From the NCBI RefSeq assembly GCF_002875945.1, contig NZ_MCZK01000006.1, positions 1 to 64,000 on the forward strand: a stretch of 64,000 nucleotides of DNA, read 5' to 3'. Position numbers and translations under genes: made by a program. This stretch comes from Vibrio lentus. GTDB lineage: Bacteria; Pseudomonadota; Gammaproteobacteria; Enterobacterales; Vibrionaceae. The first letter of the stretch is position 1; each line of letters begins with the position of its first letter. The notes beneath the pieces were generated by a model. That model ran no database searches. It was given only the letters and a program-made list of their open reading frames with translations, and was not told the DNA's origin. Below, one piece after another: positions 1 to 64,000 of the stretch.

Positions 1-1560
1 AATTACGCAACAAAGCCCATAGCAATGACCATCACAAATGACACAACCTTTGATGTGATCATTTGCGATTATAACTTTGGTAACACCATTAACGGCAAAC
101 AGCTATTTGAAGAGTTAAAACAGTCGAAAAGATTAAAGGATGACGGGATATTTATACTTGTCACAGGCGAAAACTCGGCTTTGTCGATCCGCCCTATCTT
201 AGAGCTTCGACCTGATAACTACCTATTAAAACCGTTCAATCGTGAAACATTGAAGCAACGTATTACAAGCTCACTGAAAAAGAAGCTCGTTCTCCAAAAT
301 GTCTATAAGGCCGAAAGAGAAAACAACTACCAAGCGGGTTTGGAATACTGTGAAGAATTGGTCGCATTTCATCCCGAATATTTCGCGACGATTCAGCAGT
401 TTCGCGGAAGCTTTCTGTCAAAACTTAAGCTCTACGACGAAGCCAAGAGCGTTTATGAGAAAGCACTTGATGAAGGCAGCTTCGATTGGGCACAAGCCGG
501 GCTCGCGAACAGCCTTGCTAATCTAGGTCAGCTTAACGAAGCACAACATATGATCGAAAGCTTGATTGATTCTGCGCCCACCAGCACCTTGTATCGAGAT
601 CAAGCAGCTCAGGTCAACCTGATCAGCAACAAGGTTCCTGCGGCGATTGCACACTTTAAGTTGGCGAGTGAACTCACCCCTGGTAACTCGGAAAGAGAGC
701 TAGCGATCGCGAATCTATGCTTATCAGTGAATGATTCAAAAACAGCGCTACTTCACTATCAAAACTATGTGCAGATCAATCGAGATACCTTTCGTGACAA
801 CCTGTATATGAAGCTCAATCATATTCGATTTTTGCTTTATTGCACGTCTGATGGCATTGATAAACAAGCGAATTTGGATCAAGTCAATTACCTGATCTCG
901 AAGATCCCGACCGAGGCTCGACCAGGGCTGCAAACTGACTTAGCACTTATCGCTGCTCACATCGCGATGGAGTCCAAACAGTACCAAAAAGCGGTAACGA
1001 TATTAACGGCACTGCACGACAAAAATGACTTCGACGCATTCCCAGTGATCTATCACCATGCATGGTTGTTGGACAGAATGAGCTGTGAGAACGAATTTAA
1101 AGTTGCAGAGAATCGCTGTGGTCTGTTGATTATCAAAACAGCAAACGAGACTGTTGTTTCCAGTCAAATAACGATGCGTGCTGAGATGAAGAATCGTAAC
1201 TCAGAAAAGATGGAATGGCTTAAAGATAAGAACATCAGTATTAAGCAGGGGCAATCAGATTATAAATTAGTGCTCGTGGCTTACTTAGATATTCACAGAC
1301 GTTGCCCGATGATCAAGAACGTATGTATGAACATCGTGAAACTGCTTTCTGTGATTTGGCCAGATTCAATGGGTGCTAAACAAGTGATTACTATCATCAA
1401 GCAATGTGATGAAGTGATCACCCAGCTTTATACGATGGATGAGCTGACAAAAAACAACTATCAAAGCTATTACCGAAAAGCGCTATTAGCCTGTAAACAA
1501 GCCGATCTAGCATGTAAGCAAGCCGATGAAGTTAATAACGCTAGTTTTGCTTATATGTAA
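1..1560 (+). CDS. Response regulator with TPR repeats (5' end missing)
   Basis: The reading frame is open to the first base of the window, so the true start lies upstream and the ATG at 25 is probably internal. The visible N-terminus is a CheY-like receiver: a hydrophobic strand ending in an acidic phospho-acceptor (VIICDYN), a strand ending in a Thr-Gly (FILVTGE), and the conserved Lys-Pro loop (YLLKPFN). The rest, roughly residues 95-350, is helical and TPR-like, with several Ala-rich repeat pairs. No DNA-binding or enzymatic output domain is visible, so signalling is probably by protein-protein contact. The N-terminal acidic pair is outside the window. The C-terminus carries a 21-bp tandem duplication. 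The partner kinase cannot be seen. Confidence 0.85.
   Translation, partial: NYATKPIAMTITNDTTFDVIICDYNFGNTINGKQLFEELKQSKRLKDDGIFILVTGENSALSIRPILELRPDNYLLKPFNRETLKQRITSSLKKKLVLQNVYKAERENNYQAGLEYCEELVAFHPEYFATIQQFRGSFLSKLKLYDEAKSVYEKALDEGSFDWAQAGLANSLANLGQLNEAQHMIESLIDSAPTSTLYRDQAAQVNLISNKVPAAIAHFKLASELTPGNSERELAIANLCLSVNDSKTALLHYQNYVQINRDTFRDNLYMKLNHIRFLLYCTSDGIDKQANLDQVNYLISKIPTEARPGLQTDLALIAAHIAMESKQYQKAVTILTALHDKNDFDAFPVIYHHAWLLDRMSCENEFKVAENRCGLLIIKTANETVVSSQITMRAEMKNRNSEKMEWLKDKNISIKQGQSDYKLVLVAYLDIHRRCPMIKNVCMNIVKLLSVIWPDSMGAKQVITIIKQCDEVITQLYTMDELTKNNYQSYYRKALLACKQADLACKQADEVNNASFAYM
1486..1527 (+). repeat. 21-bp in-frame tandem duplication
   Basis: Two adjacent 21-bp units (1486-1506 and 1507-1527) differ at three positions and encode LACKQAD twice near the C-terminus of the response-regulator/TPR protein. 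It looks like a recent in-frame duplication. Confidence 0.7.
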
Positions 1561-1589
1561 CTTCTGTTTATACAACGGCCACATACAAA

Positions 1590-1618
1590 AAAGGCTTTGC
1601 CATTACAGCAAAGCCTTT
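1590..1618. terminator. Bidirectional terminator between TPR regulator and serS
   Basis: Perfect 11-bp stem (1590-1600 with 1608-1618, AAAGGCTTTGC arms) with A/T tracts on both sides, between convergent genes. Confidence 0.85.
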
Positions 1619-1670
1619 AAAATATTTTGGCAAATCAGATTAATCTAAATTTGATTAACCTAAATTGGCA

Positions 1671-2993
<1,323 letters not shown>

Positions 2994-3120
2994 TTAGTTA
3001 TTTGAATATTCAGTAGTTTGCTACTGAATCACTGCTAAACCCCTAAAACTGGTGCTATTTCGACCAATTTTTAACGATTTAATATAAATTTTATGACTAG
3101 GTAACGATATCCAAAAAAGA

Positions 3121-4476
3121 CTACTTTTCATAGCGTTTTTGTGGGCTTTTTGCGTCCAAATCCGCCAGATAATCTAGCTTCTCGCCAATTTTGGTCTCTA
3201 AGCCTCGTTTTGTTGGGAAATAGTATTGTGTTTCGCCCATTTCAGACGGCAAATACTTTTCTCCAGCGGCGTAGGCACCTGGTTCGTCATGAGCATAACG
3301 GTATTCTTGCCCGTAGCCCATGTCCTTCATCAAAGTTGTGGGTGCATTTCGCAAATGATGCGGCACTTCATATTCAGGAAGATTGTGTGCATCAGTTAAG
3401 GCTTGCTTCCATGCGGTGTAAACGGCATTGCTCTTAGGTGCACACGCTAAATAGACAACAGCTTGAGCAATCGCACGCTCCCCTTCAGCTGGGCCAATAC
3501 GCGTGAAGCAATCCCAAGCTGACATCGCGACCTGCATTGCGCGTGGGTCAGCATTGCCAATATCTTCAGAAGCAATCGCCAGCAAACGTCTCACGATATA
3601 CAAAGGGTCACAACCCGCCGCAATCATTCGTGCCGACCAATACAACGCGGCATCGGGATTAGAGCCACGAATCGACTTGTGAACTGCGGAGATTAGGTCG
3701 TACCAAATATCCCCCTTGTTGTCGAAACGAGCAACCTTCTCGCCAGCCACTTCAGCTAACAACTGCAACGTTATCGCTTTCTCGCCCTTATCGTTGTCTT
3801 CTGCCATGTCATACAGCAGCTCAAGATAGTTGAGGGACATGCGTGCGTCACCGTTGACCAGTTCAGCGAGGCGATCTAAGACGTTATCAGCAAAATCAGC
3901 AGTCACATCCCCCAACCCACGCTGTTTGTCTTCGATCGCTTGGCGAATGACGAGGGCGATATCATCGGTATTAAGAGAAGTCAGTTTGTAGACACGCGCA
4001 CGCGACAACAAAGCGTTGTTCAATTCAAAAGAAGGGTTTTCTGTCGTCGCACCGATAAACGTAACCGTGCCATCTTCGATATGAGGTAAGAACGCATCTT
4101 GCTGGCTTTTGTTAAAGCGATGGACTTCGTCCACAAATAGAATCGTTCTACGACCTGCTTGCTTGTTCTCACGCGCTTTTTCAATGGCGATACGAATGTC
4201 TTTTACACCCGAGGTCACCGCTGATACACGCTCAACTTCTGCATTGGCGTAATTTGCTGCCACTTCTGCCAGCGTGGTTTTACCGGTGCCCGGAGGCCCC
4301 CATAAAATCATGGAGTGGATATGGCCCGCTTCCAGCGCTCTGCGAAGGGGTTTACCTGGACCTAATATATGCTGCTGACCGATGTACTGTTCAACAGTTT
4401 CAGGTCTCATACGAGCAGCAAGGGGACGAAAATCTTCGTCCCCTGCAAAATCTAAGCTGTAATTACTCAATTGCAA
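3121..4476 (-). CDS. rarA: Replication-associated recombination protein A (AAA+ ATPase)
   Basis: RarA/MgsA is an AAA+ ATPase of the clamp-loader class, related to eukaryotic WRNIP1, that acts at stalled or gapped replication forks. The 451 residues show Walker A (GPPGTGKT, 60-67), Walker B with DEVHRF (116-121), the sensor 1 strand [10 protein letters not shown], an arginine-finger region (LLSRARVY), and the C-terminal MgsA tetramerisation domain, including the [11 protein letters not shown] and [12 protein letters not shown] segments. It lies between lolA and serS, a conserved gammaproteobacterial order (ftsK-lolA-rarA-serS). The gap from lolA is 64 bp with no terminator, so co-transcription with lolA is plausible. 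Confidence 0.97.
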
Positions 4477-4540
4477 TCTCTTGATTCGTTGATGGCATCA
4501 ATGCCTATCGACTTACTACCAAACGATCTGCCAGTTTGGA

Positions 4541-5140
4541 TCAGTTTCTTTGGTCGTCGACCTCGACACCTTCCGGCGCCACAAAAGTAAAGCGGTCTGC
4601 AGCAGGTTTACCTAAATCAACATTGTTAAAGGTAAACTCACCTTTTTGGCCGTCTTGTTCAATCACATTAAAGCCTTGAACAATGCCTTTCTCGGTGATG
4701 TTAATCTGGAAATCGCCCTGATTAGAATCTACAGCCGTTGGCGTTAGCGTAAATTGGTTACCCGTTTGCGCGACATTGTAGTTGTCCCAATCACTTTCTT
4801 GGTTACGAGTCAGCAACACAAAAGGTGTTTGCGATGTGGCTTGTTCTTGCCAGTAAATACTCACTTGCTCAATGAACGGGCTGTAGTACCACAAGCTTTG
4901 ACCATCAGATACCAATAGGTTTTCATCAGGGAAAGTGGTTTCCCAGCGGAATAAGCTTGGGCGCGCAATCTCTACCGTACCCTCGCCTTCCATCACAACA
5001 TCACCGTCAGGGCTGGTTACGACTTGTTTAAAGTCAGCGCTGAAGCCTGCATTCAGTGACAAGCGGCTACTCAACTCTTCTTTCGGAGAAGCGAATACGG
5101 AGAAGCTCATAAATAAAAGTGCGAATACTTTTTTCATCAA
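4541..5140 (-). CDS. lolA: Outer-membrane lipoprotein carrier LolA
   Basis: LolA is the periplasmic chaperone that takes mature lipoproteins from the LolCDE transporter and hands them to LolB at the outer membrane. The 199-residue product has a cleavable signal peptide (basic start, hydrophobic core, processing near VFAS). The mature part has the LolA beta-barrel pattern: [23 protein letters not shown], the QSLWYYSPF strand, and a C-terminal [13 protein letters not shown] segment. LolCDE is encoded at 27-30 kb of this window. The gene sits 3' of ftsK, separated by a MITE-like element, which probably places a promoter in or near that element. Confidence 0.97.
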
Positions 5141-5158
5141 TAGTCCTGTTAAATCATA

Positions 5159-5320
5159 ATACCAATCACAGTAAGCAAGTGATCAGAAATAGCGCCGGGA
5201 AAAGGCTTGAGAACAAGGCATAATTTTTTGATAAGTAGTTATTCTACAATCAAAAATTATAACGCAGTTATCGAGCGTTTTAACCAGCTAGGGTGACCAG
5301 TTATTTACTACGATTGGTAT
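5159..5320. repeat. 162-bp MITE-like inverted-repeat element
   Basis: Terminal inverted repeats at 5159-5174 and 5305-5320 match at 14 of 16 bases; the outer part is ATACCAATC / GATTGGTAT, so the element is bounded by TA. Inside, 5221-5232 pairs with 5249-5260 around a GTAG/CTAC mini-stem, so a single strand can fold extensively. There is no ORF. This resembles small non-autonomous repeats common in Vibrio intergenic DNA (from memory, not searched). It separates ftsK from lolA. Confidence 0.6.
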
Positions 5321-5375
5321 AAGTCGGTCATGTTTTGGTTTTGACCGACTGAATAGTTATGAGTTCCTATTGGAA

Positions 5376-8300
5376 CTAATCTTTTGGTGGCGCTGGCGCC
5401 AAGACTTCTCGGTTACCGTTATGTCCTGGAGCACTGACAATACCTTGAGCCTCTAATTGCTCGACAATTCGTGCGGCACGGTTGTAGCCGATTTTGAATC
5501 GACGTTGTACACCAGAAACTGAACCTCGGCGTGAATGAACCACGTGTTCGACAACTTGATCAAACAGAGGATCGACTTCTTCATCACCTTCCATCTTCTC
5601 ACCCGGCAATAGTGTTTCTGGGGTTTGGTCGCCGTTAGTAATCTCTTCAATATAGTTTGGCTTACCACGAGCTTTCCAGTTGTTCACGACCGCGTGCACA
5701 TCATCATCAGATGCAAATGCGCCGTGTACACGAGTTGTGTGGCTTGAACCCGGTGGTAAGTACAACATATCACCCATACCAAGCAATGACTCTGCACCAC
5801 CTTGGTCAAGAATGGTTCGAGAGTCTGTTTTGGTCGACACGGTAAAGGCAACACGTGTCGGGATGTTTGCTTTGATCAGACCCGTAATAACATCCACCGA
5901 AGGACGTTGAGTGGCTAAGATCAAGTGGACGCCAGCCGCACGCGCTTTCTGCGCCAAACGAGCAATCAGTTCTTCAACTTTCTTACCCACTACCATGATT
6001 AAATCGGCAAATTCATCGACGACAACCACGATGTAAGGCAGTTTTTCCAACAATGGTGCTTCAGGGTCCATGCTGTCGCCCGGCTTCCACAGTGGGTCAT
6101 GAATTGGGTGCCCAGCTTCCGCGGCCATCTTCAATTTGTCGTTGTAGCCTTTGATGTTACGAACACCGAGCGCCGACATCAGCTTGTAACGGCGTTCCAT
6201 TTCACCAACACACCAGCGAAGGGCGTTAGACGCATCTTTCATGTCGGTAACGACTTCAGACAACAGGTGTGGAATACCTTCATAAATAGACAATTCCAAC
6301 ATTTTCGGGTCAATCATGATGAAACGAACGTCTTCAGGTGATGCCTTGTAAAGCATACTCAAGATCATCACGTTCACACCTACCGACTTACCAGAACCGG
6401 TGGTACCCGCGACAAGAACGTGTGGCATTTTCGATAGGTCAGCAATAACTGCTTCGCCTGCGATGTCTTGTCCTAGAACAACCGTCGTTGGTGATTTAGC
6501 CTCTTGGAACTGAGGGCTAGCAACGACATCAGAGAAAAACACCGTTTGACGGCTCATGTTCGGCAGTTCTAAGCCAACATAAGGTTTGCCCGGTATTACC
6601 TCGACGACACGCACTGCCAATGCAGAAAGTGAGCGTGCTAAGTCCATTGAAAGACCAGAGATACGACTTACTTTCACACCCGGAGCAAGGTCTAACTCGA
6701 ATCGAGTGATAACTGGACCAGGGAAAATATCAACCACATCTGCTTTGATTTTGTAATCGGCTAATTTAGATTCAACCAAACGAGCGATTGCTTCGAGCGC
6801 ATCACGATCAATGAAGGTTTCACGCTTTTCAGGGTGGAACAACAATTCAAGCGTTGGCAATGGTTCTGCTGGTTTAGGCAAGTTAACATCTTGCTGAACG
6901 AGGAACGGGTTTTGCGCTGCAGCCATGTTTGCTTGTGCTTCAGAGACAATGTTTTGGAATGCAGCTACGTCTTGGTCTGGATGTACAGGTTCTTCTTCTG
7001 TTACCTCTTCCCAAGGAAGATCAACAACTGGCTCTTGGTTTTGCTCAGTCGTTTGCGTCAGCTCTTGTTCGTAAGATGACGGAGCAAGTGGCTCTTCGTC
7101 ATTATCAACAGGCTCAGCATCTAGCTCTGAATTAGGTTCAAAACTTTGCTCTTCCGTTGTATCGAAAGACGATGAGAATTCTTGTGGTGCTTCTTCTATT
7201 TCACCCATTGGCGAAGCGTATAGAGATTCTGGTTGAACATCTTCCGCATCGAACTCGTTATTTACTTCTGGTGAGCTATCCATGACTGGCTCAGCAGTTT
7301 CAACTACCGTTTCAGTAGGATTAACTGCGGTTTGCTCATTCTGCATGTATTGCTGATACGCGATCTGAGATTCATGCGCGTCAACCTGCTCCTGCTCAGC
7401 AAGATCATCTTCATACATAGCGGCATTTTCTAACTGCTCAATAGTCGCGTTCAATTGTTTAGAACGTTCTACACCTTCTTCTAAGGGCTCTTCTGGTGCT
7501 TGGTAAACGGGTGCAGCAGGAATAGGTTCTTGCTCTACGTGTTGAGGCTGAATCTGAGGCTGTTCTTGGACGGGCGCTTCTTGCTTAGCCGGCGCATCAA
7601 CTGGCATATGAATATTGTAATGACGCTTCGGCGATACAGTATTGTCTAATGCATTCGCAGCATCTGAAGAGTCATTGGTCGCAGAGAAGCTCAGTGCAGG
7701 ATCAAGCTGATCTTGCTCTGTTGATTCTTTATTGTCTTCTATAGCAGGGACATCGCGGTAAGTTGGCTCTTGATGCTGCTGATGACGTTCTTCGATTAAA
7801 TCTCGGTCTGCCGACTCTCTTAATTGTGGCTCAAGCAACTCTTGGTCTTCACCACGCGCTTTATTAACAGCAGAGGTAAACAGCTTAATCGCACATTCGC
7901 CCAACCATTCAACGATGCTTAGCCAAGAAATACCCGTTAATAGAGTAAAGCCAGCACCCCATAAGAAAAGAAGAACCAATGTACTGCCAAGAACGTTAAG
8001 CGTTGGCAATGCAAGACTTGTTAATACGTCACCAACCACGCCGCCTGATGAAAAGTACCAGATATCATCAAAGTTAATATCAGCTAGACCACAGCTGGTA
8101 AGAATAAGAACGGTTAAGCCAAGTAAGCGAGTACCCCACAACATGAAGTCGATTTGTTCGTCTTCATTACGTTTGCGGAACAACACCCATGCAGCCACAG
8201 TCACTAATATAGGTAGCGGGTAAGCCAGTGAACCAAACACAAAGAAAAGCGTATCCGCCAACCATGCACCTAGGTAGCCACCCGCATTCTGAATGTCACC

Positions 8301-8495
8301 ACCCCACGCCGTTTGCGACCATGATGGGTCTGCAGGACTAAAAGTTAATAACGCAACGGCAAGTAGAATAGAGAAGAGAACACCCAAAATCAGGCTGCAC
8401 TCTTTGAGACGTTGAGAACCATTCAAACGAGGAGACTGAGGCTCTTCACTCGTTTTAATGATTGTTTCTACTTTATTACTGCTCTGCTTGAACAT
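5376..8495 (-). CDS. ftsK: DNA translocase FtsK
   Basis: FtsK is the septal DNA pump that clears chromosome termini and activates XerCD recombination at dif. Residues about 30-195 contain four membrane segments that anchor it at the divisome. Residues about 220-560 are a low-complexity linker rich in Glu, Gln and Pro. The motor follows, with Walker A GTTGSGKS near 695, Walker [10 protein letters not shown] near 823 and the [12 protein letters not shown] strand. The C-terminal gamma winged-helix domain (about 965-1030, [22 protein letters not shown]) reads KOPS motifs. At 1039 residues it is shorter than E. coli FtsK (1329), entirely through a shorter linker. It lies upstream of lolA and downstream of lrp, in the usual gammaproteobacterial order. 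Confidence 0.98.
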
Positions 8496-8658
8496 AAACC
8501 AACTTAATAATTAAACGGGATAAAAACATAGCGAACGGCACGAGCCATTCGTTTTCATGAAACTACTGTTGATTTAACCATATCAAACAGAAAAACCCAA
8601 TTCCAGAAAGCAAGAAAGCGGAACAAATGTCCGCTTTCTTTCATTTCACCAATTATGA

Positions 8659-9153
8659 TTAACGAGTTTTAATCACAAGTTGATTAGTTTGTTTCACTTC
8701 TTCCATTACAACGTAAGTACGAGTGTCGTTTACGCCTGGTAGACGCAGTAACGTATCACCCAGCAACTTACGGTAAGCACCCATGTCCGATACACGTGTT
8801 TTAAGAAGATAGTCAAAATCACCCGACACTAAATGACACTCTTGGATGTCATCCAGTTTCTGCACAGCGGTGTTGAATTGTTCGAACACATCTGGCGCAC
8901 CACGGTTCAAAGTAATTTCAACAAACACTAAAAGTGAAGCATCTAGGTACTGTGGGTTCAGCAATGCTGTGTACCCAGTAATGTAACCTTGACGTTCTAA
9001 ACGACGAACACGCTCAAGACATGGAGTGGGAGAAAGTCCTACTCGTTTTGAGAGTTCAACGTTTGAGATACGACCGTCTTTTTGCAACTCATTAAGAATG
9101 TTGCGGTCAATACGATCTAGTTCCTTGGACGGCTTCTTATAATTGTCTGCCAT
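8659..9153 (-). CDS. lrp: Leucine-responsive regulatory protein
   Basis: Lrp is a global feast/famine transcription factor controlling amino-acid metabolism. The 164 residues match the family. An N-terminal HTH domain at about 12-60 (DRNILNELQKDGRISNVELS, then the recognition helix region SPTPCLERVRRLE) is followed by the RAM ligand-binding domain (VFVEITLN, CHLVSGDFDYLL, GVNDTRTYVVM). It is transcribed divergently from ald with a 156-bp AT-rich gap, a typical arrangement in which an Lrp/AsnC protein controls an amino-acid dehydrogenase. The near identity to E. coli Lrp in the HTH supports true Lrp rather than a specific AsnC paralogue. Confidence 0.96.
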   Translation of the reverse strand: MADNYKKPSKELDRIDRNILNELQKDGRISNVELSKRVGLSPTPCLERVRRLERQGYITGYTALLNPQYLDASLLVFVEITLNRGAPDVFEQFNTAVQKLDDIQECHLVSGDFDYLLKTRVSDMGAYRKLLGDTLLRLPGVNDTRTYVVMEEVKQTNQLVIKTR

Positions 9154-9309
9154 TTTTTATTCCACCTTATTACTTCCTTGCAAAAAAATATACTACAACT
9201 TTTTAATATTCGGTATCAAATTCTATCTGAACCTATCTATACTAGATATTAATTCGAAAGAATTACCCTACACATAGATAAAACAACCATAATATAATAA
9301 GGAGTCAGG
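9154..9309. promoter_or_regulatory. Divergent lrp/ald promoter region
   Basis: This very AT-rich 156-bp gap between divergent lrp and ald includes ATACTAGATATTAATTCGAAAGAATTA-like dyad tracts. A Shine-Dalgarno sequence AAGGAGTC precedes ald. Lrp binding here is inferred from gene arrangement; no unambiguous Lrp consensus was assigned. Confidence 0.5.
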
Positions 9310-10434
9310 ATGATCATTGGCGTACCTAAGGAAATCAAGAACCACGAATACCGCGTTGGTATGACCCCAGCTAGCGTGAGAGAACTAATCTCACATAGTC
9401 ACCAAGTTTTTGTTGAAACCAATGCCGGTACTGGTATCGGTTTTTCAGACGATGATTACATCGCTGTAGGCGCATCCATTCTTCCTACTGCTGCTGACGT
9501 TTTCGCGAAAGCAGAGATGATTGTAAAGGTTAAAGAACCTCAAGCTGTCGAGCGAGCTATGCTTCGTGAAGGGCAAATATTATTTACCTATTTACACCTT
9601 GCACCAGATTTTCCACAAACGGAAGAGCTAATCAAGAGCAAAGCTGTCTGCGTAGCCTATGAGACTGTAACAGATAATATGGGTCGCTTGCCACTATTAG
9701 CACCAATGTCTGAAGTCGCTGGTCGCATGTCTATTCAAGCAGGTGCACAAACACTAGAAAAATCTAACGGTGGTTGTGGTCTTCTTCTTGGCGGCGTTCC
9801 TGGTGTTGAGCCAGCGAAAGTTGTTGTAGTTGGCGGCGGCGTTGTTGGTGCTAACGCAGCACGTATGGCTGTTGGCCTTCGCGCAGACGTAACCATCCTT
9901 GATCGCAACGTAGATACTCTTCGTCGTCTTGATGAAGAATTCCAAGGTCGCGCAAAAGTGGTTTATTCTACTGAAGACGCTATTGAGAAGCATGTTCTAG
10001 AAGCAGACCTAGTGATTGGTGCAGTACTAATCCCAGGCGCAGCCGCTCCTAAACTTGTTACAAAAGATCACATCGCTAAGATGAAGCCAGGTTCAGCTGT
10101 TGTTGATGTTGCAATCGACCAAGGTGGTTGTTTCGAAACTTCACACGCGACAACTCACGCCGATCCAACTTACATCGTTGATGACGTAGTTCACTACTGT
10201 GTTGCTAACATGCCAGGTGCCGTTGCTCGTACTTCTACTTACGCACTAAACAATGCAACACTTCCTTACATTGTTAAGCTAGCGAACAAAGGCTACCGCG
10301 AAGCACTTCTATCTGATGAAGGTTTCCTAGAAGGTCTAAACGTAATCCACGGTAAAGTGACTTGTAAAGAAGTTGCAGAGAGCTTTGACCTAGAATACGT
10401 AGCGCCTGCAGAAGCAATCGCAATGTTTAACTAG
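9310..10434 (+). CDS. ald: Alanine dehydrogenase
   Basis: This enzyme interconverts L-alanine and pyruvate plus ammonia with NAD+, allowing alanine catabolism or ammonium assimilation. The 374 residues match the hexameric family. The start ([20 protein letters not shown]) is the classical AlaDH/PNT N-terminus. The nucleotide-binding glycine-rich loop [19 protein letters not shown] lies near 170-187, and [15 protein letters not shown] and [23 protein letters not shown] follow. The start ATG has a good Shine-Dalgarno sequence (AAGGAG). It is divergent from lrp, which probably regulates it in response to alanine or leucine (inference), and is monocistronic with a strong terminator. Confidence 0.98.
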
Positions 10435-10497
10435 TGATGTAGTGACTAACTGAGCGTAAAATTTTCTCGTTGAAGCGTTCAGTTACAACACACATTA

Positions 10498-10530
10498 AAA
10501 AGCCAGTCCGACATCGTCGAACTGGCTTTT
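10498..10530 (+). terminator. ald terminator
   Basis: 15-bp stem with one mismatch (10498-10512 with 10516-10530, AAAAGCCAGT core), 3-nt loop, T6 tract. It may also serve the convergent methyltransferase gene. Confidence 0.85.
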
Positions 10531-10597
10531 TTGTATCTATACCTATTGTTCAATAGCGGTAGGTAACGAGCTTTCTTATACGCTCGTCAACTTTGAT

Positions 10598-11800
10598 CTA
10601 ACGTTTGTTCTTAACACCATGAATCAGGAGGTTTCGAGGGGTAACACTGCGCTCACAAAACTCTTCTATCGAAGCTTCATAACCTTGTTCTTGCAGATAG
10701 ATAGCACGATCTAAGGCCAACCATATCTCTAATGGCCGTCTAAATACTTGTTGGACTAAACTCAACTTCTCCATTTCCCAGAAGAGCGTCTCGCCTTGAG
10801 CAAAATAGGATTCAAAGTCGATATCCGAACCAAGTGTTATCTCTTTCACTTCAGCTGCCCACTGGCAAAAGGATCTAAAACCCTCAGACAACTCTGATTT
10901 TTTGATGCTCGGTACTGGAATGTATTCATCGATATTAAGTTCGGCTTTGAGCAATTTACTGAAGCCCAAACGATAACTCATCTCTAATTGACGATGCCTC
11001 TTTACTCTTTCACCGCCAGTGACCGTTTCTTGAAGTGGAATTCTTAAATCACTCTTGCTCAATACTAATACAGAGCTTTTCGCGACAGATGACATCGCTT
11101 GATAGGTTTCATCACGAATAAGATGGTAGCAACATGGGGAAATGGTCACTGCTGGAAGCCCATGTGATACAGACTTTTTCACTAACTCGACATGAAGGTC
11201 GCCACAAGCATGGAGAGCGACAGCATGTTGGTTTGAATTAAACACATCACCTGCGCTTTCTGAAAAAGCATCGCCTTGAACAAAGTTCATCTCTAGCTTG
11301 TGATGATCTGCAATCTGTTGGCCGCTATCACATAGTGACTGTTGCCACTCAAAACTGGTGACTTTTTGATTCGATTGTTTAGCCAAGATTCGACCGAGAA
11401 AACCTTTGCCTGAACACCACTCCAGCCACTCTTGTCCTTGGTGATGCTCGAGAGAAGCCTCTCCCATCGCAACAATTTGTTGTAGCTTTCTGCCGGGAAT
11501 ACCATCGGCAGTTCCGCGCGGAAGATCGAGCCCAACAAGCGCAGTATGGTTGAACTGGATATTTTGGTTGGCTTTCTCTAACTGGGGAATGAAACGCGTA
11601 AGCTCAGCTAGCAAGTCTTGCGGTTGTTCTTTGAGAGTCTGAATTCTCTCGATACTCAAACTATCCAACCAATCAACAAGAGGACGATTCACATCAGCCC
11701 ATGGCTGTTGCTGAGTTTGACATAGGTGAAAAGGCTCTGAACGCCAATAGACTTGGTGCTCTAACAAGAATGAGTCGAGAATTGTAAATCGTGAATGCAT
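10598..11800 (-). CDS. SAM-dependent methyltransferase (Methyltransf_32-like)
   Basis: This is a 400-residue class I methyltransferase of unknown substrate. The SAM-binding motif I is EWCSGKGFLG (127-136). It is followed by a conserved HACGDLH (197-203) and by SPCCYHLI (221-228), the hallmarks of the Methyltransf_32 family, which is related to eukaryotic GSTCD-type proteins. The N-terminal 100 residues and C-terminal 150 residues have no clear motif. The family is often annotated only as methyltransferase, and its substrate (RNA or protein) is not known to me. It lies alone on the minus strand between convergent ald and cysB. Confidence 0.75.
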   Translation of the reverse strand: MHSRFTILDSFLLEHQVYWRSEPFHLCQTQQQPWADVNRPLVDWLDSLSIERIQTLKEQPQDLLAELTRFIPQLEKANQNIQFNHTALVGLDLPRGTADGIPGRKLQQIVAMGEASLEHHQGQEWLEWCSGKGFLGRILAKQSNQKVTSFEWQQSLCDSGQQIADHHKLEMNFVQGDAFSESAGDVFNSNQHAVALHACGDLHVELVKKSVSHGLPAVTISPCCYHLIRDETYQAMSSVAKSSVLVLSKSDLRIPLQETVTGGERVKRHRQLEMSYRLGFSKLLKAELNIDEYIPVPSIKKSELSEGFRSFCQWAAEVKEITLGSDIDFESYFAQGETLFWEMEKLSLVQQVFRRPLEIWLALDRAIYLQEQGYEASIEEFCERSVTPRNLLIHGVKNKR

Positions 11801-11929
11801 GCTTCCCCCTATGATGCGTGGATTGTAGGGGGAAGAGACATAAATAGAAAGGAGACATATAGAAAGAAGCTGTATAAAAAGGTGCTATATAAAAGGAGCG
11901 TTATCATCAGGCCAAGCTAAAACGAAAAA

Positions 11930-11954
11930 CGGCCTGTTAATTGATAACAGACCG
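11930..11954 (-). terminator. cysB terminator
   Basis: 10-bp stem (11930-11939 with 11945-11954) with one G:T pair. On the minus strand it is followed by a T5 run, just after the cysB stop codon. Confidence 0.75.
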
Positions 11955-11984
11955 AATAGAAATCTAGGTAAACAAAGTTAGGAC

Positions 11985-13281
<1,297 letters not shown>

Positions 13282-14046
13282 ATGAATATTGATTTAATAA
13301 TCGCCTTAGTCGCCGTTCTTTTGGTGTTGGTTTTAGGCTACAACATCATGCTTCAATACAAAGTTAAGGTAGAAACAGCGAAGAAACAGGAAGCTTCTCG
13401 TTATCTAACCATTATTGACGGAACTGAAGAGTTGATTGGCAATGCTCATCACATGCCTTTTAGCCAAGACCTTCTTATATGCTTAAATAACCGAATCCTT
13501 GATGCACTTGAAAACATGTATCAACTTGATCCTAAAAATAAGCAGCTTCTGCAACGAATCGAAAGCGTAAAACAGCAGATCACACAGCTAAAAGAGAACT
13601 ACCAAGGTGGTGAAAGTACTACTTTCCGTGTTCCTAGCAGTGATAAGCAAGCAATCATGATGCTTAAGTTGGTTAAACGCCTTCGCGATACGGTTCGTAA
13701 CGAACACAATAAAGGCCGCTTTGATACTCAAGCTTACGTGGTTGAAAATGCTCGCCTAGAAACGATCCAGATTCGTATCAATATTGAAAACGTGATCAAA
13801 CGTGCTAACGATTCAATTTCTCGCGGACAACCAGGTACGGCGATTCAGCTATTACGCAAAGGCATTGATGCTTTAGCGACTAAGAACGATGCGTACTCTA
13901 ATCAAGCAAAAGAAAAACTTCAGCAGATGTTGAACGATCTTGATCAGAAACGCCAAGACAAAAATGCTCAAGACTTACAGCAAATGGAATCTAAAGAGCG
14001 TGACGACGATATGGATGCCCTCTTCGGTCAGAAGAAGAAATGGTAA
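13282..14046 (+). CDS. Membrane-anchored coiled-coil protein, unknown function
   Basis: I do not recognise a characterised homologue. The 254 residues have one N-terminal membrane helix at about 4-24, with no cleavage site, followed by a cytoplasmic or periplasmic helical part rich in Lys, Gln and Glu. Two helical stretches resemble coiled coils: about 60-115 and 150-240. The protein ends in a mixed acidic/basic tail (RDDDMDALFGQKKKW), an unusually polar peptide that could be a docking motif (inference). No ribosome-binding site is evident before the ATG. A strong terminator follows. Similar Vibrio proteins are sometimes labelled DNA repair ATPase, but no Walker motif is present here. Confidence 0.7.
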   Translation: MNIDLIIALVAVLLVLVLGYNIMLQYKVKVETAKKQEASRYLTIIDGTEELIGNAHHMPFSQDLLICLNNRILDALENMYQLDPKNKQLLQRIESVKQQITQLKENYQGGESTTFRVPSSDKQAIMMLKLVKRLRDTVRNEHNKGRFDTQAYVVENARLETIQIRINIENVIKRANDSISRGQPGTAIQLLRKGIDALATKNDAYSNQAKEKLQQMLNDLDQKRQDKNAQDLQQMESKERDDDMDALFGQKKKW

Positions 14047-14064
14047 CCGTCTAACTCAAACACG

Positions 14065-14102
14065 AAAAGGCCGCCTCATTTGCATTAAATAGGCGGCCTT
14101 TT
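14065..14102 (+). terminator. Terminator after the coiled-coil membrane protein gene
   Basis: Perfect 12-bp stem AAAAGGCCGCCT (14065-14076) with 14091-14102, followed by T-rich DNA. Confidence 0.88.
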
Positions 14103-14132
14103 TTGTGCCTAGTGAATTTCCTTTCTTCGTAT

Positions 14133-14230
14133 AGGGAGATCTCATGAGCTGTGATAAAATCGCGCATTATCAACAAACTTGCCCCGACCATGTATCAAGA
14201 ATTATTAGCCCCAATCCACTCTTTTCTTAA
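14133..14230 (+). other. 28-codon ORF with strong RBS overlapping the miaE start
   Basis: AGGGAG at 14133-14138 sits 5 nt before an ATG at 14144 that opens a 28-codon ORF (MSCDKIAHYQQTC...) ending with TAA at 14228-14230. It is in a different frame from miaE and overlaps both possible miaE starts (GTG 14151, ATG 14190). It could be a leader peptide coupled to miaE translation, or the Shine-Dalgarno sequence could serve the GTG at a 12-nt distance. Coding cannot be shown from one sequence. Confidence 0.3.
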
Positions 14231-14945
14231 AGCTGAAACGCCAGATTCATGGATAGATGAAGCCAAAAAGCCTGAAAACCTTCATATCATTTTACGCGAT
14301 CACATGCTTTGTGAGCTCAAAGCCGCTCAAAGTGCTTTGTTCCTTATCCGCAAGTATGCGGTAGATAAAGAAAGCGCAAAGCAACTGAATGAGTGGATAT
14401 TGCCATACGAGCAATTTGCTTATCGTCGTATCGGAGACTTAGAGTCTCTACGTGGTAAAAGTAACGTATCTAAGCAAATCACAGCAAAAGAAGGCTGTAA
14501 TTACTGTGCTGACCTGATTGATAAAATGGTACTGCTAATTAAAGAAGAACTGCATCACTTTTATCAAGTTATGGAGTTGATGGTAAAGAAAGGCGTGACG
14601 TATCAACCGATTGAAGCGGGTCGTTATGCTAAAGGTTTAATCAAGCAAGTGAAAACTTACGAGCCAGACGCTCTGGTTGATAAGCTGATCATCGGTGCGT
14701 TTATTGAGGCTCGTTCATGTGAACGCTTTGCTAAGCTTGCTCCTTTCTTGGAAGAAGACATGGAGAAGTTTTACGTCTCCCTACTTCGCTCAGAAGCGCG
14801 TCACTATCAAGATTACCTTGAGCTAGCAGAGCAAATCGCAGGGAAAGATATCTCTGAGCGTATTGCTCACTTTGCGCAGGTAGAAGCTGACCTAATCACG
14901 TCAGAAGACAGTGACTTCAAATTCCATAGCGGCGCTCCGGTTTAA
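14190..14945 (+). CDS. miaE: tRNA 2-methylthio-N6-isopentenyladenosine-37 hydroxylase MiaE
   Basis: MiaE is a non-haem diiron monooxygenase that hydroxylates the isopentenyl group of ms2i6A37 in tRNA, producing ms2io6A. It is a helical bundle with the expected carboxylate/His ligands: CELKAAQ in an early helix, KEELHHFYQV, FIEARSCERF, and SEARHYQDY. I chose ATG 14190 (MYQELLAPI) because family members begin near this LSP/LAPI segment, giving 251 residues. A GTG at 14151 would add 13 residues. The well-spaced Shine-Dalgarno sequence instead fits an overlapping short ORF. The gene is convergent with pyrF; a palindromic terminator lies between. Confidence 0.9.
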   Translation: MYQELLAPIHSFLKAETPDSWIDEAKKPENLHIILRDHMLCELKAAQSALFLIRKYAVDKESAKQLNEWILPYEQFAYRRIGDLESLRGKSNVSKQITAKEGCNYCADLIDKMVLLIKEELHHFYQVMELMVKKGVTYQPIEAGRYAKGLIKQVKTYEPDALVDKLIIGAFIEARSCERFAKLAPFLEEDMEKFYVSLLRSEARHYQDYLELAEQIAGKDISERIAHFAQVEADLITSEDSDFKFHSGAPV

Positions 14946-15000
14946 GCTCAGAACAGAGAAGCCGAGACACTCCGAAACAATTTATATCTCGTCAATAAAT

Positions 15001-15029
15001 AAGAAGGCCAGCAAATTGCTGGCCTTCTT
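15001..15029. terminator. Terminator between miaE and pyrF
   Basis: 14-bp perfect inverted repeat (15001-15014 with 15016-15029) around one base, between convergent genes. T-tracts are weak, so this may act as a bidirectional terminator. Confidence 0.65.
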
Positions 15030-15064
15030 CATTCGTGTCGCTGTATTGCTATCTAAAAATAGAC

Positions 15065-15760
15065 TTAAACTAGCGTGCCGTTGATTTCAGCAAGTACGGC
15101 TGCAGGGTCTGTTGCTTGAGTAATTGGACGACCGATAACTAAGTAGTCTGAGCCAGCTTGAATTGCTTGAACTGGCGTCATAATACGCTTCTGGTCACCT
15201 ACGTCAGCGCCTACAGGACGAATACCAGGAGTCACAAGCTTGAACTCTTTGCCCAACTCACCTTTCAGTAATGAAGCTTCTTGAGCAGAACATACAACGC
15301 CATCTAGACCTGAGTTCTTAGTCAAAGACGCCAAGCGCATTACCTGCTCTTGTGGTTGAATGTTCAAACCAATACCCGCCAAATCAGATTGTTCCATGCT
15401 GGTTAACACGGTAACGCCGATGAGTAATGGACGGTCTTTACCGTAAGGTTCTAGAATTTCGCGTGAAGCCGTCATCATGCGTTCGCCACCGCTCGCATGT
15501 ACGTTCACCATCCACACGCCCATCTCAGCAGCAGCACGTACCGCTTTTGAACATGTGTTTGGAATATCGTGGAACTTAAGGTCTAAGAATACTGAAAAAC
15601 CACGTTTATGTAATTCACGGACAAATTCAGGGCCAAACAGGGTAAACATCTCTTTACCGACTTTTAAGCGGCAAGATGCTGGATCGATACGATCAACAAA
15701 GGCTAATGCATCCGCTTGGTTGTCATAATCCAATGCTACAATGATTTTTTGGTCGTTCAT
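15065..15760 (-). CDS. pyrF: Orotidine 5'-phosphate decarboxylase
   Basis: PyrF performs the last step of UMP synthesis, decarboxylating OMP without a cofactor. The 231 residues match the family. The catalytic Asp-Lys array is visible: D11 in ALDYDN, K33 in LKVGK, and [10 protein letters not shown] at 60-69. The phosphate-binding end [22 protein letters not shown] and [11 protein letters not shown] are also present. It is encoded downstream of lapB on the same strand, as in E. coli lapA-lapB-pyrF, but here a 123-bp gap with a possible terminator separates it from lapB. Confidence 0.98.
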
Positions 15761-15833
15761 TTCATCTCCTAACGCAGTTAACTTTCTTTAAATAATCACT
15801 ACAAGTAATAGCGACAAATAACAGTCATAAAAA

Positions 15834-15851
15834 TGCAGCCCGAAAGCTGCA
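15834..15851 (-). terminator. Possible lapB terminator or attenuator
   Basis: On the minus strand, a 6-bp stem TGCAGC/GCTGCA with a 6-nt loop is followed by T5. It is weak and may allow read-through into pyrF. Confidence 0.45.
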
Positions 15852-15883
15852 ATTATTAATTTGGTCTAACAATGACCACAAAT

Positions 15884-17062
15884 CTATTCACCATCTAGCC
15901 CACGAATAGGCTTGATCGTCCCCCACCCCTTACATGAAGGGCAGTGCCAATACATCGAGTGTGTCGCGAAGCCACACTGACGACAGCGGTAATGAGGTTT
16001 AACTTTAAGTTGTTCACCAACCATAGACTGAAGAGTCGTCAGACTGTCTTTCGCACGACCTTCTTCTGCTTCAGCAAGATGGTAATCGATTAATCGATAG
16101 AAGCCTTTCATGGTTGGGTTTTTAACCAGTTGCTTGGTCAACAGCTCTTGAGCTGAGCCAACATCTTCATGATGGGCAACCAACTGAGCAAGCATCAATT
16201 CAGCCGAAACACCGGCTTTCTTTTGAATACAGGCTTTTAGGAATTCAACAAGTTCAGCCTCTTGGCCAAGCTTGTGGTAACACTCAGCAAGGGTTGGAAG
16301 CACCTCGCTGATAAAATCGATATCTTGTTCAAGCACGGACTCAAGACAGGTAATCGTCTTCTGGTAATCTTCATTCGCTAAATGGAACTTACCTAAAGCA
16401 ATACTAGCTCGAACACACTTAGGGTCTTCAGATAGCGCTTTTTTAAAATGCTGAAGTGCCTTAGAACGATTACCCTCAGCTTGCTCTTGCATTGCAAGCT
16501 CACACCAAAAGTGCGCAACAGTTGCACGCATCTTTCTTTTTTTCTTACCAAGCTTAACGAGAATATTGCCGTAATGAATCGCCTTGTTCCACTCTCGAGT
16601 TTGCTGATAAATAGCGACCAACTGTTGCAAAGCACCCTCTTTATGATCAGGTTCTTCTACAAGCTGTTCAAAGATTTTTTCAGCGCGATCGAGGAAGCCA
16701 GAGACCATATAGTCTTTTGCGAGTTGTTGCAGTGCGAGGTTTTTTTGATCGAGAGTTAGCCCCGAACGAGAGATAAGGTTTTGGTGAATTCGAATAGCTC
16801 TATCTACCTCGCCTCTTGAGCGAAATAGATTACCCAAGGCCAAGTGAGTATCAATGGTTTCATTGTCTACTTGAAGCAGTTCGATAAAGTGATCGACCGC
16901 TTTGTCAGATTGGTCCGACAACAATAGGTTCAAACCCGTCACATACTGGCGGGAGATCTGGTGTGATTGCTTTTGTTTTTCTTGCTGAGCATTACGATTA
17001 CCCATATACCAGCCGTAAGCGGCTGCAATAGGTAAAAGTAAGAACAGTAACTCTAACATCAA
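15884..17062 (-). CDS. lapB: Lipopolysaccharide assembly protein LapB (YciM)
   Basis: LapB is an inner-membrane adaptor that stimulates FtsH proteolysis of LpxC and so limits lipid A synthesis. It also organises LPS assembly enzymes. The 392 residues contain an N-terminal membrane helix (about 2-20), a long TPR array (about 40-340), and a C-terminal rubredoxin-like zinc knuckle with CRQC (360-363) and CPSC (374-377). It starts 9 bp after lapA, so the two are one operon. The same window carries lpxK, msbA and kdsB, whose products act in the pathway that LapB restrains. Confidence 0.96.
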   Translation of the reverse strand: MMLELLFLLLPIAAAYGWYMGNRNAQQEKQKQSHQISRQYVTGLNLLLSDQSDKAVDHFIELLQVDNETIDTHLALGNLFRSRGEVDRAIRIHQNLISRSGLTLDQKNLALQQLAKDYMVSGFLDRAEKIFEQLVEEPDHKEGALQQLVAIYQQTREWNKAIHYGNILVKLGKKKRKMRATVAHFWCELAMQEQAEGNRSKALQHFKKALSEDPKCVRASIALGKFHLANEDYQKTITCLESVLEQDIDFISEVLPTLAECYHKLGQEAELVEFLKACIQKKAGVSAELMLAQLVAHHEDVGSAQELLTKQLVKNPTMKGFYRLIDYHLAEAEEGRAKDSLTTLQSMVGEQLKVKPHYRCRQCGFATHSMYWHCPSCKGWGTIKPIRGLDGE

Positions 17063-17071
17063 ATATAGCCT

Positions 17072-17344
17072 TTAAGCTTTAGTAGCAGCAGCTACCTGCT
17101 TTGATTGCTTATTGAGTTGTTTTTTCAAGCGATGAATTTTCAGCTGAGATCGCATGTGCATATTACCAAAGACCAACCAAGCAAGGCCAAAGCCTGAAAC
17201 GAAGACAACACCTAATAAGCTTGATAAGTGGAAGTCACCTTGTGCTAGTAGGTAATTGAAGTTCACAGTGGTTTGGTTCTGAGAGCCTAAAGCCAGTGCA
17301 ATTAGGAAAAGTGCGATAACGGCGACTATTTTTATAATTTTCAT
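17072..17344 (-). CDS. lapA: Lipopolysaccharide assembly protein LapA (YciS)
   Basis: This small inner-membrane partner of LapB has 90 residues and two hydrophobic segments (about 4-21 and 42-64) followed by a basic cytoplasmic coiled tail rich in Lys and Gln. The 9-bp spacing from lapB and the conserved pairing identify it more than its sequence, which is short. An ihfB terminator lies upstream, so lapAB has a promoter in the 129-bp gap after ihfB. Confidence 0.93.
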   Translation of the reverse strand: MKIIKIVAVIALFLIALALGSQNQTTVNFNYLLAQGDFHLSSLLGVVFVSGFGLAWLVFGNMHMRSQLKIHRLKKQLNKQSKQVAAATKA

Positions 17345-17422
17345 AGTTCATCACTCATTGGTTGGTTAGCTGTACGATTATGCAGGAAAATTACTAATCA
17401 GACCACCATATTATGGTCATAA

Positions 17423-17454
17423 AAAAGCGGCATACATTATAGTATGCCGCTTTT
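17423..17454 (-). terminator. ihfB terminator
   Basis: Perfect 13-bp stem (17423-17435 with 17442-17454) with a 6-nt loop; a U-tract follows on the minus strand. Confidence 0.85.
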
Positions 17455-17473
17455 CTTAATTCCGATAAGTAGA

Positions 17474-17758
17474 CTACAATCCTGAATTTACTCGTTCACG
17501 TAGCTCTTTACCTGGTTTAAAGTGAGGAACGTATTTACCTTCCAACTCTACCTTGTCGCCAGTCTTTGGATTACGTCCAACACGAGGCTCACGGTAGTGA
17601 AGAGAGAAGCTACCAAAACCGCGAATTTCGATTCGGTCACCACTTTCTAGTGTTGAAGCCATATGCTCTAAAATGTCTTTTACAGCGTCTTCAATTTCTT
17701 TTGCAGAAAGGTGCGTTTGCTCAGCGCACAGTCTTTCAATCAATTCAGACTTAGTCAT
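17474..17758 (-). CDS. ihfB: Integration host factor beta subunit
   Basis: IhfB pairs with IhfA to bend DNA at specific sites in replication, recombination and sigma-54 transcription. The 94 residues cover the whole DNABII fold: [20 protein letters not shown], the [21 protein letters not shown] arm with the intercalating proline, and [14 protein letters not shown]. It lies downstream of rpsA as in other gammaproteobacteria. A terminator follows rpsA, so ihfB probably also has its own promoter in the 121-bp gap. Confidence 0.98.
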
Positions 17759-17820
17759 AGTTACCCTCGTTGGTTTTCTTTTTAGAAATTATAGACCTAT
17801 CGGAAAAATAAGCAAAAAAA

Positions 17821-17840
17821 AAGGAGCCTTACGGCTCCTT
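17821..17840 (-). terminator. rpsA terminator
   Basis: 8-bp perfect stem AAGGAGCC/GGCTCCTT with a TTAC loop. On the minus strand it is followed by an uninterrupted T-run of nine. Confidence 0.88.
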
Positions 17841-17879
17841 TCTTGGCTAGATAGCTATAATTCTCTTAACGAGAAGCTA

Positions 17880-19550
17880 TTATTCGCCTTTAGCAGCTTT
17901 GAATGCGTCTGCCATTGCGTTACCGAACGCGCCTTCATCAGACTTGTTCAGTGAAGCCATTGCTTCTTGCTCATCAGCTTCATCTTTAGCTTTGATAGAT
18001 AGGTTGATTACGCGGTTCTTACGGTCTACACCAGTGAACTTCGCTTCAACGCTGTCGCCAACGCTTAGGATTAGAGATGCATCTTCGATACGGTCACGAG
18101 AAACTTCAGAAGCACGTAGGTAGCCTTCAACGCCTTCGATTAGCTCGATAGTAGCGCCTTTAGCGTCAACTGCAGTTACAGTACCGTTTACAAGAACACC
18201 TTTCTTGTTGTCAGCAACGTATGCGTTGAACGGGTCGTTTTCCATTTGCTTAACGCCAAGAGAAATACGCTCACGCTCTGCATCTACTGCTAGAACAACA
18301 GCAGAGATTTCGTCGCCTTTCTTGTATTCACGTACAGCTTCTTCGCCGGCAGCGTTCCAAGAAATGTCAGATAGGTGTACAAGACCGTCGATACCGCCTT
18401 CTAGACCGATGAAGATACCAAAGTCAGTGATAGACTTGATCTTACCAGTAACTTTGTCACCCTTAGCTTGCATTTCTGCAAATGACTGCCATGGGTTAGC
18501 TTTACACTGTTTCAGACCTAGAGAGATACGACGACGTTCTTCGTCGATATCAAGAACCATAACCTCAACTTCGTCGCCAACATTAACAACTTTAGAAGGG
18601 TGGATGTTCTTGTTAGTCCAATCCATTTCAGAAACGTGTACTAGACCTTCAACGCCTTCTTCGATTTCAACGAAGCAGCCGTAGTCAGTTAGGTTCGTAA
18701 CACGACCAGAAAGTTTGTGACCTTCTGGGTAACGCTTAGCGATTGCTACCCATGGATCTTCGCCAAGTTGCTTAAGACCTAGTGAAACACGAGTGCGCTC
18801 ACGATCGAACTTAAGAACTTTAACTAGGATTTCGTCACCAACGTTAACGATCTCTGATGGGTGCTTAACACGCTTCCAAGCCATATCAGTGATATGTAGA
18901 AGACCGTCAACACCGCCAAGATCAACGAATGCACCGTAGTCAGTAAGGTTCTTAACGATACCTTTAACTTCAGTACCTTCTTGTAGAGTTTCAAGAAGTT
19001 CGTCACGCTCAACACTGTTTTCAGATTCGATAACAGCACGACGAGAAACAACAACGTTGTTACGCTTCTGGTCTAGCTTGATTACTTTGAACTCTAGCTC
19101 TTTGTTTTCTAGGTGAGCAGTGTCACGGATAGGACGTACGTCTACTAGAGAACCTGGAAGGAAAGCACGGATACCGTTAAGTTCAACAGTGAAACCGCCT
19201 TTAACTTTACCGTTGATGATACCAACAACAGTTTCAGCTTCTTCACAAGCTTTCTCAAGTACGATCCAAGCTTCGTGACGCTTAGCTTTCTCACGAGAAA
19301 GTTGAGTCTCACCGAAACCATCTTCAACAGCGTCTAGAGCTACGTCTACTTCAGCACCAACTTCAACTTCAAGTTCGCCAGCAGCGTTCTTGAATTGTTC
19401 AGCAGGGATAGCAGATTCAGACTTAAGACCAGCATCTACAAGAACGAAACCGTTCTCGATAGCTACTACAGTACCTTTAACGATGCTGCCTTGTTGGAAT
19501 TCAGTTTCAGATAGAAACTCTTCAAAGAGTTGAGCAAAAGATTCAGTCAT
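17880..19550 (-). CDS. rpsA: 30S ribosomal protein S1
   Basis: S1 delivers structured or weakly ribosome-bound mRNAs to the 30S subunit and regulates its own translation. The 556 residues contain six S1 OB-fold repeats, recognisable by repeated GxVxxxxxxGxFVxLxxxxGLxHxSxx patterns (for example [22 protein letters not shown] and [23 protein letters not shown]). Codon use is strongly biased, as in highly expressed genes. The start ATG at 19550 has no canonical Shine-Dalgarno sequence, only GAAG at 19559-19562 (read on the minus strand), as described for enterobacterial rpsA. It follows cmk by 106 bp. Confidence 0.98.
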
Positions 19551-19656
19551 TATTTAATCTTCAATAATTAAACGTCCATGGGTATCCTACCGCATGGGGT
19601 TGATAAATTCGCCGGTCATCATCCTTGCGACCAACGTTCGTACTAGCTCGGCGAAA
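19551..19656 (-). promoter_or_regulatory. Structured rpsA 5' leader without a Shine-Dalgarno sequence
   Basis: The 106-nt leader can form a hairpin at 19576-19597 (CCATG/CATGG ends, one bulge) and a second stem pairing 19606-19614 with 19649-19658, overlapping the cmk stop codon. Only GAAG precedes the ATG. A multi-hairpin, SD-less rpsA leader used for S1 autoregulation is established for gammaproteobacteria; the match here is by eye. Confidence 0.55.
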
Positions 19657-20337
19657 TTACCCAGCCAGTTTCGATTCAATATAGTGTAGTGCTTTTTCTA
19701 CTACTTGTTCGATGTTCATCGAGGTAGAATCAAGCACAAGCGCATCCTCAGCTGGGCGTAATGGCGCAACTGGGCGATTACGATCTCGATCGTCTCGCTC
19801 TTGGATCTCGCTCAAAAGGTCGTCAAATTTAACATCTAACCCCTTCTCTTGCAACTGTTTAAGGCGGCGGTTCGCACGCTCTTCAGCACTTGCATCTAAA
19901 AATATTTTCGCTTCAGCTTCAACAAATACAACGGTTCCCATGTCACGACCGTCTGCAACTAAACCAGGAGCAGCGCTAAAAGCACGCTGGCGACGCAGTA
20001 GTGCTTCACGAACACGAGGAAGAGCCGCTACTTTTGAAGCAGCCATGCCAGTTTCTTCTTTACGAAGTTCACCAGACACATCTTCACCTTCCAAGATAAC
20101 CTTAACCAAGTCACCTTCAGCAATAAACTGTACATCGAGGTGAGTAGCAAGCGGTACCAAAGCATCTTCCGATTCAGTATCTACACCGTGGTGAATTGCC
20201 GCTAAAGCCAGTACGCGATAGATCGCACCTGAGTCTAGAAGATGAAAACCTAGCTTGTCTGCTAGTAACATACACAGGGTACCTTTACCTGCACCACTTG
20301 GTCCATCAACCGTAATCACTGGGCTTTGAGAAGGCAT
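19657..20337 (-). CDS. cmk: Cytidylate kinase
   Basis: Cmk phosphorylates CMP and dCMP to the diphosphates and recycles CMP released by lipid and LPS synthesis. The 226 residues show the P-loop [11 protein letters not shown] (about 12-22), the CMP-binding [11 protein letters not shown] segment, and the LID region [11 protein letters not shown]. Pairing with rpsA downstream is conserved. The gap to kdsB upstream includes a terminator, so cmk has its own promoter between 20338 and 20540. Confidence 0.98.
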
Positions 20338-20543
20338 CTTTTACTCCACGTTTTGTCGTAAGTTGTATTCTGTACTAGCAGATCGCCACTACTTTATAGG
20401 CGGCATATTATAAAGAAAAATTGAAAGTCGAGCGAGGTAATTCTCAGATAATTCAGAGTTGATGATGCATAAACGAATGCAACCGACTCAATATCCCCTA
20501 GCTTAGTTCAATAAAACACACATACACGTTCTGTAGACGTAAA

Positions 20544-20568
20544 AAAGCCCCGCAATAAGCGAGGCTTT
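20544..20568 (-). terminator. Terminator of the comEC-msbA-lpxK-ycaR-kdsB operon
   Basis: 10-bp stem with one mismatch (20544-20553 with 20559-20568). On the minus strand it ends GGGGCTTTTTT, downstream of kdsB. Confidence 0.82.
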
Positions 20569-20615
20569 GTGATTTTGCATTTTTGTAGAGCAAAGAAGTA
20601 GTCGCTCAAAGAAGC

Positions 20616-21362
20616 TTAACCAATAATAGCGCGAACCGCTTCTAAGTCTTCTGGCGTATCAACACCCGCAGCCGGTGCTTCAGCCGCAACGTCCACATGG
20701 ATTTTCTCTCCGTACCACAGCACTCGTAGTTGCTCTAGGCACTCAATACGCTCAAGGGAACTTGGTTCCCAATTGATATACGTATTGATGAAACCCGCTC
20801 GGTAAGCGTAGATACCAATATGACGCAGCAAAGGTGATTCCGCGGCCGTACCATTATTCGCGTAAGCATCGCGATCCCAAGGAATCGTTGCTCGGCTAAA
20901 ATACAGTGCGTATCCGTCTTTATCCGTTACGACTTTCACAGCATTAGGATTAAACACTTCATCAGCGTGAGTAATTTCTACACCTAGCGTTGCCATGGGT
21001 GCTGTGCTATTCGCCAGGTTATTTGCAACCTGATTAATAATTGCAGGTGGGATAAGAGGCTCATCACCTTGAACATTCACGATAATATGGTCATCGGGAA
21101 TGTTCATCACCTCAACCACTTCAGCTAAACGCTCTGTACCTGATTCGTGATTCGGAGATGTCATACAAACGGTCGCACCAAATGCTTTAGCCGCTTTCTC
21201 AACTCGAGCGTCATCTGTGGCGATAATAACGTTATCAGCACCCGCCTTCATTGACTGTTCGTAAACCCATTGGATCATCGGCTTTCCACCAATATCAGCC
21301 AATGGTTTTCCTGGCAAACGGCTCGATTGATATCTTGCCGGAATGACAACCGTAAACGACAT
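20616..21362 (-). CDS. kdsB: 3-deoxy-manno-octulosonate cytidylyltransferase
   Basis: KdsB activates Kdo as CMP-Kdo for transfer onto lipid A by WaaA. The 248 residues begin [31 protein letters not shown], the nucleotide-binding signature, and contain [15 protein letters not shown] and RATIPWDRD. Its ATG overlaps the ycaR stop codon by one base (TAATG), so the two are translationally coupled at the end of the msbA-lpxK operon. Confidence 0.98.
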
Positions 21363-21541
21363 TATTTACCCTCATCCATTGAAACGGTACGAGCTTCAGG
21401 CTCTAGAAGAACAGGGATACCCTCTTTGATTGGGTAAGCTAGGCGGTCAATTTTACAAACAAGCTCTTGCTTATCCTTGTCAAAAGTTAGTTTACCTTTA
21501 CATACAGGGCAAGCAACGATCTCAAGCAGACGGTGATCCAT
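21362..21541 (-). CDS. ycaR: Trm112/YcaR-family small protein
   Basis: This is a 59-residue protein below usual ORF cut-offs. It reads [18 protein letters not shown], then a strand ending LVCK, then [13 protein letters not shown]. This is the Trm112p/YcaR pattern with a CPVC zinc knuckle at residues 11-14 and Cys29. It overlaps lpxK by 20 bp and kdsB by 1 bp, exactly as E. coli ycaR sits between lpxK and kdsB. In eukaryotes and archaea Trm112 is an activator of methyltransferases; the bacterial role in this operon is not established. The length, context and motif make the gene secure, the function unknown. Confidence 0.95.
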
Positions 21542-22529
21542 AGTATTCCATAACCTCTTTTATTCTTTTTAAAATTTGCTGTTGCGAATCTTCATCAAAC
21601 TGTGCAGAAACTGGAAGATACCACCAATTTTCTTGCGCATAGTCTTCGCATTTAACAGCGTCTTTTTCTGTCATAATCATGTTCATACCTTTTTTTGCTA
21701 AGGCATGAAGTTCATCTTTATCAAAATCTTGATGGTCTGCGAAACCCTGTGTGAAAACCACATCACCATCAAGATCTTCTAATGTTTTAAAAAAGCGCGG
21801 TGGATGACCAATACCAGCAAAAGCCACCAGCTTTTGCAGTTTTTCTACTGGTACTTTCTGACCCGTCTTAAGATTAACGGCTTGGCTTGGTAGCAAAGAC
21901 ATTGAGAACTCGCGCCCTTGGGCTTTACCACCATTGTTAACCAAAAAATCCACGGTATCTAAGCGTGATACAGGCTCTCTTAATGGCCCTAAAGGAATGA
22001 GACATTCACTACCAAAACGTCTCGAACCATCGATAACCGCAAATTCAATATCGCGTTCAAGGGCATAATGCTGAAGGCCGTCATCAGTGATAATGACATT
22101 AACACCTTCGTTCAGCAAAGCCTTCACTGCATTGGCACGGATAGGGTCAACCGCGACTGGCGCCCCTGTTCGCTTTCGAATCAACCGAGGTTCATCACCC
22201 GAATATTCAGCAGGCGTGTTCTCGTCCAACACTAATGGATAACTAGGGGCTTTCGCGCCATACCCTCGAGAAACCACACCAGGTTTGAAACCATTGGCTT
22301 GGAGCATTTCAACTAACCAGATAACCACCGGAGTTTTACCATTGCCACCCGCGGTAATATTACCGACAACGATAACTGGCAAAGGTGGGCGATAGGTTTC
22401 TTTCTTCCCAGAAAGATACGCTTCGCGACGTTGACTGCTGATCATTTTGAACAGCAGACTCAACGGCCACAGAAGTGGCCAAAGTAGATATTTCAACGGA
22501 TGATTGTTAAACCAAATCTTTTCGATCAC
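21522..22529 (-). CDS. lpxK: Tetraacyldisaccharide 4'-kinase
   Basis: LpxK phosphorylates the 4' position of the lipid A disaccharide at the inner membrane. The 335 residues carry a hydrophobic N-terminal anchor (about 10-30), the P-loop [11 protein letters not shown] (56-66), and the conserved SRGYG and [12 protein letters not shown] segments, which include the catalytic acid. It lies 15 bp after msbA and overlaps ycaR, in the conserved msbA-lpxK-ycaR-kdsB operon. Confidence 0.98.
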
Positions 22530-22544
22530 AACAACGACCTAATC

Positions 22545-24293
22545 TTATCCGCTGAACTGAATTCGATGCAGCTGCGCGTAAGCACCATCATGTTCAATAA
22601 GTTCTGCGTGTGCGCCTCTTTCTACAATTTGGCCATCATCAACTACTAAGATCTCATCGGCTTGCTCGATAGTAGATAAACGGTGTGCAATAACCAGTAC
22701 CGTTTTATCTTTTTGCAACTCATCCAAAGCCGATTGAATGGCTCTTTCTGATTCCGTATCCAAAGCCGATGTTGCTTCATCTAGGATCAGTACTGGAGCT
22801 TCTCTTAACAACGCTCGTGCAATTGCAATACGTTGTCGTTGCCCACCAGATAGGCTTGCACCGTTCTCACCAACAATCGTATCGATGCCGTTTTCCATGC
22901 CTTCGATAAATTCAGTGGCGTGCGCAAGCTTAGCAGCATGTTCAATTTGTTCGCGCGAATAAACCTCACCAGCCGCATAGGCAATGTTATTGGCAACCGT
23001 ATCGTTGAACAGATGAACATTTTGAGAAACAAGAGCAAAATGCTCACGAAGATTTTTCAGCTCATAATCTCGGATGTCGTGTCCATCAAGTTCAATAGAG
23101 CCTGAGTCCACATCATAGAAACGAGTAAACAGGTTGGCAATGGTACTCTTACCAGAACCAGAACGCCCGACCAGCGCGACCGTCTTACCTTTCGGAATGT
23201 TGAAGCTCACCTTATCAAGTGCTGGTTTCTCTGCGCCCTCATAAGTAAACGTCACATCTTTTACAGCAACTTCACCGCTTACGGTTGCAGGTTTCAACGT
23301 ACCTTTGTTTTGTTCTGTGTCGAGATCCATCAAACCAAATAGAGTGGTACTCGCCGCCATACCGCGTTGGAACTCAGACGTTACGTTAGTCAGTGCTTTC
23401 AGTGGACGTAACAAACCAAACATAGCCGAGAACACAACCGTGAACGTACCAGCCGTTAGTTCAGCTTTAATAGAGTCGACACTCGCCAAGTAAAGAACAA
23501 CCACAATTGCGATCGAAGCAATCATCTGAATAATTGGGTTCGCCGCCGCTTGAGCCGTTACCAGCTTCATGCTTTGTTGGCGCATCTGATTACTAACGGT
23601 ATCGAAACGACCTCTTTCTAAGTCTTGACCACCGTAAGTTAGAACCACCTTATGACCTTTCAGCATTTGTTCTGCTGAAGAAGCCACGTGACCCATGCTG
23701 GTTTGCATGTTCTTAGAAATCTTTCTGAATCGCTTCGATACAATACTGATTGCCCAAGCTACAAAAGGAGCAACAGCAAATAGCACCAAAGACAACTGCC
23801 AGCTATTCCAGAACATCAGCGTCAACAAGCCAATGATGCTGGCACCTTCACGGACAATACTGACCAAAGCCTTACTGGTTGCAGCAGAGACTTGCTCTGA
23901 GTCGTAAGTAATACGAGATAGCAGCGCGCCCGTTTGCTCTTTATCAAAGAAAGACACAGGCATGTGCATGAAATGACTGAAAATTTTACGTCGAATCTCC
24001 ATCACCACGTTGCCAGAGACCCAGCTCAAACAATAGGTTGAAACGAAGCCACTCACACCACGAATGAACATCATGGCAAAGATAATAATAGGGAGCGTGC
24101 GTAAAAAGTCAGATTCAGCGTTACCAAAGCCTTCATCAAGTAATGGCTTTAGTAATGAAATCATATAAGTATCAGAGACGGCATTTATAATAAGCGCAAT
24201 AACCGCAACACCAAGGCCGGCCTTATACAGTCGAATATAAGTCCAAAGTCTTTTAAATGTGACCCAAGTGGTTTCATCTGTTTCTGTTGACAT
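22545..24293 (-). CDS. msbA: Lipid A flippase MsbA (ABC transporter)
   Basis: MsbA flips core-lipid A across the inner membrane. The half-transporter fuses a six-helix membrane domain (about 20-320) to an ABC ATPase with Walker [11 protein letters not shown], signature [16 protein letters not shown], and Walker [13 protein letters not shown] place the start at ATG 24293 (MSTETDE), giving 582 residues, the length of V. cholerae MsbA as I recall it. A longer frame starts with GTG at 24314 but adds an unconserved MRKLSDS. It follows comEC by 31 bp and precedes lpxK by 15 bp. Confidence 0.97.
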
Positions 24294-24324
24294 AGAATCG
24301 CTTAATTTTCTCACAATAATCTAT

Positions 24325-26634
24325 CTATTCTACTCCCTTACGGAGCATCTGCCTATACCACTGCCTCCCCTGATGTTCTCTAATCGTATGATATTTCCAA
24401 CCTTCCTTACTGGTAGTGATGGTTATTTGTCCACTTTCACCCGTATCTAGCCACGTACTTCCGGCTTCTCGATAACGTTCTACGACAGATTGGCTTGGCA
24501 TACCCCACTGGTTTCCTTTAGACAATGAAGCGATAGCCAACTGCGAAAAAACAGCCTCGATAAATCGAGCAATAGAAGAGGTTGAGCTACCATGATGAGG
24601 AACCAGCATTACATCACTTTTGAGTCGCGTAGCTTCGCGTGCAAGTAACCACTCACTGACCAATTCAATATCTCCGGTAAGAAGCATCGAAAACTCAGTG
24701 CTTGGCTCATAGATACGGACAACACATGAATGAGGGTTATATGCTCTCTCAACACTTTGGGGCGGCCACAACACCTCAAATTCGACATCTTGCCAACGCC
24801 AAGACTCTCCAATCACACAAGCTTGATCATTAAACGTAGAGTGACTACTGAGCGAGACTGGAGGTTTAAGTCTTTGGCTGGCGCGTATCCATTTAGGCTT
24901 ATAGTGAGAAAGTAATGCCTGATACCCACCTGCATGGTCAGAATCGAAATGACTGATAATCACCCCATCAATTTCCTTTATTCCCCTTCTTTCTATCGTA
25001 GGTATCAATAACGACTCAACCACAGAACCGCCCGGCCATGCATTACCAAGATCATAAACAACAATCTGGTTATTTTTTTGAAGAACAACCGACAAACCAT
25101 GTCCAACATCCAAGATATCGACTCTCAATACTTCTGGTTTCAGCTTTCCAAATTCCCACCATAAAACAAATACAGCACTGGCGAAAAACATCATTCTACG
25201 ATGAAAGTAATGACGTAAAAGACTTAATAGAAAAATGAAAAACACGAACAAAGCAACGAGTTCATCATCAACCGTGACCCAAAAACGTTCAGAGAAAGGC
25301 AGAGCGAAAACAACGGGTGTGAGCGATAGATCCACCAGAGTCCACAAATAACCAACGATATTGTCCTCTGCCCAGATGGATTCAAATATTAAGCTGATAA
25401 ACATCGCTAAAAACAGCAAAGGAATCGTCACTATCGAAACCCAAGGCAGCAGGAAAAAGTTGTATAACACCGAGACCAAACTAAACCCTTGAAAGAACAG
25501 CATTGAAAAAGGAGCCAATAACAACGTCAGCATTAACTGGATTTTAAATAGCACGAAGAGTTTTGTGAGTAGAGGGCTTTTGTAAGAAGAAAGATGAGTA
25601 TTAGAAGCAATATAAAGAACGGCTGCTAACGCTCCAAATGAGAGCCAGAAGCTACTCGAAAGTACCGAAAATGGCCAAATGAACAACACGACACAGAGAC
25701 TCAAGGCCACATATCGAATCAAATTGATATTTTGACCTCGCCAAAGGAAATAGCTCCCAATGATGCACATGGTTAGCGCCCTAAGTGTTGGTAAAGTAAA
25801 CCCTGCAAACCAACTATAAAAATACGCGAGCCCAAGACCAAATACAGTCGGAAGCCAAATTAAATGCGATGCCCCTAACCTAACGACTCTCCCCAATTGG
25901 TAACCGATTCCAAAAGCAATGCCAATGTGTAACCCTGAGATCGCCATTAAGTGAACAAGCCCACTGCTCTTAAGCAAATCCCAGCGCTGTGATTGAATGA
26001 ATTCTCTATAACCAAAGCTCAACGCCACAATCAGATCAGAGTTATCCACCTGATTGATCGTTGTCAAAGTCCTTTCGAACCATCGAGCGCGAAAGTTTGT
26101 ACTAGAATGAATGCTAAAGCCTGTTCCCGCTTGATAGGTAGCATTAGCGACGATTCTTTCACTGAACAGATGCTTTTCTAAATCAAACCCGGCCTCGTTG
26201 AGTTTTCCAAAAACCGGCTTCATTGACACCGAGAGATGAACCTTATCTCCAAGCGTTAGCTTGAAAGGGGTAAACAACCGCAATTTTATCAATTGTGGAA
26301 AGATTAATTTTTCGCCGCCAATTGATCTAACTACTATTACGCTTTCAAAACCATGGCTATTTTCACTAAAAAGGCTAACAACCGAAGCATTTATGGTAAT
26401 ATTCTGGCCAGATTGAAATAACTGACTCGTTTGTATTTCGATTGCATTTCCAAGGCAGATAACTAGTATCAATGCAGTTACTGGACCTCTTGCACACCGG
26501 AAAACGCTATACTTTATTAATGCGAAAAGTAACAACAGCATTAATGATGCCCAAACCCAATGTGGCATCACAGGCCAAAAGCTGGCAGACACAACTGTCG
26601 CAGCAAATGAAATTAAGAACCAAGTGTTAAACAA
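24325..26634 (-). CDS. comEC: DNA internalization protein ComEC/Rec2
   Basis: ComEC forms the inner-membrane channel for transforming DNA; Vibrio species are naturally competent on chitin. The 769 residues contain N-terminal hydrophobic helices, an OB-like segment, the Competence domain (about 190-480, many membrane helices, with LMAISGLHIGIAFG), and a C-terminal metallo-beta-lactamase-like domain. That domain shows HFDSDHAGG near residue 560 and VPHHGSSTSS, the metal-binding core of a nuclease thought to degrade the non-transported strand. It heads the comEC-msbA-lpxK operon, a linkage also found in other gammaproteobacteria. Confidence 0.95.
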   Translation of the reverse strand: MFNTWFLISFAATVVSASFWPVMPHWVWASLMLLLLFALIKYSVFRCARGPVTALILVICLGNAIEIQTSQLFQSGQNITINASVVSLFSENSHGFESVIVVRSIGGEKLIFPQLIKLRLFTPFKLTLGDKVHLSVSMKPVFGKLNEAGFDLEKHLFSERIVANATYQAGTGFSIHSSTNFRARWFERTLTTINQVDNSDLIVALSFGYREFIQSQRWDLLKSSGLVHLMAISGLHIGIAFGIGYQLGRVVRLGASHLIWLPTVFGLGLAYFYSWFAGFTLPTLRALTMCIIGSYFLWRGQNINLIRYVALSLCVVLFIWPFSVLSSSFWLSFGALAAVLYIASNTHLSSYKSPLLTKLFVLFKIQLMLTLLLAPFSMLFFQGFSLVSVLYNFFLLPWVSIVTIPLLFLAMFISLIFESIWAEDNIVGYLWTLVDLSLTPVVFALPFSERFWVTVDDELVALFVFFIFLLSLLRHYFHRRMMFFASAVFVLWWEFGKLKPEVLRVDILDVGHGLSVVLQKNNQIVVYDLGNAWPGGSVVESLLIPTIERRGIKEIDGVIISHFDSDHAGGYQALLSHYKPKWIRASQRLKPPVSLSSHSTFNDQACVIGESWRWQDVEFEVLWPPQSVERAYNPHSCVVRIYEPSTEFSMLLTGDIELVSEWLLAREATRLKSDVMLVPHHGSSTSSIARFIEAVFSQLAIASLSKGNQWGMPSQSVVERYREAGSTWLDTGESGQITITTSKEGWKYHTIREHQGRQWYRQMLRKGVE

Positions 26635-26651
26635 GAGAGTAGCTTCCTCCT

Positions 26652-27164
26652 ATGCCAAGAAAGTTTATCAAACGATTTATGCCTGACCATGAGCTCATCA
26701 AGCGTCAGAAAGCATTGAAAATTTTTGGCAATGTTTTGTACAACCCCAACTTATGGTGCCTTAATCGTCGCTCTGCGGCTGGTGCGTTCGCTGTTGGGTT
26801 ATTCATGGCGTTTGTCCCTTTACCAAGTCAAATGATTATGTCTGCAGGCCTTGCGGTTGCATGTGGTGTTAACCTACCGCTGTCTGTCGCACTGGTTTGG
26901 ATCAGTAATCCCGTGACTATGCCGGTGCTGTTCTACTTTGCTTATAAAGTAGGCGCGTTTGTTATGCATGTGCCGCCTCAAGCTTTCCATTTTGAATTGT
27001 CTTGGGATTTCATCTTGGCGCAAATGAGCACCATCGGACCTCCATTCCTATTAGGTTGTCTGATTTGTGGTGTTATCTCTGCGATGATTGGCTACTTTGG
27101 TATTCGCGGGTTATGGCGTTATTCAGTCGTAAGAAGCTGGAAGAAACGACAAGCAAGGTACTGA
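26652..27164 (+). CDS. DUF2062 family membrane protein
   Basis: This 170-residue protein of the DUF2062 family has no established function. It has a basic N-terminus (MPRKFIKRFMPDHELIKRQ), then hydrophobic stretches at about 47-70, 80-105 and 125-155. The family marker region SAAGAFAVGLFMAFVPLPSQM and the following NPVTMPVLFYFAYKVG are clear. It is divergent from comEC with a gap of only 17 bp, so the two promoters must overlap each other's coding region. It is convergent with lolE across a strong terminator. Confidence 0.88.
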   Translation: MPRKFIKRFMPDHELIKRQKALKIFGNVLYNPNLWCLNRRSAAGAFAVGLFMAFVPLPSQMIMSAGLAVACGVNLPLSVALVWISNPVTMPVLFYFAYKVGAFVMHVPPQAFHFELSWDFILAQMSTIGPPFLLGCLICGVISAMIGYFGIRGLWRYSVVRSWKKRQARY

Positions 27165-27280
27165 AACTATCGTTGGGTGTGGGTGAATTGAAACTCACAC
27201 TATGAGAAATCAGAACAATATCGGCTCTCTGCAATATTGGTATGTAACCAAAGTCGTAAGAAATGCAGTTTGAATTCAAT

Positions 27281-27310
27281 AAAAAAGGATCCCATCAGGG
27301 ATCCTTTTTT
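27281..27310. terminator. Bidirectional terminator between the DUF2062 gene and lolE
   Basis: Perfect 13-bp stem AAAAAAGGATCCC (27281-27293) with 27298-27310, 4-nt loop, A/T tract on both sides. Confidence 0.9.
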
Positions 27311-27362
27311 GTTTGTGTCGGTTGTACATAGCAAATCATGCCATGGCGTATTACTTAGAGCA

Positions 27363-28607
27363 TTACTTCGAACTAAGCACCGATGCTGGGTTCAACTTAG
27401 CCGCTCGTGATGCTGGGTACCACGTAGCCAGTAGGCTTAGAACAATAGCAGTTCCAGAAACGACAACCACATCTGTCATATCGAGTTGCGAAGGCAAGAA
27501 GTCGACAAAATAGATATCACCGGACAAAAATTGGTGATCAATAAGCTTCTCAAGCCCTTTGATAATCGTGGTTAGGTTAAGCGCGACTAACACGCCTATT
27601 GCACTGCCCACCAAACTACCTAACACACCTGAGAATACGCCCTGCCAAACAAAAATGCGTTTCACAAGGCCGTCCGATGCGCCCATGGTTCTTAATATTG
27701 CGATCTCTGATGCTCGGTCTTTTACTGCCATCATTAGCGTCGAGACAATATTGAAACAAGCCACACCAATAACCAGTACCATCACTAGATACATGATGGT
27801 GCGAACCAACTGGATATCTCGATACAAGAAACCAAACTTCTGTTGCCAGCTTCGCAGGTACACATATACATCTAGTTGGTTGCCCACTTCACGCACAATC
27901 GAGTTTGCGTTCAGCACATCGGTCACTTTTAAAGAAACCCCTGTCACTGCATCGCCTAGGTTTGCGTAGATTTGCGCATCGCCAATCGGGATTAGAGCCA
28001 AGCTGTGATCTATTTGGCCGTTGAGCGTCAGCAAGCCAACGACTTTGACTCGAACACGTTTAGGTGCTTGAACTTTCACCGACCCATTCACCGTAGGGAT
28101 CATCAGAGTCAGGTAATCACCGACTTTTGCGCCGAGTACATTGGCCACGCCAGAACCCAAGATAATCTGTTGTTGCCCTGCCTTAAACGCGCTCCAAGCT
28201 TGCTTATCGATAAAACTCGATAGGCTCGATACTTGTTGCTCAAGTTGTGGGTCAACACCTCGGACTTCAATCGCTTTTAGCTCTTTGCCCTTTTCGGCAA
28301 GCGCAGTAATTTTCACATAAGGTGCCGCCGCTACAACATCATCATGCTGGATCGCTTGTTCGATTACATGCTCCCAACGAGTTACAGGTTCATTGACTCC
28401 CTCGAACTCCCCATGTGGGATAACAGAAAGTACTCGTGACTGCAGTTCACGCTCAAAGCCATTCATCGCAGATAAACCAATGATGATCACCGCGACGCCG
28501 ACAGCAATACCGATCGTCGAAGACAGAGAGATAAACGAAACCATCTTGTCTCGTTGTTTCGCCCGACTAAATCGACCGCCTATTAATAGAGATAAAGAAG
28601 AAAACAC
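27363..28607 (-). CDS. lolE: Lipoprotein-releasing system permease LolE
   Basis: LolE is the lipoprotein-binding membrane subunit of the LolCDE ABC complex that extracts lipoproteins from the inner membrane. The 414 residues begin with the FtsX-like pattern GGRFSRAKQRDKMVSFISLSSTIGIAVGVAVIIIGLSAMNGFE, have a large periplasmic domain (about 45-270), and three C-terminal helices with RTMGASDGLVKRIFVWQG, the coupling-helix region. It starts one base after the lolD stop codon. The third position in lolC-lolD-lolE and the GGRFSRAK start distinguish it from LolC. Confidence 0.96.
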   Translation of the reverse strand: MFSSLSLLIGGRFSRAKQRDKMVSFISLSSTIGIAVGVAVIIIGLSAMNGFERELQSRVLSVIPHGEFEGVNEPVTRWEHVIEQAIQHDDVVAAAPYVKITALAEKGKELKAIEVRGVDPQLEQQVSSLSSFIDKQAWSAFKAGQQQIILGSGVANVLGAKVGDYLTLMIPTVNGSVKVQAPKRVRVKVVGLLTLNGQIDHSLALIPIGDAQIYANLGDAVTGVSLKVTDVLNANSIVREVGNQLDVYVYLRSWQQKFGFLYRDIQLVRTIMYLVMVLVIGVACFNIVSTLMMAVKDRASEIAILRTMGASDGLVKRIFVWQGVFSGVLGSLVGSAIGVLVALNLTTIIKGLEKLIDHQFLSGDIYFVDFLPSQLDMTDVVVVSGTAIVLSLLATWYPASRAAKLNPASVLSSK

Positions 28608-29300
28608 TTAGCTCTCCTCTTTTTCTACGTTAACCAGTAAACCGTCTTGCATGTGCAGTTGGCGATCCATCTTGCCCGCAAGTTCACCATCATGGGTTAC
28701 AACCAAGAAAGCGGTATCGTATTCGCGGTTTAATTCACGCATTAAATCGTAAATAGATAGTGCCGTGTTGTGGTCAAGGTTACCTGTCGGTTCATCCGCC
28801 AACACCAAAGCCGGCTTATTAACTAAAGCTCGCGCAATCGCCACACGTTGTCTCTCACCACCAGAAAGCTCCGAAGGTCGGTGGTCAACACGATGACTTA
28901 GCCCTACTTTATCCAACAAACGCTGTGCTTCTTCTTTTGCTTTAGCAGGCTTTTCACCACCAATTAGCAACGGCATCGCTACGTTTTCAAGCGCCGAGAA
29001 ATCCGAAAGAAGATGATGGAATTGATATACAAAACCAAGGTGTTGATTACGAAGCTTCGCCTGCTTATTCGAACTCAAAGACGCTAAGTCCTGCCCGAGA
29101 AAACTCACGCTGCCGTCGGAAGCATCATCCAATGCCCCTAAAATATGCAATAGCGTACTTTTACCTGAACCAGAGGTACCAATGATTGCAACCAGCTCAC
29201 CTTTTTCTATTTCGAAGCTGACACCTTTGAGGACTTCGGTATCCAACGAACCCTCGCGGTACGTTTTACGGATATCATTACATTGAAGAAAATTACTCAT
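28608..29300 (-). CDS. lolD: Lipoprotein-releasing system ATPase LolD
   Basis: LolD supplies ATP hydrolysis to LolCDE. The 230 residues have Walker [14 protein letters not shown]-loop VYQFHHLL (the LolD-typical [20 protein letters not shown] run), signature [15 protein letters not shown], and Walker [13 protein letters not shown]. It overlaps lolC by 8 bp and abuts lolE, so the three genes form one translational unit. Confidence 0.98.
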
Positions 29301-30501
29301 AACGAAGGGCCTCAGCAGGTTTCACAGAAGATGCACGATAAGAAGGAAATACAGTCGCAACAAGGCTAAGTGCAATAGCCAAAACCACAACAACCGCAAT
29401 TTGGATTGGGTTAATCAATATTGGCAGTTGTCCACCAAATGAGAACAGAGCAACACCCATCGCCTCTAAAATAGTATTGAGGTTCGATGCTAGAATCACG
29501 CCAAGAATGCCACCAGATAATGCACCTATCACACCACTACTTGCACCTTGAACCATGAAGATACCCATGACTTGACCATCACGCATGCCTTGCGTTTTTA
29601 AGATAGCGACTTCGGATTGCTTCTCCATCACCACCATGATCAGCGCAGAAATAATATTAAACGCCGCAACACCGATAATCAGCCCCAGCATCAAGCCCAT
29701 CATATTTTTTTCCATACGAACAGCTTGGAAAAGCTCTCCACGTTGGTCACGCCAATCGCTCCACACCCAACCTTCCGGTAACGGGGTGTTCGATAAATCT
29801 GCGACTTCAAATGGGTCATCAAAAAACAGTCGCCAGCCTGAAATCGTATCAGACTTATAACGCATCAAACGCCCTGCATCTTGAATGTGTGTGACCATCA
29901 ACTGCGCATCTATATCCGAACCCGTATTAAAAATACCGGCTACGGTGAAATTTCGTTGGCTAGGTATACGACCTAATGGTGTGTATTGGCTGGCACTGGT
30001 GACCATTAATCGAACTTTGTCACCCATAGACACTTTCAAGTTTCTTGCCAAGGTATGACCAAGGAAAAGCTGATACTGACCCGCTTGAAGTGAAGACAGC
30101 CTGCCAGCAATTAAGTGATTCTGAAGAGGGTCATCGGAATTGGGCTCAATACCGATTAACAGACCCGCAGATAACTGAGCTGGGCTTTGGATCACCGCTT
30201 CACTGCGAACAATAGGTTCAACGTGGCCATTGAGCGACATTTGCTCCGCAAAGCTAGGCGCTTGAGCAGAAAGTGACGTTGTGCCTCCTTGCTCGTAAAC
30301 AACGGCTTGAGGAAGTACACCAAGAATTCGGTCTTTTAACTGCGCTTCGAATCCATTCATTACCGATAAAACAGTAACCAAAGACAGCACACCAATGGTG
30401 ATTCCGGCCGTCGACATATAAGAAACAAAACGGCTAAAGCGATCACCTGAACGGCCTTTCAAATAACGCAGGCCAACAAACAATGAAATAGGATGAAACA
30501 T
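29293..30501 (-). CDS. lolC: Lipoprotein-releasing system permease LolC
   Basis: LolC is the LolCDE subunit that recruits LolA through its periplasmic hook. I choose the ATG at 30501 ([17 protein letters not shown]), which aligns with the usual LolC start; an in-frame ATG at 30513 would add four residues. The protein has one N-terminal helix ([23 protein letters not shown]), a periplasmic domain, and three C-terminal helices with [19 protein letters not shown]. It is first in lolCDE, so the operon promoter should lie in the 215-bp gap before plzB. Confidence 0.96.
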
Positions 30502-30728
30502 ACTTTGAACCATCTAAAGGAGATGCGGGTTAATGTAACGGGTATTGCCGTTACTGTGTAGGGGTTAATTGAAAATATAGAGTGAATTAACTCAATTAGT
30601 TAGGCTTGAAAAACAGAACCTTGTCAAATAGCCAACTTTCAAACAACTATTTGAGACTTTCAATTAACTGACCTTGATTACTGCGGCCACATAGCGATAA
30701 TCAATAGATCACTTCAAGGAACTAACGC

Positions 30729-31298
30729 ATGACAGAACAAGAGTTTTTCACCGTTCACCACAGCCTTACCGCTAATATTGAGACAATGGACAGTAACTTC
30801 GCTTTACCTTCTCAAATTCAGTTCGAATCGGAGATCCCTGCCCCTTTTGTTGTGGCAAGTGAGTTTAGCCAATTGGACCTATTAGCCGACAGTGCTCGCA
30901 ACGAACTGAAAAACAGCGACTTGAAGAATGTCATCAGTTTATTGGATGCACAGAACTCTAAATTAAACCTCTTGTTGAGCTTTATGTTATCGCAACAAGA
31001 TGATGAACAATTTCGTACCCACACTTATTCATTTGGCGCGAGTCAGTTCTCTTGTTTTTCAAAAACAGATATAGAAGCGGGTCGCTTAGTTAAAGCCAAG
31101 CTCTTCATCGAGCACCCTGCGGCCGCTATCTATTGTTACGCGGAAGTCTTCGCTAGCGAACCTAAAGACTCAGGCTTCGAAATCAAATTTAAATATGCTC
31201 ATCTTCGTGATACTGACCAAGACTTGCTGATCAAGGCTGCACTTCATCAACAACAAAAGCTCTTACGTCAACGCTCTCTAGAACGAGATAACAAGTAA
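30729..31298 (+). CDS. plzB: PilZ-type protein PlzB, divergent c-di-GMP motif
   Basis: By position directly before mfd this is the counterpart of V. cholerae PlzB (VC1885, from memory), one of five PilZ proteins studied for c-di-GMP signalling and motility or virulence. The 189 residues have a helical N-terminal half (about 50-100) and a beta-rich C-terminal half (about 105-165) consistent with a PilZ barrel. I cannot find a canonical RxxxR followed by (D/N)xSxxG, so nucleotide binding is doubtful. A good Shine-Dalgarno sequence (AAGGA) precedes the ATG. The stop codon is 6 bp before mfd, so the two are co-transcribed. Confidence 0.75.
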   Translation: MTEQEFFTVHHSLTANIETMDSNFALPSQIQFESEIPAPFVVASEFSQLDLLADSARNELKNSDLKNVISLLDAQNSKLNLLLSFMLSQQDDEQFRTHTYSFGASQFSCFSKTDIEAGRLVKAKLFIEHPAAAIYCYAEVFASEPKDSGFEIKFKYAHLRDTDQDLLIKAALHQQQKLLRQRSLERDNK

Positions 31299-31304
31299 AT
31301 AGAC

Positions 31305-34300
31305 ATGACAAAACAATCCATTTTTACACTACCTAAGCTCAAAGGCGCCGGTGATAAAAAACACATCGGTAACCTAGTTGGTTCATCTCTCGCGCTTGCT
31401 ATTGCTAAACTCGCCGAGCAACATAACAGCCATACTTTACTTGCAGTGCCCGATCCTCAGATCGCACTCAAGCTTCAATCAGAAATTGAGCAATTTACGT
31501 CACATGAAGTGGCGCTATTTCCTGATTGGGAGACACTGCCATATGACAGCTTCTCACCACACCAAGAGATTATTTCTGACCGTATCGCCCGACTTTATGC
31601 ACTGCCAACGTTAAAAGATGGCATCACGATCGTTCCGATCAGCACGCTACTACAGCGTCAGTCGCCGCGTGACTTCTTGTTGCAGCATACCTTAATGGTA
31701 AAAACCGGCGACCTCTACTCGCTGGAAAAGCTACGCCTTCAACTCGAAAAGTCAGGCTATCGCTACGTAGACCAAGTGTTTGGCCCGGGTGAATATGCGA
31801 GCCGAGGTTCAATTCTCGACTTGTTCCCGATGGGCAGCAAAGATCCATATCGTATCGACTTTTTCGATGACGAGATCGACACGATCCGTACTTTCGATCC
31901 TGAAAACCAGCGTTCTATCGAAGACATCTCTGAGATCCGTTTACTGCCAGCACACGAGTTTCCAACCTCAGAAAGCGCAATCGAAGATTTCAGAATTCGC
32001 TGGCGTCAGCAATTCGATGCGCGCCGTGAACCAGAATCTGTCTACATGCAGGTTTCAAAAGGAACGTGGCCTGCCGGTATTGAATATTGGCAACCGCTGT
32101 TTTTTGACCACACCGAAACCTTATTCGATTACGTTGCCGATGAAGCGCAACTCTTGGTTCTTGGTGACGTAGAAACAGCTGTTGATGCTTTCCTTACCGA
32201 CGTTGACTACCGATACGAACAGCGTGGTGTTGACCCATTAAGACCCCTGCTGAGTCCAGAGCAATTATGGTTGAAAAAAGATGAGTTGTTCGCTCACTTT
32301 AAGCAAAAACCACAAGTGAACCTGAGCTTAGACACGATTGAAGAAAAAGCTGGCCGCATCAACCTGCCGGTTGCATCACTGCCAGACTTGAGTGTTCAGC
32401 ATCAAAACAAAGAGCCTCTGGCCAATCTCAGAAAATTCACGGAAGCCTTCGATGGCAAAGTGGTTTTTTCGGTTGAGTCTGAAGGTCGCCGTGAAGCGCT
32501 GAGTGAATTACTCAGTGGCATTAAAGTACGACCAAGTGAAGTTGAAAACCTGGATGCGGCCATTAAAGCCAAAGACAAGTTCAGCCTCATATTAGGTTCG
32601 GCTGAACACGGCTTTATCCAGGAAGAGCAAAGCATCGCTCTTATCTGTGAAAGTGATTTATTAGGCGATCGCGTTGTACAGCGTCGCAAGAAAGATAAGA
32701 AAAGCGTTAACAGCGATACCGTAATCCGTCACTTAGCGGAACTTAAACCGGGTCAACCAGTTGTTCACATTGACCACGGTATTGGCCGCTACATCGGCTT
32801 GCAAACACTCGAAGCCGGTGGCATGAAAACCGAATACGTGACACTTGAGTATCAAAACGATGCCAAGTTATACGTGCCGGTTGCTTCTCTGAACTTGATT
32901 GGCCGTTATTCAGGTGGTGCTGAAGATTCTGCACCACTGCACAAACTCGGTGGCGAAGCATGGCAGAAAGCTCGCAAGCGCGCTGCTGAGAAAGTCCGTG
33001 ACGTTGCCGCAGAACTACTTGATGTTTACGCTAAGCGTGAGCTCAAACCTGGCTACAAATTTGTATTGGACCGCGGTCAATACGCGACCTTCAAATCGGG
33101 CTTCCCGTTTGAAGAAACCGATGACCAAGCGATGGCAATCAATGCAGTGATGTCTGACATGTGCCAAGCAAAAGCCATGGACCGCTTGGTTTGTGGTGAT
33201 GTGGGCTTTGGTAAAACAGAAGTCGCAATGCGTGCCGCGTTCGTGTGTACCGATAACGACAAACAAGTCGCGGTGCTAGTACCGACTACCCTACTTGCTC
33301 AGCAGCACTTTGAAAACTTCCGAGACCGTTTCGCCAACTTGCCAATTCGTGTCGAGGTTCTGTCTCGATTCAAATCAGCCAAAGAGCAGAAGTTAATCAT
33401 GCAAGATGTCGCTGACGGTAAGGTTGATATCTTGGTGGGTACTCACAAACTGCTTTCTAGTGAAATCAAATTCCAAGACCTTGGCTTGCTGGTTGTCGAT
33501 GAGGAACACCGCTTTGGTGTACGTCAGAAAGAGAAAGTGAAAGCGATGCGTGCTGATGTTGATATCCTAACGCTAACCGCAACGCCTATTCCACGAACGC
33601 TGAATATGGCGATGAGTGGCATGCGCGATCTGTCGATCATCGCAACGCCACCAGCACGACGCTTAGCGATAAAAACCTTCGTTCGCGAGAGTGACGATGC
33701 GGTAGTAAGAGAAGCGGTACTGCGTGAAATCATGCGTGGTGGTCAGGTTTATTTCCTGCACAACCAAGTCGACACCATTGAAAAAACAGCCGAGTCTCTA
33801 CAGAAGTTGATACCTGAGGCTCGTGTCACCGTTGCTCATGGACAAATGCGAGAACGCGAACTAGAACGCATCATGAATGACTTCTACCATCAGCGTTTTA
33901 ATCTGTTGGTATGTACTACCATCATCGAAACAGGTATCGATGTTCCGACAGCCAATACCATCTTGATGGATAGAGCCGACAATCTCGGTTTAGCGCAACT
34001 GCACCAATTACGTGGTCGTGTGGGTCGTTCACACCACCAAGCTTACGCCTACATGCTAACACCGCACCCGAAAGCGATGAGCAAAGACGCCATCAAGCGA
34101 TTAGATGCGATCGCCTCTTTGGAAGATCTGGGCGCTGGATTTACCCTAGCGACTCACGATTTAGAGATTCGTGGCGCGGGTGAACTGTTGGGTGATGAGC
34201 AGAGTGGTCAGATCCAATCGGTTGGCTTTACGCTGTACATGGAAATGCTTGAGCAGGCCGTTGAAGCATTGAAAGAAGGTCGAGAACCTTCTCTTGATGA

Positions 34301-34766
34301 TCTGTTGCGTGAGCAAACTGAGATAGAAATGCGCCTACCTGCGTTATTGCCAGATGACTATATCCCAGACATCAATACTCGATTATCGACCTATAAACGT
34401 ATTGCGAGCGTAAGTGACACTGATGAACTGGCAGAGCTAAAAGTTGAGCTGATCGACCGCTTTGGTAGTCTTCCTGATGCAACCAAGAACTTATTATCAG
34501 TTTCTGAGCTAAAATTAGCCGCTGCGTCGATTAAGGCGAAGAAAATTGAAGCTCACGACAAGGGCGGATTCTTAGAATTCTACCCAGATGCTGACATAAA
34601 CCCGGCCTACCTTGTTAAACTATTGCAATCCCAACCGCAAAAGTTTTCAATGGAAGGACCAACAAAGTTCAAGTTTACGATACCATTGGTAGACAGACGG
34701 AAACGAATTCAATTTGTTAGTGATTTATTGGGCGAATTCAGACAGAACTTGCTGCCTTCGGCATAA
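31305..34766 (+). CDS. mfd: Transcription-repair coupling factor Mfd
   Basis: Mfd removes RNA polymerase stalled at DNA lesions and recruits UvrA. The 1153 residues show the UvrB-homology N-terminal modules (about 20-340), the CarD-like RNA-polymerase interaction domain (about 475-560, including PGQPVVHIDHGIGRY), RecG-like motor domains with Walker A GDVGFGKTE near 630 and DEEHRFG near 731, LTATPIPRTL, and the C-terminal TRCF domain. Mfd is coupled to plzB upstream by a 6-bp gap, and csiV follows 62 bp downstream. Confidence 0.98.
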   Translation: MTKQSIFTLPKLKGAGDKKHIGNLVGSSLALAIAKLAEQHNSHTLLAVPDPQIALKLQSEIEQFTSHEVALFPDWETLPYDSFSPHQEIISDRIARLYALPTLKDGITIVPISTLLQRQSPRDFLLQHTLMVKTGDLYSLEKLRLQLEKSGYRYVDQVFGPGEYASRGSILDLFPMGSKDPYRIDFFDDEIDTIRTFDPENQRSIEDISEIRLLPAHEFPTSESAIEDFRIRWRQQFDARREPESVYMQVSKGTWPAGIEYWQPLFFDHTETLFDYVADEAQLLVLGDVETAVDAFLTDVDYRYEQRGVDPLRPLLSPEQLWLKKDELFAHFKQKPQVNLSLDTIEEKAGRINLPVASLPDLSVQHQNKEPLANLRKFTEAFDGKVVFSVESEGRREALSELLSGIKVRPSEVENLDAAIKAKDKFSLILGSAEHGFIQEEQSIALICESDLLGDRVVQRRKKDKKSVNSDTVIRHLAELKPGQPVVHIDHGIGRYIGLQTLEAGGMKTEYVTLEYQNDAKLYVPVASLNLIGRYSGGAEDSAPLHKLGGEAWQKARKRAAEKVRDVAAELLDVYAKRELKPGYKFVLDRGQYATFKSGFPFEETDDQAMAINAVMSDMCQAKAMDRLVCGDVGFGKTEVAMRAAFVCTDNDKQVAVLVPTTLLAQQHFENFRDRFANLPIRVEVLSRFKSAKEQKLIMQDVADGKVDILVGTHKLLSSEIKFQDLGLLVVDEEHRFGVRQKEKVKAMRADVDILTLTATPIPRTLNMAMSGMRDLSIIATPPARRLAIKTFVRESDDAVVREAVLREIMRGGQVYFLHNQVDTIEKTAESLQKLIPEARVTVAHGQMRERELERIMNDFYHQRFNLLVCTTIIETGIDVPTANTILMDRADNLGLAQLHQLRGRVGRSHHQAYAYMLTPHPKAMSKDAIKRLDAIASLEDLGAGFTLATHDLEIRGAGELLGDEQSGQIQSVGFTLYMEMLEQAVEALKEGREPSLDDLLREQTEIEMRLPALLPDDYIPDINTRLSTYKRIASVSDTDELAELKVELIDRFGSLPDATKNLLSVSELKLAAASIKAKKIEAHDKGGFLEFYPDADINPAYLVKLLQSQPQKFSMEGPTKFKFTIPLVDRRKRIQFVSDLLGEFRQNLLPSA

Positions 34767-34828
34767 AACCCAATCCACTGCACATATAAATTATCCAGCC
34801 GTAACAGCGGCTGGAAGACGGAGTAAAA

Positions 34829-35596
34829 ATGAAAAGACTGATCCCACTGCTACTATTGTTCGTCTCACTGCCAAGTTTGGCTCAGAGACAATTTGATATA
34901 GAAGTGATCATTTTCAAGCGCGCAGTTGATGCAGAAAAAGTCAACGAGTCTTGGCCGAACACTCAGCCGAAGATTTCACTTGAGCGCGTTGGTTCATTTC
35001 AAGATACCCAATACCGCTCAAAGAAAGGCGTACAAATGCTGCCTTACTCAGAGTACAAGCTAACGCCTCAGAAAGACAAACTGCGCAAGCACGCTGGCTT
35101 TGAAGTTCTGATGCATACCGCTTGGCGTCAAGGCGACCAAGGTAAGAGCTCGGCACCTGTTTTCCATATTCAAGCAGGCAAAGACTTCTCTAAAGATTTC
35201 AATGCAGATGGTTCTGAAAAAGGTGCTATCACCGCAGGCAGTGCCGATGGATTCAAAGAAGAGACCATTGATAAGCCACTCTACGAACTAGACGGTAAGC
35301 TACAGATCTACGTACAGCATTACCTATACGCTGAAACCACACTAGATTTAAAAGCGCCAAGCGTTCGTGAAGTGACTCTGAAAGAACAGCCTATTGAGTT
35401 AGACACACCAGTAAGCGGTGCAGACAGCAATGTTCAAGTGGGCAACTTAACTGAGATCTCACCGACAGTGCAGGTAGAAGAATTCCTTAAGAGCTACCGC
35501 ATGGATCAAAAGCGTCGTATGCGTAGTACAGAAACTCACTACCTTGATCACCCACTTCTGGGCATGGTGATTCAAGTTAGACGTGTAGCTCAGTAA
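34829..35596 (+). CDS. csiV: Peptidoglycan-binding protein CsiV
   Basis: CsiV is a periplasmic, peptidoglycan-binding factor needed for PBP1A-mediated cell-wall synthesis in V. cholerae (VC1887, Moell et al. work; from memory). The 255-residue product has a clear signal peptide (MKRLIPLLLLFVSLPSLAQ) and the family core QFDIEVIIFKRA, then SWPNTQP, and a C-terminal LDHPLLGMVIQVRRV. Location just after mfd matches V. cholerae. Its partner activator LpoA is not in this window; LpoB-like is at 39.8 kb, so two arms of PBP1 control are near each other. Confidence 0.88.
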   Translation: MKRLIPLLLLFVSLPSLAQRQFDIEVIIFKRAVDAEKVNESWPNTQPKISLERVGSFQDTQYRSKKGVQMLPYSEYKLTPQKDKLRKHAGFEVLMHTAWRQGDQGKSSAPVFHIQAGKDFSKDFNADGSEKGAITAGSADGFKEETIDKPLYELDGKLQIYVQHYLYAETTLDLKAPSVREVTLKEQPIELDTPVSGADSNVQVGNLTEISPTVQVEEFLKSYRMDQKRRMRSTETHYLDHPLLGMVIQVRRVAQ

Positions 35597-35638
35597 GTTA
35601 CTTGCCGATTCGGCTATAATTACACAAACAATTCAAAC

Positions 35639-35657
35639 CGCCCTCCTAGTGAGGGCG
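35639..35657 (+). terminator. csiV terminator
   Basis: 7-bp GC-rich stem CGCCCTC/GAGGGCG, 5-nt loop, TTTTATT tract. Confidence 0.75.
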
Positions 35658-35732
35658 TTTTATTAAGTGCTATCTATCTTTATTTTGTACTGAATCTTTT
35701 ATTCAGTACTTACATGTAATTCGGTATTTCTT

Positions 35733-36278
35733 ATGAGCCCTGACTTCCAGATAAATACTCAACACCTCAGCCTCAAAATTATTGAAGCGACAGACGCTCC
35801 AGAGTTTTCTCGGTTGATCCAAACATCCCCTAGCTTATTTCCCTGGGTAGACTGGTGCCACGATGCGTTCTCTATTGTAGAAGCCGAGAAATTCATTCTG
35901 GCTACCCGCTTAAATTGGGTAAAAGCAGACGCATTTGGATTTGGTATTTTTGAACGCCACAGCAATCAGCTGGTTGGAATGGTGGCAATCAATGAGCTTT
36001 ACCATACCTTCAATATGGCAAGTTTAGGCTATTGGGTTGGCGACGAATTTCAACGGAAAGGGATCGCGAAAGAAGCGATGTTGACCTTATTTGAGTTCTG
36101 CTTTGCCCAACTGAAACTAACGCGTTTAGAGATTGTTTGCGATACAGAAAACCTACCAAGCCAAAGGCTGATTGAGAAGTGTGGCGCAGAGCGTGAAACC
36201 ATTGCCAAGAACCGTTTTATCTTTAACGGCAAGCCAAAAGACGGCGTGGTTTATTCCGTGTTACCTCCAACCTCTTAA
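35733..36278 (+). CDS. RimJ/RimL-type GNAT acetyltransferase
   Basis: This is a 181-residue N-acetyltransferase of the RimL/RimJ group, which acetylate ribosomal-protein N-termini or other amines. Motif A is DEFQRKGIAKEAM (about 108-120), the acetyl-CoA pyrophosphate loop, and motif B is RLEIVCDTENLPSQRLIEKCGA. The start MSPDFQINTQHLSLKII and the WVDWCHDAFS region resemble RimL. Substrate cannot be decided from sequence. A bidirectional terminator follows. Confidence 0.85.
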   Translation: MSPDFQINTQHLSLKIIEATDAPEFSRLIQTSPSLFPWVDWCHDAFSIVEAEKFILATRLNWVKADAFGFGIFERHSNQLVGMVAINELYHTFNMASLGYWVGDEFQRKGIAKEAMLTLFEFCFAQLKLTRLEIVCDTENLPSQRLIEKCGAERETIAKNRFIFNGKPKDGVVYSVLPPTS

Positions 36279-36326
36279 GTTCTTTAGTTCTTTAGTAAGC
36301 ATAAACAGCACATCATCGACACGATC

Positions 36327-36354
36327 AAAAAAGAGCTCCGAAGAGCTCTTTTTT
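36327..36354. terminator. Bidirectional terminator between the GNAT gene and ndh
   Basis: Perfect 12-bp stem AAAAAAGAGCTC (36327-36338) with 36343-36354, CGAA loop. Confidence 0.9.
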
Positions 36355-36377
36355 ATTCGCAGAAAATCACCAAGTAA

Positions 36378-37667
36378 TTAGTGCAGCTTTAGGTTTGGAC
36401 GCAACACACGGTTGATTCGGCCTACCAACATCATTAATGACGTTTTGATGATGCCATGAAGCGCGACTTGGTGCATTCGATACAGCGAGATGTATACCAC
36501 ACGAGCAATGCGACCTTCGACCATCATTGAGCCTTTAGTCAGGTTACCCATCAGGCTACCTACCGTAGAGAAACGGCTTAGTGAAACAAGCGAGCCTTTG
36601 TCTTTGTAGACATAATCTTTCAGGTCACGACCGTTCAGTTTAGCAATGATGTTGCTGAATGCGCAGCTTGCCATTTGGTGAGCCGCTTGTGCACGAGGTG
36701 GTACAAATGAACCGTCCGCCTGTGTACATTGTGCCAAGTCACCGATAGCAAAGATGTTGTCATCAAGCGTGGTTTGCAGTGTATTTTTCACAACCAATTG
36801 GTTGATACGATTAGTCTCAAGACCGCCAATATCTTTCAGGAAATCTGGTGCTTTGATACCCGCAGCCCAAACCATGATTTGCGCTGGAATCTTATCGCCA
36901 TCTTTGGTTGTTAGGCCTTCAGAATCAGCCTGAGTCACCATAGTGTTAGTACGCACGTTAACACCAAGCTTAGTTAGCTCAGAATGCGCTGCGCTCGAAA
37001 TACGAGGTGGTAGAGCTGGAAGGATTCGCTCACCCGCTTCAACAAGGTTAACATTCAGCTTGCTTGAATCTAGATCACCAAAACCGTAAGTTCGAAGCTC
37101 TTTCACAGCGTTGTGCAGTTCAGCAGAAAGCTCTACACCTGTCGCACCAGCACCAACAATCGCGATATCCACAGTGCCTTGACCGTTCTTAGCGTGAAGT
37201 TTTAAGAACTGGTTATTCATTTCCGTACGGAAACGGTGAGCTTGTTCTGGGCTATCAAGGAAAATACAGTTGTCACGAACGCCAGGAGTGTTGAAGTCAT
37301 TTGACGTTGAACCAATTGCCATCACTAGAATGTCATATTCCAGTTCACGGCTTGGCATCAGCAATTCACCGTGATCATCTTTCAGTTCGCTCAGTGCAAT
37401 CACTTTACGCTCACGATCGATGTCGTTCAGGCTGCCCATTTGGAAATCGAAGTAATGGTTTTTTGCATGTGCGCGGTAGCTTAATGCATCAACACCTTCG
37501 TCCAATGAACCTGTTGCTACTTCATGAAGTAATGGTTTCCATAGGTGGCTTGCTTTACGGTCAACCAGAGTAATCTGGGCACGTTTTTTACGACCTAAAG
37601 TGCGGCCTAGCTTAGTTGCTAGTTCTAAACCACCAGCACCACCGCCTACTACGATAATTTTTGTCAC
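36378..37667 (-). CDS. ndh: Type II NADH dehydrogenase
   Basis: Ndh is a non-proton-pumping, peripheral-membrane NADH:quinone oxidoreductase. The 429 residues show the FAD-binding [10 protein letters not shown] loop (about 8-17), the NADH-binding [14 protein letters not shown] loop (about 171-184), and the second FAD motif [10 protein letters not shown]. The C-terminal hydrophobic amphipathic region ([14 protein letters not shown]) mediates membrane attachment. A perfect FNR-type site lies about 270 bp upstream; FNR represses ndh in E. coli under anaerobiosis. The gene ends at a terminator shared with the GNAT gene. Confidence 0.97.
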
Positions 37668-37934
37668 AATGACAATCCTCTACAAAATGAATAAATGGGG
37701 TTCGGCTCGATTACTCCAACCGATAAATTCTATGTATCTACTCGGCCTTAAATGCGAAGGCTGTTATAAATAGGATAACCGCGAAAAAGAATAACGACAG
37801 CTCACCGAGTAGTTAGAGGGATTACAAGCAACAAACATTGGCTTGTTGCTTTGCTCACGTGGATAAAAAAGGTGACTACCTGAGAGGTAGAGCACAAATA
37901 ATGGGCAAGTTTTATCACTCGCTCTCAATTTTTC

Positions 37935-37948
37935 TTGATATTTATCAA
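37935..37948. promoter_or_regulatory. Candidate FNR-binding site upstream of ndh
   Basis: TTGATATTTATCAA is a perfect match to the FNR consensus TTGAT-N4-ATCAA. It lies 268-281 bp upstream of the ndh start codon. FNR repression of ndh is established in E. coli; the function here is inferred. Confidence 0.7.
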
Positions 37949-38130
37949 AATATTTTGCTTGGGAACATTATATATAGCAATAAGATGACCGCAACAAAAA
38001 TCCTTACCCTCAATGAGGATTCGGGGATAATTAGTTAACGTTTGCGCAAGCTTATCGATAAATGCGTAAACTCATCGATAAAACATATACAACTGTTTTA
38101 TCAATGCCAGTTTCTAGGATTCAGATGTAA

Positions 38131-38160
38131 AAAAGCAGCACTCAAATGAGTGCTGCTTTT
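38131..38160 (-). terminator. ycfP/thiK terminator
   Basis: Perfect 14-bp stem (38131-38144 with 38147-38160). On the minus strand it is followed by a T-tract after the ycfP stop codon. Confidence 0.88.
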
Positions 38161-38178
38161 ATAAAATAGAAGGGTGAA

Positions 38179-38718
38179 TTAGGCGTTTTTAAACGCTTTC
38201 ATTGCTTGAAGATGTTGAGAGATCTTTTTAAATTTATGACTCTCTTTTTCATCCCAGATTACCTCGTAGTAATCGCCAAGTTCAGCTTCCGTTCGCGTAT
38301 TGTCGTGAATTTCATCTTCACGAGACAACACAACCAAACAGCGTCCCTTGTTTTTCATACGATACTGAGCGACACACTTAGTCGCAATATCTTCATACTC
38401 TTCAGGACGGTCAATTCGACCCACCATATTGTTCTCTGGTTGCAGATTAGGGTTGAAAACCACCTGCTTAATCCCACATAAGAAACCAATACGCTCTGAC
38501 CAAAAACCCCCTAAACCAACACCACAGATAATGGGATGTGGATCATCAGATTGTTCTATCACTTTATGCACTTCTTTAAGAAGATGCTGCATATCGTGCT
38601 TTGGATGCAAAGTACTGTAGTTGATGAAACGAACGTCATCATCAATGAATTGCAACTGCAGTATTTTTTCGTGATTGCCCGGGCTAGTTGAGTCGAAGCC
38701 ATGTAGATAAATAATCAT
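38179..38718 (-). CDS. ycfP: YcfP-type alpha/beta-hydrolase-fold protein
   Basis: The 179-residue product closely resembles E. coli Ycf[19 protein letters not shown] at the start, [31 protein letters not shown], and [17 protein letters not shown] at the end. YcfP is a UPF0227 alpha/beta-hydrolase-like protein without a proven substrate. The nucleophile position reads GVGLGG instead of GxSxG, so classical esterase activity is doubtful. It is downstream of thiK; in enterobacteria nagZ lies between the two but is absent here. Confidence 0.93.
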
Positions 38719-38826
38719 TAGTACCTCCCTGTTGAATATTGGTACGTTTTAATTAATCTAACATGAAAAATAAGGTTTTAAAGGGAACACCAACGAAATT
38801 ATATTTTTCACTTCCTAAACGTGATC

Positions 38827-39681
38827 CTAGCTACAGAAAGTGTGACTCAATAACTCAGCTTCACGCAGATAACTTTCATCGCCCCAGAGTTGATGTGCCA
38901 GTAAATACCACAACATGGCCATCATTCGACTTCGAGGCAACCAAGCCTCTACACCATCAAGCCAAGGCTGAACATCATGAATGCCTCTTAGCTGGCAGTA
39001 CTTATTAACCGCTTCGATAACTGGCACCTCAGCAGCCGCAATCGTTAAGGTCAAGTCGAGCCTAGGGTCTGCTAGCGCCGCGTACTCCCAGTCAATGATC
39101 TTAATCCCACCTTGGTTCTTCACAAGGTTATAGCCACCGAGATCAAAATGACACAAAGACAGGTCAACACTTGGGATACTTGGAGCCACCCGCCACTCTT
39201 GATAAATCTTGGTGCAGATTTCAGTCTTATGAATCGCATCAAGTTGAAGCCAGTAATGATCGACTCGCGCTGTGAAACTGAACGGTTGGAGCGGCAATCG
39301 CGCGGTATTAACCAAATGCACCGAGATCAGCGTCTTCAACAAATCCTCAAGCTCTAAGCCTTCGTAAAGAGTCTCACCCGCAATCCATTCAACCAATAAG
39401 CCTTGCTCATTGACCACTATTGGACTTGGCCCAATACCTAGCCGCTCAATTGCAGAGAGCACTTGATACTCTTCATGACGAGAGATAAAGAAGGCTTTGG
39501 TGATCGGTGTGATTGGACGCCAAACATACGCAGTGCCATCGGCTAACACCAACTTCCAACATCGATTGGTCAAACCGCCTGTCAGCGTCTGTGCTCTAAC
39601 CCGTGGTTCAGAAAAGTAACCATCCAGCGAACTCAAACTGGTATCAAGAAGCTTAGCCTCAGCCCAAGAAAAAATTGCCAT
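38827..39681 (-). CDS. thiK: Thiamine kinase (APH-fold)
   Basis: ThiK salvages thiamine by phosphorylating it to thiamine phosphate. The 284 residues adopt the aminoglycoside-phosphotransferase/choline-kinase fold. The catalytic Brenner motif is HFDLGGYN with H178, D180 and N185, and the metal-binding Asp197 lies in IIDWEYAALADPRLD. The N-terminal LTGGLTNRCWKL is the glycine-rich loop. The position between lpoB and ycfP matches E. coli. A terminator (39718-39748) separates it from lpoB, so expression relies on read-through or an internal promoter. Confidence 0.85.
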   Translation of the reverse strand: MAIFSWAEAKLLDTSLSSLDGYFSEPRVRAQTLTGGLTNRCWKLVLADGTAYVWRPITPITKAFFISRHEEYQVLSAIERLGIGPSPIVVNEQGLLVEWIAGETLYEGLELEDLLKTLISVHLVNTARLPLQPFSFTARVDHYWLQLDAIHKTEICTKIYQEWRVAPSIPSVDLSLCHFDLGGYNLVKNQGGIKIIDWEYAALADPRLDLTLTIAAAEVPVIEAVNKYCQLRGIHDVQPWLDGVEAWLPRSRMMAMLWYLLAHQLWGDESYLREAELLSHTFCS

Positions 39682-39717
39682 TGCTCATTCCCTATAAACG
39701 TTTCCATTTCCCTACAA

Positions 39718-39748
39718 AAAAGACACTGACCAAAAGCCAGTGTCTTTT
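39718..39748 (-). terminator. lpoB terminator
   Basis: 11-bp stem AAAAGACACTG (39718-39728) with 39738-39748; a T-run follows on the minus strand. Confidence 0.83.
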
Positions 39749-39835
39749 ATTAACAGCACATCATGTACTGCATTGGCGTGTGACCAAATCAAACGCTGTC
39801 TTTACCGGCTGCGTTTGGTTGGCAAGTAAGCGAGA

Positions 39836-40426
39836 TTAAAGACCCAGTAGGCTCTTCGATTGTTGCTTACGGATTTCAGTCTCGTCAGCCCATTCAATCA
39901 AGCCAGACTCAAGATCCATTAGACGCATTGTCATTTTGTAGTATACGTCTTCATCGCTACCGTCTTTCTTAACGATGCTTGATAGGTTGCCGTACAGCAT
40001 GTACTGAGCACCAACCATTTTACCGAACTGGATTGCTGAGCTTTGGTTTACAAGCTCATCGTTGTTTTGGAAGTTCAGTTGGTCACGAACAGACTCTACA
40101 CGGTCCATATCAACGAAACGGAACTTACCAGAGTTCAGCATTTTAGTACTGATAGTGTCTGTGATTGACTCAGTATCGATGTGCTCACTGGTTTTGTTCT
40201 TAATGCGTTCTACGAATACGATTGGACGCTGCTCACGTGTGATGTAAGAAACAGAACCAGAAGCCATCATGCTATCGACCATTTCGCCAGCAATCGTTTG
40301 AAGATCTGTTGAACCGAAATCGATTGTTGTGGTTTCTACTGCTTGTGCATCACCGTAGCTTACCTTGTTTGAACAACCGCCTAAAATAACCGCTAAACCT
40401 AGTAGCGTAATGACACTCTTTTTCAT
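39836..40426 (-). CDS. lpoB: Penicillin-binding protein activator LpoB
   Basis: LpoB is an outer-membrane lipoprotein that activates the bifunctional peptidoglycan synthase PBP1b. The 196-residue product has a lipobox ending GGC (C18). It then has the FlgN/LpoB-like periplasmic domain: TTIDFGSTDLQTIAGEMVDSM, VFVERIKNKTSEHIDTE, MVGAQYMLYGNL, and YKMTMRLMDLESGLIEW. E. coli LpoB has a longer Pro-rich linker; the linker here is short. It lies with ycfL and a COG3014 lipoprotein, all envelope lipoproteins. Whether Vibrio PBP1b uses it strictly is inference. Confidence 0.92.
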   Translation of the reverse strand: MKKSVITLLGLAVILGGCSNKVSYGDAQAVETTTIDFGSTDLQTIAGEMVDSMMASGSVSYITREQRPIVFVERIKNKTSEHIDTESITDTISTKMLNSGKFRFVDMDRVESVRDQLNFQNNDELVNQSSAIQFGKMVGAQYMLYGNLSSIVKKDGSDEDVYYKMTMRLMDLESGLIEWADETEIRKQQSKSLLGL

Positions 40427-40564
40427 TTTGTTTCCTCAACTTATCACTGAGCGGGGTTACCCTCACTCTTAAATTCTTATATTAGCGAATCAATGAATCC
40501 GCTTTCTGTAGCCCGAATCGATATTAACTCGAGCTCACTTTAACTATGTCTATTCTCGTAGAGC

Positions 40565-40948
40565 TTACTGCTCTCGGAACTGAACTCGGAACTGAGTTGC
40601 TTTCGGGTTTACCGACACTTCCGACAACGAAATACTTTCAAAGCCACGAACAATCGCTTGCTTCCAAGGGCCTTGCTTTAAGTTGACCTCAAGCCCAGCA
40701 TCGTCGTACCAGTAGAAACGATAAAGGATATGTTGATCGCCTTTATAGTTACTGTTTAAACGCACAATACCTCTTGTGTGACCATCAATTTGATCAGTGC
40801 GGATATCATCAACCACAAGTCGACTGCCTAGCACGTTGTCACCAAAGAATACGTTTTGAGTTAGGCTATCAACCCTTACGCCTGCTGTGTTATCAGCACA
40901 ACCAGCCAGAGCGATGACCGCTGCTACGCTCACTAACCACTTTTTCAT
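40565..40948 (-). CDS. ycfL: YcfL-family lipoprotein
   Basis: This 127-residue lipoprotein of the YcfL/DUF1425 family has a lipobox LAGC (C17). The mature part has the beta-rich core NVLGSRLVVDDIRTDQIDGHTRGIVRLNSN, then LYRFYWYDDAGLEV and FRVQFREQ. The function is not established, but synteny with hinT, lpoB and a COG3014 lipoprotein is conserved. It overlaps the upstream lipoprotein gene by one base (40948), so they are translationally coupled. Confidence 0.88.
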   Translation of the reverse strand: MKKWLVSVAAVIALAGCADNTAGVRVDSLTQNVFFGDNVLGSRLVVDDIRTDQIDGHTRGIVRLNSNYKGDQHILYRFYWYDDAGLEVNLKQGPWKQAIVRGFESISLSEVSVNPKATQFRVQFREQ

Positions 40949-42339
40949 TACAGCCTCCCTAGCTGTTTATGCCACATTGTTGCGTTATTGCCTTGTCGAG
41001 AAATCCAAACCAAGGTGGTCTGCCCTTCTCTAATATCAAAGTCATACGTTCTAGCACCCGCTTCTAACGTATATTGACCGCTATTTGCTACAAACGTGCT
41101 GCTCTTGATCTCTGCGGGTAAAGATTGCCAGCTGCGCGTGTCTGGTTGTTCCGTAAAGGTATTCCAAACATTGAACAGAATGTTACCGACATCGTTGCCT
41201 TGGGTCGCTTCTTTACGAATGCGATCTTTCGCGACGACACGCAGTGCTTGGCGAATAACAATACTCGTCATGCGCTCAGATAAATCGTTTTGAGCCATTG
41301 CGTTTACATCCGTGATCAAGTGTTCTTGTAACGGTTGTCCACTGATTCGTAAGGCAGAAAAACGCTCTACGTTTTGGCTCGGATAATATGGCAGCGCCAG
41401 AGAATATATTGCCCCTTGATCGCGACTGTCATAAATAGGTAAATCTAAACGCCAGCTGTCCATGGCTTGAACCGCGCTCTGCTCTTGCAGCACAATCACA
41501 CGGCCTTGACCGCTGCCAATCTTAGACGATTGTTTGTAGCGTTTTTCAAGTGTCGCTAAATCTTGTCGCATTCCTAAACGAGCGGCTGTTGCCATGGTTC
41601 TATCAATAATTTCTTGGTTCTCTGGCATCACGGCCAAAGCACGTCGATAATCTACATAGGCGCTGTTTAAGTCATTTGATGCTTCATAAAGCAGACCCGA
41701 TAAAAACATCAGATACGCGTTCTGTACTGACTGCAGCTTTTTACCCGCGTCGGGGTAATTCGCAAGGATACTACCCACATTGGCAGACAAACCCTGCTTC
41801 TTCGCATCGTTGGCTGCACTTTCTAATTCAGCTTCACGTTGCTTCTTCGCTTGTTCTTGAACTTGGTTGGCGCGACGCATTTCGATCACCGCACCTTCTA
41901 AATCGTTCTTCTTGAGATAATTTAAACCGAGATAGAGATGAAGAAAGCCTAACTCGTAATCAGGCGGTACATACTCGGTAATATTATCATTCACAGCCAA
42001 CGCACCCACACTGGTTGCACTGTCTGAAATAGAAATCACGGCTTTGTTTTGTTGATCTTTTACTGCCTGATCAGCCAATTCAAACGAAGACTTACTCTCA
42101 GGGTATTTTTGATCCAGCAGATTAATTCTGCCTCTTTCAAAGTTATCAAGGATATCGCCCGCTGCGTAATCTGGTAACTCTTGTTGAGCCTCTGAATAAT
42201 CCCCAGATTTCACTGCTTGATAGATATCTTTGTTTTGCGCGCTGTAATGACTGAACAGGCTACCTGCAGACATACTCGCACAACCCGCGGTCAACGCCGA
42301 TAATAGGGCAATGGAAGCGAATCTTAACTGTTGCTTCAC
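40948..42339 (-). CDS. COG3014-family TPR lipoprotein
   Basis: This 463-residue lipoprotein has signal peptide and lipobox LTAGC (C20), then a helical TPR-like part to about residue 265 (GDYSEAQQEL, LHLYLGLNYLKKNDLEGAVIEMRRANQVQEQAK, ALAVMPENQEIIDRT), and a beta-rich C-terminal domain ending AGARTYDFDIREGQTTLVWIS. It is the COG3014 family, found next to ycfL and lpoB in Vibrio and some relatives, with no established activity. Context suggests a role in outer-membrane or cell-wall assembly (inference). Just upstream is a 264-bp inverted-repeat element, so its promoter lies in or before it. Confidence 0.82.
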   Translation of the reverse strand: MKQQLRFASIALLSALTAGCASMSAGSLFSHYSAQNKDIYQAVKSGDYSEAQQELPDYAAGDILDNFERGRINLLDQKYPESKSSFELADQAVKDQQNKAVISISDSATSVGALAVNDNITEYVPPDYELGFLHLYLGLNYLKKNDLEGAVIEMRRANQVQEQAKKQREAELESAANDAKKQGLSANVGSILANYPDAGKKLQSVQNAYLMFLSGLLYEASNDLNSAYVDYRRALAVMPENQEIIDRTMATAARLGMRQDLATLEKRYKQSSKIGSGQGRVIVLQEQSAVQAMDSWRLDLPIYDSRDQGAIYSLALPYYPSQNVERFSALRISGQPLQEHLITDVNAMAQNDLSERMTSIVIRQALRVVAKDRIRKEATQGNDVGNILFNVWNTFTEQPDTRSWQSLPAEIKSSTFVANSGQYTLEAGARTYDFDIREGQTTLVWISRQGNNATMWHKQLGRL

Positions 42340-42864
42340 TTATCGTCTCCGTGCATGTTTAAAATGCCAACTTTGTTAGGGTCTGCTGACCTTTCGTGGT
42401 TAAATTTTGTTCGAGATAGAATCGTTTTAGGCGCGGCAAGGAGTATATAGCCTAGTCATTCTAAGTTAATACTTCTTAACAAAGCATAAAACGATTCTAG
42501 CCGAACCCTTCGGGCAGTCTTTGTGGTTCATTTCTACTGCGTTATCAGCTTCTCATGTAGACTAGCTACACTTCAAAGCCTCTGCCTTGTAGAAATTTCC
42601 CACAAAGTGCTGCAAAAATCAGCTCGAAAGATCAACAGACCCTAGTCTCATTATCAAAACGAAACCTGTTGTTAAAAGGATCTCAGGCAAGTTGTTACCT
42701 GCTTAATTTAGCTCTGCCTAGGTGATGCCGATATTCAGACAACAGATAAAACTTAAAGTTGGCATACAAACAACAAATTTTCCAACTGGCTGTTTATGTT
42801 AGTTAACCCATTCACTTGTATTAACGAGCTCATTAACTTTTTCGTTAGCGCATTAGCCTTTTAA
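42340..42864. other. 525-bp hinT/lipoprotein gap
   Basis: No gene is seen. About half is the MITE-like element 42379-42642. The remaining 220 bp next to hinT is AT-rich with three short direct TTAGCTCATTA / TTAGCGCATTA-like repeats (about 42840-42880) but no ORF. Confidence 0.55.
42379..42642. repeat. 264-bp MITE-like element with TA flanks
   Basis: Terminal inverted repeats of 19 bp (42378-42396 with 42625-42643) match at 17 positions, starting GGGTCTG and ending CAGACCC, flanked by TA on both sides (42377-42378 and 42643-42644). Internally a perfect 13-bp inverted repeat TAGAATCGTTTTA (42417-42429) pairs with 42487-42499. A second stem pairs 42519-42537 with 42589-42607 (16 of 19), enclosing the small palindrome TGTAG-actag-CTACA (42556-42570). 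There is no transposase. I recognise it as a repeat type common in Vibrio intergenic DNA, from memory. Confidence 0.7.
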
Positions 42865-43215
42865 TTAGCTCATTAAAAGAGGGCCAAGCGGACGACCACC
42901 CACTAAATGCATGTGAATATGGTAAACCTCTTGGCCACCGTGAGAATTACAGTTCACGATAAGACGGTAACCATCTTCTGCGATGCCTTCTTCTTTTGCT
43001 AACTTACGAGCAACAGTAAACATGCGTCCCATCATTGCTTCATCTTCCACTTCAACATCGTTGGTTGTAGGAATAAGCTTGTTTGGGATGATTAGGATAT
43101 GGCTAGGAGCGCGAGGGTTAATATCACGGAATGCCGTTACTAAGTCGTCTTGGTATAGCAGATCTGCTGGGATTTCTTTATTGATGATCTTACTAAAAAT
43201 GGTTTCTTCAGCCAT
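42865..43215 (-). CDS. hinT: HIT-family purine nucleoside phosphoramidase HinT
   Basis: HinT hydrolyses adenosine phosphoramidates and aminoacyl-adenylates. The 116 residues carry the HIT triad [10 protein letters not shown] with H99, H101 and H103, and the typical start [22 protein letters not shown]. It leads the minus-strand block hinT / COG3014 / ycfL / lpoB / thiK / ycfP. The gap of 525 bp to the next gene, filled partly by a MITE, suggests it is no longer in one transcript with them. Confidence 0.97.
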
Positions 43216-43382
43216 GTTTCTCTCCGATAAAACATTGAATTTTTAATGCTTTGAGTATGCGCTATGCCGCATCAAACCACAATAAATCTGCTCTAAAGCA
43301 TAATAAAAAACACCGTTCAAATCAAAGAAAACGAGTCTTAGCTCTCAAGAATGGCATATTGGTTATAACTGAGCGTTATTTT

Positions 43383-43396
43383 TGACGTGTGCGTCA
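43383..43396. promoter_or_regulatory. 14-bp palindrome upstream of the chemoreceptor gene
   Basis: TGACGTGTGCGTCA is a 5-4-5 perfect dyad about 100 bp before the MCP start. A second, shorter dyad GACCT-N6-AGGTC lies at 43452-43467. They are candidate operators of unknown regulator. Confidence 0.4.
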
Positions 43397-43491
43397 TAAA
43401 ATGCGTAAGCGGAGCTCAATAGAATGCTGACAATTTTGTTAGTTTTACTTTGACCTGACATTAGGTCTGCATTTTTATTAGGGAGAAAGCC

Positions 43492-45483
43492 ATGAAGGGA
43501 TCTGTGATCAAGCGTATGTACGCTGGTTTCGCACTGATCATCATCATGTTCGCAGTCACGATAACCATCATGATGAACAGCATGAATCAGATACACAGCA
43601 ATTTTGAGAGTGTCTCAGAAACCTCATTGCCGCTTGTTGCGCTTTCAAATCAAACAAGTGTCCAATTGCTCTCTGCTGATAAGTCATTCAAAGACTTCTT
43701 AACCACACAAAACGCTGAACGTATGGCTGCAATGCGTTCAACATTTGCCGAATCACAAGACGCTTTCTCTGAAGTATTAGGAAGATTAGAAGCCGCGAGT
43801 GAAGACAACATCACTCTCGTTGAGCGTGTTACTCAGTTAAGAGCCATGGAAGAGCGCTACTTTACTGAAGCCGCAGAAGCGATGACCAACTATGTGGCAA
43901 TGTTCGAAGCACAAGAGCAAGTACAAAAAGCATCGCGTGATTTTCAGCGCTTACATTCTGAATTAACAGTTGGAATGAAAGAGTACGTTGCCGACCAAAA
44001 AAGCATCTCTGTAAAAGTAATGGCGAAAAGCTACTTCATCAAACTGCAAGACGCTGAGGTTATCACTTCAGATGCGCTAGCAAGCTCTGATGTGGCATTC
44101 GTGCAAAAAGCCGTGAACCAAAACAAGAAGGCCGTGACTCACCTAAATTACGCATACCGTGGTTTAGCGACACAACTGCCTGCGCTTAAAAATGTCTTCG
44201 ATGAATCGGTTCAGAAATTCACCAAAGACGTAGGCCAGAAAGGCGGCGTACTAGATAAACACAACAACTACCTGCAAGCGAAACAAGCGCTGTACGTCAA
44301 CATCGCAAACCTAGCCGTTGAAGTTGACCAAGCAATGGCGGTATTGGATTCATTCAATGTGACTGCTGAAGAGCAACTCAACGCATCTTTAGCTGACGCG
44401 AGTAGCATCTACGACAAAGGCCTATTCAACGCAATTGCGATTGGTATTGTTGTTACCGTATTTGCAGCCGCGATTGGTTACCACATTGCACACAGTGTAA
44501 GAGAGCCATTAACTCGTATTCTAGGCACATTAGAAGGCCTGACTGAAGGCGATATGACTCAGCGTATCGATATTCGTTATGACAACGAATTCAGCCGTGT
44601 GAGCCGTCACATCAACACCTTGGCCGACAATCTACGCAATATTCTGGTGAAGCTGAATGACGCTTCCGATGACTTAACGAAGACTGCAAGCGTAAACCAA
44701 AAAACCTCTACAGAAACACAGGCTCAACTGAACAGCCAACGCGAACAAACGGCAACCGTCGCGACTGCGATGACAGAGATGTCTCATTCAGTACAAGAAG
44801 TGGCAAACAGTGCGCAAAGCTCTTTAACCATGGTTCAACAAGTGGAATCGGCTTCTGAATCTGGTCGTCAAATCATGAACACCAACATCAGCACCATTAA
44901 CCAACTTGAGGTTCGCTTGACCGAATCTGTAGGTGCGGTAGGTGAGCTGCAACAGATGAGTAGCCAGATTGGTTCTATTCTCGATGTTATCCGCGGGATT
45001 GCCGAGCAAACCAACCTACTCGCTCTGAATGCAGCGATCGAAGCGGCGCGTGCCGGTGAACAAGGTCGTGGTTTTGCCGTTGTTGCCGATGAAGTTCGAG
45101 TGCTTGCACAGAAGACGACACAGTCAACGTCTGAAATCGAGACCATGATCAGTAATCTGCAATCAAGCTCGAAAACGGCAAGCAACGTGATTGAAAGTTG
45201 TATGAGCGACATGGACATGTCGGTTCAACAAGCTTCAAGCGCAAACAGTGCCATGGAAGAAATCCAAGCATTGATTCTAGAGATCAGCCATATGAGTACA
45301 CACATCTCTCAAGCAGCCGCTGAGCAGAGTGAAACTTCTGGCGATATCGCGCGCAACATCGAAGACATCAACCACATTGCAGATGCAAGTTATCAAGCAA
45401 TGTCATCGATTGCAGAAGCGAGCCAAAACCTAACGATTCTGGCAAATCAGCAAGGTGATTTGGTTCATCAATTCAAGCTATAG
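43492..45483 (+). CDS. Methyl-accepting chemotaxis protein
   Basis: This 663-residue chemoreceptor has a membrane helix at about 10-30, a long helical periplasmic sensor domain (about 31-307), a second membrane helix at about 308-330, a HAMP domain (about 332-385, [20 protein letters not shown]), and a cytoplasmic signalling hairpin. The tip sequence [20 protein letters not shown] (about 504-523) is nearly invariant in the family. The sensor is wholly helical (helical-bimodular-like) rather than Cache or PAS, with no ligand assignable. A Shine-Dalgarno GGGAGA precedes the ATG. A strong terminator follows, so it is probably monocistronic. Confidence 0.96.
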
Positions 45484-45552
45484 GTAGCTGAGAAATTGAT
45501 AGATATTTAGTGAAAATATTGGGACTTATTACCCAATAGTGGTAACTATTTG

Positions 45553-45587
45553 AACAAGGGCAACTTTTATCAAGGGTTGCCCTTGTT
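45553..45587 (+). terminator. MCP terminator
   Basis: Perfect 12-bp stem AACAAGGGCAAC (45553-45564) with 45576-45587, followed by T-run. Confidence 0.88.
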
Positions 45588-45681
45588 TTTTATGATCTTT
45601 GTCATTATATGATTATTAAGGCTTGCTGCTTCCCGTTTTTTTCTTTCACCTTTATGAGCGAGCCGCTATTAAGGAATTTAT

Positions 45682-46848
45682 ATGGCTGTTCATGTTGGCA
45701 TTATCGATCAAGACCCCATTCGCTTGATCACCCCACTACTCGATAACCGAACGATCAGCACTCATATCGTGTTTATCGGCGACAAGAATCAAGTCAGTAT
45801 GTACCAACGCTTAGACAGCGTTTTACAGAAGCGCGACATTACCAGTGAGTTTTTCGAGATTCCAACCCTCGTAAATACATCTGCGATTAAAGCCTCTATC
45901 CAAAACCTTGCCGAAGACCTCAAAGCTCGTGGAGAAGAAGTGAAACTCAACGCGAGTTGTGGCCTTCGTCACCGCCTACTTTCTGTGTACGAAGTGTTCC
46001 GCACTTACCACTGGCCAATCTTTGTGGTTGAACCGAACAGTGACAAGCTGTGCTGGTTATACCCAAGTGGTAAAGAAGACGCACAAGTACAAGACCGTAT
46101 TACCATCGACGACTACCTAACGGTGTTTGGTGCTCGTGGTGAATTCAGCGATGTACAGCTGTCTCCGCAACTTGACCAGAAACTGTATGAACTGGGTGAA
46201 CGTTGGGCAAGTAACGCATTAGAGTTAGGTCCAGGCCTCGCAACATTGAACTACCTTGCAACAACCTGCCGTAAAGAACAGAAGCTCGATGTCGGCTTGT
46301 CTGAAAAACAACAAGGCTACCGTGAACTCAACATGCTACTGAGTGATTTAGTAGAAGCGAAGATTGCCACTTATGACAATGGTATTTTGACGTTTGCCAA
46401 TGAAGATGCACGACGTTTCTCAAACGGTGAATGGCTAGAGACTCTGGTTCACAGCACAGTTAAACAAATCCAAGATGACATGCCGACCATCCAAGACCGT
46501 TCTTTGAATGTTCAAGTTTACCGCCAATTAGGTGAGCGTGAGGTTCGTAATGAGCTTGATGTTGCTTCTGTCGTGAACAATAAGCTGCACATCATCGAAT
46601 GTAAGACCAAAGGCATGCGTGATGATGGTGATGACACCTTGTACAAGCTGGAATCGCTGAGAGACCTATTAGGCGGCCTACAAGCACGTGCCATGCTAGT
46701 GAGCTTCCGCCCTCTTCGTCATAATGACATCACACGAGCAGAAGACCTTGGCCTTGCGTTGATTGGTCCTGACGAATTGAAAGATCTGAAAACACATCTA
46801 ACGGCATGGTTTACCGCAGCCGGTGGTGATGAAGATTTAGAGTGCTAA
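45682..46848 (+). CDS. DUF1887 CARF plus PD-(D/E)xK nuclease-like protein (Card1/Can2-type)
   Basis: This 388-residue protein belongs to the DUF1887 family whose V. cholerae member VC1899 has a known structure (1XMX, from memory). The N-terminal half (about 1-145) is a Rossmann-like CARF domain. The C-terminal part (about 245-370) is a PD-(D/E)xK nuclease: GEWLE (E253), NELDV (D293), and IIECKTK (E306, K308), followed by a conserved GGLQARAMLVS strand. CARF-nuclease relatives Card1 and Can2 are activated by cyclic tetra-adenylate made by type III CRISPR systems. Here no cas gene or CRISPR array lies within 64 kb. The CARF loop that usually reads N-x-T-G-G-T-K is N90-A-S-C-G-L-R-H. A strong terminator follows, so it is monocistronic. 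Activity as nuclease is inferred. Confidence 0.85.
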   Translation: MAVHVGIIDQDPIRLITPLLDNRTISTHIVFIGDKNQVSMYQRLDSVLQKRDITSEFFEIPTLVNTSAIKASIQNLAEDLKARGEEVKLNASCGLRHRLLSVYEVFRTYHWPIFVVEPNSDKLCWLYPSGKEDAQVQDRITIDDYLTVFGARGEFSDVQLSPQLDQKLYELGERWASNALELGPGLATLNYLATTCRKEQKLDVGLSEKQQGYRELNMLLSDLVEAKIATYDNGILTFANEDARRFSNGEWLETLVHSTVKQIQDDMPTIQDRSLNVQVYRQLGEREVRNELDVASVVNNKLHIIECKTKGMRDDGDDTLYKLESLRDLLGGLQARAMLVSFRPLRHNDITRAEDLGLALIGPDELKDLKTHLTAWFTAAGGDEDLEC

Positions 46849-46891
46849 AAACCAATAGACTCTTGAGAGCTCAACGCTCTTAAGTAAATTT

Positions 46892-46927
46892 AAAAAGGCG
46901 AATGACGATTAAGTCACTCGCCTTTTT
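46892..46927 (+). terminator. Terminator of the DUF1887 gene
   Basis: About 14-bp stem (46892-46905 with 46913-46927) with one mismatch and a T6 tract. Confidence 0.85.
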
Positions 46928-47003
46928 TGTTCTCCGCCTATTCGTCTGTTTCGCTCTATTTTCATCTTTCAACTATCTATGCTTTTAATTTCTTTACCCC
47001 ATA

Positions 47004-47037
47004 AAAAATGGCCGCATCATTCGATGCGGCCATTTTT
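47004..47037 (-). terminator. udp terminator
   Basis: Perfect 15-bp stem (47004-47018 with 47023-47037), 4-nt loop, A/T tracts on both sides. Confidence 0.88.
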
Positions 47038-47071
47038 AAATCTTGGAAACAGACTTAATGCATTTTAAAAC

Positions 47072-47830
47072 TTAAAGCATTTTACGAGCAGCTTCTACAA
47101 CCACTTTGATTGAACGAGCTTCTGTTACTTTTAGCGTTTCGTGATCAGGCGTCTCTTTTTGAGTACGGTTGATGATTACACCAGCAACACAACCTGCTTT
47201 CAGACCAGAACTTGCACACATTGTTAGTAGTGTTGCAGATTCCATCTCGAAGTTTAGAACGCCCATGTCTTGCCATTCTTGCATAGAACCTTGGAAACGC
47301 TTAACAACGCGACCAGAGAACGTGTCGTAACGCTCTTGACCTGGGTAGAACGTATCGCTTGATGCCGTTACGCCCATGTGAACTGTTGCACCTGATTCGT
47401 CAACTGCCGCTTTCATTGCTGTTGCTACTTCGAAGTCAGCAACTGCTGGGAACTCCATTGGAGCAAAGTGCAGGCTAGCGCCGTCTAGACGAACAGAACC
47501 TGTAGAAACGATCATGTCACCCACGTTTACGTGTGGTTGGATAGCACCAGTAGTACCAACACGAAGGAAAGTGCGAACACCCAGTTGAGCTAGCTCTTCT
47601 ACAGCGATAGACGTTGATGGACCACCGATACCTGTTGAACATACAACAACTGGCTTGCCGTCTAGTTCTGCGCGGTAAAGTGTATATTCACGATGGCTAG
47701 CAAGAAATACTGGATTCTCCATCTCTTCTGCAATTTTTTGTACACGAGCAGGATCACCAGGGATGATCGCAAGAGTAGCACCGTTAAGATCTGCTTCAGT
47801 AACACCTAAATGGAAAACAGCTTGAGACAT
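47072..47830 (-). CDS. udp: Uridine phosphorylase
   Basis: Udp cleaves uridine with phosphate to uracil and ribose 1-phosphate. The 252 residues match the NP-I family: [71 protein letters not shown], and [11 protein letters not shown], the ribose/uracil-binding region. The start is MSQAVFHLG at 47830. A CRP-like palindrome lies about 100 bp upstream, agreeing with CRP/CytR control of udp in E. coli. The gene is monocistronic with a strong terminator. Confidence 0.97.
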
Positions 47831-47930
47831 AGTTCGCTCCTTTTGGCTTATTGGGCTTTTTACCCTTATTTAAGCTCATAGTAAATTCGTGGGGTACGAA
47901 CACACTCTAACCAAGCTCATTACAAAATGA

Positions 47931-47946
47931 AGTGACACGCGTCACA
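47931..47946. promoter_or_regulatory. Candidate CRP site upstream of udp
   Basis: AGTGACACGCGTCACA contains a perfect GTGA-N6-TCAC dyad (47932-47945), about 100 bp before the udp start. CRP regulation of udp is established in E. coli; binding here is inferred. Confidence 0.6.
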
Positions 47947-48043
47947 CCAATGATCGCAACAAGATTTCAAGTTTCACGAAAAACCGATTGGCATCACAAA
48001 AATAAGCAATCCATACGCCTACGTTGCATACTAATGAGACAAA

Positions 48044-48077
48044 AAACGCCTTTAGCTTATTAAGGCTAAAGGCGTTT
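48044..48077 (-). terminator. Terminator of the Zn/Cd/Pb ATPase gene
   Basis: Perfect 13-bp stem AAACGCCTTTAGC (48044-48056) with 48065-48077; a T-tract follows on the minus strand. Confidence 0.87.
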
Positions 48078-48113
48078 ATTGGCATCAAAATACTGGATAT
48101 TAGCTAGAAGTGC

Positions 48114-50465
48114 TTAATCCGCTTTAGATTTGAATCGAAGCAATCGCAATGCATTCAATGTGACCAATGCCGTCGCACCACTATCGGCTAATACCGCAAC
48201 CCACAAACCGGTAATACCCAATAAGCTTGTCACCAAGAATACGCCTTTCAAACCGAGCGCCAGAGCAACGTTTTGACGGATGTTATTCATGGTCGCTTGC
48301 GACAGCTCAATCATCGCTGGTAGTTCAGTCAGGCGGTTATGGGTCAGTGCTGAGTCAGCCGTTTCCAAAGCCACATCGGTTCCCCCACCCATCGCGATAC
48401 CCACATTAGCGGTTTTCATCGCCGGCGCATCATTGATGCCGTCACCGACCATCGCAACATGTGACTGTTGAGATAACTCTTCAACATAGGTCACCTTGTC
48501 ACTTGGCAGTAGGCTCGCTTTGTATTGCATACCAATCTTGCTACTGATCGCGGCTGCACTGCGCGGGTTGTCACCCGTCAGCATAATAGATTGAATGCCC
48601 AGATCGTTAAGTCGTTCAATCGCAACTTTCGCATCACTACGCAAGGTATCTTGCCAAGCAATCAGACCAATCACGTTAGTTGCTGGCTCTTGAAGCTCTT
48701 CTTGATGCTTAACCTCTAGAGCAAGAACAACCGTCTTACCTTCGCCTTCAAGGGCTTCAACTTGTGCCACTACTTCAGAAGCGAGGTCGAACGTGACTTT
48801 AGACGGTGCGAGAACTTGGTATTTAACACCATCAACATCGCCTTCAACACCACTGCCGATCAACGCCTTCTTATTCTGAGATTCTGGAATCTCAATGTTC
48901 AGCTCTTTGACCTTGGCAACCAGTGACTGCGCCAATGGATGAGTAGAACCCACTTCAATTGCACCGACTACGCGTAGCATTGCGTCTTGCTGCCAATCAG
49001 ATAAAGGTTGGATATCGGTAACCTGAGGTTTACCCTCCGTCAATGTGCCCGTTTTATCAAAAGCGATGGTTTGAATTTTACCAAGCTGCTCCAGTGCCGC
49101 TCCGCCTTTAATCAGCGCACCACGTTTCGCAGCTGCTGCCAAACCAGAGGTAATCGCTGCTGGCGTAGAGATAACCAATGCACAAGGACAAGCAATCAAC
49201 AATAGCGCTAAACCACGATAGACCCACGTTTCCCATGGCTGTGCGAACAGCAATGGTGGTGTGATGATCACCAGAAGCGCGACAACCATCATCAATGGTG
49301 TGTACCAACGGCTGAATTTATCTAGGAAGCGCTCTAATGGTGCCTTGCGAGATTCGGCTTCTTCTATCAGGTGTAGAATACGGTCAATCGCATTCTCGCC
49401 CTGCTTTGAAGTAATCGTAATACGCACGACTTTATCAACCACCACGGCACCAGCCATGATGTTGTGACCTTCGATGTGTTCAACTGGGATAGATTCGCCC
49501 GTTAAAGCACTTTCATCAAAGCTTGCAGCATCGGTGATTAGCTGGCCATCAGCAGGCAGACGAGACCCTGCCGCAACTTCGATGACATCGCCAGGAACAA
49601 GATCGCTAACTTCGACTTCGACACGTTCGCCGTTAGTAATCTTGGTCGCATTCTCAGGGACGAGTGCCATTAAGGCTTGAACACCACTTCTTGCTCTTGA
49701 TGAGGCAAAAGCTTCTAAGCGTTCACCGATCAAGAACAACAATAAAACCATCGCGGCTTCTGCGGTTTCACCAAGATATAAAGCGCCAAGAGCTGCGACA
49801 CTCATTAGTGTTTCGATTGCAAAAGGTGTCCCTGAACGGGCAAGTTGAACCGCTTTTTTAGCAACAGGATAAAGCCCAAGTAAACAGGTAACGACGAATA
49901 AACCTTCGCTCAGTTGAGGCTGTGAACTTTTAAGTAAGGCGGCGATCAGCATAGAGACTGCAATCGCTATAATTTGCCAATTAGGTTGGATGTGAGCTTG
50001 CCAAAAGGTCTCTGGTTGTTGTTTTTGTTTCTTGGAACCCACTTCCGTCAATGGGAAACCCGTTTTGATAGAGACTTGTTCGATGGTTTCAGCAAGGTTT
50101 TCACTATCGAATTTAACAACAAGCTTTTCGGTAGCGAATAAAACTTTAGCTTCAATAACACCTTCGATGTTACTGACCGCTTTTTCTATTTTTCGAGCAC
50201 AAGCTGGACAGTCCATTCCAGAGACCAGCCAACTTTTGGAAAATTGGGCGTTAAGAGACTCAGTTAAGGGTAGCCGGTCTTCTTCTCCACTGTCTGAACC
50301 ACAACAATCATCTGCTGATGCAGAAGCCGTCGTAGAACTGCAGCATGATGAAGACGTGCCTGCGGCGGTAATGCTGGTAATTTTAGGACTAGAACAGGTC
50401 GCCCCAGTCGCTTGCGGTTGAACGTCCACTTTTGTTGAGCGGCACGCTGCATGTTTTGCGCACAT
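48114..50465 (-). CDS. zntA: Heavy-metal P1B-type ATPase (Zn/Cd/Pb efflux, ZntA-like)
   Basis: This is a P1B ATPase that exports Zn(II), Cd(II) and Pb(II). The 783 residues begin with a Cys-rich tail (Cys2, Cys8, then paired CC at about 41-42 and 54-55) and one HMA domain with GMDCPAC (84-89). The six to eight membrane helices include the transport motif CPC (about 425-430, IACPCALVISTP). Cytosolic motifs are TGES, DKTGTLTEG (about 470), and GDGINDAP (about 675). The CPC motif with an N-terminal MDCPAC HMA fits ZntA rather than CopA. Its promoter carries a MerR/ZntR-type operator; the activator gene is not in this window. Confidence 0.93.
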   Translation of the reverse strand: MCAKHAACRSTKVDVQPQATGATCSSPKITSITAAGTSSSCCSSTTASASADDCCGSDSGEEDRLPLTESLNAQFSKSWLVSGMDCPACARKIEKAVSNIEGVIEAKVLFATEKLVVKFDSENLAETIEQVSIKTGFPLTEVGSKKQKQQPETFWQAHIQPNWQIIAIAVSMLIAALLKSSQPQLSEGLFVVTCLLGLYPVAKKAVQLARSGTPFAIETLMSVAALGALYLGETAEAAMVLLLFLIGERLEAFASSRARSGVQALMALVPENATKITNGERVEVEVSDLVPGDVIEVAAGSRLPADGQLITDAASFDESALTGESIPVEHIEGHNIMAGAVVVDKVVRITITSKQGENAIDRILHLIEEAESRKAPLERFLDKFSRWYTPLMMVVALLVIITPPLLFAQPWETWVYRGLALLLIACPCALVISTPAAITSGLAAAAKRGALIKGGAALEQLGKIQTIAFDKTGTLTEGKPQVTDIQPLSDWQQDAMLRVVGAIEVGSTHPLAQSLVAKVKELNIEIPESQNKKALIGSGVEGDVDGVKYQVLAPSKVTFDLASEVVAQVEALEGEGKTVVLALEVKHQEELQEPATNVIGLIAWQDTLRSDAKVAIERLNDLGIQSIMLTGDNPRSAAAISSKIGMQYKASLLPSDKVTYVEELSQQSHVAMVGDGINDAPAMKTANVGIAMGGGTDVALETADSALTHNRLTELPAMIELSQATMNNIRQNVALALGLKGVFLVTSLLGITGLWVAVLADSGATALVTLNALRLLRFKSKAD

Positions 50466-50542
50466 AATGTATCTCCTTAATACTCAAAAAGCCTTAAGGT
50501 TGTTGCCAGTAGAATGAGCAACCAAACCTTAAGTTCCTTAAA

Positions 50543-50574
50543 AGTATAAACCTTGGAGGTAACTCCAAGGTCAA
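50543..50574 (-). promoter_or_regulatory. MerR/ZntR-type promoter of zntA
   Basis: On the minus strand: TTGACC (-35, 50574-50569), a 20-bp spacer, TATACT (-10, 50548-50543). The spacer holds the dyad CCTTGGAG-N4-CTCCAAGG (50551-50558 with 50563-50570). A 20-bp spacer with a dyad between the hexamers is the hallmark of MerR-family activated promoters such as E. coli zntA. It lies 78-109 bp before the zntA start. Confidence 0.85.
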
Positions 50575-50633
50575 GAAGAAGTTTTCAATCTCTTCGATTT
50601 TTTATCGAAAGCCATTGATGTTCTTACATGGTG

Positions 50634-52097
50634 TTACTGCGGCTTCAGCTCAGTACCCTCTTCTCTATTCGCTGATACATCATCAATCAGAACCGCATCA
50701 TGTGAACAGAAAGGTTGAGTGTTCAAGCTGACAATCGATACATCGTCTTCAACTGGGTCGATTTGAGATCCCGCCATCAGTTCAGCAACATGATAACGCA
50801 GTACCAAAATACCAAGCAGACCAAATACGACGTTACCCAGCGCTTGTCCATACAATACGCCCAGAGCACCATACCACTGCGATCCTAAATAAACAAAAGG
50901 CAGAGTCCCTAATGTCGCTTTTCCTAAGTTCAACGCCGTTGAATACAGTGGTTTACCTAAGTTATTAAACGACGTATTCGCGACAAAGAGTGCACCATTG
51001 AATGTGAAGGTCAAAGCAACATAGGTACAGAAAGCCGCGACAATAATCGCCGCATCTCCTTGTAGGCTAAAACCTTGAATGATGTAGTCTTGAACCAAGT
51101 ACAAAAGAATACAGACCGCGATGGTATAAACCGTGGTCACCAACAATGAGTTATTCAGCGTCTCCTTCACTCTGTCTACTCGATCAGCACCAAAGTTCTG
51201 CCCGATGATTGGACCAACAGCGCCAGAAAGCGCAAATATCACCGCGAAACACACAGGGGTCAGACGGCCAATCACCGCGAAACCAGCAACGAAATCTTCG
51301 CCATATTGCGCGATACCTGTGGTGACAATCGCATTGCCAATCGGCGTAGCGGTATTAGTAATAATGGCAGGAATAGCAATCGCAAGAATAGGACGAATGT
51401 TAAGACGCCACTGCACCATCGAGGGCGGAGCCACCAGTTGATGGCTGCGTATCAACGGATACAGTGAGAAAAAGAGAACCGAGAAACGCGCAATAACAGA
51501 AGCAATCGCGGCCCCTTCAATGTTCCAGCCAAAACCAAAAATGAAGAGAGGGTCTAAGATTGCGTTAACAATACCACCAGACAAAGTTGCCCACATCGAA
51601 CGCTTGGCATCCCCTGCAGCTCTTAACCCTGCACCCGCAGCCATGGCCAACGCTAACAGTGGCCCACTCGGCAACAAGATTTGCAGATAGGCCTGAGCAC
51701 GTTCAGCAGCCACACCTTTGGCTCCAATCGCGGCCAATAATTCAGGGATGTGTGCAAACATAATCGCGGTAACGGTTGAGCTAATCACAAATGCAGTCAG
51801 CATTATACTGGTGCTTAAGTTTCGGGCTTGGTCTCTATTTTTTGAGCCAATCGCTTTAGAAACCAAGGCTCCCATTGCAATCGAGGTACCAATCGACACT
51901 GAGGTAGAGAAGAAAGTTAAGGTACCTGCAAAGCCCACTGCCGCCGCCAATTCGACCTGACCGAGCATACTGATGAACAGCATGTCGAGTAAATCGACGA
52001 CAAACAACGCCATCAAACCGACAGAGCCAGCTCCCGACATCACCAATATGTGGCGCATCGTTGAACCTTCTACAAACTTTGCAGTTTGATTTGACAT
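50634..52097 (-). CDS. MATE family multidrug efflux transporter
   Basis: This 487-residue MATE (MatE-MatE) transporter exports cationic drugs or metabolites in exchange for Na+ or H+. It has twelve predicted membrane helices in two pseudo-symmetric halves and a hydrophilic C-terminal tail of about 45 residues. I choose ATG 52097 (MSNQTAKFVEG) because it follows a strong GGAGGT Shine-Dalgarno sequence; the frame starting at 52127 would add 10 residues and lacks one. MATE markers include AVGFAGTLTFF in helix 2 and AAGAGLRAAGDAKRSMWATL. It resembles the VmrA/VcmN-like group, but substrate cannot be inferred. Confidence 0.9.
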   Translation of the reverse strand: MSNQTAKFVEGSTMRHILVMSGAGSVGLMALFVVDLLDMLFISMLGQVELAAAVGFAGTLTFFSTSVSIGTSIAMGALVSKAIGSKNRDQARNLSTSIMLTAFVISSTVTAIMFAHIPELLAAIGAKGVAAERAQAYLQILLPSGPLLALAMAAGAGLRAAGDAKRSMWATLSGGIVNAILDPLFIFGFGWNIEGAAIASVIARFSVLFFSLYPLIRSHQLVAPPSMVQWRLNIRPILAIAIPAIITNTATPIGNAIVTTGIAQYGEDFVAGFAVIGRLTPVCFAVIFALSGAVGPIIGQNFGADRVDRVKETLNNSLLVTTVYTIAVCILLYLVQDYIIQGFSLQGDAAIIVAAFCTYVALTFTFNGALFVANTSFNNLGKPLYSTALNLGKATLGTLPFVYLGSQWYGALGVLYGQALGNVVFGLLGILVLRYHVAELMAGSQIDPVEDDVSIVSLNTQPFCSHDAVLIDDVSANREEGTELKPQ

Positions 52098-52230
52098 GAA
52101 ACCTCCAAAAGCTGAAACACCACACACTAAAGCTCAATAGGCTTGGGATAGACAAATGCCGATCTACAAAAACAGATCTATAAAAGCTTACCTACAAAAC
52201 CTGATCTGCCCAGAAAAGCTCTACACAGAA

Positions 52231-52252
52231 AAAAGGCGCTAGTGCGCCTTTT
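52231..52252 (-). terminator. Terminator after the CBS-pair gene
   Basis: 9-bp stem AAAAGGCGC (52231-52239) with 52244-52252; a T6 run follows on the minus strand. Confidence 0.78.
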
Positions 52253-52294
52253 GTCAATTGTTGGTGTTGAGAAAAATAATCGTTCTTATCACTA

Positions 52295-52711
52295 CTATAC
52301 AGGATGTTTGAAACATTCATCCAAGTTCTTGCCGATTGCTCTTAAAACATCGGTTCGAGTGATGATCCCAACCAGCTTTCTATTATCGATAACCGGGTAA
52401 GCTTTTGGTTTACCTACTTGCATCATGTCAGCCAACTCAATAATGGATAGCTCAGGTGATACGGACAGTACCTCTTGGTACATGCAGTCACCTACAATGT
52501 GTGTGTCCTGACAAAAGTAGCTCACTTTAACTAGCTTCTCTAGTAGATCCTGCTCAGATAAAAAACCAATCACTTGTTCTGTTTCATCGATAACAGGGCC
52601 ACCCATATGATGACTCTTCATCACTCGATCTAACGCTAGGCTTAACGGCATATCAGGAGTGAATGTCACAACCTGCTGCGTCATGTAATCTTTCACTTTT
52701 ATTGAATGCAT
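52295..52711 (-). CDS. CBS-domain-pair protein
   Basis: This 138-residue stand-alone Bateman module has two CBS domains at about 5-60 and 75-130 (VKDYMTQQVVTFTPDMPLSLALDRVMKSHHMGGPVIDE ... VIDNRKLVGIITRTDVLRAI). Such proteins bind adenosine nucleotides and act as sensors on partner proteins. The partner is not evident from the neighbours, a MATE pump and two small orphans. It has its own terminator and a 241-bp upstream gap, so it is probably monocistronic. Confidence 0.88.
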   Translation of the reverse strand: MHSIKVKDYMTQQVVTFTPDMPLSLALDRVMKSHHMGGPVIDETEQVIGFLSEQDLLEKLVKVSYFCQDTHIVGDCMYQEVLSVSPELSIIELADMMQVGKPKAYPVIDNRKLVGIITRTDVLRAIGKNLDECFKHPV

Positions 52712-53012
52712 TGTGTTCTCCCTAAATACTTTCCGATAGTTCTTTTCTATCTCGTTAACTTAATTGTTGTCTAAAATCTTGATTTTACTAAATGGATTTC
52801 AACAATTTTATTGATAGGTAAAACCTTACAAGCCCCTAAAACGAGACGGTAAAAGGCTCGAGCGTGTTTTTATGAATCAAAAAAAAGAAAAAAAGAGCCC
52901 TTACAAAGCCTTACTTATTCTTTCTTAACCTTACTTAAGCGCACTAGCCTGAATGAACCAATCCTGTAACCTGCACCAAATAAATAATTTAAAAGTTACA
53001 ATTGGACCTTTT

Positions 53013-53246
53013 ATGCAACACAACAAGAGCATGTACGCGTACATCTATTCAGGAAAAGACGGAACCGAGAACACATTGGTTGCAACCATCAATAATGAAG
53101 AGAAACCACTGATCTCTTGTTGCGCTGATGAGATAAAACGAATGTCTAGCTTGGCTATTGATCTGGCCTCAAAACACAACTTGAAAGTGAAGCTGGTCAA
53201 ATACCAAAGAGAACAAGAGATCGACTTCGGGTTATTCGTTAAATAG
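53013..53246 (+). CDS. Small protein of unknown function (77 aa)
   Basis: I do not recognise this. I start it at ATG 53013, preceded by a weak GGA 6 nt upstream; an in-frame ATG at 52953 adds 20 residues and has no Shine-Dalgarno sequence. The 77-residue product is soluble and has a strand, a helix with CCADEIKRMSSLAIDLASKHN and a strand, with no signal or membrane segment. It is followed by another small orphan 165 bp downstream. Coding character is supported by frame length and codon use only. Confidence 0.5.
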   Translation: MQHNKSMYAYIYSGKDGTENTLVATINNEEKPLISCCADEIKRMSSLAIDLASKHNLKVKLVKYQREQEIDFGLFVK

Positions 53247-53410
53247 CCGACTTATCACTCATGCCACCGTCGATAAGGTTGCGGAGTATTGTCAATGACA
53301 CATGAATACCGTATTTTATGAGCAGTTATTGAGTGGTAACCTAAGTAACGCCGAGTAGCCAAGGTTACCGACTTTGGTTACCCGCTTTACTCTTATCCAA
53401 ACGGCCCATT

Positions 53411-53707
53411 ATGACTTCGCTTCGTTCATCTCAAACTTATCTCGCTCACAATCTATCTAAGCTAAAAAGCTACTTTGGCGATCTATTGGATTTCCAGTCC
53501 CGCATCTGGGTAATACACATCTTTGAAGACTCCATTACCGATCAGTCATTTGTGATCAATGAAGATGGCTTCAACGAGCCGTTAGAATGGATGAAGAAAC
53601 GCCACTACCAGCCTTCGATGTTAGAACGTGTAGAGAAGATGAAGATTTCACAAGTTATTGAATTGAAATTTGAAGACAAAATGCATCGACTGATGCGAGT
53701 AAAATAG
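53411..53707 (+). CDS. Small protein of unknown function (98 aa)
   Basis: This is an unrecognised 98-residue soluble protein, rich in aromatic and charged residues. It has an N-terminal helical part (SSQTYLAHNLSKLKSYFGDLLDF), a strand (IWVIHIFEDS), and helices including PLEWMKKRHYQP. No signal peptide or known motif. The upstream orphan at 53013 and this gene may form a small accessory pair, but the 165-bp gap makes an operon uncertain. Confidence 0.55.
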   Translation: MTSLRSSQTYLAHNLSKLKSYFGDLLDFQSRIWVIHIFEDSITDQSFVINEDGFNEPLEWMKKRHYQPSMLERVEKMKISQVIELKFEDKMHRLMRVK

Positions 53708-53749
53708 CGTTTATTACTTACCCACGAGTAGAAGCAGCAAGACACAAAA

Positions 53750-53770
53750 AAGGCCAGCATTCGCTGACCT
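53750..53770 (-). terminator. Terminator of the ybiB-like gene
   Basis: 9-bp stem with one mismatch (AAGGCCAGC with GCTGACCTT), T6 on the minus strand; probably bidirectional for the orphan at 53411. Confidence 0.75.
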
Positions 53771-53814
53771 TCTCTAAATAACTCTCCGAACCGCTATACA
53801 CTTATGACCAAGTG

Positions 53815-54771
53815 CTAGCGAGCACAATACGCATCCCAAAGGCGGATGGCTTTTGTGTAGGCTTCGGTTTTATCGTGCGTTTCAGCGAAAATAATCGCCG
53901 TCATGCTGTCGACAACAGTGTTTGCCATCAATTCCATCTCATCTTCCGGCGTACCTAGAACACACTCACTCGGCAATGAAATATCAGAGTTCATCATCTC
54001 TTCCCAATAGAAGGATTCAACCTTATCAGGAGAACTCATCCACACCGTTTGGCTAACCTTAGGGTTGTATTCCGACTCACCGTTCATGCCTTTGAATGAA
54101 ATTACCGAGTGGGATTTATTGCCAATCACATACTCAACTTCTGCATGAAGTTGTGGGAAACCAGGGTGAAAACTGCCGCGTAAACCTAAACGACCGCCAC
54201 CAGGGTTTAATGCACGAACCACGGTGTTGATTGGAGTACGTAGACCATAGCGGTGCTTCCAACCGATCATGGTTTGAGCTTCAGGTGCGAAATTCGCCAA
54301 AGGTAAATAAGCAATACCATCCGCTTCTAGTATCTGTTTTGCATCTTGTGGATCTTCAGCACGACGAACACCCACTAATTCCAAGTGAGTCTCTGCGTGT
54401 GTGCGACCGCTTGGCTTATCCATATAGCCATGCATCAATACCTTGTAGCCATTGTCAGCTAAGATTTTTGCCGCCAGCAAATTCCAAGGCTTACCACTCG
54501 CGGTATCATTACGCTTACCGGCGTAGCAAGGCCAATCAATATCCGCACCCAAATCAGGCACGCGAGATTGGAAAGCTTTTACAAAGCCTGCGATCTCTTC
54601 ATTGGTTTCATTTTGCACACGAATTAACATCAGTAGCATAGCCATTTGGTCGTCTCCGACCTCTCCGCTTAAATACTCATCCATGATGCGATAGGCTTGT
54701 TCGAACGATAAAGGCTTACGCCCTCTTTCCCCTCGTCCAACAGTACGAATACACTCTAAAATACTACTCAT
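53815..54771 (-). CDS. ybiB: YbiB/TrpD2-family glycosyltransferase-like protein
   Basis: This 318-residue protein resembles anthranilate phosphoribosyltransferase (TrpD): an N-terminal helical Glycos_trans_3N domain (LSFEQAYRIMDEYLSGEVGDDQMAMLLMLIRVQNETNEEIAGF) and a C-terminal Glycos_transf_3 domain. It belongs to the YbiB/TrpD2 group. E. coli YbiB is reported to bind nucleic acid and to be DNA-damage inducible, rather than to act as a PRPP transferase (from memory). The canonical PRPP-binding GTGGD loop is replaced by AGKRND. It is divergent from the TetR gene. Confidence 0.87.
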   Translation of the reverse strand: MSSILECIRTVGRGERGRKPLSFEQAYRIMDEYLSGEVGDDQMAMLLMLIRVQNETNEEIAGFVKAFQSRVPDLGADIDWPCYAGKRNDTASGKPWNLLAAKILADNGYKVLMHGYMDKPSGRTHAETHLELVGVRRAEDPQDAKQILEADGIAYLPLANFAPEAQTMIGWKHRYGLRTPINTVVRALNPGGGRLGLRGSFHPGFPQLHAEVEYVIGNKSHSVISFKGMNGESEYNPKVSQTVWMSSPDKVESFYWEEMMNSDISLPSECVLGTPEDEMELMANTVVDSMTAIIFAETHDKTEAYTKAIRLWDAYCAR

Positions 54772-55042
54772 TGACTGTTAATTCTCTTCCGTCGATAACA
54801 ATAAAAATTCAATCCTTCTTCGATTCTATGACACCCATAGCGCGTTGAAAAGCGATTCAATCACTCTCATAGCTATCCACCCTACTCTCACAACTATCCA
54901 TTTCCCTTATCCGAGCTAATAGTTAACGCAACCGTTAAGGTAACGGAATTCGAAAAGGAAACTCACTGGTGTTCTAAAAGTAAACTTCGTGGTGTAAAAT
55001 TGGCGTAAGCAATGCTAACCGCACATATTGAGTAGTATCCAG

Positions 55043-55651
55043 ATGACTGTAAAAAAAACACTGAGCCAAAGAAAACGCGAATCTATCGTGGCCGCTGCCA
55101 TCGCAGAGTTTACCGAGCATGGCTACAAAGCCACCAGCATGGATAAGATCTCTAGCCGAGCAGAAGTTTCTAAGCGCACGGTTTACAATCATTTCGCCAG
55201 TAAAGAGCTATTGCTAGATGAGATTCTCGACAGTATTTGGAGCAAAACGCTCGCGGCGACCCATTTCCCTTATCAAGCGGAACAACCACTTGCTGAACAA
55301 CTCGCATCGATTGCCAATCAAGAACTTGAGCTTTTAGAATCAGAAGGCTTTATCGACTTATCTCGTGTGCTGTTTTCGGAATACTTCCACAATGCAGAAC
55401 TGGCAAGTCAGGCAATGGAGAAATATTCTCAAGCTGAAAGTGGCCTGACTATCTGGATAAAAGCCGCATTAGCGGATGGTCGCTTAGTGGAACTCGACCC
55501 ATTGTTTGCCTCGACTCAGTTTATTGCTCTGCTCAAGTCGTTTGCCTTTTGGCCACAGATCATTGGTCATGCGCCCTCACCCGATGCACAACATAAACAA
55601 GTAATCATCAGCTCCAGTGTCGAGATGTTCCTGAAACAGTATCAAGCGTAA
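55043..55651 (+). CDS. TetR-family transcriptional regulator
   Basis: The 202-residue product has the N-terminal TetR HTH (RESIVAAAIAEFTEHGYKATSMDKISSRAEVSKRTVYNHFASKELL, about 14-58) and a helical ligand-binding domain. I use ATG 55043 instead of the TTG at 55028, which would add five residues. It is divergent from ybiB (271 bp) and upstream of the small exported protein and DsbA-like genes on the same strand, separated by 102 bp. The target and inducer are unknown. Confidence 0.88.
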   Translation: MTVKKTLSQRKRESIVAAAIAEFTEHGYKATSMDKISSRAEVSKRTVYNHFASKELLLDEILDSIWSKTLAATHFPYQAEQPLAEQLASIANQELELLESEGFIDLSRVLFSEYFHNAELASQAMEKYSQAESGLTIWIKAALADGRLVELDPLFASTQFIALLKSFAFWPQIIGHAPSPDAQHKQVIISSSVEMFLKQYQA

Positions 55652-55753
55652 TAAAAGTTGAGCTCGACTAAGTTTTGTTGGGTTTGATTAGAGATGCACA
55701 AACGAGTGAGGTATGATTCGCCTGCTTTACTCGTTCACCAAGACTAAGAATTC

Positions 55754-56086
55754 ATGCCAAAGTTGATCAGCAAAATTTGGGTACACGCTTTCATGCTATT
55801 CGCTATGTTAATAGCCACCATTAGTGTGGATAGCATCGCGAGTAACAATGTTGCGCTGGCCTCTCAAAATCTATCAACGTCCGTAAGCACCTCAGCACCT
55901 TATTCAACAGCACAACCCAACATTGAACATCATTGTTGTGGTTCAGTCTGCTTGTTAAAAATGCCACCACTCATCGTTTCTGAGACATTCAACACTCAAA
56001 TCGAGTCGTTGGCTTTAATCGAAAAAGAGCCCTCACACAAAGCGATCATGTCGCCTAAAGCGCCTTACCGCCCTCCTATTTCTTAA
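55754..56086 (+). CDS. Small exported Cys/His protein (unknown)
   Basis: I do not recognise this 110-residue protein. It starts with a hydrophobic segment (about 9-26, ISKIWVHAFMLFAMLIATISV) that could be a signal peptide or anchor. A Ser/Thr-rich stretch precedes a compact motif EHHCCGSVCLLKMPP at about 56-70, with three Cys and two His that could bind metal or form disulfides. The C-terminus is Pro/Lys-rich. A DsbA-like oxidase gene begins 87 bp downstream, on the same strand. The function cannot be stated. Confidence 0.6.
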   Translation: MPKLISKIWVHAFMLFAMLIATISVDSIASNNVALASQNLSTSVSTSAPYSTAQPNIEHHCCGSVCLLKMPPLIVSETFNTQIESLALIEKEPSHKAIMSPKAPYRPPIS

Positions 56087-56173
56087 TCGTTTGTCCTTTT
56101 TGGCACAACCTGCCACCACAAAAAACGGCGTTATCGCTGTACACAATGACATCCGAATTTAGGAAATTACCCA

Positions 56174-56773
56174 ATGAAAAAGCTATTTAGCCTATTTGCA
56201 GCTCTGATCATGAGCGCATCTATTAATGCCGCTCAATTTGAAGAAGGCACTCACTATAAGATCCTTGATGTAGCAAAAGCCGACAAGCCCGTCGTGACTG
56301 AGTTTTTCTCGTTTTACTGCCCGCACTGTTACAAGTTTGAAGGGGTAATCAAGTACCTTAAACAAGACCTGCCAAAATCTGCAGAATTCCAAAAAGTACA
56401 CGTTGCCTTTATGGGTAACGACATGGCAGTGCCTATGGCGAAAGCCTACGCCACCATGGTTGCGTTGGGTGCAGAAGAAAGCATGATTCCGGCAATGTTT
56501 GCTCAAATCCACGAGATGAGACAAACACCAAAAGATGAATCAGAACTGCGCCAAGTGTTCATCAATAATGGCATTGATGCGAAGAAGTTCGATGCGGCTT
56601 ACAACGGCTTTGCTGTGAATTCAATGCAAAAACGTTTTGATAAAGAGTTTGATGCGAGCACATTAACAGGGGTACCTGGCGTACTGGTTAACAACAAGTA
56701 CATCGTGAAACCAGAAAAAATCACCAGCTATGAAGAGTACAACCAGCTGGTGAACTACCTTCTAACGCTTTAA
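56174..56773 (+). CDS. dsbA: DsbA-family thiol:disulfide oxidoreductase
   Basis: DsbA introduces disulfides into exported proteins. The 199 residues have a signal peptide ([19 protein letters not shown]), then a thioredoxin fold with the active site CPHC at 49-52 ([13 protein letters not shown]) and the cis-proline loop TGVPG (about 166-170). The helical insertion domain lies between. CPHC is the DsbA active site, more oxidising than CGPC thioredoxin. The neighbours are a small exported Cys protein and ppiB. Whether this is the main DsbA/TcpG orthologue or a second copy cannot be decided from this window. Confidence 0.9.
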
Positions 56774-56800
56774 TCAAAAACGATAGATTTTAAAACCTCA

Positions 56801-56827
56801 AAAGCCAGCGACCTGTTCGCTGGCTTT
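56801..56827 (+). terminator. dsbA terminator
   Basis: Perfect 11-bp stem AAAGCCAGCGA (56801-56811) with 56817-56827, followed by CTTGTCTG. Confidence 0.78.
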
Positions 56828-56997
56828 CTTGTCTGTATGTGTGAAGTGAGCTTGAGAATGAATGTTTGAAGATCACTCAGATCACCCTTGAATACACGTC
56901 AGAATCACAGTTCACTGGCATCCGCTGTTATTTCTCATATACTGCAACCATATTTGGTCATTCACGACTCAGCAGTACTTCAACATTAGGTAACTTT

Positions 56998-57492
56998 ATG
57001 ATTACTCTTACCACTAACTTTGGCGACATCGAGATCGAACTCAACCTTGAAAAAGCGCCAGTAAGTTCAAAAAACTTCCTTAAATACTGCCAAGAAGGCT
57101 TCTATGAAGGCACCACGTTTCACCGCGTGATTGAAGGCTTTATGATTCAAGGTGGTGGACACACCATCGACATGACAGAGAAACCAACACACTCACCTAT
57201 CGTCAATGAAGCAAACCGTGGATTAAAGAACGTGATTGGCTCTGTGGCAATGGCTCGCACTGACGCACCGCACTCAGCAACAGCCCAATTCTTTATCAAC
57301 CTTGACGACAATGATTTTCTTGATCATACCGCGACCAGCAACGCAGGTTGGGGCTACGCAGTGTTTGGTAAAGTATCGGCAGGCATGGACGTGGTTAACA
57401 AGATTGCTGTCGCTCCAACGACCACTCGCTGGGGACATGAAGATGTGCCATGCGAAGATATCGTGATTTCGAAAGTCACCATTAACGACTAA
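56998..57492 (+). CDS. ppiB: Peptidyl-prolyl cis-trans isomerase B
   Basis: This is a cytoplasmic cyclophilin catalysing proline isomerisation. The 164 residues are standard: [29 protein letters not shown] (with the catalytic Arg), [17 protein letters not shown], and a C-terminal [16 protein letters not shown] start at ATG 56998 because the upstream in-frame extension to 56866 is unconserved and would be the wrong length. A short terminator follows at 57607-57629. Confidence 0.96.
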
Positions 57493-57606
57493 AAGTTACT
57501 ATTAACGACTAAATGGTCTGGCTGACGACTGAGCTTTATCGCTAACGGTTTAACTATAGATCTAGCGACTAAGCCGCCACAATCGGCCACCAAGAAACAA
57601 CCTCAA

Positions 57607-57629
57607 ATGGTGAGTTCCCCTCTCACCAT
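57607..57629 (+). terminator. ppiB terminator
   Basis: 8-bp stem ATGGTGAG/CTCACCAT (57607-57614 with 57622-57629) followed by T5. Confidence 0.75.
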
Positions 57630-57790
57630 TTTTAATGTCCATGTTATCAATTGCACTTATTTTTGTACGGTATATTTCCAATACCTACCATTCACCTGCT
57701 ATTAATCAGTATTCGTGACGTGTTATTATCGCCGCTCGCCGACTATGAAAGTTGAATGCGATTCACTATACATTGGACGTAACACCATAC

Positions 57791-58933
57791 ATGACTCGAC
57801 ACTCTTTTTTGACAACAGCCTTTCTTTCGACTGTTGCCAGTTTCTCCAGTTCAGCTTTTGAAGTTGATACGCGAGAGTCACAAGAACCTGAACTGAATGA
57901 CCAATTTCGTGTCATTGCTATCCCCTTCTACGATCCAAGTGTCGATACTGGGATTTCGGTTGTTCCTATCTACAACTTTTACGCAGATGGTGAAACCAAG
58001 AACGCATCAACCTTATCGGCAACCCTGACTTATACCCAGAACGACAGCTACTACATAAAAGGTAATGCTGACCTTTTATTAAACGGTGATTCCTTGCGGT
58101 TCACTGGTGAAATGGGCTTCTCTAGCACCAACATCACACTGGTTGATCTTGTCGATACCAACCATCAAGAATACGCTTTCGATGGTGATTTTTATTTTAA
58201 GGTCTACGACAACATTTATCTGGGCACTGGGTTAAATTACTCTACCGCTCGCTATCTAGGGGATACGCCTCGCGATGATCTTTTGCTTAAACTCACAGGG
58301 TTTAATGAAGAGTATGAAGCGGACATGGGAGCAAAGCTTTCATTCTTATGGGACGAAAGAGAGCATTACTACTATCCGTATCACGGCTTTTTATTTGAGC
58401 TGACTTATGAAGATCATGGCGCTTGGTTAGGCAATGATGAAGATGCGACCTACTCTTCGTTGTTTTCTGACTACCGTTTTTTCTACAGCTTGACGCACAA
58501 TGACAATCACATCATTGCAAGCCGATGGGTGACTCGATACCTACTCGATGCAGAAAATGCACCAAGCAGCGCATACAGTACTTATGGTCGACAAGGGCGA
58601 AACGTTCAACGAGGTTTTGTCGCAGGGGATCACATTGCCTCGCACATGACCAACCTTGAGATGGAATACCGCTACTCTATTTCTGGCTCATCAATTAACT
58701 TCTTGAACAACGTAGCCGTCGTTGGTTTAACTGGTGTGGGCAAGGTGTTTGGTGAAAGGCTCAACCCGAAAGACCCTTATCACAGCTTCGACGAAGGTGA
58801 GCTGTTATCTATGGTTGGCCTCGGATTACGTTATCGACTATTGCGCCAAGAACGTATCAACGTGCGCATGGATTTCACCTACAACAACGAAGATGAAGTG
58901 CTGGCGTATTTTAGTTTGGGTGAAAACATATAA
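57791..58933 (+). CDS. Omp85-type outer-membrane barrel without POTRA domains
   Basis: The 380-residue product (start ATG 57791, signal peptide MTRHSFLTTAFLSTVASFSSSA) is rich in alternating hydrophobic/aromatic strands typical of a beta-barrel, ending in aromatic-rich strands. It contains the Omp85-type VQRGF loop motif near residue 280 in the product and the GLGLRYRLLRQERINVRMDF strand near the C-terminus, as in bacterial surface antigen (Bac_surface_Ag) proteins. No POTRA repeats fit between the signal peptide and the barrel. A TTG at 57752 would extend it 13 residues. The function is unknown; POTRA-less Omp85 proteins are described but poorly characterised. Confidence 0.72.
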   Translation: MTRHSFLTTAFLSTVASFSSSAFEVDTRESQEPELNDQFRVIAIPFYDPSVDTGISVVPIYNFYADGETKNASTLSATLTYTQNDSYYIKGNADLLLNGDSLRFTGEMGFSSTNITLVDLVDTNHQEYAFDGDFYFKVYDNIYLGTGLNYSTARYLGDTPRDDLLLKLTGFNEEYEADMGAKLSFLWDEREHYYYPYHGFLFELTYEDHGAWLGNDEDATYSSLFSDYRFFYSLTHNDNHIIASRWVTRYLLDAENAPSSAYSTYGRQGRNVQRGFVAGDHIASHMTNLEMEYRYSISGSSINFLNNVAVVGLTGVGKVFGERLNPKDPYHSFDEGELLSMVGLGLRYRLLRQERINVRMDFTYNNEDEVLAYFSLGENI

Positions 58934-58982
58934 TTTAAGCGAACTTCAGCTAAGCCCTAGCTTATTTGTTATTTTCAGCATC

Positions 58983-59013
58983 AAGCCTGTCGCGATTCGA
59001 TTCGCACAGGCTT
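58983..59013 (+). terminator. Terminator of the barrel gene
   Basis: 8-bp stem AAGCCTGT (58983-58990) with 59006-59013, extended by an imperfect CGCGA/TTCGC pairing; T-rich downstream. Confidence 0.65.
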
Positions 59014-59040
59014 TATTGTTTTTAGGAGCGTCAAAATGAC

Positions 59041-59463
59041 TTACCAACGCGAACGATAAGTACGATGACACGCTCGGCATGTGTTGTTGGCAGCATCTAA
59101 CCCACGCTCAGCCTTGCTAAGGTCCTGTTCAATACTCGCTTGCTGTAACTCTGTAAAACCTTGGTTCATCTGTAGCATCAGTTGGTTGAATTTCTCAGGC
59201 TTACTCCACACAGCTTCTGTTGCCTTACCGCCCATGTCACTCACAGCAAAACTGTTACTCAGTACGATTCCGTGCTCAACCAAACTCTGGCTTAACTCCT
59301 CAACCTTCTTCCAATCTGCATTTCGGTTTCCTAATTCTGAAGACACTTGTTTATTGAGCTTTTCAATTGAGCTAAAAGCCTGCTGGCGATTGTTCACGGC
59401 TTCAGTTGCAGCAACAGCCATCACTGGCACGGAGATAAGTAAAGCGATAGTCAGTTTTTTCAT
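59041..59463 (-). CDS. Cytochrome c' family haem protein
   Basis: This is a periplasmic four-helix cytochrome. I use ATG 59463 (MKKLTIALLISVPVMAVAA), which gives a signal peptide and 140 residues; the longer frame to 59559 adds an unconserved 32 residues. The haem attachment site CRACH (129-133) is at the C-terminus, as in cytochrome c'/cytochrome b562-like proteins. The four-helix pattern is visible (KLNKQVSSELGNRNADWKKVEELSQSL). It is divergent from cytochrome b561 and shares a long palindrome with it, so the two may be one electron-transfer pair (inference). Confidence 0.87.
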   Translation of the reverse strand: MKKLTIALLISVPVMAVAATEAVNNRQQAFSSIEKLNKQVSSELGNRNADWKKVEELSQSLVEHGIVLSNSFAVSDMGGKATEAVWSKPEKFNQLMLQMNQGFTELQQASIEQDLSKAERGLDAANNTCRACHRTYRSRW

Positions 59464-59528
59464 AGTGTCATTCCTGTTCATTGGTCGGTTGGTTTGTTGA
59501 TCTTTCAATCGTAATCGATGAGATGCAT

Positions 59529-59578
59529 TTAATTTACACAACAACAGTTGCATACGCAACTATTGTTGTGTAAATTAA
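59529..59578. promoter_or_regulatory. 23-bp inverted repeat in the cytochrome c'/b561 promoter
   Basis: Arms 59529-59551 and 59556-59578, separated by ATAC, match at 22 of 23 positions. The core GTTGC-ATAC-GCAAC is flanked by ACACAACAA / TTGTTGTGT. It lies between the two divergent starts. The only regulator encoded beside it is the MarR-type protein at 60273, making this its likely operator. Confidence 0.75.
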
Positions 59579-59613
59579 TATCACTTTGAAAATGACAAGC
59601 AGGAAACTGAACA

Positions 59614-60255
59614 ATGAAAATCTGGGATCTACCGACTCGACTCTATCACTGGCTGCAAGCAGCTCTGTTTATTGGCCTTGCCGTATCTGGCTTTAGTGGC
59701 AATGGCCCACACATTTATTTAGGGTTAGCACTGTTTAGTTTGATTCTGTGGCGCTTGGTCTGGGGAATGATTGGCAGTGATACCAGCCGTTTTTCGCAAT
59801 TTGTTAGTTCTCCTCGCTCTGCTTGGCAGTACTTACGAGGCCGAGTTCAACCTAAGCCGGGACACAATCCTCTAGGTGCTTGGATGGTTGTAGGCATGAT
59901 CACTACGTTGTTCGTGCAATGCATAACTGGCCTCGCAATTGCGGGGTTCTTCGACACATTGCCGTATTCAGAAGTCATCATCACAGACGATGTCTTTGAC
60001 CTATTCGCCACGCTTCATGCCATTGCCGCACGTATGTTAATCGCTTTTGTCGTGCTGCATTTATTGGCTATCTTGACCTACAAACTGCGCTCAAAGCCTT
60101 TGGTTCTCGCTATGATCACAGGCAAACAAAATCAATCGTTATCTACCGCTCATTTCGGAAATGGCACTCAATTGGCTTTTTCATCAAATAGAAAAGCGTT
60201 GTTGGTGCTAATTGCGTCGGTATTAGTTACGATGGCAATAGTTGTTATGTCATAA
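59614..60255 (+). CDS. Cytochrome b561
   Basis: This is a 213-residue inner-membrane di-haem b-type cytochrome, DsbB-independent and related to the CybB/YceJ group. Its membrane helices lie at about 15-32, 40-57, 88-112 and 140-165, with candidate haem-ligand His residues in RLYHWLQ, GPHIYLGL, TLHAIAARM and VLHLLAILT. It probably reduces a periplasmic c-type cytochrome, here the divergent cytochrome c'. The marR gene follows by 17 bp, so they are co-transcribed. Confidence 0.87.
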   Translation: MKIWDLPTRLYHWLQAALFIGLAVSGFSGNGPHIYLGLALFSLILWRLVWGMIGSDTSRFSQFVSSPRSAWQYLRGRVQPKPGHNPLGAWMVVGMITTLFVQCITGLAIAGFFDTLPYSEVIITDDVFDLFATLHAIAARMLIAFVVLHLLAILTYKLRSKPLVLAMITGKQNQSLSTAHFGNGTQLAFSSNRKALLVLIASVLVTMAIVVMS

Positions 60256-60272
60256 AAATTAGGGACTAACGA

Positions 60273-60701
60273 ATGCCAGAAGAGTTTGATAGACAGAATA
60301 GTTTTGGATGGATGATCAATGTGATCGCCAACAAAGCGACCAAAGATTTCGACCTTGAGTTAAAGAAACACGGCTTAACCATCGCATTGTGGCCAACCTT
60401 GATGTGTTTATGGGAAGAAGAAGGGGTTACCCAGCGTGATATTGCCGCGAAGTCTAAAGTAGAAAACTCAACAACAACACGAACATTAGATAAGTTGGAA
60501 AAGCTTGAACTGGTAGAACGTAGAGCCGACCCACACAGCCGCCGCTCTTTTAGAATCTACCTAACAGAGAAAGGTAAAGCACTTGAAGAAGTGTTAATAC
60601 CCATCCCAGTTAGGTTAAATGAAGAACTGATGGCAACGCTTGATGCACAAGAGCAACAACAGATGATCGGCTTACTTAAGAAAATGGTCGCCGCTGTCTA
60701 G
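60273..60701 (+). CDS. MarR-family transcriptional regulator
   Basis: The 142-residue MarR/SlyA-type repressor has a winged HTH (GVTQRDIAAKSKVENSTTTRTLDKLEKLELVERRADPHSRRSFRIYLTEKG, about 50-105) flanked by dimerisation helices. It is 17 bp after cytochrome b561. A typical MarR regulator represses the operon that carries it, so it likely binds the 23-bp palindrome upstream. The ligand is unknown; oxidative or nitrosative stress is a reasonable guess from its cytochrome targets. Confidence 0.9.
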   Translation: MPEEFDRQNSFGWMINVIANKATKDFDLELKKHGLTIALWPTLMCLWEEEGVTQRDIAAKSKVENSTTTRTLDKLEKLELVERRADPHSRRSFRIYLTEKGKALEEVLIPIPVRLNEELMATLDAQEQQQMIGLLKKMVAAV

Positions 60702-60729
60702 CTCGATAGCTCGATAGCTCGATAGCTCG
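60700..60729. repeat. 8-bp tandem repeat AGCTCGAT
   Basis: Three full and one partial copies of AGCTCGAT begin at the MarR stop codon. The copy number is likely variable (slippage). Confidence 0.8.
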
Positions 60730-60765
60730 CGCTGAAGAAAGCACTTAGAAACTAGACATCAATAG

Positions 60766-60786
60766 ACCCTCGCCCTAAACGAGGGT
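60766..60786 (+). terminator. Terminator after the marR gene
   Basis: 7-bp stem ACCCTCG (60766-60772) with 60780-60786 followed by TTTATTTT. Confidence 0.7.
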
Positions 60787-60787
60787 T

Positions 60788-61654
60788 TTATTTTCTTCGC
60801 GACCATTTGATGTAGCAAAACAGTGAACCGATAATCAAGGCTCCACCCAACAATTTCTGCATTTCGACCGTTTCTCCCAACATGCTGACACTAAGTAATA
60901 GTGTCCATACTGGCTCTAGAATCATGATAAGCGCCGCTACTTCCATGTTCACGGAGTGCTGCCCTACCGTTTGCAATAAGTAACGAATAGAAGTTGCGAT
61001 AACAGCAGACACGATAAACCAAAAGATGAGCGTTTTGGTGATTTCAAACTCCGGTTGAGCGGTCATAGACGCAAACGCCATCCCACTGATACCGACCACA
61101 AAAAGCTGTACGCAAATCGAAGCAATTGGCTTGATGTTAGTAATAACACGCTTGTTCATCACAAAGTGGACAGAGAGCAACATTGAAGCCAATAGGAAGT
61201 AGATCTGACTTTGTTCAACGTGCCAACCGTTGGTGAGAGTAAGCAGCAACATACCCATGATCGCGATAGGAAATGATTTCCAAAATGCACGATTAGGCTT
61301 AACTCGAAACAGAATCCAAGAGACAAATGGCGCGATGATCATAGCCAAGCTCATGATGAATGCACCTTCAGACAAGCTTTCAGTTACCGATACGGCAAAC
61401 ACCCAAACCTGCAATGAGGCAGACAACAATAGACCAACGCCACAAAGCGACAGGATCTGCTTAAGAGATAGCTTGCGAATATGATGAATACAGAATGGCA
61501 GTAAAATCAGGCTCGCCACGAAAAATCGCACACCAATGAACACTGGCCCAGGCATTTCCATGACCACCAACTTAGAGGCAATCCACCCAACACCCGCCAG
61601 CAAAGTGGCACACAAGAGGTAAAGCTCGCCACGCATCGCTTTTACGTTCATCAT
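60788..61654 (-). CDS. EamA/DMT-superfamily transporter
   Basis: This is a ten-helix drug/metabolite transporter of the EamA type, two repeats of five helices. I use ATG 61654 (MMNVKAMRGELYLLCATL), 288 residues; ATG 61651 is equally possible. The longer frame to 61729 runs through the nemA terminator and should be discarded. EamA features are LLAGVGWIASKLVVMEMPGPVFIGVRFFVASLILLPF and LEPVWTLLLSVSMLGETVEMQKLLGGALIIG. The substrate is unknown. It ends at a terminator shared with marR. Confidence 0.86.
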   Translation of the reverse strand: MMNVKAMRGELYLLCATLLAGVGWIASKLVVMEMPGPVFIGVRFFVASLILLPFCIHHIRKLSLKQILSLCGVGLLLSASLQVWVFAVSVTESLSEGAFIMSLAMIIAPFVSWILFRVKPNRAFWKSFPIAIMGMLLLTLTNGWHVEQSQIYFLLASMLLSVHFVMNKRVITNIKPIASICVQLFVVGISGMAFASMTAQPEFEITKTLIFWFIVSAVIATSIRYLLQTVGQHSVNMEVAALIMILEPVWTLLLSVSMLGETVEMQKLLGGALIIGSLFCYIKWSRRK

Positions 61655-61675
61655 TTTTATTCGATCCAATAACAA

Positions 61676-61708
61676 AAAAAGCAACCTGACTCTGCAAGGT
61701 TGCTTTTT
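61676..61708 (-). terminator. Terminator between nemA and the DMT transporter
   Basis: Perfect 12-bp stem AAAAAGCAACCT (61676-61687) with 61697-61708; a T7 run follows on the minus strand. Confidence 0.88.
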
Positions 61709-61765
61709 ATAAACTCTTAACAGGATCAAGATACTATCTCAATACTCTGCTTCAGGCAGCAGTTT

Positions 61766-62863
61766 TTAGCCTGCGTATTCAGGGTAATCAGTTAAGCCTT
61801 TTTCAGCACCACCAAACAAGGTGTTTGGATCGTGCGGAGCCAGCGGAAAACCATTTTGAATACGAGCGGGTAAATCAGGGTTCGCAACGAATGGACGACC
61901 AAAGCCAACCATGTCTGTTACGCCTTCAGCAACCGCTTGCTCGCCACGTTCGCTATCGTATTTACCTGCATAAATCAGAACACCTTTGAACGCTTCACGA
62001 ACGGCAGCTTTGAATGCTTTTGGCGTTTCAGGCGCGTCATCCCAGTCTACTTCTGCGATGTGCAGGTAAACGATCTTGTACAGATTTAGGAATGCTGCCG
62101 CTGCTGTGTAAGTTTCTACAGGCGTCGCATCAACCGTGCCATTTAGCGAAGTAAACGGAGCAAGACGAACACCAACACGCTCAGCGCCAATCGCCTCAAC
62201 CATAGCTTCAACCACTTCACCTAAGAAACGTAAGCGGTTTTCAGTTGAACCGCCGTATTCATCGGTACGGTTGTTTGCTTCAGAGTCAATGAACTGGTTA
62301 ATCAGGTAGCCATTTGCTGCGTGAAGTTCAATGCCATCAAAGCCTGCTTCGATTGCATTAAGCGCCGCTTGGCGATATTGCTCAACCACTCCTTTGATGT
62401 CTTCTTTGGTCATTTCACGAGGTTCAACCACATCAACAAAGCCCGGCTCATCAGTGCCATTATCGATGAAGACTTTTACGTTTTCCGCTTTCATCGCAGA
62501 AGACGAGATTGGCTGTTCACCGCCGATGTTATCTGGGTGTGTTACACGGCCTACATGCCAAAGTTGAGCGAAAATAACGCCCTCTTTTTCATGCACTGCA
62601 TCGGTTACTTTTTTCCAACCCGCGATTTGCTCTTCAGAGTAGATACCCGGTGTCCAAGCGTAGCCTTGACCCAATGGTGAAATCTGAGTGCCTTCTGCCA
62701 CAATCAAACCCGCAGAAGCGCGTTGAGCGTAGTAAGCCGCCATCATTTCGTTTGCAGAATTACCAGGTTGCGTTGCACGAGAACGAGTCATCGGAGGCAT
62801 AACAATACGGTTTTTTAGTTCGATGTTACCAAGTTGAATTGGTTGAAATAGGGCGTTTGTCAT
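61766..62863 (-). CDS. nemA: Old-yellow-enzyme alkene reductase NemA
   Basis: NemA is an FMN NADPH-dependent ene-reductase that reduces N-ethylmaleimide and other electrophilic alkenes. The 365 residues (ATG 62863, with GAGGA 7 nt before it; the ATG at 62869 is too close to that Shine-Dalgarno sequence) form the OYE TIM barrel: NRIVMPPMTRSRA at the start, AEGTQIS, the QLWHVGR segment, HAANGYLINQFID (His and Asn pair for substrate), GVRLAPF, and VGFGRPFVANPDL. It is 14 bp after gloA, an electrophile-detoxification operon as in E. coli nemRA-gloA. Confidence 0.95.
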   Translation of the reverse strand: MTNALFQPIQLGNIELKNRIVMPPMTRSRATQPGNSANEMMAAYYAQRASAGLIVAEGTQISPLGQGYAWTPGIYSEEQIAGWKKVTDAVHEKEGVIFAQLWHVGRVTHPDNIGGEQPISSSAMKAENVKVFIDNGTDEPGFVDVVEPREMTKEDIKGVVEQYRQAALNAIEAGFDGIELHAANGYLINQFIDSEANNRTDEYGGSTENRLRFLGEVVEAMVEAIGAERVGVRLAPFTSLNGTVDATPVETYTAAAAFLNLYKIVYLHIAEVDWDDAPETPKAFKAAVREAFKGVLIYAGKYDSERGEQAVAEGVTDMVGFGRPFVANPDLPARIQNGFPLAPHDPNTLFGGAEKGLTDYPEYAG

Positions 62864-62877
62864 TGTCATTTCCTCGA

Positions 62878-63255
62878 TTAACCTAGTTGAATCAGTTCGA
62901 TTTGGTAGCCGTCTGGGTCAGTGATAAAAGCGATGTGTGTTGAACCGCCTTTTACTGGACCCGCTTCGCGAGTCACATTGCCACCCAGCGATTTAATCTT
63001 GTCACACGCCGCGTAAATGTCTTCCACACCCAATGCTAAATGGCCAAAAGCGTTACCCATTTCGTATTCGTTGGTATCCCAGTTATGAGTCAGTTCGATG
63101 GTTGTGCCGCCTTGCTCGTAACCAACAAAAACTAAGGTGTAGCGGTAATCGTTATTGTCATGGCGCTCAAGCTCTTTCATACCCAATACCTTGGTGTAGA
63201 ACTCAATAGACTTATCTAGATCAGCAACTCGAATCATTGTGTGTAGGAATTTCAT
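62878..63255 (-). CDS. gloA: Glyoxalase I (lactoylglutathione lyase)
   Basis: GloA converts the methylglyoxal-glutathione hemithioacetal to S-lactoylglutathione. The 125 residues are the compact bacterial Ni(II)-type form. Metal ligands are visible as His5 (MKFLHTM), Glu in TTIELTHNW, His in [10 protein letters not shown], and Glu in YQIELIQ near the C-terminus. It is upstream of nemA in the same operon. A LysR-type regulator on the same strand lies upstream, with a 203-bp gap that should contain the promoter. Confidence 0.96.
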
Positions 63256-63458
63256 ATTTCACCCTTTTTAGCCCAGCAACGTGGGCCGATATAATCGTGA
63301 GTGGAGGTTATCCACTTCTTTCTTAGGGTTAATATACGGACTGACAGCAAATAAATGAAATTATCAAAAATTCTCATTGTGATAATTTTTTGTTATGAGG
63401 AATTTAATACAGATGATTTGCTATGGGTGGTATTGACAAGCGAAAGGCAGGGGTGCAA

Positions 63459-64000
63459 TCAGAAAGCGGAACGCCAACTGTTGAGCGTCTTAGACATGTC
63501 ATTCGTGGTATTGATAACCTGCTCTCTGAACCACTTATGGGCCGGATCGTTATTCTGCTTTTTCAACCAGATAAGGTAATGAGAGATCGGTTGGTAATCG
63601 AAAGGTGGTTTGAATAACTGTAAATCAAAACGATCCTTAAACTGAATCGCCAATGACAGCGGCGCAACCGTGATGTAATCAGACTGACTGCACAGCAGTA
63701 AGTTATTGAACAAAGAACTGCCGTGAATCACAATCTTACGTCGAGATAAGTCTAATGAGGTGTAGTGGCTCAAGCTTCTCACTTGGCGACGTGTCCTAGC
63801 CAAAACCGCATGTTGCTCACTCAAATACTGCGCTTCGGTGATCTCGCCTTTGATTCTCGGGTGTCCATTTCGGCAAACAATCACAAACTCACTGTCATAG
63901 AGCTTTTCGCTAACCGTACTTGGATGCTCAGGCAACACAATGTCGATCATCACATCAAACTTTTGAGTCAGGAGATCTTCGTGAACTTGATCATCAGTAT
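63459..64000 (-). CDS. LysR-family regulator (partial, 5' end beyond window)
   Basis: Only the C-terminal effector-binding half is present; the frame is open to the end of the window. The visible sequence is a LysR substrate-binding domain: DVMIDIVLPEHPSTVSEKL, YDSEFVIVCRNGHPRI, and a second lobe with YITVAPLSLAIQF. The apparent start at 63953 is an internal GTG, not the true one. The gene lies upstream of gloA-nemA on the same strand; it could regulate them, although LysR regulators are more often divergent from their targets. Confidence 0.85.
   Translation of the reverse strand, partial: TDDQVHEDLLTQKFDVMIDIVLPEHPSTVSEKLYDSEFVIVCRNGHPRIKGEITEAQYLSEQHAVLARTRRQVRSLSHYTSLDLSRRKIVIHGSSLFNNLLLCSQSDYITVAPLSLAIQFKDRFDLQLFKPPFDYQPISHYLIWLKKQNNDPAHKWFREQVINTTNDMSKTLNSWRSAF

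What the first reader, a model, noticed from the sequence alone, without database searches (positions are those of the whole stretch)
45682..46848. CARF-nuclease of the Card1/Can2 type with no CRISPR system in the window
The protein combines a CARF-like N-terminus with an intact-looking PD-(D/E)xK set (E253, D293, E306, K308). In type III CRISPR immunity such proteins are switched on by cyclic tetra-adenylate. Here no cas gene or array is present within 64 kb, and the neighbours are core genes, as for V. cholerae VC1899. The CARF loop is N90-A-S-C-G-L-R-H instead of the usual N-x-T-G-G-T-K, so it may bind a different ligand. It could be a CRISPR-independent, nucleotide-gated nuclease, a vestige, or a core-genome stress effector.
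Basis: partly seen in the sequence, partly recalled or inferred. Interest (0 to 1): 0.62.

Follow-up and report, generated by a model that had tools for sequence, protein, structure and literature searches.

The report
Core CARF-nuclease of Vibrionaceae, CRISPR-free
Nearly every sampled member of the Vibrio family carries a relative of a CRISPR defence nuclease that has become an ordinary, strongly conserved chromosomal gene, with its cutting site intact and an altered signal pocket, so it probably answers to a signal of the cell that has not been identified.

Summary
Window 45682-46848 (+) encodes a 388-aa CARF + PD-(D/E)xK protein, orthologue of V. cholerae VC1899 (PDB 1XMX). The window's genome (99.99% complete) has no Cas1, no RAMP protein and no SMODS cyclase; its two Cas10-model hits are GGDEF proteins.

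The 'vestige' option fails. A match is in 147 of 150 Vibrionaceae genomes; type III RAMP proteins are in 10 of 150. In 125 distinct proteins (98 from genus Vibrio) all five catalytic residues are unchanged, and the altered loop NASCGLRH is nearly invariant. Pairwise dN/dS is 0.017 (nuclease part 0.006), close to housekeeping neighbours. The clade (support 100/100) lies among relatives many of which are type III-linked, so it looks like a domesticated CRISPR effector.

Published assays (PMC7969007, passages read) found no DNA nicking by VC1899 and weak RNase activity not regulated by cA4, and suggested a degenerate enzyme 'cast adrift'. The conservation argues instead for a working enzyme with another, unidentified activator.

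A covarying 5' leader hairpin (45620-45664) was also found. Orphan status and changed pocket were already published; the family-wide core status, the selection and the leader were not met in the library searched.

The parts
45682..46848 (+). CDS, 388 aa CARF-PD-(D/E)xK nuclease, VC1899 orthologue
45688..46134 (+). CARF domain, residues 3-151
   Evidence: PF23400 matches residues 15-145, barely over its cut-off; 1XMX homology
45706..45723 (+). strand-1 loop D9-Q10-D11-P12-I13-R14 of the ligand pocket (S-x-Q at these places in 14 of the 16 RAMP-linked relatives compared)
   Evidence: D9, D11, R14 in 125 of 125; table
45949..45972 (+). strand-4 loop N90-A-S-C-G-L-R-H97 (G-G-[T/A/N]-K in 14 of the 16 RAMP-linked relatives compared)
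   Evidence: N, A, S, G, R, H 125 of 125; C93 124; L95 123; the fast-evolving L055, not among the 125, has NASCGHRK
46387..46845 (+). nuclease domain, residues 236-388
   Evidence: PF09002 at residues 240-379; dN/dS 0.0062 over residues 236-382
46438..46440 (+). catalytic E253
   Evidence: 125 of 125
46552..46560 (+). catalytic E291 and D293 (the pair mutated in the published VC1899 variant)
   Evidence: 125 of 125 each; PMC7969007
46597..46605 (+). catalytic E306-C-K308
   Evidence: 125 of 125 each for E and K
45620..45664 (+). 5' leader hairpin: arms 45620-45627 and 45657-45664, loop 29 nt
   Evidence: covariation in 92 Vibrio leaders, seven pairs tested; minimum-energy fold of the leader; RNAalifold predicted no pair
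45583..45611 (+). possible promoter read by eye: TTGTTT 45583-45588, 17 nt, TATATG 45606-45611, ending 8 nt before the hairpin
   Evidence: sequence; a TATAT was found in 60 of 86 scored leaders and ends 9 nt before the arm in 46 of them; NOT listed by the promoter scan
45552..45588 (+). terminator-like hairpin after the upstream chemoreceptor gene
46892..46927 (-). terminator-like hairpin between this gene and the convergent udp gene

Best explanation
It is a former type III CRISPR ancillary nuclease of the Can2/Card1 kind that was taken into the core chromosome of a Vibrionaceae ancestor and has since been kept as an ordinary chromosomal gene, in most genomes in one copy. SHOWN by computation: core distribution, absence of CRISPR machinery in this genome, unchanged catalytic and nearly unchanged pocket residues, strong purifying selection, monophyly, type III-linked relatives. 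INFERRED from solved homologues: a dimer whose two CARF domains form a ligand pocket; ligand binding moves the nuclease domains together so that they cut nucleic acid, most likely RNA (VC1899 has weak RNase and no plasmid-nicking activity in print). INFERRED: the activator is not cA4 but an endogenous molecule made without Cas10, read by an acidic pocket with the loop NASCGLRH. The leading but unproven candidate is an RNA-derived end or oligonucleotide produced by stress, because the CARF domain of RtcR, which works outside CRISPR, binds tRNA halves ending in 2',3'-cyclic phosphate. My likelihoods: functional and selected 0.95; a nuclease in vivo 0.85; gated through the CARF pocket by a non-cA4 ligand 0.65; that ligand an RNA end or fragment 0.2.
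For: A match in 147 of 150 Vibrionaceae genomes and 12 of 13 genera; RAMP proteins in 10 of the same 150, all 10 among the 147, so 137 carriers have no RAMP match. Catalytic residues unchanged in 125 of 125 distinct proteins, pocket loops nearly so. Median pairwise dN/dS 0.0165 whole, 0.0256 CARF, 0.0062 nuclease; in a second set CARFnuc 0.0187 against hinT 0.0137, ndh 0.0138, lpoB 0.0161, udp 0.0212, MCP 0.0223, MATE 0.0264, COG3014 0.0333, ZntA-like 0.041. Gene order: udp next in line downstream in 20 of the 31 core-orthologue loci that I fetched with wide flanks; hinT, lpoB and ndh upstream in 10 of the 10 of these that belong to the window's genus and in none of the 21 others. Vibrionaceae clade 100/100 in two trees, joined to its sisters at 91/87 and 100/100 with eight rows left out. 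One sister (G243) and one outer, long-branched relative (second copy of G113) share a contig with a GGDD Cas10 and RAMPs. cA4 failed to activate VC1899: PMC7969007, passages. RtcR ligand: PMC7790460, passages.
Against: No activity of this protein has been measured, and the orthologue was nearly inactive in vitro, so 'nuclease' rests on conserved residues. No ligand or synthase is known. The pocket residue list comes from a published model of cA4 placed in VC1899, not from a bound structure; two of its ten residues, Q10 (110 of 125) and D34 (72 of 125), do vary, and the pocket's excess conservation over the CARF average is modest (permutation p 0.02). One fast-evolving orthologue (L055, 41%, genome G001), not among the 125, keeps the catalytic residues, D9, D11, R14 and R96 but changes Q37, L95, H97, V115, E117 and P118. 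The two type III-linked relatives with the same D-x-[D/E]-P strand carry Cas_VVA1548 genes; if these are the Csx16 family, found cA4-specific in PMC12409355 (passages; that the two names mean one family is recalled), an acidic pocket need not exclude cA4. An orphan Csx15 still sequesters cA4 (PMC13148439, passages), so orphans do not always change ligand. RtcR is in only 9 of 150 Vibrionaceae, so nothing links the gene to RNA repair. My AlphaFold model was poor (mean pLDDT 57.2).
Confidence: 0.6

Rival explanations
1. [quoted passage not shown]
For: VC1899 nearly inactive in vitro and not cA4-responsive (PMC7969007, passages); no CRISPR system in this genome. Three of the 147 family matches are partial (G016, G057, G084), so some copies may be broken or cut by assembly.
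Against: 147 of 150 genomes, catalytic residues 125 of 125, dN/dS 0.006 in the nuclease part, whole gene close to hinT, ndh and lpoB. A drifting gene would decay.
Confidence: 0.03
2. Constitutive, ungated housekeeping nuclease (for example in RNA processing or decay), whose CARF domain is now only a dimerisation or protein-binding module.
For: Weak RNase activity without cA4 dependence is reported for VC1899. The nuclease part is under stronger selection than the CARF part (0.0062 against 0.0256).
Against: The two CARF loops that line the pocket in relatives are nearly invariant (D9, D11, R14, N90, S92, R96, H97 all 125 of 125), which dimerisation alone would not obviously need; but permutation p is only 0.02.
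Confidence: 0.2
3. Stand-by effector for mobile defence systems: it answers cyclic nucleotides made by type III or CBASS cassettes that come and go in Vibrio genomes.
For: Such cassettes do occur: RAMPs in 10 of 150, SMODS cyclases in 14 of 150 Vibrionaceae (12 over the cut-off). In two Vibrionaceae genomes the type III locus has its own DUF1887 nuclease besides the core copy (G113, G099).
Against: The gene is kept at housekeeping strength in a family where most sampled genomes have neither. VC1899 did not answer cA4. Other cyclic nucleotides are not reported for it in the passages that I read.
Confidence: 0.12
4. Sensor for an undescribed endogenous cyclic or SAM-like nucleotide made by a core Vibrionaceae enzyme; the acidic pocket would suit a ligand with a positive charge, as SAM-AMP has (charge recalled).
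For: Acidic D9 and D11 invariant in 125. A type III messenger other than cyclic oligoadenylate exists (SAM-AMP: titles and starts of abstracts in the search listing).
Against: No core synthase was looked for beyond Cas10 and SMODS; SAM-AMP is made by Cas10, which this genome lacks. Charge matching is speculation.
Confidence: 0.15

Closest known systems
VC1899 of Vibrio cholerae (PDB 1XMX), DUF1887
   Same: Orthologue: aligned over residues 1-383, E 6e-226; same catalytic set, same numbering, same loop; orphan.
   Different: No difference in kind. The window protein is the same gene in a V. splendidus-like species.
Can2 (SthCan2 7BDV, TsuCan2) and Card1 (6WXW)
   Same: CARF plus PD-(D/E)xK architecture, E-x-D and E-x-K motifs.
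   Different: Not next to type III genes; D-x-D where 14 of 16 RAMP-linked relatives have S-x-Q, and CGLRH where 14 of 16 have GG[T/A/N]K; VC1899 not activated by cA4 (PMC7969007).
DUF1887 proteins of type III loci in G243 (L060) and G113 (L058)
   Same: Near the Vibrionaceae clade in the tree; D9-x-[D/E]-P strand; intact nuclease motifs.
   Different: On one contig with Cas10 (GGDD), RAMPs, Cas_VVA1548, Cas_NE0113; loops NASTGSHH and NVTQGNIG; 37% and 29-30% identity to the window protein. L058 is a very long branch.
RtcR CARF domain
   Same: Precedent for a CARF domain with a host-made ligand outside CRISPR (PMC7790460, passages).
   Different: A transcription activator, not a nuclease; in only 9 of 150 Vibrionaceae genomes.

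Membership tests
DUF1887 / Card1-Can2 nuclease family (PF09002) | Card1_endonuc domain over the curated cut-off | tested here: met
   214.4 bits against 26.4
DUF1887 / Card1-Can2 nuclease family (PF09002) | N-terminal CARF domain | tested here: met
   PF23400 25.1 bits against 24.6, narrow; supported by the near full-length match to 1XMX
DUF1887 / Card1-Can2 nuclease family (PF09002) | PD-(D/E)xK catalytic residues intact | tested here: met
   E253, E291, D293, E306, K308 each 125 of 125
Type III CRISPR ancillary effector Can2/Card1 | Genomic link to a type III CRISPR system | tested here: not met
   0 RAMP, 0 Cas1 in own genome; Cas10-model hits are GGDEF-type proteins
Type III CRISPR ancillary effector Can2/Card1 | cA4-binding residues of Can2 (Ser, Thr, Lys, Tyr as listed in PMC7969007) | tested here: not met
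   By the paper's own equivalences these are D9, D34, R96, V115, which the window protein has; only R96 keeps the charge
Type III CRISPR ancillary effector Can2/Card1 | cA4-activated nuclease activity | not testable with these tools
   For the orthologue VC1899 reported absent (PMC7969007, passages)
VC1899 orthologue group (core gene of Vibrionaceae) | Monophyly and conserved place in the chromosome | tested here: met
   Clade 100/100; udp next in line downstream in 20 of 31 core-orthologue loci fetched with wide flanks
Pseudogene / vestige | Relaxed selection, broken frames or lost active site | tested here: not met
   dN/dS 0.0165; 147 of 150 have a match, three of them partial and one divergent (41%); active site 125 of 125

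The most novel reading that the evidence does not exclude
A whole bacterial family runs a CRISPR-free signalling pathway in which a domesticated CARF nuclease, read through a nearly invariant acidic NASCGLRH pocket, is switched on by an undescribed endogenous nucleotide or RNA-derived signal, with its own synthesis in Vibrio controlled through a conserved 5' leader hairpin.
Probability: 0.35. Interest if true: 0.82.

Novelty: new variant of a known kind. Interest (0 to 1): 0.58.

Why it matters
CARF domains are treated mainly as sensors of CRISPR messengers. A CARF nuclease that is core in a family (12 of 13 genera sampled), under housekeeping selection, and whose orthologue is deaf to cA4 says that this sensor fold has been recruited to ordinary cell biology, and that the Vibrionaceae should contain its ligand. 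That turns an open question (what do orphan CARF proteins sense?) into a direct experiment: pull the protein out of its native host and identify what is bound. It also speaks against the published suggestion that VC1899 may be a degenerate leftover.

Tried and rejected
Vestige: rejected on conservation and dN/dS. Hidden type III system in the genome: rejected. SOS, CRP or PhoB control: the LexA, CRP and PhoB patterns tried were found in 0 of 125 upstream regions. Leader hairpin as a regulon element: in 21 genomes the arm pattern was found 22 times forward and 27 times reverse against 8 and 5 for the reversed pattern, the gene's own leader included and palindromic sites counted on both strands; I did not look at the other places and claim no regulon. 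Leader hairpin as a DNA operator with fixed spacing: disfavoured, because the loop varies from 20 to 51 nt; not excluded. RNAalifold found no pair on the same alignment and the single fold is not unusually stable (z -0.66); the case rests on compensatory changes. My first stem search showed only a modest excess over simple shuffles (7.7 against 6.4). Mobility: plasmid collection 1 weak match (Aeromonas media, 30% over 49% of the query), phage collection none. The AlphaFold model from a shallow alignment was poor, so I ran no fold search; 1XMX serves as the structure. One Rfam gathering search of the window gave nothing. PF22335 (Cas10 palm) rang in 120 of 150 Vibrionaceae; the two own-genome hits and two others that I read from the weak end look like GGDEF proteins, while five of the six strongest or stronger ones read have GGDD, so I used RAMPs to count type III systems. 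mfd, meant as a further dN/dS yardstick, lay outside the loci and gave no value.

Rows dropped before counts: one search used 64 orthologue rows (one of them a second copy in G129). One search used 125 distinct proteins, 98 of them from loci of the window's genus; it left out ten divergent relatives, among them the Vibrionaceae orthologue L055 (41%, some pocket residues changed), identical copies, and loci L094-L123 and L204 upwards. The 80 named loci are the best 80 of 366, so biased to close relatives. Of the 28 other class genomes with a match I tested 20 for RAMPs: 12 have them on the same contig as the nuclease gene or a fragment of it, 4 elsewhere, 4 none; 8 were not tested. Of the 7 order genomes outside the family I tested 6: 4 on the same contig, 2 none. 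dN/dS pairs are not independent and were limited to dS 0.1-1.

Full report
WHAT IS THERE. The frame at 45682-46848 on the plus strand is a 388-residue protein. Its C-terminal part is the Card1-type endonuclease domain (PF09002, E 5e-64) and its N-terminal part a CARF domain that only just passes its Pfam cut-off (25.1 against 24.6 bits). The first solved homologue is 1XMX, V. cholerae VC1899, matched over residues 1-383; Can2 and Card1 follow. The nearest named genomes belong to the Vibrio splendidus group (V. tasmaniensis, 98%). In the window the gene seems to stand alone: a terminator-like hairpin closes the upstream chemoreceptor gene (45552-45588) and another lies between it and the convergent udp gene (46892-46927).

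NO CRISPR IN THE GENOME. The own genome (5.68 Mb, completeness 99.99) has one PF09002 gene, no RAMP protein, no Cas1 and no SMODS cyclase. Two weak Cas10-palm matches are GGDEF-type proteins without GGDD. I did not search the whole genome for repeat arrays.

A CORE GENE. A match is found in 147 of 150 Vibrionaceae genomes from 12 of 13 genera; two of the three without it are small genomes (2.1 and 2.6 Mb), three of the 147 are partial matches (G016, G057, G084) and one is divergent (G001, 41%). RAMP proteins, the mark of type III systems, are in 10 of the same 150, all of which also have a match to the nuclease. In the order as a whole 25 of 247 genomes have a match, and 18 of these are Vibrionaceae; in the class 29 of 369, the own genome included. 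Among 31 core-orthologue loci that I fetched with wide flanks, udp is next in line downstream in 20 (only homologues of window genes were mapped); ndh, lpoB and hinT precede it in all 10 loci of the window's genus and in none of the 21 others.

UNDER STRONG SELECTION. In 125 distinct Vibrionaceae proteins, 98 of them from the window's genus, E253, E291, D293, E306 and K308 never change; neither do D9, D11, R14, Q37, N90, A91, S92, G94, R96, H97, V115 and E117; C93 changes once, L95 twice, P118 once. Q10 (110 of 125) and D34 (72 of 125), which the published model also places around the pocket, do vary. One fast-evolving orthologue left out of the 125 (L055) keeps the catalytic residues, D9, D11, R14 and R96 but not Q37, L95, H97, V115, E117 or P118. 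Median pairwise dN/dS is 0.0165 for the whole gene, 0.0256 for the CARF part and 0.0062 for the nuclease part. In a second set with the neighbours as yardsticks it is 0.0187, against 0.0137-0.0161 for hinT, ndh and lpoB and 0.0212-0.041 for udp, MCP, MATE, COG3014 and the ZntA-like ATPase. These are pairwise values, not independent, but they do not fit a decaying gene.

WHERE IT COMES FROM. In two maximum-likelihood trees the Vibrionaceae proteins form one clade with support 100/100. Their sisters are the proteins of G243, G288, a second copy in G015 and, G178 (91/87 for the joint clade; 100/100, where eight rows were left out, among them G113's second copy, G178 and L055). G243's gene shares its contig with RAMPs and a GGDD Cas10, and so does the second copy of G113, a very long branch placed as an outer member of the same group; G288, G178 and G015 have no RAMP. 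Of 20 class genomes tested, 12 have the nuclease gene (or a fragment) and RAMPs on one contig, 4 have RAMPs elsewhere, 4 have none (8 others untested). The simplest history is a type III effector that settled in a Vibrionaceae ancestor. Of the 16 RAMP-linked relatives compared, 14 have S-x-Q in strand 1 and 14 have GG[T/A/N]K in the strand-4 loop; the two exceptions are the G243 and G113 proteins, which already have D-x-[D/E]-P, so that change may be older than the loss of CRISPR.

WHAT IT DOES. PMC7969007 (passages read) assayed VC1899: no nicking of supercoiled plasmid, very little RNase activity and not regulated by cA4; the pocket is described as largely acidic and hydrophobic; the authors suggest that it may be a degenerate enzyme cast adrift from CRISPR. 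PMC6981274 (passages), a year earlier, had thought the cA4 site likely to be conserved. The conservation found here speaks against 'degenerate' but agrees with 'not cA4'. My reading is a latent nuclease, probably acting on RNA, opened by a host-made ligand. That a CARF domain can read a host-made RNA ligand is known for RtcR (PMC7790460, passages), but RtcR is in only 9 of 150 Vibrionaceae and nothing ties the two together. The activity, the ligand and the gating are inferences.

A LEADER HAIRPIN. Just upstream of the ribosome-binding site lies an inverted repeat, GGCTTGCT (45620-45627) and AGCGAGCC (45657-45664). In 92 distinct Vibrio leaders (from 98 loci) the seven pairs tested are formed in 95.9% of cells; six of the seven show changes on both sides that keep the pair (12 cells; shuffled mean 1.6, 0 of 500 shuffles as high), and sliding the partner by 1-3 columns drops pairing to 9-49%. 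All six inner pairs are standard in 80 of the 86 rows (of 92) with letters at all of them. The loop varies from 20 to 51 nt, which speaks for RNA rather than for an operator of fixed spacing. Against it: RNAalifold predicts nothing on the alignment and the window's own fold is not exceptionally stable (z -0.66), though the minimum-energy fold contains this hairpin; related sequences can exceed the shuffles without structure, as the tool warns. A TATAT box, found in 60 of the 86 rows and 9 nt before the first arm in 46 of them, suggests that the transcript starts at the hairpin; the promoter scan did not list it. The other genera were not aligned for this.

WHAT IS NEW. Already in print: the protein family, the structure, the orphan status, the altered pocket, the failure of cA4 (PMC7969007, passages). 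PMC4012209 (passages) notes that each CARF family has members not linked to CRISPR. Not met in the held library: the family-wide core status, the selection on active site and pocket, the leader. Searches: VC1899, 1XMX with CARF (13), DUF1887 (14), CARF with Vibrio, orphan and nuclease (43), Card1 with Vibrio and CARF (44), CARF domain with CRISPR-independent (45), Vibrionaceae with CARF and core genome (83); passages of PMC12825302, PMC8211822, PMC1462988, PMC3974666, PMC12669027 and PMC11229360 add nothing on this point. Two likely sources, Makarova 2020 on CARF classification and Rostol 2021 on Card1, are not held, so part of this may be printed there.

VERDICT. A real, conserved, CRISPR-free CARF nuclease; a known protein whose published label 'may be degenerate' is probably wrong; ligand unknown.

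Noticed in passing
window 45620-45664; 92 Vibrio leaders of alignment A2: Covarying hairpin in the 5' leader of the gene, loop 20-51 nt; the Rfam gathering search of the window gave no match.
   Followed up: partly
L225 (G113:C84:75000-94900) and L224/L060 (G243:C45): Type III loci with a GGDD Cas10 of about 600 aa, RAMPs, Cas_VVA1548, Cas_NE0113 and an acidic-pocket DUF1887 nuclease. Their messenger would tell what the D-x-[D/E]-P pocket reads.
   Followed up: partly
L056 (G129:C7) and L057 (G129:C6): One Vibrionaceae genome has two copies of the core nuclease, at 63% and 69% identity to the window protein, both with the NASCG(L/I)RH loop; no RAMP in the genome.
   Followed up: no
L055 (G001:C1:63000-82800): A 2.6-Mb Vibrionaceae genome has a fast-evolving orthologue (41%) with the loop NASCGHRK and the catalytic residues kept.
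   Followed up: no
L061 (G288:C10:23500-43300), 8249-10985: An orphan DUF1887 relative directly follows a gene that by eye resembles a TraG/VirD4-like coupling ATPase, in a genome without RAMPs; not tested against a family library.
   Followed up: no
150 Vibrionaceae genomes: The Pfam Cas10 palm model PF22335 rings in 120 of 150 genomes; both own-genome hits and two others that I read (L080, L092) look like GGDEF proteins, so it should not be used alone to call Cas10.
   Followed up: partly
window 60699-60729: Perfect tandem repeat of an 8-base unit TAGCTCGA, 3.9 copies, just after an ORF.
   Followed up: no
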